Positions 1-39,490 of a stretch of 39,490 bases of DNA are shown piece after piece. The notes under the pieces are model-generated. The model was not told where the DNA came from, made no database searches, and was given only the letters and a program-made list of their open reading frames with translations. The position numbers and the translations under genes are program-made. This DNA is from a virus, in IMG/VR virus record IMGVR_UViG_3300025009_000242, positions 1 through 39,490 of that record. One strand, 5' to 3'. Positions within the stretch are counted from its first letter, which is position 1; every line of letters begins with the position of its first letter.

Positions 1-115
1 CCTCCCGCACAATCAACCGCTGCAGCCGGTCCTCCCCCGGAACCGCCACCTCCACCGTCCCCCCGCACAACTTGCAAAACCCCGTTTCACCCGTCAAAAC
101 CCTCACCTCATCCAT
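1..115 (-). CDS. N-terminal part of a zinc-finger protein split by the window edge
   Basis: The ATG at 115 follows GAGGGT at a 6-base spacing and opens 38 codons plus one base before the window ends. Residues 14-17 form a CKLC zinc-knuckle half. The leftover base plus the last two bases of the window complete a Gly codon, and the frame continues without a stop to 39195. If the molecule is circular, the full product is 136 residues (411 bases, exactly 137 codons). The function is unknown. The predicted helical C-terminal half and single CxxC pair resemble the other small zinc proteins of this operon. Confidence 0.8.
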   Translation of the reverse strand, partial: MDEVRVLTGETGFCKLCGGTVEVAVPGEDRLQRLIVRE

Positions 116-165
116 CTACATACCCTCGTTTCTAGACCCCTTTCCGGCCATCCTGGCAAACCCCT

Positions 166-241
166 GTAAGCGGCCCCGCTTGCGGCGTTCGCAATCCCGC
201 TTACTCGCTTGTATCGCACCCGCTTACCATCCCGCAAGCGG
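166..241. repeat. Array of CCGCTTRC 8-mers, candidate partition site
   Basis: Exact CCGCTTRC copies occur at 166-173 (reverse), 176-183, 197-204, 220-227 and 234-241 (reverse). A degenerate CGCTTG copy lies at 206-211. Several copies are 21-23 bases apart, about two helical turns. The array fills the only gap between the RHH gene (261-554) and the next leftward gene (start 115), close to ParA. RHH partner proteins of small ParA ATPases bind short repeats of this kind, so a parS-like centromere is the leading inference. An iteron origin or operator is the alternative. Confidence 0.55.
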
Positions 242-260
242 CATTTCATACCCAAAATAC

Positions 261-554
261 CTAATCATGAAACAGACCAAATTTCTGACTTTTCAGCGCA
301 GGACGCAGTTCTAGCACGCCGTTCTCATAATCGCTCAACGAATGCTCCAAAAACGCCCGCGCCACCTCGCCCACCGTTACACCCTTTTCCTCAGCAATCT
401 CCCGGATCCGCTCATTCAGCGCCTTCGGAATACCCCGGTAAGTCACCTGGCCCTTCTCCAGCCGCTGTTCCCGTTCCCACGTCCTGTCTCGCTTCGCCTT
501 CGGCGCAGGCCCCGGAATAAACGCCTCCGGCCTCGTAGGTTTCCTTCGCTCCAT
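261..554 (-). CDS. Ribbon-helix-helix DNA-binding protein, probable ParB/ParG-type partner
   Basis: This 97-residue protein has a basic, probably disordered N-terminus (about 1-35) followed by a ribbon-helix-helix-like segment: a strand (QVTYRGIP) and two helices (KALNERIREIAEEKG, TVGEVARAFLEHSL). The length and the flexible basic tail match ParG/omega-type centromere-binding proteins, which work with ParA ATPases lacking an N-terminal HTH. The ATG at 554 is preferred over the upstream one at 572 because GGAGGAAG sits just before it. It lies two genes downstream of parA and next to the 166-241 repeat array, its likely target. It may also autoregulate. An unrelated RHH regulator or antitoxin cannot be excluded, but no toxin-like gene is adjacent. 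Confidence 0.7.
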   Translation of the reverse strand: MERRKPTRPEAFIPGPAPKAKRDRTWEREQRLEKGQVTYRGIPKALNERIREIAEEKGVTVGEVARAFLEHSLSDYENGVLELRPALKSQKFGLFHD

Positions 555-594
555 CGCTTCTTCCTCCTTCATCTCATAAAGGTTTCTGTCGACC

Positions 595-795
595 CTATTC
601 CACGCTCATAATATCTTCGTACAACTCTGGCGTTCGCTCTCCCTTCTCGAACCGCATCCTTAGCCCCACAATAACACTCAGCGCAAACCACGGGCAGGCA
701 GCTGGATTTCTGACGAGTTCCCGGTAGCCCGCCTCGTATCTGTCCAAATGCTCTTTAGCCTTCTCCCAATCAAGTTCACCATCTATCTCGTTCAT
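595..795 (-). CDS. Small acidic hypothetical protein between parA and the RHH gene
   Basis: This 66-residue, mainly helical, acidic protein starts at an ATG preceded by GGGAAG. It lies between parA and the RHH gene in the same direction, so it is probably co-transcribed with the partition pair. I do not recognise the family. It has no cysteine pair and no clear transmembrane segment. A role as an accessory factor of the partition cassette is only suggested by position. Confidence 0.6.
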   Translation of the reverse strand: MNEIDGELDWEKAKEHLDRYEAGYRELVRNPAACPWFALSVIVGLRMRFEKGERTPELYEDIMSVE

Positions 796-811
796 ATTTC
801 ACTTCCCTTTT

Positions 812-844
812 CCCATCCGTTCCAATCCGTTCCCAAATCCGTTG
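812..844. repeat. AACGGAT-type degenerate repeat (3 units)
   Basis: Three copies of ATCCGTT (AACGGAT on the coding strand), spaced 9-11 bases apart, abut the stop codon of parA at 845. The same unit recurs at 2654, 4471, 30671, 33610 and 39198. Confidence 0.7.
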
Positions 845-1588
845 TCAGCTCTCCAGCACCTTATACACCAACTGCGCATACTCCGTCCCCGCCCTCGAAC
901 TCCCATCCACCTCCCAGATCGTCTTCCCCATCGCCGCGCACTCCCGCAAAATCGTCGCCCGGTGGATCGGCGTCAGCACCTGGTCACCGTACAGGTCCAC
1001 CAGGTCCTTGAGCGTAGCCAGGCTCTCCCGGGTGGTCACATCATAAAACGTAGGCAGCACCCCCAACAGCCTCCCCTCCCACCCCAGCTCCACATTCGCC
1101 TGCATCGTACTGACCGTCTGCGCCACCGCATCTGCACTCAGAAAATCTGTCGCCGTCGGCACCACCACCAGGTCCGCCGCAAACAGCGCCCTCTCCTGCA
1201 TCCCCCCCACACTCGGCGAAGTATCCATCACCACATACTCAAACTCCAGAGCCTTCAGCCAGGCCAATTGCTCCTTCAGCTCATTGATCCGCTTGTTCTG
1301 GGCGCTCCACAAAAGCTGGATAACGCCGGTAGATTTATCCCCCGGCAGCAGAGTCAATCCTTCCCGCTTCAGATGGCACAAAACATCCATAAGCGGCCGC
1401 CCTCCCACCAGGAAATTGAACAGTCCTGGCTCTGGCGTCAACCCCAGCGCCGTCGCACACTGCCCCTGCGGATCCAAATCCACCAGGCACACCACCTTTC
1501 CCCTCAGCGCCAGCCCATGCGCCAGCGTCACCGCAGTCGTCGTCTTCCCCACCCCGCCCTTTTGATTCGCAATGCAAATGGTCTTCAT
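845..1588 (-). CDS. parA: ParA-family partition ATPase (small type, no N-terminal HTH)
   Basis: This 247-residue MinD/ParA/Soj ATPase segregates low-copy replicons along the nucleoid together with a centromere-binding partner. The deviant Walker A motif KGGVGKTT begins at residue 10, the A' motif VDLDPQG lies near residue 35, and the Walker B-like VVMDTSPSVG follows. The protein begins directly with the P-loop strand and lacks the N-terminal DNA-binding domain of P1-type ParA. It is therefore the small class that pairs with RHH partners, matching the gene at 261-554. The ATG at 1588 is chosen because GGGAGGAAG precedes it; the frame runs four codons further to 1600. It overlaps the end of the upstream gene by four bases (ATGA). 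A parA gene in a phage usually means the prophage is maintained as a plasmid. Confidence 0.93.
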   Translation of the reverse strand: MKTICIANQKGGVGKTTTAVTLAHGLALRGKVVCLVDLDPQGQCATALGLTPEPGLFNFLVGGRPLMDVLCHLKREGLTLLPGDKSTGVIQLLWSAQNKRINELKEQLAWLKALEFEYVVMDTSPSVGGMQERALFAADLVVVPTATDFLSADAVAQTVSTMQANVELGWEGRLLGVLPTFYDVTTRESLATLKDLVDLYGDQVLTPIHRATILRECAAMGKTIWEVDGSSRAGTEYAQLVYKVLES

Positions 1589-1842
1589 TCTTCCTCCCAA
1601 CGCCGAATCGTCCTGATTGTCTTGTTCAGTGTCTCTTGCGCAAAATCCGCCAGCTCGTGATCAACAAAAATGCAGATACACGCACAATCCCCTTCCCACG
1701 CAGGCAGCAAATCCGTTGCGGGAATCTTCTTATGCCGCATCCCCGTACCCCCACAATATTTGCAGTTCTCCCTGGGCTCATGATGAGCCGTAGGAACCTT
1801 CTCCCGAATTTCATCCAGCGAGACACGATGCTGCTTGCTCAT
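1585..1842 (-). CDS. Small cysteine-rich hypothetical protein upstream of parA
   Basis: The 85-residue product has a CKYCGGTG motif near residue 27 and a further CACIC cluster near residue 53, suggesting a zinc-knuckle or DnaJ-like CxxCxGxG site. The C-terminal 30 residues look helical. Its end overlaps the parA start codon (ATGA), which implies translational coupling. The family is not recognised. It could be an accessory factor for ParA or just one of the many small zinc proteins in this genome. Confidence 0.6.
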   Translation of the reverse strand: MSKQHRVSLDEIREKVPTAHHEPRENCKYCGGTGMRHKKIPATDLLPAWEGDCACICIFVDHELADFAQETLNKTIRTIRRWEEE

Positions 1843-1845
1843 GCT

Positions 1846-2391
1846 TCACCCTTCCTGTATAGATCTTGGTGTTTGATTGAGTTTTACGTGATATTCAAGG
1901 TGATGAGATGAACACAGGACAAATAGATCGGATATTCGTTCTGTTCCCAGATTCTCATAAGTCCTATGATGGACATGTAAATCAGCCGAAGCAACCAAGT
2001 GGGTATTACAAAGTTGACAAGCATAGTCTGCATAGATAACAAGGATTTTCCTTCGCAGTTTCCAATACTTAGAATTCTCGTAAGCATTTCTTCGTTTGAT
2101 TGGAAATGAGTCTCCCCTCCATTCTTGCAGTACTATTTCGCTGATGGCTTCGTTTAATAAAATGCAAATAGCTTTCCGTAAACCTTCCATCCTGCGTTGT
2201 TGACTTTTCAACTCGTATATTCCATCTTTCTCAAGTAGCAATCTTGCAAGAGAATCAACATGGTTAGAAATTCCGGGAATGTCTGTTCCCTCGTACATAA
2301 AATACTGGGCAAGTTTTCTATATTCATCGCTCATCCGTTGAAAATCTGCCAAAAGTCTTGAAGCAACATTGCTGACGGTAGTAATTTCCAT
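1846..2391 (-). CDS. HNH endonuclease-like protein
   Basis: This 181-residue protein has a C-terminal HNH/McrA-type nuclease module. A CQLC zinc pair near residue 130 is followed by LHVHHRTYENLG, where the HH is the likely catalytic motif, and then LCSSHHLEYH. The N-terminal 110 residues are helical and unassigned. The coding sequence is visibly richer in A and T than its neighbours, which suggests recent transfer. Phage HNH enzymes can be homing nucleases, packaging cofactors or host-DNA nucleases. This one is far from the terminase genes, so a mobile or homing role is more likely. Confidence 0.75.
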   Translation of the reverse strand: MEITTVSNVASRLLADFQRMSDEYRKLAQYFMYEGTDIPGISNHVDSLARLLLEKDGIYELKSQQRRMEGLRKAICILLNEAISEIVLQEWRGDSFPIKRRNAYENSKYWKLRRKILVIYADYACQLCNTHLVASADLHVHHRTYENLGTERISDLFVLCSSHHLEYHVKLNQTPRSIQEG

Positions 2392-2393
2392 GC

Positions 2394-2639
2394 TTATACC
2401 TCTTCATATCCAGCAAAAGCATCCGACACCATATGACTGTCGTCTATCAACGCCAAAGAATTCAAGCCATCTGCAATCATTCCAATCACTTCTTGCCACA
2501 CCGATCCTCCATCATCAGTACTTTTCTCTACCAAGGCCCAACAGATCACAGTAAAGCGATTATTCGTTACCTGGTTTACTGCTTGCCACCCATTAGCCGG
2601 AATGATTTGTAAAATTTTTACTTCCACATCTTTTCCCAT
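2394..2639 (-). CDS. Hypothetical protein paired with the HNH gene
   Basis: This 81-residue protein starts at the ATG at 2639, preceded by GGAGG; the frame runs on to 2666. The sequence has alternating strands (VEVKILQIIPANGW, RFTVICWALVEK) and an acidic end, resembling small alpha-beta proteins. The family is unknown. It shares the lower GC of the HNH gene two bases downstream, so the two may have arrived together. Confidence 0.6.
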   Translation of the reverse strand: MGKDVEVKILQIIPANGWQAVNQVTNNRFTVICWALVEKSTDDGGSVWQEVIGMIADGLNSLALIDDSHMVSDAFAGYEEV

Positions 2640-2653
2640 CTTTGCCTCCGTTC

Positions 2654-2709
2654 CCATCCGTTCCACATCCGTTGACCCTGTGCGCCCTGTGCTTCCCTGT
2701 GCCTGTCAC
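2654..2709. repeat. AACGGAT repeat followed by CACAGGG-type repeat
   Basis: Two ATCCGTT units (2656-2675) are followed by a C-rich short-period stretch with several CCTGTG/CCCTGT units up to 2709. It fills the gap between two genes and overlaps the stop codon (2706-2708) of the gene that starts at 4055. Confidence 0.6.
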
Positions 2710-4055
2710 CTATTCACCCTCCCCTCATCCTGGGGTGGGGTAGGGGCCCCCTCCAGCTCCCACAGCAGATCACCCAAATTCCTGTCCCCCAGCAGCTTCG
2801 TCCCCACCCTCTCCACCATAATCACCATCGCCCGCTGCTCCAGGTAACCCGCCGCCCGCTGCCACCGTTCGCTCGTCCAACCATCCAGCTTCCTCCACGT
2901 CGGGATAATCACCCCCTCCTCCCCCATCACCCCGATCGCCGCCCGCACCAGCTCCACCGCCTGCCCCTCCAGGCTCACCCCTGGGCTGCTCGTCGCCGTC
3001 ACCCCATTCTTCGAAATAGACACCACCCCCTGCGCCCTCCGCGCCCACCTCGCACCTATCAGGCTGCCATCCTGTCCACCCTGCCCATCCCTGTTAAATC
3101 TTCCCCCCGCCGCCAGCGCCAGCAAATGCCACTTATAAGCCTCCAACTGCGGATCCCAGATCTGCGCCGCCGGTCCCTGCCGCGTATCCACAATCGATAC
3201 ATCGATCCGGTCCTTCTCGATCCGCCAATCCACCCACTTCGCCGCCAGCCTGGCCGCCACATACGCCAGCCCCAAAATTGACGCAGCCCCCGCAATCGCC
3301 CACCAGGTATTTCGACCCGCCTGCGCCTGGCTCTCCGCCTTCGCCGCCTCCAGCTCCACCGCCAGCGCTTCCAGCTCCATCGCCTCCGGCGTCTCCGTCT
3401 TCCAGTACGCCGTCAGCTGCAGCCCCACCTGCCGGGTCGCCTCATCCACCCGCATCTGCTGCTCCACCCACGCCTGGGTCACCCGCGCCTCCGTCTGCAC
3501 CGCCCCGATCGCCGTCTGCGTCCCCCCCGCCGCTCCCGCAATCTCCGTTAGCCTCAACTCCACTACCGACCGGTCCTCCTCAAACTGGGCCGTCATCGCC
3601 GCATACTGCCTGGCCACCTCCACCTCCGTCGCCCTGATCGCCGCATCCGCCGCCAACTGCGTCGCCTTCGCCAGCTCTCCCTCATAATACGGGTCATGAC
3701 CCTGCAGCCCAGCCGTAGCCGCAGGCGGCTGCAGGGGCTGTTCCACCGCCGAACAGCTAGCCATCAGCCACGCCCCCGCGCACAGCGCCGCAATCACCGC
3801 CAACCCACCAACCCACCAACCCACCATCCCACTCGATGTCCTCTTCGCCATCCCTACCTCCTTCCTCGTTCCATCCTGTCCATCCCTGTTAAATCCCTCT
3901 TCCCTACCCGCCGAAGCCCAATACCCCATCTCCCCCCTCTCCTCCTCCGTCACCTCCCCCTCCGGCAGCCACGTCGAAAACTCGATCCACTCCTCCGTCT
4001 CCGGATTCACCGGATCATCCAATGTCCAGTTGAACTCCAGCCCGTCATAGTCCAT
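2706..4055 (-). CDS. Membrane-anchored coiled-coil protein, possibly a fusion of two genes
   Basis: The open frame encodes 449 residues. Residues 1-68 are acidic and soluble. A second ATG at residue 69 (base 3851) has its own excellent site, GGAAGGAGG. After it comes a hydrophobic segment (about 77-100) ending in MASC, close to a lipobox but not consensus. Then follow about 130 residues of coiled coil, a second membrane segment (about 250-270) and a soluble C-terminal domain of about 150 residues that may be winged-helix-like. The first start also has a good site (GAGGTGAGGG), so two initiation points are plausible. Short repeats lie exactly at the join (3871-3895) and in the first membrane segment (3801-3830), suggesting repeat insertion fused a small gene to a membrane gene. 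The function is unknown; a membrane-linked replication or exclusion role is speculation. Confidence 0.6.
   Translation of the reverse strand: MDYDGLEFNWTLDDPVNPETEEWIEFSTWLPEGEVTEEERGEMGYWASAGREEGFNRDGQDGTRKEVGMAKRTSSGMVGWWVGGLAVIAALCAGAWLMASCSAVEQPLQPPAATAGLQGHDPYYEGELAKATQLAADAAIRATEVEVARQYAAMTAQFEEDRSVVELRLTEIAGAAGGTQTAIGAVQTEARVTQAWVEQQMRVDEATRQVGLQLTAYWKTETPEAMELEALAVELEAAKAESQAQAGRNTWWAIAGAASILGLAYVAARLAAKWVDWRIEKDRIDVSIVDTRQGPAAQIWDPQLEAYKWHLLALAAGGRFNRDGQGGQDGSLIGARWARRAQGVVSISKNGVTATSSPGVSLEGQAVELVRAAIGVMGEEGVIIPTWRKLDGWTSERWQRAAGYLEQRAMVIMVERVGTKLLGDRNLGDLLWELEGAPTPPQDEGRVNR
3068..3100. repeat. ACAGGGATGG-type degenerate repeat inside a coding region
   Basis: A CATCCTGTCC / CCATCCCTGTTAAAT short-period stretch. 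It is translated as an N-R-D-G-Q-G-G-Q-D-G linker in the membrane coiled-coil protein, and a second copy of the unit lies in the same gene at 3871-3895. Confidence 0.6.
3801..3830. repeat. GTTGGTGGGTTGG-type tandem repeat encoding part of a membrane segment
   Basis: Three consecutive CAACCCAC units (8-base period). On the coding strand they encode the start of the first membrane segment (MVGWWVGGL). A related stretch occurs at 29612-29668. Confidence 0.6.
3871..3895. repeat. Second copy of the ACAGGGATGG repeat
   Basis: It reads CCATCCTGTCC then CATCCCTGTTAAATC. It lies just upstream of the internal ribosome-binding site and ATG at 3851 and is translated as F-N-R-D-G-Q-D-G, almost the same peptide as the copy at 3068-3100. 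Confidence 0.6.
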
Positions 4056-4101
4056 CCCTCACCTCACCCGTAAGCCCAGTCGCCTGGGCCAATGTACCTT
4101 C

Positions 4102-4447
4102 GATGAACCTTTCATTCATCAGGTTCATCCGGGTTCATCGCGCCTACCCATAGCATCTAAAACGTACACCGATAACCTCATACTTAATTAAAAAGGTTCA
4201 TCAATACACTAAAAACAGAGCAAAAACCCGCTTTCCAACCCATTTTTCGCCCCGCAAAACCGGATAATAACCCTCCGCGATGAACCCATGAACCCCATGA
4301 ACCCCGTTTCCGGTCACCCAAACCAGCATTTAGATAGTAAGTTCGGAAACACGCAATAAGGCAATGCGTGAAACCAAAAAACACTATCAAAATAAAACCC
4401 TCCGCCCCAAATCCCCAAAAAGGTTCATCCAGGTACATCGGTTCATC
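4102..4447. repeat. GGTTCATC iteron-like array in a 420-base gap; origin candidate
   Basis: Seven exact copies of GGTTCATC (either strand) lie at 4102-4109, 4122-4129, 4132-4139, 4195-4202, 4279-4286, 4422-4429 and 4440-4447. Near-copies lie at 4287-4294, 4296-4303 and 4432-4439. They flank an A/T-rich stretch (about 4150-4260 and 4330-4420), unusual in this GC-rich genome. The gap lies just downstream of the primase-helicase gene, and no convincing gene occupies 4056-4476. Iterons plus an A/T-rich region beside a primase fit a replication origin. The array could instead be another dispersed repeat family. Confidence 0.5.
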
Positions 4448-4470
4448 TCCCAAGCCGTGTTCTGTACGGC

Positions 4471-4494
4471 CCCGTTCTATCCGTTCTCATCCGC
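4471..4494. repeat. AACGGAT repeat at the primase 3' end
   Basis: Repeat units overlap the last codons and stop of the primase gene. The coding strand reads GATGAGAACGGATAG, so the repeat supplies the terminal D-E-N-G and the TAG stop. The portal gene ends with the same four residues from a sister repeat. Confidence 0.65.
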
Positions 4495-7410
4495 CGCCAG
4501 CCCCTGATCACCGCTGCCCCCTAACCCGTACTTCAACTTCAACGCCGCAAATTTATCCTCGTTGTAAATCACCACATACCCCGCCGCCATTCTCTTCGAT
4601 GGCAGTTGCAGCGTCTGCCGGGCAATCTTCCCCACCGTCTGGCTGGTCGTCCCCCGCCGTTTCCGCTTCTTCCCATCGTCATCCTCGCCCTCATCCTCCG
4701 CCACATTCATCTCATCCATCAGCTCGTTCACCACCTTCGTAATGTACTTGGTATAGGCATAGTAGATCTCTCCCCACCCCTCGAAAAACCCCTTATTCAA
4801 AAATGGCATATATTTCGGCTGCTCCCGGATCGCCACCAGAGCATCCATCACCCTCGCATCCAGCCCCATGCTGCGCTCCAGGATCAGCTCATCATTCAGC
4901 GACCTCACGAACGATGTCACATCCCGCATCAGCTCCGGGTCATCCCTCGCAATCGCCTTCAGCGGCATCGCCACCTGGTTCAACCGTGCCGGCACCGCCA
5001 GGTCCATCAAATCCTCCGTTACCGCAATCTCCGGCTGCCACTTCGCCAGCCGCCATCTCAACAGCAGGTTGCGGATTTGCAGCGCCTGATCGTAGAACTC
5101 CTGGTTCAGATGCAGCACCACCCCTGCCCGCTTCAGCTCCATACTCTCCTTTGCCATAAGCTGCACCGTCAGACACCGGCTGCTCACCGCCTTATCCTTG
5201 AAATCCCCCCGCATCGCAATCAGCTTCGGCCCAAAAATGTTGTACACCTTGTTCTCATACGCCCGTGTCCCATCCGCCAGGATCACATCGCTCAGTCGCC
5301 ACACCGGCGTGCCCTTCATCGCACCCATATTCAAAATCTTGATCAGATCGTTCGCCATATCCCCCCCGTCCGCCAGGTCCATCTCATCCATGAACGCCGT
5401 CCCTCGAAACTCGTCCAGCGCCCGGAAGACACTCGCCGCCGTTCCCGCCCCGCCCGTGCTCATCATCCTGTAGCACACGTGCCCAATCCGCTTCATCAGC
5501 TCGCTTTTGCCGCTTCCATAGTCCCCCGTCGCCCGCAAATACGGAATCGCATTGAAACTATCGTGCAGCCAGGTCAGCAGCACATAATAAGCCGCCATCC
5601 GCCCAAAGAACTTATCGTCCAGCAAGTAGTAGCGGTGGATAAAGCTCTCCACAATCGCCACCAGCTCCCGTGTGCTCTTGAGCTGCCCCAGCTTCGATGG
5701 AAACAGGACCGCCTTCAGGATAATCAGGCTGTTGGGCGTCTTCGGGATATACCGTTTCCCCTCCAGGTCGAGCTGGTCGGCCACATCCACCTTTCCCTCC
5801 GGGTCTCGAAAAGCGAACTTCGCCACCCCCTCTTCTTCGTCCCACATATACTCCACCAACCACCCGTCGATATACCCCCCCAGTGTTTCGACCACCTCCT
5901 CCGCTTCCCTGGTCGCCTTCGTGCTCTCCGACGCCGCCGTCTTCAGCAGATTGTTATACTGACTGATCCCCAGATGCATCCGCCTCGCCAGCTCATCCCG
6001 GTACCGGCTCTGCATCAACTTCGGCATTTGAGCGATCAATTGGAACGCAAACAGCGTGGCATCATCCCCCGCCGTCCCCCGCTGCGTCCCTGCCCAGTGC
6101 GCCACCATCACCGCAAACGGCGGAGCATTATCCAGCAGCTCCCTCACCGCCTCCCCCGTCGTATCCTTCCCCTCTTTCCCATTCTGTCCATCCTGTAGGC
6201 CGTCCCCGGCCGTAACCCTGTTCTCTTCCCTCTTCAACCACACCAAATAATCATTCGCATCCTTCACCTTCTTTCCCCCCTCTAGGGTCTGCTCCGGCCA
6301 ATAAATAATCCTGCCCATCGGCCCAAACACCTTTGCCAGCGGCCATGGATCGTTCCGGTTCCCCTCCAGCGCCTCAATCCCTGCTTTATCCCGATCCATC
6401 CCCAGGTAAAAATCTTTATGACGTTCCCGCAGGTCCGCCATCGTACCGGCCATATCCGCATCCTTCAAACTCGTGCCCAATGTTGCCACTGCCGGAATCT
6501 TCCACTCCGCCAGGCTCACCCCATCCCCCGGCCCCTCCACCACCACGCACTCATCCGCCTTACGCCCGTATGCGTGGTTGTAAAACGGCTGCCTGGGGCC
6601 TGCCAGCTCCTTATACGGGTTCCAACTCTTCACAACCTTCACCGGCTCCCCCTCTCTCTGGTACTCCTCCGCTCCAAAGATGTTCCTCCCGCTGATGTAC
6701 ACCAGCCGCCCCCCATACCAGTGCGGATACACCAGCCTGGTGCGCCCCATCATCCCGCTGATACTCCCCCACGAGATCCAGTCCTCCCGCACGCTGATCC
6801 CCCAGTGCTGTCCCCATCCCCGCACGTCCCCCTTGAACCCCAGTACGCACACCGCCTGCGGGCTCTCCGGGTCGATACTATGCAAGTTAAATTCGCCCCT
6901 CATATCCCCAAAAGCAGCAGAAGAAGCCCGCCCCGAGAACCCCAGCCCCGCCTCCCGGATCGTCTCATCGCTCCAGCCCCTGCTGCGCACATATCCCAGC
7001 GCGTCTTCATCCTTCCACAGCCAGCACGCCATCAGCCTTTGCGCCACCGCCCAGGTCTCCTCCCGCACCCTGGCCGCCAGTCGCTTTTCCTGGCTCTGCT
7101 CACTCGGCGCAAACCGGGCTGGCATATCCAACTTCGCCCGATCCGCCAGCCATTGCAGCGCACTCCAGAAATCCATCTTCTTGCGCGCCTCCAACCAGTT
7201 GAACACGTCTCCCCGTTCCCCCGTCCGGTTCCAGACGTAATACCCCTCCTCAACGTTCACCTTCAGGCTGTCGTGCGTCTCGCCTTGCAAATACCTCCCC
7301 CCCGCCCGCCGCCTCAAGCGGAACTCAGCCCCCCCGGTCAGCTCGATGATGTCCTCGATTGGGTTGGCCGCCTTGACCCGTTCAATGAAGTCCTGAAAAT
7401 CTACGTCCAA
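4477..7410 (-). CDS. Primase-helicase fusion with degenerate CHC2 zinc domain
   Basis: This 977-residue replication protein makes primers and probably unwinds the fork. Residues 5-95 align by pattern with the DnaG CHC2 zinc-binding domain (motifs DIIEL, GDVFNWL, ALQWLADRA), but all the usual zinc cysteines are absent. A TOPRIM domain follows, with E292 in VVVEGPGDG and D339/D341 in GMDRDKAG. A helicase-type P-loop ATPase has GDYGSGKS at 629-636 and Walker B FMDE at about 673-676. A basic, acidic-patched linker and a small C-terminal domain end the protein. I chose TTG at 7410 because GGAGGG precedes it and the domain starts there. The open frame reaches TTG 7545 without any good site. A repeat at 6178-6197 encodes the linker between primase and helicase. 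Confidence 0.85.
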   Translation of the reverse strand: MDVDFQDFIERVKAANPIEDIIELTGGAEFRLRRRAGGRYLQGETHDSLKVNVEEGYYVWNRTGERGDVFNWLEARKKMDFWSALQWLADRAKLDMPARFAPSEQSQEKRLAARVREETWAVAQRLMACWLWKDEDALGYVRSRGWSDETIREAGLGFSGRASSAAFGDMRGEFNLHSIDPESPQAVCVLGFKGDVRGWGQHWGISVREDWISWGSISGMMGRTRLVYPHWYGGRLVYISGRNIFGAEEYQREGEPVKVVKSWNPYKELAGPRQPFYNHAYGRKADECVVVEGPGDGVSLAEWKIPAVATLGTSLKDADMAGTMADLRERHKDFYLGMDRDKAGIEALEGNRNDPWPLAKVFGPMGRIIYWPEQTLEGGKKVKDANDYLVWLKREENRVTAGDGLQDGQNGKEGKDTTGEAVRELLDNAPPFAVMVAHWAGTQRGTAGDDATLFAFQLIAQMPKLMQSRYRDELARRMHLGISQYNNLLKTAASESTKATREAEEVVETLGGYIDGWLVEYMWDEEEGVAKFAFRDPEGKVDVADQLDLEGKRYIPKTPNSLIILKAVLFPSKLGQLKSTRELVAIVESFIHRYYLLDDKFFGRMAAYYVLLTWLHDSFNAIPYLRATGDYGSGKSELMKRIGHVCYRMMSTGGAGTAASVFRALDEFRGTAFMDEMDLADGGDMANDLIKILNMGAMKGTPVWRLSDVILADGTRAYENKVYNIFGPKLIAMRGDFKDKAVSSRCLTVQLMAKESMELKRAGVVLHLNQEFYDQALQIRNLLLRWRLAKWQPEIAVTEDLMDLAVPARLNQVAMPLKAIARDDPELMRDVTSFVRSLNDELILERSMGLDARVMDALVAIREQPKYMPFLNKGFFEGWGEIYYAYTKYITKVVNELMDEMNVAEDEGEDDDGKKRKRRGTTSQTVGKIARQTLQLPSKRMAAGYVVIYNEDKFAALKLKYGLGGSGDQGLAADENG
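6178..6197. repeat. GGATGGACAG-type repeat within the primase-helicase linker
   Basis: A short CATTCTGTCCATCCTGTA stretch of the same family as 3068-3100 and 3871-3895. It encodes L-Q-D-G-Q-N-G in the hinge between the TOPRIM and helicase domains, where an insertion would be tolerated. Confidence 0.5.
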
Positions 7411-7533
7411 TTTACCCTCCGCCACAAAGCCGTTTCTACAAAACCGCCATGAATTTCCGGCGCCCTCAAATCGGGGGGTGGGGGGTAAGAGCAAATGAAA
7501 GGTGACCCCGCTCTCCAACCCCGCCCCCATCGT

Positions 7534-7630
7534 GTTATCCGACAAAAAAACCGCACCCTAACAGCCCAACCGTCGCCCCAAATGTCACTAAAACCCGCTC
7601 ATACTGTCGCATAATGCGCCGTTATCCGAC
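7534..7630. promoter_or_regulatory. Intergenic block upstream of the primase with repeated 10-mer and palindrome
   Basis: GTTATCCGAC occurs at 7534-7543 and again at 7621-7630, 87 bases apart. Between them lies the perfect palindrome CGCATAATGCG (7608-7618). The block lies in the roughly 300-base gap 7411-7711 ahead of the primase start. It may hold operators or a promoter, but I see no convincing -35/-10 pair. Confidence 0.35.
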
Positions 7631-7711
7631 CCAACCGCCCCCCTTTTCTACCCACCCCCCGCCCAAAGTGGGCTACGCAGGAAAAAAGCGATTCTGTCTG
7701 CTACTGCTTTA

Positions 7712-8032
7712 TCACCTTAACGGACGCCTGAGCTTAGGCCGCATGCGCATGCTGGGCAGTGGCCTGATCAATCGCTTGGTTTCCTCTTCTGACCACAGCG
7801 CTCCGATAGCTGCCTGCGCCGCCCTGACATTCCGGCGAATACGGTCCAGTCGCTTGGATGATGGCTGCAGCACATCCGCCACCAGGGACGTACGCCGTAT
7901 GGCTTGCTGTGTTCGCAGACCTATCTCATCCAGCTCTACCAGGACAGTCCCCAGGGAAAACAAGGCTTTTTCCAATTCGCATCTTACGCGCTCCTGCTCA
8001 CAAGTCAGTGGCCCGGTCCGAATTCTGCGCAT
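7712..8032 (-). CDS. Small helical hypothetical protein
   Basis: This 106-residue, basic, mostly helical protein has a predicted four-helix or coiled arrangement and an Arg-rich tail. The ATG at 8032 is chosen because GAGGGAG sits 6-8 bases upstream; the frame extends to 8080. It overlaps the 3' end of the membrane gene at 7998-8354, so the two are translationally linked. The family is unknown. It is the third gene of a compact cassette (8356-9009, 7998-8354, 7712-8032). Confidence 0.6.
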   Translation of the reverse strand: MRRIRTGPLTCEQERVRCELEKALFSLGTVLVELDEIGLRTQQAIRRTSLVADVLQPSSKRLDRIRRNVRAAQAAIGALWSEEETKRLIRPLPSMRMRPKLRRPLR

Positions 8033-8354
8033 CTTCCACTCCCTCTCTGTACTGTTGTACTTCGGCCAGGTCATCAGCAAGTCGCGCCATGCGGAAAATC
8101 CAATCGACCAGGTACGCTAGCATCACCGCCAGCCCTCCCGCCACGATCACTATCCACAATGCCGCCAGCTCATACCAGGAAGCCTCGCAGGCAAACAACA
8201 CTGACAGCGGAACAGCTATTGCCAATGAACCCAGGATATAGGCTGCCAGACGAGGCAGCTCGCGCCTCAGAAACATTTGCCACGGCAACCAATGCTCCAC
8301 CAGTAGTAGTAGAACGGTCACCAGAGCCGTCAGTGCAATCGCCCCAGCCTGCAT
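7998..8354 (-). CDS. Small inner-membrane protein with three predicted membrane segments
   Basis: The 118-residue product has hydrophobic segments at about 5-22, 36-54 and 62-85 and a soluble, mixed-charge C-terminal tail of about 30 residues. The ATG at 8354 is chosen because GGAGGTG lies just upstream, overlapping the stop codon of the previous gene. The family is unknown. Small membrane proteins between soluble partners in phage early operons are often exclusion or anchoring factors, but nothing in the sequence proves this. Confidence 0.65.
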   Translation of the reverse strand: MQAGAIALTALVTVLLLLVEHWLPWQMFLRRELPRLAAYILGSLAIAVPLSVLFACEASWYELAALWIVIVAGGLAVMLAYLVDWIFRMARLADDLAEVQQYREGVEDAQNSDRATDL

Positions 8355-8355
8355 C

Positions 8356-9009
8356 TCACACCTCCGTCTCACGTTGGTAGATCACCTGTCTGATGTACTT
8401 CTCCAACGCCTCAGTCAGCTCCTGTGTAGGCGTCATTACCTGCGTCACATCCTCCCTCTGCTTCCTCCATTCCCGCTTCTTCTTCATCGTCTCTTCCCAG
8501 TAGTTGTATCTATCTCGAAACTCAATCCCCACCTCACCCGCGTTGACAATCGCCAGGTTCGGGTCAAGGTATTGATTGCCCGAATAGCGAAAGCTGTAAT
8601 ATGGCTCGTAATCCTCGGAACTGTATTCCACCCGGGAAACACAGTAGAGTGGATCTTTCCAATCATTCAGCTTTAGCCCGTATCTTGTAACAACTACACT
8701 GATCGGTGCCAATCGCGGTATTGCCACCCTCGCCTCAAACCGTGCTATCCGATTCAGGTCGTCTATCTCCCCCTCTACCCGCCCGAAAGACGGAACAACA
8801 AACGGCTTCAGCACATCCGGGATCCGCTCCAGCACAATCGCATCATACTGGTCCCACCCTTCCTTGCGTTTCCGCTCAGCTTCTTCAGCAGCCAGGCGCG
8901 CCGCTTCCTCTGCCCTGAAATACTCCGAAATCCCTTCTTCCATCATGTTAAACAGATCCACATTGTTATCCACCAAATCCAACAGTTCCTTCACATGCTT
9001 CTCATCCAT
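8356..9009 (-). CDS. Hypothetical protein with N-terminal helical and central beta-rich parts
   Basis: This 217-residue protein has an Ala/Glu-rich coiled coil at about 28-52, a beta-rich, tyrosine-rich centre (about 95-165) and a Lys/Arg/Glu-rich helix near the end. The ATG at 9009 follows GGGAG. It heads a tight three-gene cassette with a small membrane protein and a small helical protein. I do not recognise the family and see no catalytic motif. Confidence 0.6.
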   Translation of the reverse strand: MDEKHVKELLDLVDNNVDLFNMMEEGISEYFRAEEAARLAAEEAERKRKEGWDQYDAIVLERIPDVLKPFVVPSFGRVEGEIDDLNRIARFEARVAIPRLAPISVVVTRYGLKLNDWKDPLYCVSRVEYSSEDYEPYYSFRYSGNQYLDPNLAIVNAGEVGIEFRDRYNYWEETMKKKREWRKQREDVTQVMTPTQELTEALEKYIRQVIYQRETEV

Positions 9010-9015
9010 CTCCCA

Positions 9016-9390
9016 TCACTCCTTCTTCTGAAAAGTCAAATAAACCCGAGACTCCAACACCTTCGGCGGCCTGCACAGATACGGCTTTGACCGCTCTACC
9101 AGCCGGTAATCACATCGCCGCATCGCCTGCTCCAAGTCGTCCGCCAGGCCACTGACCAGCTCACCTGCCGCCCACACACGCAGCCGCACTAGCTCACTCG
9201 GCGGATCAGCCTTCTCCTGCTCCACCTCAATCCACTCCCCCTCATCGCTGTCCCAAAACAGCCCGGCAGCCTCCAGCATCGCATATAGTGCCTCCTGGTT
9301 CTTCGCGGGCGGATCCATCTTCCGGGATACCGCCGCCGCATACGCTTTTGAGAACTTAAGTGTCATTCTGATTGTGATTTTTCCCGGCAT
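9016..9390 (-). CDS. Hypothetical protein downstream of the Gp37/Gp68 protein
   Basis: This 124-residue protein starts at the ATG at 9390, preceded by AAGGAGG that overlaps the end of the upstream gene. The first strand (KITIRMTLKFSKAYAAAVS) and the end (ESRVYLTFQKK) are beta-like, with acidic helices in between. The family is unknown. Tight coupling to the DUF5131 gene suggests a shared role. Confidence 0.6.
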   Translation of the reverse strand: MPGKITIRMTLKFSKAYAAAVSRKMDPPAKNQEALYAMLEAAGLFWDSDEGEWIEVEQEKADPPSELVRLRVWAAGELVSGLADDLEQAMRRCDYRLVERSKPYLCRPPKVLESRVYLTFQKKE

Positions 9391-9391
9391 C

Positions 9392-10348
9392 TCAGTCCTC
9401 CTTCGGAAATAGCTTGTATTCCACACCATTCAAAAGTGCGCCAGCCGTCTTCTTGCCAACTCTATAAAATGACAGTCCGTTTTGGTACGCCATTTGGATA
9501 TAAGCCAAATTCCTCCCTTGCGGATATTCCGATGTCCATTCCCCCCATTGCTTGAAGAAAAACGGCACTGATTCACACTGCAAATTTTCCGCCTCCACGC
9601 ACTGATCCAGCAGAGATCGCACCCAATCCGGGTGCATCGGCCTGGCATGTGGCCCGCTCTCCCCGCCACAAATCACCCAATCGATCTTGCGAGATTGCAC
9701 CTCGTGATCATGGGGTGGAATATCGAGCCCTCCACAATAACAATCCATGCAAATGCCGCACAGATAATCAAAAATAGTAACCTTCTCCAACAGCGGCTCA
9801 CAGCTCACAAACCGCAGAGCTGCCTCCGTCTCCAGCAAAACCGGGATCCTCTCATTCGCACTCTGCTGATCCTCAGCGCTCACCCCCAGCCATACGTTGG
9901 GCAGCGGCCACTCAAAATCTGGCGAACACCACCCATGCTCTCCATAGATCGTCTCCAGCGAATGCTCAACATACACCGCCCGCCTCTTATCATTCATGTA
10001 ATCCCGCATCGCCGTAGCTCGCTTCGTGAGCACCTGGTACGTGTGCCACGGGGTAGCAGCCATCACCGCAAAAATTTCGTCGATAAACGTCTCCTCCCCC
10101 AGATCATCGAAAATCGCCGGGTGGAAAAGGTCACTCATCGAATTGACGAAGATCTTGCTCGGCTTCCTCCAATGGATCGGCTGCTCCAGCCGCTCTGGGT
10201 GGATCCGCACATCCGAAAACTTCCGCTCCCCCCAAAAGCGCCGCGCAATCCCCTCCGCATAACAATTCCTGCACCCCTCGCTCACCTTCGTGCAGCCCGT
10301 CACCGGATTCCATACCCGATCCGTCCACTCAATCGCCGTCTTCCCCAT
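9392..10348 (-). CDS. Phage Gp37/Gp68 family protein (DUF5131), radical-SAM-like
   Basis: This 318-residue protein matches the phage Gp37/Gp68 family by its N-terminal signature: residues 7-15 read WTDRVWNPV, then cysteines at 19, 26 and 29 (C-x6-C-x2-C), then CYAE. Later motifs IFVNSMSDLFHP, YQVLTKRA, NVWLGVSAEDQ and WVICGGESGPHARPM are typical of the family. The three-cysteine motif resembles an iron-sulphur site and the fold is thought to be a radical-SAM-like barrel, but the reaction is not established. A second cysteine cluster (CGICMDCYC, residues about 198-206) may hold another metal. The ATG at 10348 is chosen because AGGAGG precedes it; the frame runs to 10429. Confidence 0.88.
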   Translation of the reverse strand: MGKTAIEWTDRVWNPVTGCTKVSEGCRNCYAEGIARRFWGERKFSDVRIHPERLEQPIHWRKPSKIFVNSMSDLFHPAIFDDLGEETFIDEIFAVMAATPWHTYQVLTKRATAMRDYMNDKRRAVYVEHSLETIYGEHGWCSPDFEWPLPNVWLGVSAEDQQSANERIPVLLETEAALRFVSCEPLLEKVTIFDYLCGICMDCYCGGLDIPPHDHEVQSRKIDWVICGGESGPHARPMHPDWVRSLLDQCVEAENLQCESVPFFFKQWGEWTSEYPQGRNLAYIQMAYQNGLSFYRVGKKTAGALLNGVEYKLFPKED

Positions 10349-10358
10349 CCCACACCTC

Positions 10359-10715
10359 CTAAATCTTGTGACACCCAATCGACTGCCCGCGCCCACGCCG
10401 GACGACAGTCCTACCCTGATACATCCCAACCGGCGAGCTCTCCCCCGCCGCCTCCCTCTCCTTCGCCTTCTGCACCACCCTCTCGATATTCGCCTGGATC
10501 CGTTCAGCCTCCGGCGTGCAATCCTTGCACAGACCCGCCAAATTCAGAAGCCTTTTCCCCTTGCCACAATTCCCGCAATGCTGGCCCTGATCCACCTTCC
10601 GGCTGGCCGCAATATTCTTCATCGCACACGACCTGCATCGCCTGCTCGTCTCCTTGATTGGCGCACCGCAGTCCACACACTGCCCCGTCTGCCATGGCTT
10701 CTTCTCATCGCCCAT
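10359..10715 (-). CDS. Multi-zinc-ribbon protein
   Basis: This 118-residue protein has four cysteine pairs in its first 66 residues (CVDC, CRSC, CGNC, CKDC), enough for two zinc ribbons, followed by a charged helix and a basic tail. The ATG at 10715 overlaps the stop of the Topo VI-A-like gene (TGATG), with GGAGG seven bases upstream, so the two are translationally coupled. It could bind nucleic acid or serve as a partner of the topoisomerase-like protein. The family is not recognised beyond the zinc ribbons. Confidence 0.7.
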   Translation of the reverse strand: MGDEKKPWQTGQCVDCGAPIKETSRRCRSCAMKNIAASRKVDQGQHCGNCGKGKRLLNLAGLCKDCTPEAERIQANIERVVQKAKEREAAGESSPVGMYQGRTVVRRGRGQSIGCHKI

Positions 10716-12139
10716 CACAGCACCTCCCCATTCCGCCGTGCCTTGTACGCCTCGAGCTGATCCAGGTAATCCCGGCTGCTGTCATACAGCAAGCCATATG
10801 GATCCCCTTCCACCTCCGCATCGGGCACCGGATATTCAGCCAGGTCTACATACGCATTGTTCAGCTCATCGTAAATCTTCTCGTTGACCCCCTTCGCCCT
10901 CTCCGTCAATCGCTCCAGGCGCTCCCGGTGGCTCTCGATCTGGGGAACAAACTGTTCCACCAGCCTGTCAAACTCCTGACGGGTCTGCTCGAACGCTTCC
11001 ACCACTTCCTGGTATTCCGTTCTCACCTCGATCAGTTCATCCTCGTGCTCAGAAATGATCTCGCCCCTGATCCGGTCCAATTCGTTCTGCAATGCCTGTT
11101 TCGCCTCTTCAGCCCGGTCAAACAGATCCGTGTCGTAGTACCGCAGGATCTCCTGCACTACGATTCGGGCCAGCTCCCCTGGATACAGTGCCTCCAGCGC
11201 ATCCAGCTCCACCTGCCCCTGCCCGTACGCCTCCTCGAAATGCTCCTTCCGCAGATCGCTGTCCTTTACCGGCACCCTCGGCAGTTGAAATTCCCCCACC
11301 TGGTCCGCCGTCAGCACCACCGGCTGCAGCGCAATATCAAATTGATCGTATCCATCCGTTCGCTGGTAAAACTCAATCTTCCGCGCCACGCTGATCGGCA
11401 TCCCCAACCCTGCCGGATCGAAATCCGAAATATACAGAATCCGTGCGGGCCTGCCCGCCTCCTCAACCCGCTTCAAAAACGAGCGCACCGCCGTGATGCT
11501 CAACTCCCCCGCCCCCGTCACCAGGTTCGCCCGGTAGCGCCGGCACACCGGCTCCAGCACATCATTCATCGTCGTCTTCTCAGCCCATACTTCGATCAGA
11601 TACGGCTGCTGGATGTAGTCGAACCCTCCGCCTGCTTCCATTCTGGGCAGGCTGGGCAAACGGTCAGGCAGCGGGCGCAGCGTGGGCAGGTTGGGCAGCT
11701 CGTAATCATACGCTTCCCAGTAATCCAACAGATCCACCACCGGTTCAGGCTCCACTGAATTCCATGCGGCATTTACAATCGCATCCGGGTTCCTCCGGTC
11801 CACAAATGCATCCGGGCTCACCAGCCCCAAATACCGCGCCCACTTGCTGGCGTTGTTAAGGAAATCCCAGCATTGCTCCGTATTCTCGTACACCCGCCCG
11901 TCCGGCCGCTTCACCGGTGGGTCCTGGCTCACAATCTGGTAATGGATGCGACGCAGGTGTACCCCACGCCCATAACCGAACTGCCGCCATAGTCTGGCAA
12001 ACCACTCCGCCGCCTCCACCGTGCTGGGCCTGCCCACGTAAAACGGGTCATTATTAGAAGCCAGCGCCAGCAAGTCGGCGATCACACACCCCGTCTGTTT
12101 GGCAATTGCCTTGATAGAGTTATAATCAAAAGCGCCCAT
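10715..12139 (-). CDS. Topoisomerase VI A subunit/Spo11-like protein
   Basis: The 474-residue product has the two hallmarks of Topo VI-A and Spo11. The first is a winged-helix (5Y-CAP-like) segment ending in LRRIHYQ, where Y67 aligns with the catalytic tyrosine. The second is a TOPRIM domain with E187 (IEVWAEK) and D239/D241 (YISDFDPAG). A Pro-rich linker (about 148-166), built from a short-period DNA repeat, separates them. After residue 330 comes a long coiled coil (about 340-420) not found in the classical subunit. No Topo VI-B (GHKL ATPase) gene is present. Known phage and plasmid Mini-A proteins share this stand-alone arrangement. Activity as a nuclease, nickase or topoisomerase is inference. 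The ATG at 12139 has GGGAGG upstream and starts one base after the recombinase stop. Confidence 0.75.
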   Translation of the reverse strand: MGAFDYNSIKAIAKQTGCVIADLLALASNNDPFYVGRPSTVEAAEWFARLWRQFGYGRGVHLRRIHYQIVSQDPPVKRPDGRVYENTEQCWDFLNNASKWARYLGLVSPDAFVDRRNPDAIVNAAWNSVEPEPVVDLLDYWEAYDYELPNLPTLRPLPDRLPSLPRMEAGGGFDYIQQPYLIEVWAEKTTMNDVLEPVCRRYRANLVTGAGELSITAVRSFLKRVEEAGRPARILYISDFDPAGLGMPISVARKIEFYQRTDGYDQFDIALQPVVLTADQVGEFQLPRVPVKDSDLRKEHFEEAYGQGQVELDALEALYPGELARIVVQEILRYYDTDLFDRAEEAKQALQNELDRIRGEIISEHEDELIEVRTEYQEVVEAFEQTRQEFDRLVEQFVPQIESHRERLERLTERAKGVNEKIYDELNNAYVDLAEYPVPDAEVEGDPYGLLYDSSRDYLDQLEAYKARRNGEVL

Positions 12140-12140
12140 C

Positions 12141-13088
12141 TTAAATCCTCCCCACCGCATCCTCAAAATCTTCCCATCCCGGCGTCACATACCGGGCCGT
12201 CGTCTCCAGCCGTGCATGCCCCATCAGCTTCTGCACCACCGTCAGCGCTACCCCCTTGTCCACCATCCGCTTCGCAAACGTCGCCCGCAAATCGTGCGGC
12301 GTCACTTCTACCCCCGCCAGCCGCCCGATCTCTGCCACCATTCGCTCCACCGTCCGGGTGCTCAGCCGCTCCCCCGTCTTTCCCACGAACAATGGCCCTT
12401 CCTTCTGCCCAGAAATCTCCAGCCACGCTCCCACCGCTCGCAGCGCCTCCGTGTGCAGCGGAACCTCTCGTTTCTTCTCTCCCTTCCCCTTCCACACCAC
12501 CACCCGGCCCTTCCGCTCCCCCATTTGAACATGCCCTACATTCAGCGCCACCACCTCCCCCTCCCGCAGACCCGCATACACCATCAACGCCACCAGGGCC
12601 TGCCCTCGCACGGCTAGCCATCGCCCGAAATCCGTGCTGGCCGTATTTGCCTCCTGCTCCACCTTTCGCATAAACCGCTTGAAATCTACCGTGGACAACC
12701 ACCGTGGCGGAAGCTCCTCCTCCACCCAACGCTGCATATCCGCCTCGTGGTACGGGTTATACGAAAGCAGCCCCACCCCCACCGACCACTCACATAGCTT
12801 TTTCAGCGCCACCCGCCGCCGGTTCCACGTCGCCGGAGCCAGATTCGGGCGCTCACCATCCCCACTCTTCTGAGCCAGCGCCCACGCCCGATATCCCCGC
12901 AGATCCACCGTCGTAATCAATCCCGGCGCAAATCCGCACCCATTCTCCTCGGCGAACCAGGTCGCAAACGCCCGCACATCCTGCACATACGCCTTCACAC
13001 TGTTCGCGCTGATCCCTACCCCAGCCAGGTGCCCCCGAAACGCCGCTTCCCACTCCATTGCCACACCCACAGCAAGTTGTGCGTCCAT
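12141..13088 (-). CDS. Tyrosine recombinase (Xer/phage integrase type)
   Basis: This 315-residue recombinase has an N-terminal SAM-like core-binding domain (about 10-110) and a catalytic domain with R175 (GLREGE), a beta-hairpin lysine near 202-205 (KGKGEK), H265-x-x-R268 (PHDLR), H291 (GHARLET) and the nucleophile Y300 (RYVTPG). All the catalytic residues are present. The ATG at 13088 is chosen because GAGGAG precedes it. The genome also has a large serine recombinase. A Xer-like role in resolving multimers of a circular prophage, or integration, are both possible. It lies early in the leftward operon, immediately before the Topo VI-A-like gene. Confidence 0.9.
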   Translation of the reverse strand: MDAQLAVGVAMEWEAAFRGHLAGVGISANSVKAYVQDVRAFATWFAEENGCGFAPGLITTVDLRGYRAWALAQKSGDGERPNLAPATWNRRRVALKKLCEWSVGVGLLSYNPYHEADMQRWVEEELPPRWLSTVDFKRFMRKVEQEANTASTDFGRWLAVRGQALVALMVYAGLREGEVVALNVGHVQMGERKGRVVVWKGKGEKKREVPLHTEALRAVGAWLEISGQKEGPLFVGKTGERLSTRTVERMVAEIGRLAGVEVTPHDLRATFAKRMVDKGVALTVVQKLMGHARLETTARYVTPGWEDFEDAVGRI

Positions 13089-13099
13089 CGCTCTACTCC

Positions 13100-13186
13100 T
13101 CACCCTTCCATCAGCTCAAACACCCACTCGATCAACCCCTCGATAAACCCCAGCACCATCGCAATCATCACCTTAATCTGCTGCAT
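13100..13186 (-). CDS. 28-residue hydrophobic small protein
   Basis: The ATG at 13186 overlaps the stop codon of the HTH gene (TAATG) and is preceded by GAGGAGGGAG. The product is a single hydrophobic helix (QQIKVMIAMVLGFIEGLIEW then a short acidic end), probably membrane-associated. Its stop lies just before the recombinase start, so it fills an otherwise unexplained 97-base gap. It is too short for most gene callers. The function is unknown. Confidence 0.6.
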   Translation of the reverse strand: MQQIKVMIAMVLGFIEGLIEWVFELMEG

Positions 13187-13548
13187 TATTGCTCCCTCCT
13201 CTCATCAATAATCCGTCTCAGCTCTGCCCACACATCCACCCCCAGTGCCTGGGCCCCTCCCATCCCCGTCAGCGCCTCGAACAGCGTATCTACGTTATCC
13301 GTAAACACCTCCGGCAGCTTCGCCCGCAGAAGATCCAACGCAAACCCTCTCCGCCAATCGCTATATGCCACCAGCATCTGAAGCAGCAAATCCGTCCCCG
13401 GCTCCGCCCGCCCCTCCATCCAGTGCACCACGCTCGTGTGCGTCAGCGTCATCGGTAGGCTCTCCGTCATCGTCGTCACAAACTGCCTCAGCGACAGCCC
13501 GCTCTGATCCACATACCGTTTCACCACATCCGCAGTTCTCTCTTCCAT
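13186..13548 (-). CDS. HTH protein, first gene of the leftward early operon (Cro-like position)
   Basis: This 120-residue protein has an HTH-like segment near residues 15-60 (LSLRQFVTTMTES, TLTHTSVVHWMEGRAEP, LLQMLVAY) that resembles XRE-type domains. The ATG at 13548 follows GGAGGAAGA. The first-gene position downstream of the divergent control region fits a Cro-like or early regulator. The C-terminal half is helical and unassigned. A rival start at 13686 has no good site. Confidence 0.6.
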   Translation of the reverse strand: MEERTADVVKRYVDQSGLSLRQFVTTMTESLPMTLTHTSVVHWMEGRAEPGTDLLLQMLVAYSDWRRGFALDLLRAKLPEVFTDNVDTLFEALTGMGGAQALGVDVWAELRRIIDERREQ

Positions 13549-13692
13549 TCTTCCTCCATTCATCCACAAACCTTCCCAACATCCTCGCCGATTCGCGCCA
13601 GGCAGCCCCCTGCTCCGATGGGCATTCCACGTAATTCGCAACGACCACGCACTCCCACGCCCGTCGGGCCACCAACTAAACTCCATTCCACT

Positions 13693-13710
13693 TGTAAATA
13701 TATGTTTACA
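13693..13710. promoter_or_regulatory. Operator palindrome at the leftward transcription start
   Basis: TGTAAATATATGTTTACA is an inverted repeat with 8 of 9 positions matched. It covers about +3 to +20 of the leftward promoter, where a bound repressor would block the early operon. The likely ligand is the repressor at 13791-14183 or the HTH protein at 13186-13548. Confidence 0.6.
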
Positions 13711-13719
13711 TCTGTGAAT

Positions 13720-13748
13720 ATTCTAGCACCTAAAGAATAGATTGTCAA
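13720..13748 (-). promoter_or_regulatory. Leftward early promoter (sigma-70 type)
   Basis: Read leftward, TTGACA (13743-13748), 17 bases, then TAGAAT (13720-13725): near consensus with ideal spacing. It should drive the whole early operon beginning with the HTH gene at 13548, after a leader of about 165 bases. Confidence 0.8.
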
Positions 13749-13772
13749 CATGATTAACCGGAAATGGTAACT

Positions 13773-13787
13773 TTGATTTACAATCAA
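13773..13787 (+). promoter_or_regulatory. Repressor -10 box embedded in a palindrome
   Basis: TTGATTTACAATCAA is a perfect 6-base inverted repeat around TAC. It contains TACAAT (13779-13784), a good -10 box placed seven bases before the ATG at 13791. This geometry suggests a leaderless repressor mRNA and autoregulation by a protein bound over the -10. No clear -35 box is visible. Confidence 0.5.
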
Positions 13788-13790
13788 CTT

Positions 13791-14183
13791 ATGGGCAGCA
13801 ACGGCTTTCGCTCCATTCTCCAGGACGCTTATGACGCTTGGAGAATTGCCAGGATCAGGGCTAAAGAAAACATCTCCCTGGATAGCTTTGCCGACTACCT
13901 TGGAAAAAGCCAATCAACGGTTAGCATGTGGCTGAACAAAAAACGCTCCCCAGATCTGGAGAGCATGCAAACAATCGCCCCCAAACTCGCACAACTACTA
14001 GGAGACGAAATCTATGTAAAATTGGGCTTGATGCCCGAAACCGAAACCGACCCCCTCCTCAACTTCGTCAACCGCAACTGGGACAAACTCCCCCCTGAAG
14101 CCCAGGAGCAAATCCAACAAATTATAGACAACTACCTCAACCACCCGGGGATTAACCCACTGGGGGATACCGCAGACGAGTAA
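13791..14183 (+). CDS. XRE-type HTH repressor, probable lysogeny repressor
   Basis: This 130-residue protein has an HTH domain at about 28-75 (ISLDSFADYLGKSQSTVSMW then LNKKRSPDLESMQTIAPKLA). The C-terminal segment is helical and acidic, with no LexA/CI-type peptidase residues. It is divergent from the early operon and faces operator palindromes, which is the CI position. I chose the ATG at 13791 because a -10 box ends six bases before it; a second ATG lies in frame at 13764. Neither start has a Shine-Dalgarno site, consistent with leaderless translation. Without a self-cleavage domain, induction must use another route. Confidence 0.75.
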   Translation: MGSNGFRSILQDAYDAWRIARIRAKENISLDSFADYLGKSQSTVSMWLNKKRSPDLESMQTIAPKLAQLLGDEIYVKLGLMPETETDPLLNFVNRNWDKLPPEAQEQIQQIIDNYLNHPGINPLGDTADE

Positions 14184-14193
14184 TATCCCCCAA

Positions 14194-14230
14194 ATGTGTA
14201 GTACACATGTTCTAACAACTGTGCTATAAA
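14194..14230 (+). promoter_or_regulatory. Rightward promoter with overlapping palindrome
   Basis: The perfect palindrome ATGTGTAGTACACAT (14194-14208) overlaps a -35 box TACACA (14202-14207). Seventeen bases later comes TATAAA (14225-14230). It lies after the repressor stop and before the two small membrane proteins, so it may drive them separately from the repressor. The regulator binding the palindrome is unknown. Confidence 0.5.
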
Positions 14231-14279
14231 TGGTCCTGACACACGCTCGCTGTTCCCGGCAGAAAGCAGGACCATCACA

Positions 14280-14510
14280 GTGGATCAAACCGACCAACAC
14301 ATCCCCCATCCCACCTGGCGTAACCTCCCCTGGCCCATCCGCCTGCAAATCATCCTCATCATCCTCTACCATAACCGCCAACTGCACCTCATCCTGCACA
14401 GCCTCATCTTTAGCATCATCCTCTACCTCATCCTTCCCAGTCACCCGCTCCAAATCCCCACCGTCATCGGTGGTGGCTTATCCATCTCAATCATCGCCCA
14501 TACCATCTGA
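14280..14510 (+). CDS. Small hydrophobic membrane protein
   Basis: The 76-residue product begins at GTG 14280, with AGCAGGA about nine bases upstream. It has two or three hydrophobic segments (about 20-30, 39-54 and 60-75) rich in Ile and Leu. Codons end almost always in C, unlike the leftward genes. Its position between the repressor and the serine recombinase suggests expression in the lysogen, perhaps in superinfection exclusion, but there is no sequence proof. Confidence 0.5.
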   Translation: MDQTDQHIPHPTWRNLPWPIRLQIILIILYHNRQLHLILHSLIFSIILYLILPSHPLQIPTVIGGGLSISIIAHTI

Positions 14511-14520
14511 AAGTGCACCA

Positions 14521-14724
14521 ATGCAGAAATGCATTTACTGTCACACAAATATCGCAGCCCAGGCCGACTTCTGCTATCACTGCAACCGTCCCCAGGCCAT
14601 CAAACCCATCCGCATCCCCACCTACCCAAAACCCAAACCCCTCTACCCCAACTTCCTCCTCATCACCATCTCCATCACCACCCTCCTTGCCATCCTCCTG
14701 ACCATCATCCTCCTCAACCACTAA
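14521..14724 (+). CDS. Zinc-ribbon protein with C-terminal membrane helix
   Basis: The 67-residue product has an N-terminal zinc ribbon (CIYC near residue 4, CYHC near residue 18), a Pro/Lys-rich linker and a C-terminal membrane helix (about 45-64). This is the layout of bacterial zinc-ribbon-anchored small proteins. The ATG at 14521 has only a weak GAAAG upstream, so translation may depend on the gene ending at 14510. The function is unknown. Confidence 0.6.
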   Translation: MQKCIYCHTNIAAQADFCYHCNRPQAIKPIRIPTYPKPKPLYPNFLLITISITTLLAILLTIILLNH

Positions 14725-14768
14725 ACGCCATCCACTTAGCCCACAAACCCGAAAGGAGTAAACAGACC

Positions 14769-15284
14769 ATGGCCGAATGTAAATTCTGTGGCAAATCTGG
14801 CCTATTTTTCAAGGTAGACCAGAACGGTCTTTGCCCGAAGTGCGCACCTCAGGTAACTTATGCAGTTGTCACATTGGTTGATGAATTGAACAGATATGTA
14901 CTTTGGCTTCAGCAAAGTGTTTCGGCGCGTGATGCAGATCAATTATTCCAACAGATTATGCGGATTGCCACTCAGCTCTACGAATATGAAAAAAAAGGCA
15001 TTCCCACACTAAACCCGTCGCCATCATCATATCTTAGGGATAAAGACAAAGAGTGGGATAGATATATATCAATCGGTCTTGAAAGAGAATTTGATCGCCT
15101 TCTCAAAGCAGTATTTGACCTAAAAACCCCCAAAGCCAAGATAAAAAGAATCGAGAAATTTGCGACGATAGTTTCTGAATACAAACAGAAGATGACCGAC
15201 CCTTCAAGCGTGAGTAAAGTTGAGCAAAAAATAGAAAAGCTGCTCAAGCAAACCGAAAATGAATTGGTTGTAAAAAAATCATAG
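14769..15284 (+). CDS. Zinc-ribbon and helical domain protein
   Basis: This 171-residue protein starts at an ATG preceded by AAAGGAG. Residues 4-7 (CKFC) and 22-25 (CPKC) form a zinc ribbon; the rest is helical and charged (about 30-170), with a basic coiled end. Base composition is distinctly lower in GC than the adjacent recombinase, suggesting separate origin. The family resembles small host zinc-ribbon proteins of unknown function. It could be a lysogenic-conversion gene. Confidence 0.65.
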   Translation: MAECKFCGKSGLFFKVDQNGLCPKCAPQVTYAVVTLVDELNRYVLWLQQSVSARDADQLFQQIMRIATQLYEYEKKGIPTLNPSPSSYLRDKDKEWDRYISIGLEREFDRLLKAVFDLKTPKAKIKRIEKFATIVSEYKQKMTDPSSVSKVEQKIEKLLKQTENELVVKKS

Positions 15285-15303
15285 TTCTTGTCCCCCTATT
15301 TCA

Positions 15304-16920
15304 ATGCCCAACTCCCCTTTCCCCCCCGGTGCCCACGTCGCTGCCTACCTGCGAGACAGCGGCCACGAAGACCAGGAACTCTCCACCTCCCACCAGGAAG
15401 CGAACCTCCGCGCCTTCTGCACCCAAAACGGCCTTATCCTCGCCGAAATATACCGCGACGAAGCCCGCCCCGGCTCCACCACCGTAGGCCGTGAAGCCTT
15501 CCACCGTATGATCCACGACTTCCGCACAGGCGCTCACCTCGCCGGTCTCATCGTCTGGAAATTCGCCCGCTTCGCCCGCAACATAGACGACGCCCAATTC
15601 TACAAAGCCGACCTCCGCCGCCGTGGCTTCAGAATCTACTCCCTAAATGACACCATCCCCGATGGCCCCGAAGGCAGATTCTTTGAAACCGCTATTGATT
15701 GGATGAACGAGCGCTACCTGGAAGACCTCTCCATAGACATTAAAGACGGCCTCAAATACAACTTCACCCACTATGGCGCCGTCCCCGGCACTCCCCCCGC
15801 AGGCTTTCGCCGTGGCCCCGAAATCGTCATTGGGCACCACCGCGACGGCCGCCCCCGCACCATCCACCGCTGGGAACCCGACCCCCTCACCGCACCCCTC
15901 GCCCGCCGTGCCTGGGAAATGCGCGCTGCAGGCGCATCTCTCAAGCAGATCGCAGACGCCACCGGCCTCTTCAAATCCCTCAACGGCTGGACCACCTTCT
16001 TCGCCAACCGCCTGTACCTGGGCATCATGGTTTACGCCGGAGAAACCGCCCCCAACTACTGCGATCCGATCATAGACCAGGCCACCTGGGACACCGTACA
16101 GTCCATCATCCAGGCCAACGCCGCCAACCAAAACCTGCGCACCAACAACCACCCCCGCCGCAACAGCGAAACCAGCCCATGGCTCCTCTCCGGCCTGGCT
16201 GTCTGCGCCGTCTGCGGCTCCCCCCTCAACGGTGGCGGCCACAAACAAATCAATGGAAAAATCGTAACCTCCTACGAATGTTCCCGCAAGCGCCGCCGTA
16301 GAGACTGCGCATCCAAAGCCATCCCCAAAGACCTTCTCGAAACCGGCGTCCTCCAAGACATCCGCAACTACATCCTCACCCCCGGCGTGCTGGCTAGCTG
16401 TCAGGCCGTCATCGCCGCCGAAAACCAAACCCAGGCCCAAAACATCCAACAGGAAAAAAAACGCATCAAAGCCAAACTCACCGGCGTTCGCAAGCGCCTC
16501 GACAACATCACCGAAGCCCTATCCATGCGCCCCAAAAGCCGCTCCCTGTTGAAAAAGCATGATACCCTTGAAGCTGAAGAAGCCAAACTCCTCGCCAGCC
16601 TCAGCGAAACAGAAAAAGCCTCCACCCCAATCACCCTCACCCCCGACGAGATAGACAACATCGCCCCCATCCTACAGGCCCAACTAAGCGGAACCCCGCA
16701 GGAAGTCAAACAATTCCTGCGGGGCTGGATCAAAAATATAATCGTCGAACGCGACGGCCGCAACGTCCTCGGCCTCATCAACTACTACCTCCCCCCCACT
16801 GACCTGACCCCTCCCTCAACCCCAACCGATGATAATAATGTGTCAATGCCTCGCACTCCTCCTGGGGCGCTGTATCATAGACACATATTCACCCACCCCT
16901 TCCGCTATACACTAAAATAG
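15304..16920 (+). CDS. Large serine recombinase (phage integrase)
   Basis: This 538-residue recombinase has an N-terminal resolvase domain with R17 and the catalytic S19 (YLRDSG), then LIVWKFARFARN near residue 82. A recombinase domain (about 160-280) follows, then a zinc ribbon (CAVCGSPL ... YECSRK ... DC, about 305-340) and a coiled coil (about 390-460). These are the parts of large serine integrases such as phiC31 and Bxb1. It joins attP and attB and normally needs a directionality factor for excision. No att site is recognisable. The last residues (HPFRYTLK) and the TAG stop are inside the left arm of the inverted repeat at 16893-16965. No strong ribosome-binding site precedes the ATG at 15304. 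Confidence 0.92.
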   Translation: MPNSPFPPGAHVAAYLRDSGHEDQELSTSHQEANLRAFCTQNGLILAEIYRDEARPGSTTVGREAFHRMIHDFRTGAHLAGLIVWKFARFARNIDDAQFYKADLRRRGFRIYSLNDTIPDGPEGRFFETAIDWMNERYLEDLSIDIKDGLKYNFTHYGAVPGTPPAGFRRGPEIVIGHHRDGRPRTIHRWEPDPLTAPLARRAWEMRAAGASLKQIADATGLFKSLNGWTTFFANRLYLGIMVYAGETAPNYCDPIIDQATWDTVQSIIQANAANQNLRTNNHPRRNSETSPWLLSGLAVCAVCGSPLNGGGHKQINGKIVTSYECSRKRRRRDCASKAIPKDLLETGVLQDIRNYILTPGVLASCQAVIAAENQTQAQNIQQEKKRIKAKLTGVRKRLDNITEALSMRPKSRSLLKKHDTLEAEEAKLLASLSETEKASTPITLTPDEIDNIAPILQAQLSGTPQEVKQFLRGWIKNIIVERDGRNVLGLINYYLPPTDLTPPSTPTDDNNVSMPRTPPGALYHRHIFTHPFRYTLK

Positions 16921-16965
16921 CACCCATCATCCGGGTGCTATTTTAGTGTATAGCGGAAGGGGTGG
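16893..16965. terminator. 33-bp perfect inverted repeat, probable bidirectional terminator
   Basis: The arms 16893-16925 and 16933-16965 are perfectly complementary with a 7-base loop (ATCATCC). It lies between the convergent rightward recombinase gene (stop inside the left arm) and the leftward late operon (stop at 16991), the classic place for a shared terminator. No U-run follows the stem on either side, and the T-rich part is inside the arm, so it is not a textbook intrinsic terminator. Other options are an att or RNA-processing site, or a mobile-element relic. Confidence 0.65.
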
Positions 16966-16990
16966 CGCCCCAGTGCTTTTGCAAAACATC

Positions 16991-17755
16991 CTATGTAGAG
17001 CGTATCACGCTAAGCCCCAGCTCGCCTGCAGCAGGGATACCGGCAGCCACGATTCTCAGCCTCAGCCACGCCTGCGAATTCATAGCTGCGCAGCCGTACC
17101 ACGCGTCAGAGGCTGCCACAGCTGCTCCGGCTGTGCCTCCCTCTCCCACCGCCCCCTCTCCAATGCCCAATGCCAGTGACGATCCCGCGTTGATCGTGAA
17201 CGATAGCAGAGTGCTTATTTGGCTGGCATTGCTGTACGCTCCACGCAGGCTGACCGACAGGTTCTGGTCAAAAGCCGGGCTCGTAAATATACGGATCGAG
17301 CACCGCCTCCAATCCAGCATCGGGATCATATAGGTGTGCACCGCCGCATCCCGAATCAGGAAGTCGCCTGCCGCCAAGGCAGCCCCACCCAGCGCCACGA
17401 CGTCGCTGCCTGCCGGCACTGGAGCGCCGCTGGTCATGCTAATGATCCGGTTAGCAGGTCCAGTCAGTAGTACCCGCCGCTGAGTCATCCGCAGATAGCC
17501 CACGTCATTGTTATCCACCTCATCCGGCGTCGCCTGGTATTTCCCGGCCGCCGGAAAGATCTGCCCCGCTGCCGCCGCGTCGTCCGTTGCCCCGGTCCCC
17601 ACCTGCAGGGGCGTCGTCGCGTCGATTGGCGTCCCTGACGCATCCACCAGAGTTGTCACCGGCAGCCAGATCCCCCCCCCGATCTGGATCGCACCCGCCT
17701 TCTGGGCAGCGGCCAGTGCGTCTAAAAACTGAAAATATGTTGCAATGGGTGGCAT
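16991..17755 (-). CDS. Tail-tip or fibre protein (last gene of the late operon)
   Basis: This 254-residue protein is Ala/Gly/Thr-rich and beta-rich, with no charged coiled coils, typical of minor structural proteins. The ATG at 17755 follows GGAGAAAAGG. It is the final gene of the late operon, after the C1q-like gene, where receptor-binding or accessory tail proteins are often found. The family is not identified by motif; the structural role comes from position and composition. Confidence 0.6.
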   Translation of the reverse strand: MPPIATYFQFLDALAAAQKAGAIQIGGGIWLPVTTLVDASGTPIDATTPLQVGTGATDDAAAAGQIFPAAGKYQATPDEVDNNDVGYLRMTQRRVLLTGPANRIISMTSGAPVPAGSDVVALGGAALAAGDFLIRDAAVHTYMIPMLDWRRCSIRIFTSPAFDQNLSVSLRGAYSNASQISTLLSFTINAGSSLALGIGEGAVGEGGTAGAAVAASDAWYGCAAMNSQAWLRLRIVAAGIPAAGELGLSVIRST

Positions 17756-17767
17756 TTCCTTTTCTCC

Positions 17768-18277
17768 TTACACCTTAAAAATTGAAATATAGTTTTCTTC
17801 TGCAGTGGCCGTCAGCACCAGGTTGGCACCGCTGTTCTGGTAACACCGCACATCCAGCGTGTCTCCCACCGCCAGGTACACAAGATCGCTCCCGTTCACC
17901 GCAATGGACACCAGGCTAGCCGAACCAAGTGAAGTCCGGCGGTCAAGCTGGCTCACCTGGCCGCCGTTTTTGTACACATACAGCTTAGCCGCCTCCGTGT
18001 CTGCCCAGCCGTCATACGGACCAATTTGAATCGCCGCCGTCACATAGTAATAACCACCCACCGGAGCCGTAAACACCCAGCCCGCCCCGGTGGTCACCAA
18101 ACTGCGTGGATCGAAATCCACCGTGGCAAAATTGACCACAGTGTAAGCGCCCGTGTTCATCGTTGGTGAGGCGGCCGTCTTATACCGTGCCAAAACCTGC
18201 GGCTCTTCCCTGGGCTCCACCATGTCCAGCCGGTCCGCCAGCTCGTACAGCTTATTCCAGATTTCCTCCAGGCTCAT
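17768..18277 (-). CDS. C1q/TNF-like jelly-roll tail protein
   Basis: The 169-residue product has a short N-terminal helix (about 1-25) that may trimerise, then a beta-rich domain with C1q-like features: GWVFTAPVGGYYYVTAAIQI, AKLYVYKNGG, VNGSDLVYLAVGDTLDVRCY and a final YISIFKV strand. Such domains form trimeric receptor-binding tips in several phages. It overlaps the upstream gene by four bases (ATGA). Confidence 0.65.
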   Translation of the reverse strand: MSLEEIWNKLYELADRLDMVEPREEPQVLARYKTAASPTMNTGAYTVVNFATVDFDPRSLVTTGAGWVFTAPVGGYYYVTAAIQIGPYDGWADTEAAKLYVYKNGGQVSQLDRRTSLGSASLVSIAVNGSDLVYLAVGDTLDVRCYQNSGANLVLTATAEENYISIFKV

Positions 18278-19380
18278 CCCGCCTCCGCATACAGACCAAC
18301 CTTGATCGTATCGACCCCGGACCGCACACTCACGCTCACTACATCCACCGTGCAGTCGAATTGTTCACCATCGAATTCCGCCGTAACCACATCCCCAAAC
18401 CCCCAGTTCTGCCCATATCTGCAGCCATCCATATCCACCATCGTGCCTCGCAGCCTGCGCACCGGTCTCCCCGCTCTGAGCTTAGCCGCCGCCTCGTCAG
18501 CCAACGCGGTCAGGTCCTTCGTATTTCGGCAGTCCCTGTACCCCTCGATCCGTCCGAACGGGCTGGACCCGATTCGGACCGCATCACTCGCCGTCGCCGT
18601 CGCCCGGTCATCTCCTTTCCCTTCCCCGGCCGCATACACATACGTCAGCTCGCCCTCGTAGTCTTCCTCCAGCTCTGCATCCACCAGATTCCCAAACTCC
18701 GGCGACACGATCAGCGGGTGAACCCCATTTGGGAAACTGTGATCCAGCCCGCGCCGGTCAACAAACGTCCTGAACTCGAACGTGCTCTCCGTCACCGGCA
18801 CAACATCAAAATACACTGGCGTGCCTGCCTGTGCCGCCTTCTGAGCAACCTCCTGCATCACCAATAAAACATTTCTACCGGGAAACGCCTTATCAACGCT
18901 CGGGCCCGCACCCCAATCTGCCTGCACGCTCAGGTACGCGCTCCAATCCCGGCTCGTGTCCGTTGCCAGCGCCCCCATGTTCTCTCTGGCAATCGCCTTG
19001 ATCAGGTCATCCGCCGGCGCACTCTTCTCCGCCTGCGCGCTTCCCGCCGCATACGCCACGATCCGCCGTGTCAGCAGCGAGTTCGCCGACATCGCCCTCA
19101 GCCGCACAATCCGCTCCCCCTTGCTGCTCAAGATCTTTGTCGGCCTCCGACTCAAGAACACCCCCTCCAACGTCTCCCGACCGCCAGCGCTCCGGTACAC
19201 AGCCAGTCGCATATCCCGCCGCTTCAACCACGCATACGGCACGATATTTATCGGCATTTCCAGCACCAGGCGCCCGATTGCGTTTACCACCAACGTGTAT
19301 TCTAGCAAGCTGTACTGAGACAGCAGCGCCAACCTCACCCCAAATGGATCCAGCAGCCATACGGAGTAATAAACACTCAT
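18274..19380 (-). CDS. ReqiPepy6 Gp37-like tail protein (tail hub or associated lysin-like position)
   Basis: This 368-residue protein resembles the Siphovirus ReqiPepy6 Gp37-like family. The N-terminus (VWLLDPFGVRLALL, then LEYTLVVNAIGRLVLEMP) describes a hub-like domain. Central motifs are GVFLSRRPTKI and FEFRTFVDRRGLDHSFPNG, and the end is FDCTVDVVSVSV. The family sits at the tail tip downstream of Dit, the position of Tal/hub proteins. No catalytic cell-wall motif is visible. Confidence 0.75.
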   Translation of the reverse strand: MSVYYSVWLLDPFGVRLALLSQYSLLEYTLVVNAIGRLVLEMPINIVPYAWLKRRDMRLAVYRSAGGRETLEGVFLSRRPTKILSSKGERIVRLRAMSANSLLTRRIVAYAAGSAQAEKSAPADDLIKAIARENMGALATDTSRDWSAYLSVQADWGAGPSVDKAFPGRNVLLVMQEVAQKAAQAGTPVYFDVVPVTESTFEFRTFVDRRGLDHSFPNGVHPLIVSPEFGNLVDAELEEDYEGELTYVYAAGEGKGDDRATATASDAVRIGSSPFGRIEGYRDCRNTKDLTALADEAAAKLRAGRPVRRLRGTMVDMDGCRYGQNWGFGDVVTAEFDGEQFDCTVDVVSVSVRSGVDTIKVGLYAEAG

Positions 19381-19437
19381 CTACCTAGCCCTCGCCTGCA
19401 TGTATCATGCTTACGTGCCAACCTGCCATCATTTCCA

Positions 19438-21354
19438 TCACACACCCACCCCATCAATACTCCAATATCGCTTCCTCCATTTGAGTGTGGCTGTAGCTGC
19501 CGCATCATCAACAAACAGCGAGATCGGGTTGTTCCCTGGCATCAGGTGCCAGCGGCCCGTTTTGCTTCCCGGTAATATGCTCCCGATCACGTTCCCGCGG
19601 AACGTGCTCATAAACGTTTGCCCCGTTGTCTCCTTCCCCTCCGGCCCCGCGTGCACCATCCGGCTCAAGTCCAGCGTCACCGTTTCTCCCGCCACCAACG
19701 TCAGGTTGAAAAATATTGCTTCATTTGTGGCGAAGTTGACCATCTGGTAGATCCGCCCCGGTCCGCTCACTGTCAACACCGGGAACGTATCCGCCTTTCC
19801 CCCGTTGATCACCGTCGTCACCGCCGCCGTCGTAGCCGCTCCGGCCGTGTCATAGCCTAGTGTCAGTACTCCTTGCCACACGTTGATATCATAAACAACA
19901 GCCGTTCCCGGCAAGTTGATGTCCGGTAACGCCCAGCCGCTGCCCGTCCAGTGTGCCAGACGATCAACTAAACTGACGCCCCCAGCAGTGCCAAAGTTAC
20001 CTCCCACCCACAGAGACCCGTCGTCGTCCAGCGCCAGCGAGTAGGTATCGTTGTTGATCCCACTACCCAGCGGGCTCCAGCTCACGCCATCCCATTGAGC
20101 AACCCCGCGGATGGATGTTCCCCCAGCTGTCGTAAACAACCCGCCTGCATACACAATTCCATCCAGGCCCACCGCCAGCGCTTGTACTCGGTTATCCATC
20201 CCGCTTCCTAATGCGCTCCAGGCCGCCCCGTTCCACCTGGCGATGCGCACCGCCCCGCCGCCTCCTGCGGTTGTAAAATCGCCGCCGACATAAATAGAGC
20301 CATCCATCCCCTTCGCAATCGAATGTGCACTGTTGTTGAGCCCCGATCCCAGTGCACTCCACGCCGCTCCATCCCATTTGGCGATTCGATTTACAGCCAC
20401 GCCCCCGGCATTTGTGAGCAGACCGGCTGCGTACAGGCAGCCATCGGTTCCAATGGTCAGGGCATTGCAAGCCCCTGTTACGCCTCCGGGCCCAAGTGCA
20501 CTCCACGCCGCACCATCCCACTTTGCAACGGTCCCCGTTGCAACGCCTCCGGCGTTTGCAAAGTTGCCGCACGCATATAGCGTGCCATCCGGCCCGATCG
20601 CTAGGGACATCACAAACCCATCCATCCCGGCTCCCAGTGCAGTCCACGCCGCACCGTCCCACTTTGCCACGTAATTGACCGCAACCCCGCCCGCCGTAGT
20701 AAACTCCCCCCCGACATATAGCGTTCCGTCTGCCGCTCGGGCCATAGCTCCCACCAGGCCGTTCGTACCCGTGCCCAGTGCGCCCCACATCCCCGTAACA
20801 GATCGTTGCGCAATATAATTGCAGTTCGCCACACTCACCCTCACCCCCGGCGCCGGACTCTGGACAGTATCGGCTGTCGATCTGAAGAACGGGTCTGGAC
20901 ACAAAAACCTGACCATCGCATGTTCGGTAAAACCATCTACGCTCTGCAGGTCCAATCCTCCATCCAAGACACCCTCGATCTCAATCATGTCTGCATCGGT
21001 TTGAAGCCGGAGCGTAATGAGTTCCTGTTCCGCAGTCCTATCCGGCTTGACGACATCGATCAGGTTCTGCCTCTCCTTCAGCATATTCAGCCATTCGGAC
21101 CCATTCATCAGCAGTTCCAGGATCATCACGCGCGATTGTGGCACAGACCGCTGAAAGTTGCTCCCGCCCAGTAGGGCGTATGGAATACTGACATTTTTGA
21201 TCGGTGGCATCCCCGCACCGAATGACCGCACAAACACAGGTATATAGTATCCAGCCCCAGCAGCCGAATACGTGGGTACCGTTCTGAACCCATACCACAT
21301 ACCGGGCGTAATCGTCTCGCTAGAAAGCTTGATCATCCATTGATAGATAGCCAC
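19438..21354 (-). CDS. Dit-like distal tail protein with inserted six-repeat beta-propeller
   Basis: The 638-residue product has a Dit-like N-terminal part (about 1-165) with LLMNGSEWLNMLKERQNLID and VRFLCPDPFF. The C-terminal part (about 510-635) has the usual VINGGKADTFPVLTVSGPG and GETVTLDLSRM strands. Between them (about 189-490) lie six repeats of about 47 residues, each with DG-[ST]-[LI]-Y-x-G-G, TTAGG, and AKWDGAAW-SALGSG elements. That pattern suggests a six-bladed propeller inserted into the Dit, probably a carbohydrate- or receptor-binding domain. The start is GTG at 21354 with GGAGGG upstream, overlapping the tape-measure stop by one base. Confidence 0.75.
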   Translation of the reverse strand: MAIYQWMIKLSSETITPGMWYGFRTVPTYSAAGAGYYIPVFVRSFGAGMPPIKNVSIPYALLGGSNFQRSVPQSRVMILELLMNGSEWLNMLKERQNLIDVVKPDRTAEQELITLRLQTDADMIEIEGVLDGGLDLQSVDGFTEHAMVRFLCPDPFFRSTADTVQSPAPGVRVSVANCNYIAQRSVTGMWGALGTGTNGLVGAMARAADGTLYVGGEFTTAGGVAVNYVAKWDGAAWTALGAGMDGFVMSLAIGPDGTLYACGNFANAGGVATGTVAKWDGAAWSALGPGGVTGACNALTIGTDGCLYAAGLLTNAGGVAVNRIAKWDGAAWSALGSGLNNSAHSIAKGMDGSIYVGGDFTTAGGGGAVRIARWNGAAWSALGSGMDNRVQALAVGLDGIVYAGGLFTTAGGTSIRGVAQWDGVSWSPLGSGINNDTYSLALDDDGSLWVGGNFGTAGGVSLVDRLAHWTGSGWALPDINLPGTAVVYDINVWQGVLTLGYDTAGAATTAAVTTVINGGKADTFPVLTVSGPGRIYQMVNFATNEAIFFNLTLVAGETVTLDLSRMVHAGPEGKETTGQTFMSTFRGNVIGSILPGSKTGRWHLMPGNNPISLFVDDAAATATLKWRKRYWSIDGVGV

Positions 21355-23222
21355 TATGCCCTCCGCCCGGCGCGGGCTTTCATCATTTCGAAATCTGCCA
21401 CAATTGGCTCCATCGGCGCCGAAGTGTTGATCGTCAAACCAAAATGATCATACCGTTGGACCTCTGACCTACCACTTGCCAGCATAGCTCCCACACCCTG
21501 GAGCTGGAGCTTGGCCTGCAGCCCCGGCAGTTCCTGGTCGGCTAACTTCCCCATTGCATCCGAAATCCCCCGCAGGCCCAGCTCGAACGGCGTCGGCGAT
21601 CCCGGAGTAAGCCAGTCTGGCAAACTGAGATTCTCGATTCCTCCGGCCAGGTCATTGATCCACCCGGTTACGGTTTCGATGACAGCAGAAACATTATTAA
21701 ACGCCGTAGTGAGCTGGTCGCCGATCCACCCCGCCACCGTTTCGATGATCGGCGCAAACGTGTCTGACAGGTAGCTCCCAATCGCCTCAAAGATCGGGAA
21801 TATATGGTCATTGAGAAAAGTCCAAACGGTCTTGATGGCTGGCAGCAGCACGTTCTCCCACACGGCCGTCAGCACCTCCATCTGCTTTTTGAAGATCACG
21901 CTGAACAAATTGCCAAGGGCCTCGAAGAACGGGAACAGCGTAGTGCTCAGCCAGCTCCACACCGCTTGGATCGCTGGCAGCAGCACATTCTCCCAATACC
22001 CTTTCAGCGCCGCAATCGCAATCGGAATATTCGTGTCCAGCCAGGTCTTCAGCGTGTCGAAGATCGGCTTCAGCTTCTCTTCCCAAACCTGTGTCAGGAA
22101 TGTGCGGATTCCGCCCCAGTCATTCTGCCATGCCGCCACGAGCAGCCCGACCGCTGCGGCGATAGCCATAATGGGCAAAATAATAGGTGCCAGGGCCGTG
22201 ATCGTTCCGACCGCCGCAGTCCAGGCAGCTCCTGCCCAGGCAATAAATGCAGGCACTATTGCTACGATAATTCCCGCCACCAGCCCGGCCAGGATGGGTT
22301 GCCAGTTTTCAACGAAAAATGTAAAAATGGGTTCCAACGTAGCAAGAAACGATTCCACCCCAGGCACAAAGCTCTCTGTGATCCAGCTCACCACGCTGGA
22401 GATCCCATCTCGCACAGATGGCAGCACCTCATACGCCCATTTCATGAATTGTTCCAACAATGGCGCCAGGATCGGCAAAAGCTCGGACCCCAGCGTCACA
22501 AACAATCCCTGTGACATCATTTTCAATTCGTTCATCTGGTACCCAAACTGGATCGCCCCCTGGGTTCCTTCCTCCCCCAGGGCCAGCCCCAACGCCTTTG
22601 CTTTTTCCTCAGCCGCCTCCAATCCCCCCCCCGACATAGCGTTCATCACGTCCGACATATCCTTGCCAGACTTCCCAAACAGCTCCATCATCAGGCTGGT
22701 CTTTTCGAGGCCATCCGGCATCGCTGCCAGTTTGTCTGCCACCTGGGTCAATATCTCCGTGGTAGGCAATATATTGCCATTGGCGTCCATAAAGTTCACA
22801 CCCAACCCCTGCAGGGTTTCCCCCACTTTCCCGATCTCACCATCCGCCCCCAATAACCCTCGTGCCATATACGCCATTTGGCTGGTAAGCGAAGATACAT
22901 CCCCACCCACACCCTGAATGGCCACTGCCAATCCTGCCGATTCGTCCGCGTTCGTGCCCAGCACATCCCCCACGCCGTCAATCGTGTTCGCCCAGTTCTG
23001 CACCTGGGCCAGACTGCCCATAGCTGCGGTTCCCAAACCCACAATTGCAGCCGCTGCCCCAGCCAACCCGACTTGCACAACAGTTCCCAACGCCGACGCA
23101 ACCCCACTGCCCAGCTTATCGGCCCAGCTTCGGGTTGACGTATCTGCATTCTGCAGGTCTGTATCTAACTGAGTTCTATTTGCCTTCAGGAATAAGACCG
23201 CATCACCGACTGTTATGCTCAT
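21354..23222 (-). CDS. Tape measure protein
   Basis: The 622-residue product is Ala/Gly/Ile-rich and helical with several membrane-like segments (about 50-75, 320-375). Two similar 40-residue units are built on YWENVLLPAIQAVW and VWENVLLPAIKTVW. This is typical of phage tape measures, which fix tail length and enter the host envelope. From about 0.15 nm per residue a tail near 90 nm is expected. It overlaps the T frame by four bases. Confidence 0.9.
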   Translation of the reverse strand: MSITVGDAVLFLKANRTQLDTDLQNADTSTRSWADKLGSGVASALGTVVQVGLAGAAAAIVGLGTAAMGSLAQVQNWANTIDGVGDVLGTNADESAGLAVAIQGVGGDVSSLTSQMAYMARGLLGADGEIGKVGETLQGLGVNFMDANGNILPTTEILTQVADKLAAMPDGLEKTSLMMELFGKSGKDMSDVMNAMSGGGLEAAEEKAKALGLALGEEGTQGAIQFGYQMNELKMMSQGLFVTLGSELLPILAPLLEQFMKWAYEVLPSVRDGISSVVSWITESFVPGVESFLATLEPIFTFFVENWQPILAGLVAGIIVAIVPAFIAWAGAAWTAAVGTITALAPIILPIMAIAAAVGLLVAAWQNDWGGIRTFLTQVWEEKLKPIFDTLKTWLDTNIPIAIAALKGYWENVLLPAIQAVWSWLSTTLFPFFEALGNLFSVIFKKQMEVLTAVWENVLLPAIKTVWTFLNDHIFPIFEAIGSYLSDTFAPIIETVAGWIGDQLTTAFNNVSAVIETVTGWINDLAGGIENLSLPDWLTPGSPTPFELGLRGISDAMGKLADQELPGLQAKLQLQGVGAMLASGRSEVQRYDHFGLTINTSAPMEPIVADFEMMKARAGRRA

Positions 23223-23509
23223 AGTTTCTGACCAACCTTTCTCAGCACCTGGCTAAAGTGAGCCTGTTTAGGAGTGGAAGTACTGCGAGTACTTTGTCCC
23301 TTTTGTCCCTGGATGGCCTCGCCGATGACAGACCAAATCGCCACAGCAGTTTCCATCGCCTCCCATCGTTTTCGCCGCACATATGCATCGACCATCCTTC
23401 CCACATCCAGTTCCGACATCTCAGCTCTGTCCAGGTGCCATTCCGCCAGCGCTAGCTCTTCCTGGTCGGATTCGTCATACGGCCACGAATCGCGTTGATG
23501 ATCTCGGAG
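23219..23509 (-). CDS. Tail assembly chaperone, T frame (C-terminal part of the GT frameshift product)
   Basis: Read in the -1 frame from the slippery heptamer CCCTTTC (23509-23515), the frame stays open for about 96 codons: LRDHQRDSWPYD, DESDQEELALAEWHLD, then SELDVGRMVDAYVRRKRWEAM. It ends in the overlap with the tape-measure start. It carries the acidic helical character usual for gpT. A start at 23419 would give a 66-residue stand-alone protein, but the frame continues upstream with sensible protein, so frameshifting is preferred. The GT product would be about 219 residues. Confidence 0.75.
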   Translation of the reverse strand, partial: LRDHQRDSWPYDESDQEELALAEWHLDRAEMSELDVGRMVDAYVRRKRWEAMETAVAIWSVIGEAIQGQKGQSTRSTSTPKQAHFSQVLRKVGQKL

Positions 23510-23877
23510 AAAGGGTAGGCTAGTTTTAGCACCTCCACCAAAGCATTTATCACCTCATCATCATAGGCTTCGGTCTCAATCCTTTCCCGGTCGGCCTGGA
23601 TCCTGGGGCTGTAAGCGCAGATTATATCCAGTGCCAGTTCCATAGATGACAGCACGGTTTCTGCCACACCCGTATAAAGCATTTGCCCGACAGCCGAAAC
23701 CAACTGCCCCAGTTCCTGACCATCTCCATTGGTGATCAACTGCCCGGTGAACTGGATAGATCCAATCAGACCCTCAATCGGGTGAGAGAATGTTTCTCGC
23801 CAGGCCTTGCTTGGGCGGATAGGTAGTTGCTCCACCTGGTATTCTCGGCCACCCAGGGTAATCAGCACAGTTTTCAT
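23452..23877 (-). CDS. Tail assembly chaperone G
   Basis: This 141-residue protein lies between the major tail protein and the tape measure, the fixed position of gpG. The ATG at 23877 is chosen because GGAG precedes it by six bases; the frame extends to 23934. It has a beta start (MKTVLITLGGREYQVEQLPI) and acidic helices. Near its 3' end CCT-TTC in frame is preceded by C, giving the X-XXY-YYZ slippery heptamer from which the GT product arises. Confidence 0.85.
   Translation of the reverse strand: MKTVLITLGGREYQVEQLPIRPSKAWRETFSHPIEGLIGSIQFTGQLITNGDGQELGQLVSAVGQMLYTGVAETVLSSMELALDIICAYSPRIQADRERIETEAYDDEVINALVEVLKLAYPFSEIINAIRGRMTNPTRKS
23509..23515 (-). other. Programmed -1 frameshift site (CCCTTTC)
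   Basis: The leftward strand reads C CCT TTC in the G frame and CCC TTT after a -1 slip, a perfect X-XXY-YYZ heptamer. It lies about 20 codons before the G stop at 23452, and the -1 frame from there joins the T frame. Confidence 0.8.
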
Positions 23878-23936
23878 AGTTTCTCCACTTTTCAGGGGTA
23901 GGGCGTAGATATCCACGCCCCACCCCAATTGCAATT

Positions 23937-24533
23937 TTAGGTAGCGGGTTCCAAGATCTTCGAGATCTTGAACAGGGTCTGCCCGGCAGATTTCGTCAGG
24001 TCCGCCAATGCTTTGATCTGCAGCGGAGTACCGGTGTAATCCTTTTTCCCAAACTCCAGGTCTCCATTCAGCTTCGCAGTGGCCTTCCAGATGAACATCC
24101 TCACCGGGAACGTCGCCCCATCCTCATCGATGTACATGCCCTCGAAACCGAACATGCGCTTTGTCAGGGTAGAGACGCCGCCCACGGCCAGCTCCTCTTT
24201 CCCAGGCTGGCCTACGCCCGCCGGAGTGTCCGTGACAGTTCCCTGGGTTCCATACTGGATTCCATCCAGATAGAATTCCGCCAGGACCGTTTCCAGGGTC
24301 ATGTTTTCTTTGATCTTGACCCGATCCACAGGCGCCAGGCTCTGCTCGACCTCAACGTCCAATTCGTCAAATTCATACTTGGATTTCAGCGCCTCCTTGG
24401 TAAATCCAAGCTTAACCCACGCGCCGCCCCAGGCAGCGCCCGCGGCGACGGTATCTGCCGGAACCGCAGTGCTCAGCGGAGCAGTCCACACGCTGGCGGG
24501 TGATACGATGATGTCGCTTACAATATCGGGCAT
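23937..24533 (-). CDS. Major tail protein
   Basis: This 198-residue beta-rich protein has a composition typical of tail-tube subunits: DELDVEVEQSLAPVDRVK, ETVLAEFYLDG, and FPVRMFIWKATAKLNGDLEF followed by a phage-tail-like ending. It sits directly upstream of the G chaperone. The start at 24533 has an AGGAGA-like site. The role is inferred from position, size and strand pattern. Confidence 0.85.
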   Translation of the reverse strand: MPDIVSDIIVSPASVWTAPLSTAVPADTVAAGAAWGGAWVKLGFTKEALKSKYEFDELDVEVEQSLAPVDRVKIKENMTLETVLAEFYLDGIQYGTQGTVTDTPAGVGQPGKEELAVGGVSTLTKRMFGFEGMYIDEDGATFPVRMFIWKATAKLNGDLEFGKKDYTGTPLQIKALADLTKSAGQTLFKISKILEPAT

Positions 24534-24550
24534 TTTGCATTATCTCCTTT

Positions 24551-24901
24551 CTACGGAAGCCTGAATGCTCCCATGGTAATGGTGGCTACGGACGAACAAA
24601 CCACCCACACATATCCATCCGACTGATTGAATGACAGCGGGAACGGGCCGATTTTCTGCCGGGTGCCGTTTGCTACGGCCACGATCAGGCTTTCGATCGC
24701 CATCCCGTCCACTGTACCTGGAGTATCAATGGTCACATTGATCGGCGCCCCAGCCCCATTAGCCACTTCGATGTACGTCTTTCCATCGTTTGGAATCTTA
24801 TTTCCATGAGTGGCTGTCGGCGTAGTGGGCATTGTGGTTGAGAGCACCCCTGTCTTTACGATCGTTACGGGGTTTATAACTACTGCACTTTCATAACCCA
24901 T
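24551..24901 (-). CDS. Small structural protein beside the tail terminator
   Basis: The 116-residue product is beta-rich: TYIEVANGAGAPINVTIDTP, VANGTRQKIGPFPLSF and VATITMGAFRL, suggestive of a small beta-sandwich. It lies between the major tail protein and the tail terminator in the late operon. The structural role is inferred; the family is not recognised. Confidence 0.6.
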   Translation of the reverse strand: MGYESAVVINPVTIVKTGVLSTTMPTTPTATHGNKIPNDGKTYIEVANGAGAPINVTIDTPGTVDGMAIESLIVAVANGTRQKIGPFPLSFNQSDGYVWVVCSSVATITMGAFRLP

Positions 24902-24917
24902 ATCGGAATCCTCCTTC

Positions 24918-25301
24918 TTAGTTTCCTACATGGAACGTGTAAAAACTGATCACGTACGGCCAACCAGTCGCAGGATCCCGGACCAACTGGCCCTGCACCT
25001 CACACCTCGACCACTTGATGGACCCATACCTCTGATCGTTGATCCCATCAAACAAAGTCCGGTCGAGCTGTCTGGCTAAAACAGTTGTTTCGCCATAACA
25101 TCTGAACTGAATGGATGGTCGTAGCACGTGGCCGCTTTCGTCCTGCCCGCCTCCCCGGCGGATCAACAGGATTGCTGGTCCATCTGCGGGAGCATACGTT
25201 GGCGGCAGCTCAGTGTCAGCGTAGATCCGTTGGCCCGTCAGCGCCGTGATCGCAGCAATAGCTGCCAGCCAGCTCCGGATGATGGCTTCTACGTCAGTCA
25301 T
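24918..25301 (-). CDS. Tail terminator-like protein
   Basis: This 127-residue protein has an alpha/beta pattern like tail terminators (gpU class): a first helix (DVEAIIRSWLAAIAAITAL), a beta region (PAILLIRRGGG, SIQFRCYGE), and IKWSRCEVQGQLVRD near the end. I chose the ATG at 25301 because GGGAG precedes it; the long upstream extension of the frame is Arg-rich and looks like a shadow. It overlaps the previous gene by 8 bases. Confidence 0.7.
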   Translation of the reverse strand: MTDVEAIIRSWLAAIAAITALTGQRIYADTELPPTYAPADGPAILLIRRGGGQDESGHVLRPSIQFRCYGETTVLARQLDRTLFDGINDQRYGSIKWSRCEVQGQLVRDPATGWPYVISFYTFHVGN

Positions 25302-25716
25302 GGACTCGCTCCCTGTAGACCGGCTCCACGGTTCCGCTTGCCTGTCCGGCAACCTGCTCACCCGCTCTGTACAAGAACGAGTTTTCAGCTTCCTGGTACA
25401 CCGCGTAATTGGCTCCCACCACAACCGCCGCCGCCGCATCCCCCAGGGCAGGTTGATCGGCCAGTTCTCTGCGCACAGTCTGCCCCGATTCATTCAGGTA
25501 ATCCCCCGACTGCCAGTTGTCTCCAGCTTTCCCGTCAGCCGATATCACATACACACTGTTCACCATAAAACCGGTATCGATCTGTCCATTTGATCGGATA
25601 TTGGCCTGTGCCTGGGCTTGCATCGCAAAGGCCAGAGCCTTCAGCGCCTCGTCAGTAGCCTGACCCACTGTCACCAGCACCTTTTCTATGTACATCCTCA
25701 CTTCTGCGTCTGCCAT
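25294..25716 (-). CDS. HK97 gp10-like tail completion protein
   Basis: The 140-residue product has the gp10/neck pattern: helical start (TDEALKALAFAMQAQAQ), NGQIDTGFMVNSVYV, then AVVVGANYAVYQEAENSF and a final LYRAGEQV. The family joins the tail to the head and lies in the neck gene cluster as here. Confidence 0.75.
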   Translation of the reverse strand: MADAEVRMYIEKVLVTVGQATDEALKALAFAMQAQAQANIRSNGQIDTGFMVNSVYVISADGKAGDNWQSGDYLNESGQTVRRELADQPALGDAAAAVVVGANYAVYQEAENSFLYRAGEQVAGQASGTVEPVYRERVHD

Positions 25717-26102
25717 TATGGCCTCGTAACCGTTCTCAGGTTCAACAGTAGCCCGCTGGGGCCTGTTCGTGGTTCGCCAATCACGCTGTACAGCGGCTTT
25801 GTCTCCAGCTCCTCGCCATATCTGTGCGTGATCTTGACTCGGGATAGATTGGTCACCTCAGTTTCGATCGGCAGCCTCAGCACAGCATCCGTTATTGCCA
25901 CTTGGGTTCCTTCCATCACCTCGATCCTGGCATTGGGATCGTATCCACACTCGCTGGAGCCCTGCAGCACATACGCCTCACCCGGCACTCCATACACATC
26001 CACAATGCCGCCTCCAAAGTCGTACAGTTCACAGGTATCCATCATCGCTGCATCCTGTGCCGCCCGCATCCGGCTCAGCTCATCTGCAGAAAAGGCATCC
26101 AT
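25716..26102 (-). CDS. Head closure-like (head-tail joining) protein
   Basis: This 128-residue protein starts with a helix (DAFSADELSRMRAAQDAAM) and continues into a beta-rich domain containing TDAVLRLPIETEVTNLSRVK and SVIGEPRTGPSGLLLNLR. This resembles head-tail joining proteins of the HK97 gp7 and stopper class. The genes on either side overlap it by one base, so the cluster is one translation unit. Confidence 0.7.
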   Translation of the reverse strand: MDAFSADELSRMRAAQDAAMMDTCELYDFGGGIVDVYGVPGEAYVLQGSSECGYDPNARIEVMEGTQVAITDAVLRLPIETEVTNLSRVKITHRYGEELETKPLYSVIGEPRTGPSGLLLNLRTVTRP

Positions 26103-26515
26103 CAGTCGTCAACCTCTTCTTCCCCCTGCATCAGCGGCTCCGGCCTTTGCGAGATCGTCTTCACACTCCTCCGGCTCCGGTAATACCGGCTCTGCTTCAT
26201 CGCCTGTTCGTACGCCTGGCTGCGGCTGTACTGGCCCCCATCCGCCCGAAAGTCGAAATTCGGAGCCAGTCCAGCCGCCTTCTCTGCCCAAATGTCCGCC
26301 GCAGCCGCGTTCAGATCATACGTAACCGTCCAGTCCGGGTTTGCCTCCAGCGTTCCGGGTGTGGTTTCACTCTCGATCCACGGCCCCTCCCCGCGTGCGT
26401 CCTCCAGCGGATACCGCTCGATATACGCCTGGATGTCCGCATCCGCATACGTTGCTGCGGTCGGCTCCCCCGTCATCCGTCTCACCCGTGCAATCTGCTC
26501 AGCCGTAGCGGTCAT
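26102..26515 (-). CDS. Head-tail adaptor-like protein
   Basis: This 137-residue, mainly helical protein (EQIARVRRMTGEP, ADADIQAYIERYPLED, LNAAAADIWAEKAAG) has an acidic C-terminus. The pattern resembles gp6/gp15-type head-tail adaptors, which contact the portal. The gene order (adaptor, closure, gp10-like, tail terminator) fits a neck module. Confidence 0.75.
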   Translation of the reverse strand: MTATAEQIARVRRMTGEPTAATYADADIQAYIERYPLEDARGEGPWIESETTPGTLEANPDWTVTYDLNAAAADIWAEKAAGLAPNFDFRADGGQYSRSQAYEQAMKQSRYYRSRRSVKTISQRPEPLMQGEEEVDD

Positions 26516-26521
26516 CGTCGC

Positions 26522-26905
26522 TTACTCCGCGTCGATCCGGTAGTATTCAACGAACAGCCGCCCCACGAACGCCGCCGAAGCTGCGCTCACCGTGGCGTTC
26601 AGCACCTGGGCCGCCGTCCACATGATCTCCGCCGCCCCTGCCGCCGGAGCCAGCAGGTTATAGGCCAGGCCGGTCAGCGCCCCATTGATCGCCTGCGCTG
26701 CGATTATGCCGTTATTGGCTGCCCCGGCCGCTCCGGTGCCAATTGCGATATTCGCAGCCCCCGCGCTCGGGGTATCTACGTACAGCGTGGCCTGCTTGAT
26801 GATCAGCGGCACGCCCTCCGGGTTCAGGATCTCTCCTGCCCCACCGTTGCTGGGCACCGCCTCGCCAGCCAGCGCCAGCTCGAAACATCCAGTTTGCTTT
26901 GCCAT
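26522..26905 (-). CDS. Ala/Gly-rich small virion protein (capsid decoration candidate)
   Basis: The 127-residue product is strongly Ala/Gly/Asn-rich, with few charged residues and several beta segments (ATLYVDTPSAG, ATVSAASAAFVGRLFVEYYR). It lies between the beta-helix protein and the adaptor gene. It resembles decoration or head-fibre proteins by composition and position only. Confidence 0.55.
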   Translation of the reverse strand: MAKQTGCFELALAGEAVPSNGGAGEILNPEGVPLIIKQATLYVDTPSAGAANIAIGTGAAGAANNGIIAAQAINGALTGLAYNLLAPAAGAAEIMWTAAQVLNATVSAASAAFVGRLFVEYYRIDAE

Positions 26906-26920
26906 GACTCATTTCTCCCT

Positions 26921-26947
26921 GGGCGGGAGTTTCACCCGCCCGTTTTT
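26921..26947. terminator. Intergenic hairpin with U-run on the rightward strand
   Basis: GGGCGGG (26921-26927) and CCCGCCC (26935-26941) form a 7-base stem with a 7-base loop, followed by GTTTTT on the + strand. For leftward late mRNA it is a hairpin without a U-run, so it more likely processes or stabilises that mRNA, or stops antisense transcription. Confidence 0.45.
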
Positions 26948-26972
26948 CATTGGTTCTGACAATCCAGCCCGT

Positions 26973-27914
26973 TTAGCTGGTGATCTTGGCAATGTTGCCG
27001 GTGGCAACGCCGGTGGTGTTGGCCGCGATGGTCACATTCGTCACCAGGCCATTGTTGGTGGTCTCCCACTCGGTAGCTCCGTATTCCCAGCAGTCCAGTG
27101 CAAACAAATAGCTGGAAACCGGCAGTGCCGCCCCAATGGTGAACACTTCCGCCTGCACCCCATTGCCTTCGTTCACGAAGAAACAGCGCTTGAACAGGTT
27201 CAACCGGCCCACATCCGCAGCCGCTGGCACCAGCACGTGCGCATAGGTCGTGCCGTTGGTTGATACGCAGAAGATGCAGTCCTCGAACAGGTTGTGCATC
27301 GCGCCTGCATCGAACTCCAGTCCAGCCCCACCGTCAGGCACCATGATGGTATCGTTGCCGATCACGCAGTGCCTGAAGGTATTGCCGCCGTTTGCTCCAC
27401 CCACCTTCAACGAGCGCTCACCGGTCACCGCATTAGCTCCAATCCCGCCAGCGAACTGGCAGTTTTCGAAGAAATTCCGGCCTCCGGTGACCAACACATT
27501 TACCAGGCCCAGCGCGTTCGATGTTTCATGCCAGAACGAGATGTTCTTGACTACACATCCTGAGCCAGACCAGGTAACGAACGGTGTGGTCGCCAGGGCC
27601 GCCGGGGGCTTGATCCGGCTGCGCGGCTCCATCAGCGATGGGGCCGACAGACCGATCAGGTGGGTAAAGCTTTTGTTCCACGCCAATGCGGCTGTAGTGG
27701 CATTGCTCGTGCCGTTGCCCACCAGCAGCACCACATCGTTCTTCAGATCCGTGCATTTCGCAAATGCCGCTTCCACCGTGGCCAGCGGAAGCTCCCACTT
27801 GGTGCCAGGGTTGGCATCAGATCCGTTGACGGCATCCACCACGAAGATCTTCGAGCCCTTGGATCGTGGCACGTCCACCAGGGCATACTCTACGCTTGCA
27901 GGAAAAAGAGACAT
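26973..27914 (-). CDS. Right-handed beta-helix protein in the head module
   Basis: The 313-residue product shows the pectate-lyase-like beta-helix rhythm: KIFVVDAVNGSDANPGT, then GSGCVVKNISFWHETSN, NFFENCQFAGG, TFRHCVIGND, LFEDCIFCVS, LFKRCFFV. The VDAVNGSDANPG start is common to phage spike and cap-like helices. It lies directly downstream of the major capsid gene rather than in the tail. A head fibre or decoration protein is the best guess. The ATG at 27914 follows AGGAGG. Confidence 0.75.
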   Translation of the reverse strand: MSLFPASVEYALVDVPRSKGSKIFVVDAVNGSDANPGTKWELPLATVEAAFAKCTDLKNDVVLLVGNGTSNATTAALAWNKSFTHLIGLSAPSLMEPRSRIKPPAALATTPFVTWSGSGCVVKNISFWHETSNALGLVNVLVTGGRNFFENCQFAGGIGANAVTGERSLKVGGANGGNTFRHCVIGNDTIMVPDGGAGLEFDAGAMHNLFEDCIFCVSTNGTTYAHVLVPAAADVGRLNLFKRCFFVNEGNGVQAEVFTIGAALPVSSYLFALDCWEYGATEWETTNNGLVTNVTIAANTTGVATGNIAKITS

Positions 27915-27974
27915 TTCAAACCTCCTATGATTGGTTGGGTTTGTGAATTGGTTTCGATAATCCGCCTAAAGGTT

Positions 27975-28946
27975 CTAGGCCGTCAGGATCGCGAACGGGC
28001 AGCGAGTGAGCGCTGTCGCATTCACCCGGTTGATCGGGTTGGGCAGGGCAAACCCCAGGCGCACAACCGCCCGCAGCGCAACCATGTCCTGCTGCGCCAG
28101 GTTGTACACGATATTCCCCGCCCCATCCTGGATCACGGCCTCGGTCAGGATCTTATAGGTGATGTCCTGGCGGAAGGCATACACCAGCTTGGTCCAATCT
28201 CCGGTAATCACCCACGACGTTGCATCCACCACGGAGCCATCCGTGGGGAAATAGATGGGTGCCCCGTCCAGCTCGAAGCGAGCTTTATCCTGCATCGAGC
28301 GGTTGAAGATCGGTTCCCCGCCTGCAGCCCGCACGTTGCGCAGACGGCCGCGCATCGCCATCGAAGCAATGTGGCCGGTCGCCATGAACCCGTCCGCTTC
28401 CAGGGTCATCAGCAAGCCATCCACCCCTGCTGCGGTCTCGCCCATGATTGCCTCGTACAGGTCCACGTAAACGGCATTGGACACCACGTGTCCGGCTGCC
28501 GTACAGCGCGCCAGCAATCCGGCTCCACCCAGGCTCACCGTCCAGGTAGCCGGGATGTTCGTGCCGTAAAATACGGCCTGGGCAATAGCCAGGTTCAGCG
28601 CCTCTTCGATAGACGGGCGCACCTCACCCCAGATGTCATAATCTGCATCGTCCAGCACGGCCTCCGGGATCGGCACGATCACCGCCAGCTCCTCGGCGTT
28701 GATGTTGACCCCGGCCCAATTCACCTCGCTGGTCTGCTTGATACCGGTATCGGCTGCCACAAAATACGCCAGCGCTAGGGCGCTCATCACCGGCATGCTC
28801 CGCTGGCTGGCGCTCATGTTGGGCAAACGCCGTGCCAGTGACAACAGCGGGTTTTGGGCGGCCACGTTTTTGATGATCTCCGCGCTCACCTCGGTCGGAA
28901 TGAGCGCTGCCGCATCCGCGCGGCTGATGACATTGTTGTAAGGCAT
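27975..28946 (-). CDS. Major capsid protein (HK97 fold)
   Basis: The 323-residue product starts with PYNNVISRADAAALIPTEVS, has VIVPIPEAVLDDADYDIWGE (a typical HK97-fold spine segment), and IYFPTDGSVVDATSWVITGD. It lies next to a scaffold gene and downstream of portal genes. Its codons are less G-ending than the early genes, a sign of high expression. Confidence 0.9.
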   Translation of the reverse strand: MPYNNVISRADAAALIPTEVSAEIIKNVAAQNPLLSLARRLPNMSASQRSMPVMSALALAYFVAADTGIKQTSEVNWAGVNINAEELAVIVPIPEAVLDDADYDIWGEVRPSIEEALNLAIAQAVFYGTNIPATWTVSLGGAGLLARCTAAGHVVSNAVYVDLYEAIMGETAAGVDGLLMTLEADGFMATGHIASMAMRGRLRNVRAAGGEPIFNRSMQDKARFELDGAPIYFPTDGSVVDATSWVITGDWTKLVYAFRQDITYKILTEAVIQDGAGNIVYNLAQQDMVALRAVVRLGFALPNPINRVNATALTRCPFAILTA

Positions 28947-28964
28947 GGTACATTCCTCCTGATA

Positions 28965-29558
28965 TTACGATCTTCCTGCTGCCTTGCGGATGAAATCGTT
29001 CATCCCCTTGCCGGCAGGCTGGTTTGTATTCGTCCCCGCCCCCGCATTTCCGGGCGGAGCCTTTCGCACACCCCCGAATAACTCCGGGTACTGCGCCTTC
29101 ATCGTTTCGAAGTTGACCTGCCCGCGCTTGTCAAACATCTCATCCTGCACCGCCACGGTATAAGCCAGCTTCAAATTGGTGACCCCGGCCGCATGGGCCG
29201 TCTCATAGAACGCGGTCTTCCGGTCAGCCTCCCCTATCTGGTCCGCCAGTCCGATGAGCTGCTTCTCAGCCTCGCTCCCTTTTTCGGCCTTCCCGGCCAA
29301 ATCTCGGACCTGCTTCTCAAGAGCCTTGCGAGCATCCCGCTCGCCATCCAGGGCAGTCTTCAGTCCCCGCTCCCATCCCGAGAGCATGGTTTTCACCTCA
29401 TCCGGCTGCTCCTTCACCCAGGCCTCATAACTCAACGGCGGTTGTTGTTGGCCTTCCTGGCCTCCAGTTCCCTTCCCGCCGCCGTCAGAGTTCTGACCGC
29501 CGGAGTTCGAGCCCCCACCTTTATCTGCTTCAAGATTGACAAACGTTTTCCAAAGCAT
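28965..29558 (-). CDS. Capsid scaffolding protein
   Basis: The 197-residue product has a Gly/Gln/Ser-rich N-terminus (15-40), then a coiled coil (about 60-115: DARKALEKQVRDLAG, EKQLIGLADQIGEAD) and a basic disordered tail. These features and its position immediately before the major capsid gene fit a Gp20/HK97-type scaffold. Confidence 0.8.
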   Translation of the reverse strand: MLWKTFVNLEADKGGGSNSGGQNSDGGGKGTGGQEGQQQPPLSYEAWVKEQPDEVKTMLSGWERGLKTALDGERDARKALEKQVRDLAGKAEKGSEAEKQLIGLADQIGEADRKTAFYETAHAAGVTNLKLAYTVAVQDEMFDKRGQVNFETMKAQYPELFGGVRKAPPGNAGAGTNTNQPAGKGMNDFIRKAAGRS

Positions 29559-29611
29559 CCCGCTTTCTCCTTTCTCTATCGGGCCTCCCGCCCAGTTTCC
29601 CTTCCCAATTT

Positions 29612-29668
29612 TTCAACTCCCAAACGTACCCACGTACCAACTCACCAACCCACTAATTAACCAACTCC
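29612..29668. repeat. GTTGGT-type short-period repeat at the head-protein 3' end
   Basis: A degenerate stretch of CAACTC/ACCAAC units (about 7-8 base period), related to 3801-3830. It fills most of the gap before the scaffold gene and includes the stop codon region of the gene starting at 30666 (29653). Confidence 0.55.
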
Positions 29669-30666
29669 CCCACCGGCGTCACCCGCACGCTCGGACCCCA
29701 CACCGGGTCCGTATGCGTAGACGCAAAATCCCTGAATTCCACCTGCCCCATCAGCCAGGCGTCGTATCGCTCCGGACCCAAAATGCTCATCTGGATGTCC
29801 GTATCTTGCTCCTCAAACCACCGCTGACCGCTGATCGCATCCGGAAGCGGAATACCGGTCACTTTCGGCTGCATGAAGCACCGGTCGTTCGGATGTACAT
29901 CCATCAGCTCATCTGTTTCGTACTCGGTCCCATCCAGCGCCAGGCACGCGATGCACGTCCGTTCGCTCAAAGCGCACCGGCGAATATATCCTTCCACCAC
30001 CCCGCTCTCAACAAACGACTGCCTCCCGGCCTCCCGGTACGCCCGGATCTGCTCCGTCCTCGCAATCGTCAGCGCCCGGTCCAGGTTCCCCCCCATCGCC
30101 TCCGCCATTAGCCTGGCCGTCTCCCTCGGGTTCCTGCCCAGCGCCGTGCCGTCAATGAGCGCCTGGGTGAGCTGCGCCGCCGTCTCCGTATAATCTCGCA
30201 TCAATAGCCGGGCCAGTGGCGACCCGTCGCCTGCGAACCCCGTCGCAAACTCCACCGCCTCTATCGGCAGCACGTCGAAATATCCGCCCAACTTCCCCGC
30301 ATCCATGTAAACGCTCCGGATCATCGCCTCTGCCCCCTGCACACCCATCTCCAGCATATCTCCCTGCCTTTCGGCGATCAAACTCGCTGCCCAGTTCGCA
30401 TATCCCCTGGTTTCAGCCTTCGCCTGCGCCAGCAATCGCTGGTACCGGTCCAATCGCATCAACCGGGCCTGGTTCACCGCTTCTCCAGCCTGGCGCATCT
30501 CCAATACCTCGCCTGCCAGCAAAGTAATTTGACTCTCCAGCGCCTGCTCCACATCCAGCCACCGCCGCGCCATCGTACGCATCTGGTCCGCCTCCTGCAA
30601 TAGCAAGCGACCCCGAAACTCCTCAATCGTCCGCTCCACCTGGCTCTTCCGATAATCCGGCAACAT
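29653..30666 (-). CDS. Head morphogenesis protein (Mu F / SPP1 gp7 family)
   Basis: The 337-residue product has an N-terminal coiled coil (about 20-100), then the family signature: LTIARTEQIRAYREAGRQSF, VVEGYIRRCALSERTCIACL, and HPNDRCFMQP with paired cysteines. The family binds the portal and the DNA during head assembly. Its position beside portal and scaffold agrees. Confidence 0.85.
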   Translation of the reverse strand: MLPDYRKSQVERTIEEFRGRLLLQEADQMRTMARRWLDVEQALESQITLLAGEVLEMRQAGEAVNQARLMRLDRYQRLLAQAKAETRGYANWAASLIAERQGDMLEMGVQGAEAMIRSVYMDAGKLGGYFDVLPIEAVEFATGFAGDGSPLARLLMRDYTETAAQLTQALIDGTALGRNPRETARLMAEAMGGNLDRALTIARTEQIRAYREAGRQSFVESGVVEGYIRRCALSERTCIACLALDGTEYETDELMDVHPNDRCFMQPKVTGIPLPDAISGQRWFEEQDTDIQMSILGPERYDAWLMGQVEFRDFASTHTDPVWGPSVRVTPVGELVN

Positions 30667-30670
30667 CTCA

Positions 30671-30692
30671 ATCCTTATCCGTTCTCATCCGT
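30671..30692. repeat. AACGGAT repeat at the portal 3' end
   Basis: The coding strand reads GATGAGAACGGATAAGG, supplying the last codons D-E-N-G and the TAA stop of the portal gene. The primase has the same ending from the repeat at 4471-4494. Confidence 0.65.
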
Positions 30693-32015
30693 GGTCGGCC
30701 CTGCATTGAACTGCCTCTCCGCATCCAACAGCGCCCTTGCCAGGCTTGCCTGGCTGCGCTTTGCTTCCTCTTCCTTATCCTTCAGCATCCCCTGGACGTT
30801 CGCCTCGCTCCATCCCTCCACTCTCAGCGCCGTCGCCAGTGGCAGACCGCTCCGCACATTGATCTCCCGCGTCTCCGCCTCCGTCTTTGGTAGCGTCGTC
30901 TCCGGCCGGTCGAACTCCGCCACGATCTCCCGCTTCTCAACCTGCAACCCCACCACATTCAGCATGAACTGGCACACGTTCACCCACTCCGGCGCAAACC
31001 GATCAATCCTGTCCTGCGCCTTCTTATTCAGCGGCGCCTCCATCGCATAGATCGCCTCACCCGACAGGTTGGACCCTATGCTGAAAAAATAATGCTTCGG
31101 CGTCCGGGTAATGCTGCTCACGCTCATGCTCAGGTTCTCGATTGCCTTCAAATAATTTTCCAGCGGCGTCGCATCGAACTGCCCCGCCTGCGTCTGCTGC
31201 CCCATCCCGTCCCCTGCCGGAAGATCCCATATCTCGTTCGGCGCGTTCTTTAGCTTCCCCGGGATATCCGCATTGCTGATAATAAAGCGCTGCTTGAACG
31301 CACCAAATTCCGCAGCCACCATCATATCCGCCAGCAATTTATTGATCCCGTTCTGCATCGGTATCACATTCTTCAAATCGCCTTTCACCGTCCGCCTTGA
31401 TGGCCGGAAGTGGAACACCGGCACCACCCCGTACGGGTTGTCAGCCTGCGCCGGGTTTTTCGGCCCGAATGCATTTGCGCTCGAAACGCTGGTCTGTTTC
31501 TTCTCGGTTTCGTAGTATTCCAGCCGGTCCGGGTAATAGAGCGTCATCTCCAGCGTCTCGTCGTCCCTCACCCACCACTTCGCCGCCCAGGCCTTCACCC
31601 TCGGGTTGTCCGCCCGGTAGAAAACGTGGCACAGCCTCGGATCGTTGTAATACGCCTGCGGCTTCCCGTCTTCATCCGGCCACGCCACCACAAACGCCTC
31701 CCCGATCACCAGGCTTGCCTCGTGGACGTCATCGCTCTCCAGCTTCAGCTCTGACCCCTCCCACATTTCCGCCCAGGCCTTCTCATACGCTTTCGGAACC
31801 CGGATGCTCCGCAGGTTCACCCGGTCGCGCACGCTGTCGATCACCACCGCGCACCAGTTCTCGGTAAAGGCGGCGTCCAGTCCTTTGAAAAACTCCTCCA
31901 GACGTTTCGCCGTGTACATCACCGGCTGGTCGCCATCGTAATACTGGAAAAGCCGCGTATACGCAGCCGCCTTTCCGCTCAGCGCCTTATAGGCCCGTTC
32001 CAAATCGGTCGTCAT
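30675..32015 (-). CDS. Portal protein (SPP1 gp6-like)
   Basis: The 446-residue product has portal features: ATAYTRLFQYYDGDQPVMYT-like start, WCAVVIDSVRDRVNLRSIRV, PVFHFRP, NGINKLLADMMVAAEFGAF and a long helix before the end. It overlaps the terminase stop by four bases, so it is coupled to it. The last four residues come from a repeat. Confidence 0.88.
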   Translation of the reverse strand: MTTDLERAYKALSGKAAAYTRLFQYYDGDQPVMYTAKRLEEFFKGLDAAFTENWCAVVIDSVRDRVNLRSIRVPKAYEKAWAEMWEGSELKLESDDVHEASLVIGEAFVVAWPDEDGKPQAYYNDPRLCHVFYRADNPRVKAWAAKWWVRDDETLEMTLYYPDRLEYYETEKKQTSVSSANAFGPKNPAQADNPYGVVPVFHFRPSRRTVKGDLKNVIPMQNGINKLLADMMVAAEFGAFKQRFIISNADIPGKLKNAPNEIWDLPAGDGMGQQTQAGQFDATPLENYLKAIENLSMSVSSITRTPKHYFFSIGSNLSGEAIYAMEAPLNKKAQDRIDRFAPEWVNVCQFMLNVVGLQVEKREIVAEFDRPETTLPKTEAETREINVRSGLPLATALRVEGWSEANVQGMLKDKEEEAKRSQASLARALLDAERQFNAGPTTDENG

Positions 32016-33598
32016 CCCTGATAACTCCTGACTGTCCTCTTACCCTGCTTCTCGATCAGCTTGCTGTAACCCGTGCTCGCTGCATCCACCTGGTCGTCAA
32101 ACTTCCCTTTCGGAAAGGCCACATGCTCCTCAATAAACGGTTCATTCCAGGCGCCCCGCACCAGCCGCACCATCCCCCCCTCGCATGCGCTGGACCATGG
32201 ACCCGCTCGCACTTCCTTATCGCCGCTCACCGCTTCAAAATGAGCTACCAGCCCCGCCTTAGCCAGCTTGCGGTTCGTGGCCTGGGCGCTGTCCAGCCCG
32301 GCGCTGGCTGGATCTCGCTGGTGCCAGATCACCGTTCTCGGCCCCTTGCGCTGCTGGATATCCAGCTTCCCCGTGCTCAAAATCGTGTCTTCCCGCTTAC
32401 CCGGCGTCCACTGGCCTCGCACCACGTGCTCCACGTAAATGATTTCATCTTTGCTGATGCTCATCAGCACACCGGCCGCAAAATCGCCGCCTTCACCCGT
32501 CGCAGTTCCGGCCTTATCCCAAACCCGGATGCGCTGCACCAGCTCATCCGGCTTCACCGCATCCACAATCGTGAACCATTCCCGCTTGAAGAAGCTCCCG
32601 CTCCTTAGGTACGGCCACTGCTGGTAAAGCGCTTCGAAATCGTATGGCCCGACGTTTGCCGCAATCCGCTCCAGATCCTCCTCGTTGTACTTCGTTGGCC
32701 ACAGCGCCTGGCCCGCCGTACGCCCCATCGGGTCTGCCTGGTCCAGCCACACCCCCTCCAGCAGCTTCTCGTGCTGGTATTGCTCGAACGTCTTCCCATC
32801 CGGGATCTCCGGCTCCCGCCACAGCGCAGGCAGGCACAGCACCACCCACCGGTCCGCCTTCGGATCGCTCGCCATCGCCTTCAGCAGTCGCCCCGCCCAA
32901 TCGTCCTGGTGCCAGCGGGTCAGCATCCCCACCACCGCCGCCCCATCCTCCAGGCGGGTGTACGCTGTCGAAGTCCACCATTCCCAAACCGAGTTTCGCC
33001 GCGCCTCGCTTTCAGCCTCTTCCCTGTTCTTGAACGGGTCGTCCACGATAAACAAATTTGCGCCCGACCCCGTAATACCGCCGCCCACACCCGCCGCCGT
33101 CAAGCCCCCCCGGTGCGGAGCACCCAGATCCCAGGCGTTCACCGCCCGGCTCTCCTCCGACAGCTCCACGGGCGCTTCTACCGTGGCAAGATCACCAAAC
33201 ACCGCCCGGTAGCGGTCGCCGTCCACCAAATCCCGCGCCGCCCGGCTGTGCTTGCCCGCCAGGTCAGCGCCGTAAGAAGTCAAAATAATGCGCGTATCCG
33301 GCAGCTTCCCCAAAATCCACGCCGGAAAATGCCTGCTCGCCTGCTCGCTCTTCCCATACCGGGGTGGCTCCAGGATCAACAGTCGCCCAATCCCCGTTTT
33401 CCCCTTCGTGCGCACATACGTCTCTACCTGCTCCAGCATCTCTCCCACCAACCGGTGGTGCGCCGCCGCCCGGTACCAGTTCGGGTACATATACTCCGAG
33501 AAATCCACCAGGTGCCGCCGTGCCAGCTCCCTGCCCGCCAGCTCCCGCCGCGCCTCCTCCGGGGATATCGTCAGGCTACTCGGCTGCTGCTGAAGCAT
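32012..33598 (-). CDS. terL: Terminase large subunit
   Basis: The 528-residue DNA-packaging motor has a Walker A-like PPRYGKS at 78-84, Walker B IVDD at about 184-187, and nuclease motifs IRVWDKAGT (about residue 365) and DDQVDAAS (about 500). It cuts concatemers and drives DNA into the head. The ATG at 33598 is chosen because GGGAGGGTGAGG precedes it; the ATG at 33613 lies within the repeat. It overlaps the small terminase gene by 23 bases. Confidence 0.93.
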   Translation of the reverse strand: MLQQQPSSLTISPEEARRELAGRELARRHLVDFSEYMYPNWYRAAAHHRLVGEMLEQVETYVRTKGKTGIGRLLILEPPRYGKSEQASRHFPAWILGKLPDTRIILTSYGADLAGKHSRAARDLVDGDRYRAVFGDLATVEAPVELSEESRAVNAWDLGAPHRGGLTAAGVGGGITGSGANLFIVDDPFKNREEAESEARRNSVWEWWTSTAYTRLEDGAAVVGMLTRWHQDDWAGRLLKAMASDPKADRWVVLCLPALWREPEIPDGKTFEQYQHEKLLEGVWLDQADPMGRTAGQALWPTKYNEEDLERIAANVGPYDFEALYQQWPYLRSGSFFKREWFTIVDAVKPDELVQRIRVWDKAGTATGEGGDFAAGVLMSISKDEIIYVEHVVRGQWTPGKREDTILSTGKLDIQQRKGPRTVIWHQRDPASAGLDSAQATNRKLAKAGLVAHFEAVSGDKEVRAGPWSSACEGGMVRLVRGAWNEPFIEEHVAFPKGKFDDQVDAASTGYSKLIEKQGKRTVRSYQG

Positions 33599-34244
33599 CC
33601 TCACCCTCCCCATCCGTTCCCATCCGTTCTATCCGTTCCCCATCCATGCCCAGCCAGGCCCTCAGCTCATCATCGCTCTTCTCGCTGATATCGCCTGCCC
33701 TGCCAGACCGTTCCACCTCCACCTTACTCTTCGGCGTGTAATCGCCCGTCATCTCCAAAAACAACTTCCGGTCATTGAAGCTCTTGTAATCCGGGTCTCT
33801 CGCCGACATCACCAGCGCATTCATCACATCCCTGCGGTGCTCGAACAACGGCGCCGCTTGCACCACCGCCACTACCTGGTCAATCGTCGGATACTTCCGA
33901 CGCCAGGTATAAATCACCCGCGGCCCCGTCAGTCCCAACACATCCGTTGCCAGCTCCCTCAGCGTCCCCGGCCACCGCCCCTGCTTTGGCGATCCAGCCC
34001 ATGCGATATAGCACGCCACCCTCCACGGCCAACCCTGCTCCAACAGCCGCACATAATCTTCAAACCACGTCGGTCGCTCATCCTCATCAATCTGTGCAAC
34101 CCGTGCCTGAAATCCGTTGTACGCCGCCTCGCTGATCCGCCGCGCTTCCTCCGCCGTGATCGACCGCTCCACCGCATCGTCGGCCTCCTCGTTCAGATCA
34201 AGGTCAAATTGGAGCTGCACATCATCCCATTTACGGATCGTCAT
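33576..34244 (-). CDS. Small terminase-like DNA-binding protein
   Basis: The 222-residue product has an HTH-like segment near residues 90-125 (LRELATDVLGLTGPRVIYTW) and a charged C-terminus. Position directly before terL and coupling to it point to a TerS-type role. The C-terminal 25 residues (DGERIERMGTDGEGED) are encoded by the AACGGAT repeat at 33610-33645, so this tail was added or rebuilt. Confidence 0.75.
   Translation of the reverse strand: MTIRKWDDVQLQFDLDLNEEADDAVERSITAEEARRISEAAYNGFQARVAQIDEDERPTWFEDYVRLLEQGWPWRVACYIAWAGSPKQGRWPGTLRELATDVLGLTGPRVIYTWRRKYPTIDQVVAVVQAAPLFEHRRDVMNALVMSARDPDYKSFNDRKLFLEMTGDYTPKSKVEVERSGRAGDISEKSDDELRAWLGMDGERIERMGTDGEGEDASAAAE
33610..33645. repeat. AACGGAT repeat within the 3' end of the small terminase gene
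   Basis: Three ATCCGTT units with 10-base spacing lie in the coding end of the small terminase gene and just ahead of the terL ATG at 33598. They encode a D-G-E-R-I-E-R-M-G-T-D-G stretch. Confidence 0.65.
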
Positions 34245-34245
34245 C

Positions 34246-35118
34246 TCACGCTCCTAGGCAGTCCGCTGCCCCGGGCCTCGGCCCGTTATAGCCCGCGCCC
34301 CGTGCCCAGGCGTCCATCTCCACCGCCCACTCATCCAGGCTCACCGGCTGCACCGGCTCAGGCGGAACATACTGCTCCAACCATGAGCGGCGCCCCCAGT
34401 CCAGATCAATGTCTAACTCTTCACCGGTGCAACCGAACTCGGCGCCCCGCCTGTTACCGTCTGCAGAAAACTGGTGCATCACGTAGGTGCTCCATCCTGA
34501 CGGGATTAGCGGCCCGGTGTTCCCGCCGTTCCAGTGCGCAAACCAACCTGGGCAGCGCTGCGATACCCAGGCCTTGTCTTCCGTGCCGATCACAAGTGAC
34601 CAACAATAATGTGATGTGTACACAACCGGGTAATAACCCAATTCAGCGTGGATGTTCGCTACATATTCCCTTACGATCCAGGCGGGCATGGGGACTTCCA
34701 CGTCTACCGTGTGTGGAAGAATTCCCCGGCCAGCCGTGGTCTTGTCCAGATATGTCCTGGCCTGGTTCACGCCCGAGACAGGGCGCAGAAAGTGAAATAG
34801 CCCAAACGGATAGCCCAAAGCTTGGGCCTGCGCCCGCCTGGTTTCGTAGGTGCGGTCAACCCAGTTAGACACACCTTCCGTTGCCTTCTGGTAGAACGCA
34901 GCCACACCCGCGGCGCGCATCACCGCCAAATCCGCCTCCCCGTTCCAGTGGCTAATGTCCACCACTAACACTCGGTCTTCGGGCGGAATGGGCGGCGCAT
35001 ACCCCAATTGAGCGACAGAACGCAAAGCAGCCAGAACCTTGGCTCCACGCGGGATAGCGCCGGCGCGCATCGAGCGGGTTTCTGCAGGATTGTGCTCGCC
35101 CAGATCTATCTTGCTCAT
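34246..35118 (-). CDS. GH25 lysozyme-type endolysin
   Basis: The 290-residue product has a GH25 domain at about 50-260 with D54 (VVDISHWNG), D139 and E141 (TVDVEVP), and typical strands YQKATEG, PFGLFHFLRP and PVVYTSHY. It cuts the glycan backbone of peptidoglycan. The ATG at 35118 overlaps the stop of the upstream gene (ATGA) with AGGTGG before it. N-terminal residues 1-49 are unassigned. The C-terminal 25 residues are also unassigned. Confidence 0.85.
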   Translation of the reverse strand: MSKIDLGEHNPAETRSMRAGAIPRGAKVLAALRSVAQLGYAPPIPPEDRVLVVDISHWNGEADLAVMRAAGVAAFYQKATEGVSNWVDRTYETRRAQAQALGYPFGLFHFLRPVSGVNQARTYLDKTTAGRGILPHTVDVEVPMPAWIVREYVANIHAELGYYPVVYTSHYCWSLVIGTEDKAWVSQRCPGWFAHWNGGNTGPLIPSGWSTYVMHQFSADGNRRGAEFGCTGEELDIDLDWGRRSWLEQYVPPEPVQPVSLDEWAVEMDAWARGAGYNGPRPGAADCLGA

Positions 35119-35534
35119 GGAAACACCACCTGCACTTGCCCAACGATCAGGCTCCAGATAAACACAATCACCGTCGCCCCCAATACCCCCGCCACCCACA
35201 GCACACCCTTCACCACCGGCATAAGCGACTTCACCGCCTCCAGGTCCTTCTCCACCTTTTGCACGCTGTTCTCCAGCGACGTCACCTTGCTTGTCTGCAC
35301 CACACAGTGCAGCGCCCGGCTCTGCACCGCCGCTTCTAGCGCATCAGCCTGGCTCTTGAACTCCCGGAGCGCATCCTGGATTAACTTCTCCAGCCTCGGC
35401 AGAGCCCTCAACTGCTCCTCGATCCGTGCCAATCTCTCCCCCATCGCACTCGCCACCGCTCCCTCCCCGGCTTGCACCTCATCCACCGGCACATACACCG
35501 GCTCCCGCCGCCGCGTAGATGGCTGCGAACCCAT
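35115..35534 (-). CDS. Coiled-coil protein with C-terminal membrane helix (lysis-associated)
   Basis: The 139-residue product has a proline- and Arg-rich N-terminus, a coiled coil (about 30-105) and a C-terminal membrane helix (about 110-133). This topology matches XhlA/hemolysin-type or holin accessory proteins beside lysis genes. The ATG at 35534 overlaps the holin stop (TGATG). Confidence 0.65.
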   Translation of the reverse strand: MGSQPSTRRREPVYVPVDEVQAGEGAVASAMGERLARIEEQLRALPRLEKLIQDALREFKSQADALEAAVQSRALHCVVQTSKVTSLENSVQKVEKDLEAVKSLMPVVKGVLWVAGVLGATVIVFIWSLIVGQVQVVFP

Positions 35535-35863
35535 CACAACACTTGCCAATCCGCAGCCTTCACGGGCTTAACCTGCGGGCTGATCAAAAATGCACTCTGG
35601 TTCGCAATCAGCGCCGCCACAAATATCTTCACCAGCGCCACCGCCCCCGCCTGGTCGCATGTGCCATCAAGCCCCAGATCACCGGCCACCCTCGTGCAGC
35701 TCAGCAAAAACACCCCCACGGTCACCACCAGCAGCGCCACCAGCATCCAGAACCGCTTCCACTTGCCGTCCAGCGTGCCGTACGCCTCCTGCAAGTTCGG
35801 CACATACGAAAACAACAGCGAGAGAATCGCCCCCGCAATCCCAGCCAGCATCTCAGCAGACAT
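35534..35863 (-). CDS. Holin-like membrane protein
   Basis: The 109-residue product has three predicted membrane segments (about 4-22, 38-56, 72-95) and a short soluble tail. It is the first gene of the late operon, with AAGGAGG six bases before the ATG, and lies upstream of the endolysin. The holin role is inferred from size, topology and position. Confidence 0.7.
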   Translation of the reverse strand: MSAEMLAGIAGAILSLLFSYVPNLQEAYGTLDGKWKRFWMLVALLVVTVGVFLLSCTRVAGDLGLDGTCDQAGAVALVKIFVAALIANQSAFLISPQVKPVKAADWQVL

Positions 35864-35914
35864 CTTGACCTCCTTATTCCTTTCTCATTGGATGGAACCT
35901 GGCACCGCCAGATA

Positions 35915-35964
35915 ACAAAACGCCCGACGATCCAGGGTGACCTTGGTCACACGATCGCCGGGCG
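35915..35964 (-). terminator. Intrinsic terminator at the end of the early operon
   Basis: CGCCCGACGATC (35921-35932) pairs with GATCGCCGGGCG (35953-35964) over 12 bases with one non-Watson-Crick pair, and an inner GTGACC/GGTCAC stem (35937-35950) adds to it. Leftward it is followed by TTTTGTT, so it should stop leftward transcripts 50 bases before the holin gene. Confidence 0.7.
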
Positions 35965-35979
35965 CTCATCTCCGACACC

Positions 35980-35999
35980 GGCCGGAACTACATCCGGCC
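35980..35999 (-). promoter_or_regulatory. GGCCGGA hairpin in the late leader
   Basis: GGCCGGA (35980-35986) and TCCGGCC (35993-35999) form a perfect 7-base stem with a 6-base loop. It lies between the candidate late promoter and the terminator at 35915-35964 in the transcribed leader. Confidence 0.5.
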
Positions 36000-36008
36000 T
36001 GCTTCAAT

Positions 36009-36027
36009 ATTCAGTTACTGAATTTTT
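36009..36027 (+). terminator. Small hairpin with U-run, rightward orientation
   Basis: ATTCAG (36009-36014) pairs with CTGAAT (36018-36023) around TTA, followed by four T bases on the + strand. It overlaps the -10 of the candidate late promoter, so it could also act as an operator. Its role as a terminator is weak because no rightward gene precedes it. Confidence 0.35.
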
Positions 36028-36051
36028 AACATAAAAAGAATCCCGCGTCAA
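36023..36051 (-). promoter_or_regulatory. Candidate late promoter
   Basis: Read leftward: TTGACG (36046-36051), 17 bases, TAAAAA (36023-36028). The -35 overlaps the stop codon of the gene starting at 36548. Transcripts would start near 36016 and meet the hairpin and terminator before the holin gene, a layout reminiscent of lambda pR'. Confidence 0.4.
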
Positions 36052-36548
36052 GAGTCAGTTTTCGCACCATGTTTCCCATTCTCATCGCAGTGCCCAATGC
36101 ATAACCAAAAGCCTCCCTTCCCATTGCAAACATCACAAGTCTCTAAATCATCCTCGTCATACCACAGCGGATCATCTTCATACAACTCGCGAAACCCCTC
36201 TCCGCCGCAGTTATAACACCCCTCCCAATACAGACTGCAACACCCGCACCGCTTGCAGATCTGCATCCTATCCAGATCCTCCCCGGCCACCTCCGCAAAA
36301 AGCCCTCGATCATCTTCTCCGACCACGTCCTCCTCCCTTCCCCAGCTTATTCGCCGTCCCCAGTAGTCCCCTCCCAGATCCCGCGCCTGCCCAGGCGTCA
36401 GCACCAGCGTGTTTTGCCCCACACGCACAACCACCAGCCGTTTTGTCGGCTCAATCTCCAGCGTTACCACCACCGTCCTCGCCGTCGCATCCACCTCCTC
36501 CGGCCGCTCATACTTCTTATCCGTATTCTCATAATTCAGCTCTTCCAT
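36048..36548 (-). CDS. Cysteine-rich zinc-finger protein
   Basis: This 166-residue protein has an N-terminal beta-rich domain (about 20-60) and a cysteine-rich second half: CKRCGCC, CYNCGGEG, CDVCNGKGG and CIGHCD. The CxxCxGxG-like steps resemble a DnaJ zinc-finger arrangement. It is the last gene before the terminator and late leader, a position where late regulators can lie. The ATG at 36548 has GGAG upstream. Confidence 0.6.
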   Translation of the reverse strand: MEELNYENTDKKYERPEEVDATARTVVVTLEIEPTKRLVVVRVGQNTLVLTPGQARDLGGDYWGRRISWGREEDVVGEDDRGLFAEVAGEDLDRMQICKRCGCCSLYWEGCYNCGGEGFRELYEDDPLWYDEDDLETCDVCNGKGGFWLCIGHCDENGKHGAKTDS

Positions 36549-36614
36549 CACACACTCTCCTCGTAGTTCTATTCCTTACCCTTCCTTCATAGGCAGTCAT
36601 CTGCCCGGGGAAGG

Positions 36615-37289
36615 TTATGATAGGGGTACCCACTCCCACAATCCCAGCGCCCCTCTTGCTGGCACCGGTTCAGGTAACAGCTTGACATCAGCCAAAATCC
36701 ACGCGTACCGCCCCGGGGTATAGTCTCCGAATGACAGTTCCGGCTCATCCGGGGGCAGGTATCTATATTCTCCCCCCAGCACGTGTGTAAACGACTGGAT
36801 TCTCGGTATCTCCACACACCCCACCAGCCTGCACGTTGCCAACACCTTCCCCCTCGGAATATGAAACGGCGTGATCCCCAACCTGCTCAAAATATCGCTG
36901 AACGGCTGCTGCCCGCACAGCTCCTGCGCCCACCTCGGGAACCTCTTCGCCGCATGGATCGCCAGTGGCCCCTGGTAACTCGTGGCCCACGATCTCGTTT
37001 CAATCTGCTTCGCCCCAACCGCCACAAGCGTGGCCCACGGCTGTATCAACGTCAGTGCCTTCCACTTGCGTTTTGCCAGAATTGCATCATACTCAGCCAC
37101 AGATTCCCACAGAGTGCTGCACTCCATGCAAGTGCCGTGCTCCCGGCCGCCCATCACCGCTGGCGGCACAGCCCCACAATGTGGGCAGGGTGGATACACC
37201 CAATATCGATCCTCGCACCCCAAGCACATCCCGTTTCTCAAAATCGCCGCAGTCCTTCCACAAACCCCGCACTTCCACGTAAGGCTCAT
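36615..37289 (-). CDS. ASCH-domain protein with N-terminal zinc ribbons
   Basis: This 224-residue protein has two N-terminal zinc-ribbon pairs (CGVCG, CLGCE, CPHCG, CMECS; residues about 7-60). An ASCH/PUA-like domain follows (about 75-224) with ALTLIQPWATLVAVGAKQIE, TRSWATSYQGPLAIHAAKRF, GKVLATCRLVGCVEI and GRYAWILADVKLLPEPVPA. ASCH domains bind RNA or act on modified nucleosides. The start at 37289 has an AGGAAACAGGG site. Confidence 0.8.
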   Translation of the reverse strand: MSLTWKCGVCGRTAAILRNGMCLGCEDRYWVYPPCPHCGAVPPAVMGGREHGTCMECSTLWESVAEYDAILAKRKWKALTLIQPWATLVAVGAKQIETRSWATSYQGPLAIHAAKRFPRWAQELCGQQPFSDILSRLGITPFHIPRGKVLATCRLVGCVEIPRIQSFTHVLGGEYRYLPPDEPELSFGDYTPGRYAWILADVKLLPEPVPARGALGLWEWVPLS

Positions 37290-37429
37290 CCCTGTTTCCT
37301 CCTCTTCCTCACATAATTCCTGCTCGTCACCGCCCTATATCCATCCGGAAACTCTACCAGGCAGCTGTTCATCCTCTTCCCCCACACCAGCACCCTGCAC
37401 GGCTGCCCAAAATATCTCCCCAGCCTCAT
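37286..37429 (-). CDS. Small SH3-like phage protein
   Basis: This 47-residue basic protein (RRLGRYFGQPCRVLV-like start, then SCLVEFPDGYRAVTSRNYVR) has the look of a tiny SH3-like beta barrel. The ATG at 37429 follows GGAGGTGCAAG; the frame extends to 37471. Its end overlaps the ASCH gene start. The function is unknown. Confidence 0.6.
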   Translation of the reverse strand: MRLGRYFGQPCRVLVWGKRMNSCLVEFPDGYRAVTSRNYVRKRRKQG

Positions 37430-37467
37430 CTTGCACCTCCATCTGTACCCAAACCCCGGCAGATGGC

Positions 37468-38031
37468 TCAATCCGCACCCGGTATGGTTTTAAATCCAAG
37501 GTGTACCTGGCAGGAACTCGCCTGTGGTCTGGCCGGATCTCGTGGTTCCATCAATCGAACCACGTATTCAGGCCAGCGACCACATCTCGGGCAGGTCGGG
37601 TACATATGGATAGCAGGGGGCGTGCCGTTGTAATCCCCATGTTCTCTGCACCGATAGACATCCTGACTGTAATCAACCCCATCGATGAACAGGTAAGGCA
37701 TTTCTGCTTCCCCAGGAAGTTCAAACATACTGAGTTGGAAGATCCTGGTTTTATTGCTCTTGCCTTTCGTGACAAATATTTCATCATTCATATCCGTAAA
37801 CCAGCGATCCCCTTCCCTCCGGATAGAGTTCAAAATGTAACCCTGCTTATCCGCTGGCCTATCCCGCAGCAAGCCGATCAGAGAGATAACCAACCAGGTG
37901 CGAACAATCAACACGCCCGGAAATCGCTCGGTATAATGGGGCCTGGTAATCGATCTGACAACATACGGCCCTGCACCGTATGAAGTGGAAACAATATCCC
38001 CAACAATGATTCCAAATACAGATCCATCCAT
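37468..38031 (-). CDS. Hypothetical protein with a C-terminal zinc site
   Basis: This 187-residue protein has an N-terminal beta barrel-like part (SVFGIIVGDIVSTSYGAGPY), a middle region with no clear motif, and a cysteine site near the end (CREHGDYNG, CPRCGRWPEY). The base composition is slightly lower in GC than the neighbours. The ATG at 38031 has GGGAGGGTAGGG upstream. The family is not recognised. Confidence 0.6.
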   Translation of the reverse strand: MDGSVFGIIVGDIVSTSYGAGPYVVRSITRPHYTERFPGVLIVRTWLVISLIGLLRDRPADKQGYILNSIRREGDRWFTDMNDEIFVTKGKSNKTRIFQLSMFELPGEAEMPYLFIDGVDYSQDVYRCREHGDYNGTPPAIHMYPTCPRCGRWPEYVVRLMEPRDPARPQASSCQVHLGFKTIPGAD

Positions 38032-38035
38032 TTCC

Positions 38036-38143
38036 CTACCCTCCCGTCATCGCCGCCAGCACGCACGCAATCGACACCACCAGCACCACCGCCCCTATCA
38101 CCGTCACCGCCACCGTATTCAGCCCCGTTCGCATCTCACCCAT
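38036..38143 (-). CDS. 35-residue single-membrane-span protein
   Basis: The ATG at 38143 follows GGAGG at a workable distance. The product is one strongly hydrophobic helix (TVAVTVIGAVVLVVSIACVL) with short charged ends, typical of a small membrane protein. It ends five bases before the start of the next gene. It is below the size of most gene finders. The function is unknown. Confidence 0.6.
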   Translation of the reverse strand: MGEMRTGLNTVAVTVIGAVVLVVSIACVLAAMTGG

Positions 38144-38170
38144 CGTGCTCTTCTCCTCCACTGATCACCT

Positions 38171-38212
38171 CCTATCTGTGTTCATCTGCCTTTCCTATCT
38201 GTGGTTCCTTCA
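38171..38212. repeat. AACACAGATAGG-type repeat supplying a gene end
   Basis: Two near-copies of ACAGATAGG units in a short-period stretch. The coding strand supplies the final residues E-P-Q-I-G-K-A-D-E-H-R and the TAG stop of the gene at 38172-38399. Confidence 0.6.
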
Positions 38213-38399
38213 TCTTTTCCCCTACCACCACTCCCGGCTTCTCCACCCTCAGCGCCACCCAGCACCGCGGGCATAACCCATCGAATGTCGCATATACCAG
38301 CGCCGAATTCTCCCCCACCTCGATCAGCACAAACCTTCCCCCGCATTGCGAACACACCATCCCAACCTGCCTATCGGGGGCTTGCATCCAGGAAATCAT
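38172..38399 (-). CDS. Small zinc-ribbon protein with repeat-derived C-terminus
   Basis: This 75-residue protein has CSQCGG (about 16-21) and CPRC (about 43-46), a zinc ribbon on a beta scaffold (FVLIEVGENSALVYATF). The ATG at 38399 has GGAGGTG upstream, but the ATG at residue 14 (38360), preceded by CAGGTTGGG, is equally plausible. The last 11 residues and stop come from the 38171-38212 repeat. The function is unknown. Confidence 0.6.
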   Translation of the reverse strand: MISWMQAPDRQVGMVCSQCGGRFVLIEVGENSALVYATFDGLCPRCWVALRVEKPGVVVGEKMKEPQIGKADEHR

Positions 38400-38664
38400 C
38401 AGTCACCTCCACGCCCAAACCCTTCAGCAGCCTGCGCAGCTCATCCCGGCCCGGAACCCACGTCCGCACGCACCCGCAGATCGAGCAACGCACATCCGCC
38501 ACATACCCCTCCACCACCGCCATCACCTCCACCTCCCCCCGGCGCGCCGCAGCCTCATCCACCGCTGCCCGGTAGAGCAACAACTGCCTGATCCTGCTCC
38601 CATTCCTCCTCACCACCCCCAGCACGTGCCCTCCAGCGCATCGCCAAACCTTCACCTCATCCAT
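38371..38664 (-). CDS. Small zinc-ribbon-like protein
   Basis: This 97-residue protein has CAGGH (residues 9-13) and CSICGC (about 60-65), with a hydrophobic/charged helix between. The ATG at 38664 follows GGAGGACACT; the frame extends to 38697. The gene overlaps the next one downstream. The family is unknown. Confidence 0.6.
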   Translation of the reverse strand: MDEVKVWRCAGGHVLGVVRRNGSRIRQLLLYRAAVDEAAARRGEVEVMAVVEGYVADVRCSICGCVRTWVPGRDELRRLLKGLGVEVTDDFLDASPR

Positions 38665-38671
38665 AGTGTCC

Positions 38672-38708
38672 TCCGCTCTGCACTCTTCACTGCTCACTAT
38701 TCACTCAC
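38672..38708. repeat. AGTGAATAGTGAGCAGTG-type repeat at a gene junction
   Basis: A CACTCTTCACTGCTCACTAT short-period stretch. On the coding strand it supplies the V-S-E end and TAG stop of the gene starting at 39182 and runs up to the ribosome-binding site of the next gene. Confidence 0.6.
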
Positions 38709-39182
38709 CACTTCTTCAAAGAACACCCCCACATCCCCCATCCTCATCCCTTGCATCTCCACAAACCGAACCCTCCCCACCACCTCACCCCCCTGCGGGC
38801 CGCTGACCATCAGCTCCACCTCCTCCGGGTGCATCATCCCCGGCCGCACCGCCGCCCGGTTCGGCCATCGCTGATACCGTGCGTAATATTTCCCCGCCGC
38901 CCTCGCCGCCCCCTCCCCAGATCCCTGCCCCCTGACACCTGGTCCCTGATCCACATGCACAACCCACATCGCGTCCATCATCAACCTCCATGCAATGAAC
39001 AAATGCCAAATACACAACCCCGCCTCATCTTCCTGATACTCATTCAGACAGAACACAACACCCCCATGCAGAGCGACCTCACTCTCATATCGCTCCCGGT
39101 CCACCCTCGCCCCCATCCGCATCACATGCATCTGCCTCAACCCATCCGCCTGGCTGTCATCCCTAATCACCATCTCATCCAT
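38697..39182 (-). CDS. Hypothetical protein with repeat-derived insert
   Basis: This 161-residue protein has mixed beta/helix patterns (HGGVVFCLNEYQE, CIWHLFIAWRLMMDAMWVVH). An inserted G/Q/P-rich stretch (about 78-92) is encoded by the short-period repeat at 38913-38954. The start at 39182 has AGGAGG upstream. I do not recognise the family. Confidence 0.6.
   Translation of the reverse strand: MDEMVIRDDSQADGLRQMHVMRMGARVDRERYESEVALHGGVVFCLNEYQEDEAGLCIWHLFIAWRLMMDAMWVVHVDQGPGVRGQGSGEGAARAAGKYYARYQRWPNRAAVRPGMMHPEEVELMVSGPQGGEVVGRVRFVEMQGMRMGDVGVFFEEVVSE
38913..38954. repeat. CAGGGACCAGG-type repeat inside a gene
   Basis: The coding strand reads GGGACCAGGTGTCAGGG with further GGGATC units. 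It encodes a D-Q-G-P-G-V-R-G-Q-G-S-G insert in the gene at 38697-39182. Confidence 0.6.
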
Positions 39183-39194
39183 GCACCCTCCTGC

Positions 39195-39490
39195 CTACCC
39201 ATCCGTTCTATCCGTTGAACGCCGCTCCAGTTCCGCCAGCGCATCCCGCATCAGATCCACATCCTCCCCCAGCATCTCCCCGCACGCCTCTGCCGCAATC
39301 ACCAGCTCCACCTGCACCCGCAACAGCCTCTCCATCAACCCCTCCAACTTCTCCCGGCTCAACCCCGGCGCCATCCCACCCCGCAACATCAAATCCCGCC
39401 TCGTTTGTACATTCAGCCGCTCCAGCGTCCCCGCAGCTTCGGCGATCGCAACCTCTAGCTTCTGCCCAGGACAAACGCCCAACGGCTGCC
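39195..39490 (-). CDS. C-terminal part of the zinc-finger protein split by the window edge
   Basis: The frame is open from the window end to a TAG at 39195. Its first two bases complete the Gly codon left incomplete at base 1, giving one 136-residue protein with the 1-115 part. The segment has a further cysteine (GVCPGQKL) and helices (KLEVAIAEAAGTLERL, KLEGLMERLLRVQVELVIA). The final residues come from an AACGGAT repeat. A TTG at 39482 would only be a fallback start if the molecule were linear here. Confidence 0.8.
   Translation of the reverse strand, partial: QPLGVCPGQKLEVAIAEAAGTLERLNVQTRRDLMLRGGMAPGLSREKLEGLMERLLRVQVELVIAAEACGEMLGEDVDLMRDALAELERRSTDRTDG
39198..39217. repeat. AACGGAT repeat at a gene 3' end
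   Basis: Two ATCCGTT units encode the final S-T-D-R-T-D-G and lie directly before the TAG stop at 39195-39197. Confidence 0.65.

Follow-up and report, generated by a model that had tools for sequence, protein, structure and literature searches.

The window analysed here, a 39,490-base IMG/VR virus record from a tailed phage that carries genes for terminase, portal, major head, tape measure and endolysin, encodes a long-form Mini-A, a protein related to the A subunit of topoisomerase VI (Topo VI-A) and to Spo11. Given its homology to gp49 of Pseudomonas phage NP1 and to PHROG 6247, its R-x3-Y motif and E/D-x-D triad, its location in a mobile element and a B subunit that goes undetected, the protein is a Mini-A. 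Its family, catalytic residues, clade, tail motif and context are established by sequence comparison and structure prediction, and they place it in an apparently undescribed, larger-bodied branch bridging bacterial phages and archaeal plasmid-vesicle elements. Mini-As are common Spo11 relatives in viruses, and we found no reported activity for them in the literature. Fixed elements at both ends of the protein, in a long clade found in two domains of life, offer conserved tail residues as handles for mutation; the clade also informs the question, recently raised for SPO11 as well, of how A-type subunits operate when no ATPase controls them.

The gene and its operon

An earlier reading made from the sequence alone had proposed a Topo VI-A/Spo11-like ORF at 10715-12139 in a phage replication operon, without giving a strand. 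The gene lies on the minus strand, with its ATG at 12139 and its stop codon ending at 10715, encodes 474 amino acids, and is preceded by a Shine-Dalgarno-like stretch, GGGGAGG, read from the sequence at 12153-12147. The proposed setting is supported: the gene belongs to the early operon of the tailed phage, which also contains a primase. Immediately upstream, an XerC/D-like tyrosine recombinase gene (12141..13103, minus) has its stop codon ending at 12141, one base before the Mini-A ATG; downstream, the ATG of a two-zinc-ribbon protein (10359..10715, minus; 118 amino acids from the ATG, weak zinc-ribbon Pfam matches) overlaps the Mini-A stop codon by one base (TGATG). Ahead of this leftward operon there is a promoter-like site at 13720..13748 (minus; TTGACA-17-TAGAAT, with TG before the -10), although its role as the operon promoter is only a suggestion, since such sites are as numerous in the real sequence as in shuffles.

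Other genes of the record deserve mention in their own right. The leftward promoter-like site faces a rightward gene, the two spanning 13720-14183, whose product (gene at 13764-14183) looks by sequence like a helix-turn-helix repressor, in an arrangement resembling a phage lysis/lysogeny switch. The rightward arm encodes a large serine recombinase (15304-16920, plus; Resolvase, Recombinase and zinc-ribbon domains), so that two recombinase types are present in the phage, this serine integrase-like one and, in the early operon, the XerC/D-like tyrosine recombinase, as is also the case in locus L110. Downstream of the zinc gene, a DUF5131 protein of the phage Gp37/Gp68 type (9392-10348, minus; E=5e-90) has a 45% relative in that same locus. 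A ParA-type partition ATPase (845-1600, minus) gives a hint of plasmid-like maintenance of the phage, and the protein encoded at 36615-37289 (minus) shows weak zinc-ribbon-like and ASCH-like matches.

Homology and family identity

The assignment as a Topo VI-A/Spo11-like protein of the Mini-A type, which the sequence-only reading had made from motifs, is borne out by homology. The protein matches PHROG 6247 (“DNA topoisomerase”) with E=1e-31, and tblastn matched 72 phage records, including Pseudomonas phage NP1, whose gp49 aligns at 26% identity (E=6e-12) over residues 55-359 only. NP1 gp49 is the example of a Mini-A given in the literature (Takahashi et al. 2020, doi 10.1093/nargab/lqz021, as cited in PMC7614492 and PMC8185306), and homology to it makes the window protein a Mini-A as well. 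Most of the matched phage proteins have a length near 300 residues, and their alignments do not extend beyond residues 55-360; 52 further viral Mini-As were aligned for the comparisons below, and in one scan of viruses a relative was encoded by 538 of the 600 pattern matches.

Relatives that align over the full length exist as well. One (E about 1e-106, 43-50% identity) comes from a Roseovarius MAG, at a locus (L002) that also contains a phage capsid gene, with another (L102) in a second genome of the same class. Full-length relatives were also found in 11 viral contigs (38-51% identity) and in haloarchaeal plasmids (mostly 27-30%), and a scan of viral contigs with the haloarchaeal alignment returned no relatives. 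A Rhodobacteraceae copy of the long Mini-A (L003:7722-8852, plus) is encoded by an ORF without the N-terminal domain that carries the catalytic tyrosine and is probably a decaying gene, and divergent Mini-A-like proteins are encoded in 28 plasmid records from Streptomyces (e.g., L014:4662-5609), one of which was placed on the tree, on a long branch.

At the profile level the resemblance to Topo VI-A itself is weak. A phmmer search of the single protein against the PDB gave coiled-coil noise only, a profile search reached the Topo VI-A structure 1d3y at E=0.026 amid coiled-coil matches, and hhalign against a shallow Topo VI-A profile gave E 0.0026 at low probability. The Topo VI-A profile PF21180 stayed below its cut-off, with no match in the record, and weak profile matches were obtained to JetD (E 0.001), DUF2399 (E 0.0015) and TIGR02679.

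Catalytic residues and domain architecture

The residues singled out by the sequence-only reading, Y67 in LRRIHYQ and the acids E187, D239 and D241, are exactly where it had placed them. In the 55-row alignment, R63 and Y67 are present in all 54 rows containing the region, and E187, K188, D239, D241 and E311 in 55/55; all seven residues are also kept in the 17-row alignment of long forms. The conservation of Y67 among homologues, the lack of which that reading had named as a refutation, is thus complete. The candidate nucleophile Y67 (codon 11939..11941, minus), four residues after R63, aligns with the TLRELYY motif of Topo VI-A in an HMM alignment of very low score, and E187 (11579..11581, minus) and D239-F240-D241 (11417..11425, minus) provide the predicted metal-binding acids. 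The spacing (R-Y 4, E-D 52, D-D 2) is that of R102, Y106, E202, D254 and D256 in Methanosarcina mazei (M. mazei) Topo VI-A, where E342 is the partner of R102 in a clasp (PMC13040014). E311 in ELDAL (11207..11209, minus), matched by eye to EQQSL of haloarchaeal Topo VI-A, probably corresponds to this E342.

The AlphaFold2 (AF2) model consists of a confident Toprim domain (mostly pLDDT >90), a disordered linker, two long helices and a terminal helix. The Toprim domain (residues 181-335; 11135..11599, minus) finds Topo VI-A as its top structural matches, also by Foldseek: Z 12.6 and rmsd 4.5 over 167 residues with 1d3y, and Z 12.2 and rmsd 3.3 over 155 residues with 9o0g, followed by MksG (Z 11.0) and yeast Spo11 (Z 9.5). 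Structure prediction and profile search had been suggested by the sequence-only reading as a check, and the best Toprim matches, at Z about 12.5, agree with its assignment. Whole-chain Foldseek against viral models gave no match under E=0.001. N-terminal to the Toprim domain, residues 38-115 (11795..12028, minus) form a putative 5Y-CAP/winged-helix domain with a weak fold match. Modelled in isolation (pLDDT 79.6), the N-terminal domain is a small helical domain of DNA-binding type, whose structural neighbours, at Z <5, are for the most part winged-helix proteins (linker histone, ESCRT-II, MarR, CAP), with Topo VI-A absent among the matches listed; a 5Y-CAP fold is compatible with this model but not proven by it.

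Four further parts complete the chain. An N-terminal extension (residues 1-37; 12029..12139, minus), with helices at 6-16 and 20-26 and the DLLAL..NDPFY sequence, is conserved in the long forms and absent from the short Mini-As. The linker (residues 117-173; 11621..11791, minus; mostly pLDDT <50) is Pro-rich, with 9 Pro in residues 117-175. It does overlie a period-9 DNA repeat (11667-11699), as had been noticed, but the repeat itself is ordinary and was discarded as a notable feature, since its TRF score of 38 is equalled by about 17 arrays in the 39.5 kb, with about 0.6 arrays of such score expected in a gene of this size. Similarly, the long C-terminal coiled coil that had been described is real in this protein, with AF2 helices at 337-364 and 366-430 (10850..11131, minus) and a hydrophobic period of 3.5 residues in 366-430 that was matched by 0/2000 shuffles, but it is not fixed in the family, where its length is very variable. 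Behind the coil, at residues 451-461 (10757..10789, minus), the tail motif LYDSSRDYLDQ is a fixed feature of long forms that the sequence-only reading had left unmentioned.

A long clade spanning phages and plasmid-vesicle elements

In both of two trees a branch supported at 100/100 separates all long forms from the rest. Extension columns had been dropped automatically from the first of these trees, as too few rows filled them, and since the root is not known, “clade” refers here to one side of this branch. The long forms have in common the N-terminal segment DLLAL..NDPFY, A.WF and the tail motif [LI][FYL]D[ST].R.[YF]..[QN], the latter occurring in 18 of 19 long forms, with L119 deviating at the Arg, and in 0/22 short Mini-As. 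Between these elements the coil ranges from very short (L118-L120) to about 95 residues, which rules it out as a defining part of the clade. Takahashi and colleagues are said to have described in 2020 a short C-terminal motif that separates Topo VI, Topo VIII and Mini-A.

The first six long forms retrieved from haloarchaea share one conserved gene neighbourhood. Among their records is pR1SE, a plasmid of Halorubrum lacusprofundi whose transfer takes place in membrane vesicles and which gives its name to the pR1SE-like elements known as apHPVs (PMC10818511). The gene for ORF25, an ATPase of the VirB4/HerA/packaging type (PMC10818511), accompanies the long Mini-A: of 14 plasmid records carrying ORF25, 11 have a long Mini-A, at 0.6 to 3.2 kb in 10 of them and at 18.5 kb in one, as judged from hit coordinates. 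The identity of the 838-amino-acid gene as ORF25 rests on its size, its position and the description in PMC10818511 rather than on a printed coordinate. As the word “topoisomerase” is absent from the main text of that paper, the long Mini-A gene seems, from the main text, to have gone unrecognised there. An in-frame deletion system has been published (PMC10102395) for Halorubrum lacusprofundi, the host of pR1SE, which makes this plasmid a tractable archaeal setting for the long Mini-A and its link to a packaging-type ATPase a testable one.

Partners and genomic neighbourhood

The sequence-only reading had seen no B subunit, and a six-frame search of the record, which may be incomplete, for HATPase_c and Topo-VIb_trans agrees, with no match here and positive results in control genomes. 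Across the clade, the neighbours of the long Mini-A are often replication genes, in a neighbourhood that varies widely: a DNA polymerase and an SbcC-like ATPase in L115, a primase/helicase in L116 and L118, a D5-like helicase in L114, a primase-like gene in L122, an overlapping AAA_25 ATPase gene in L002 and L121, and MCM near the haloarchaeal forms. Packaging or capsid genes lie near some long forms (L116, L117 and L124, as well as ORF25 in the apHPVs). In L002 (7168-8019) and L102 (15-584, plus), a ParB-like gene with a weak nucleoid_noc profile match is directly upstream of the long Mini-A and overlaps it.

Four phages sharing the primase of the window (36-53% identity) also have the tyrosine recombinase (28-41%), and Mini-A is absent from their records, each of 36-38 kb and possibly incomplete. 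By this comparison, Mini-A is an optional gene, dispensable for the replication module of this phage lineage, and not one of its core components.

Proposed mechanism and alternative explanations

We regard the long-form Mini-A as probably a stand-alone enzyme of the type IIB topoisomerase A type, acting on the replicating DNA of its element. Sequence and model suggest that it is most likely an ATP-independent, homodimeric tyrosine DNA cleaver and religator serving element replication; its dimerisation, cleavage, resealing and biological role are what we infer from them. Two copies would pair, presumably through their Toprim domains and perhaps with the C-terminal helices stabilising the dimer, and Y67 of one copy would attack a DNA strand at the Mg2+ site formed by E187, D239 and D241 of its partner. 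The expected product is a double-strand break, staggered by two bases and covalently linked through 5'-phosphotyrosyl bonds, which could be resealed. With no GHKL subunit, the reaction would proceed independently of ATP, under the control of DNA bending, supercoiling and dimer formation, and its target would most likely be replicating element DNA, to be relaxed or unlinked. That A-type proteins can be active in the absence of a B subunit follows from mouse SPO11: on its own, in vitro, it introduces double-strand breaks that are tyrosine-linked and leave two-base 5' overhangs, it can reseal nicks, and dimerisation limits it (PMC11922746); by analogy, Mini-A would work in the same way.

The main rival is a Spo11-like break maker, in which protein-linked double-strand breaks, made deliberately in element (or host) DNA and for the most part left unsealed, would start recombination, help packaging or prime break-induced replication, rather than do topoisomerase work. 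The adjoining SbcC-like gene of L115 fits such a role, because its SbcCD/Mre11 relatives process protein-blocked ends, and so do the packaging/HerA-type ORF25 ATPase beside the haloarchaeal long forms and the undetected B subunit of the record. SPO11 alone behaves in this way in vitro (PMC11922746). However, no repair partner is conserved across the clade, and the same active site can reseal, so that sequence does not separate a break maker from a topoisomerase; we see this role as possible, though not probable. A metal-dependent nuclease of the JetD/MksG type, hydrolysing competing plasmids or host DNA, would account for the weak JetD, DUF2399 and TIGR02679 profile matches and for MksG as the fourth structural match. 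In MksG, however, the domain equivalent to 5Y-CAP has no catalytic tyrosine (PMC10123090), whereas Y67 is invariant, and no condensin-type/SMC JetABC partner was seen among the window genes scanned against Pfam and PHROGs. A defence function, suggested by nothing more than weak JetD matches, was set aside on account of the conserved tyrosine, and we hold such a nuclease to be unlikely.

The contiguity of the recombinase, Mini-A and zinc-protein genes, tightly spaced by a one-base gap and then the TGATG overlap, had led to the proposal that the three may act together, in effect as one DNA-exchange machine. The adjacency stands, but the joint action is not supported: four related phages keep the recombinase without Mini-A, and none of the loci fetched contains a homologue of the zinc protein, from which it follows that the trio is not a conserved unit. 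Nor has the window recombinase any BLAST relative at the 11 other viral long Mini-A loci (about 5 kb on each side); a pattern scan found no viral relatives of it, although the route through the primase did find some. Such a machine is accordingly very improbable.

Comparison with known systems

The long Mini-A can be compared with several other proteins. The phage Mini-As (NP1 gp49, PHROG 6247) are likewise stand-alone A-type proteins with R-x3-Y and the E/D-x-D Toprim set, encoded in replication regions of viruses, with similar Toprim motifs (Q..-LPxxPxK, ELDA). With respect to them, the window protein adds the N-terminal extension (DLLAL..NDPFY, AEWFA), a longer linker, a coiled coil and the C-terminal tail motif, and it is separated from the short forms as a clade at 100/100. 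The long Mini-As of haloarchaeal apHPVs are closer in architecture, as they align at full length together with the two extensions (27-30% identity, 95-98% of the query covered), keep all catalytic residues and the tail motif, and belong to mobile elements, often with MCM or AAA nearby; they differ in their archaeal plasmid context beside the ORF25 ATPase and in an insert in the linker.

Topo VI-A shares the Toprim fold and the catalytic residues with their spacing, but Topo VI needs its ATPase B subunit, of which none was detected in the window record, and the window protein falls below the Pfam cut-offs and has extra N- and C-terminal parts. The JetD/MksG nucleases of Wadjet systems have a Toprim domain related to that of Topo VI-A, but no 5Y-CAP tyrosine (in MksG, PMC10123090), and are partnered with an SMC-type complex. 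Spo11, finally, is an A-type enzyme whose mouse form works in vitro without a B-type partner, although it is a eukaryotic meiotic protein linked to the long Mini-A by fold and motifs only.
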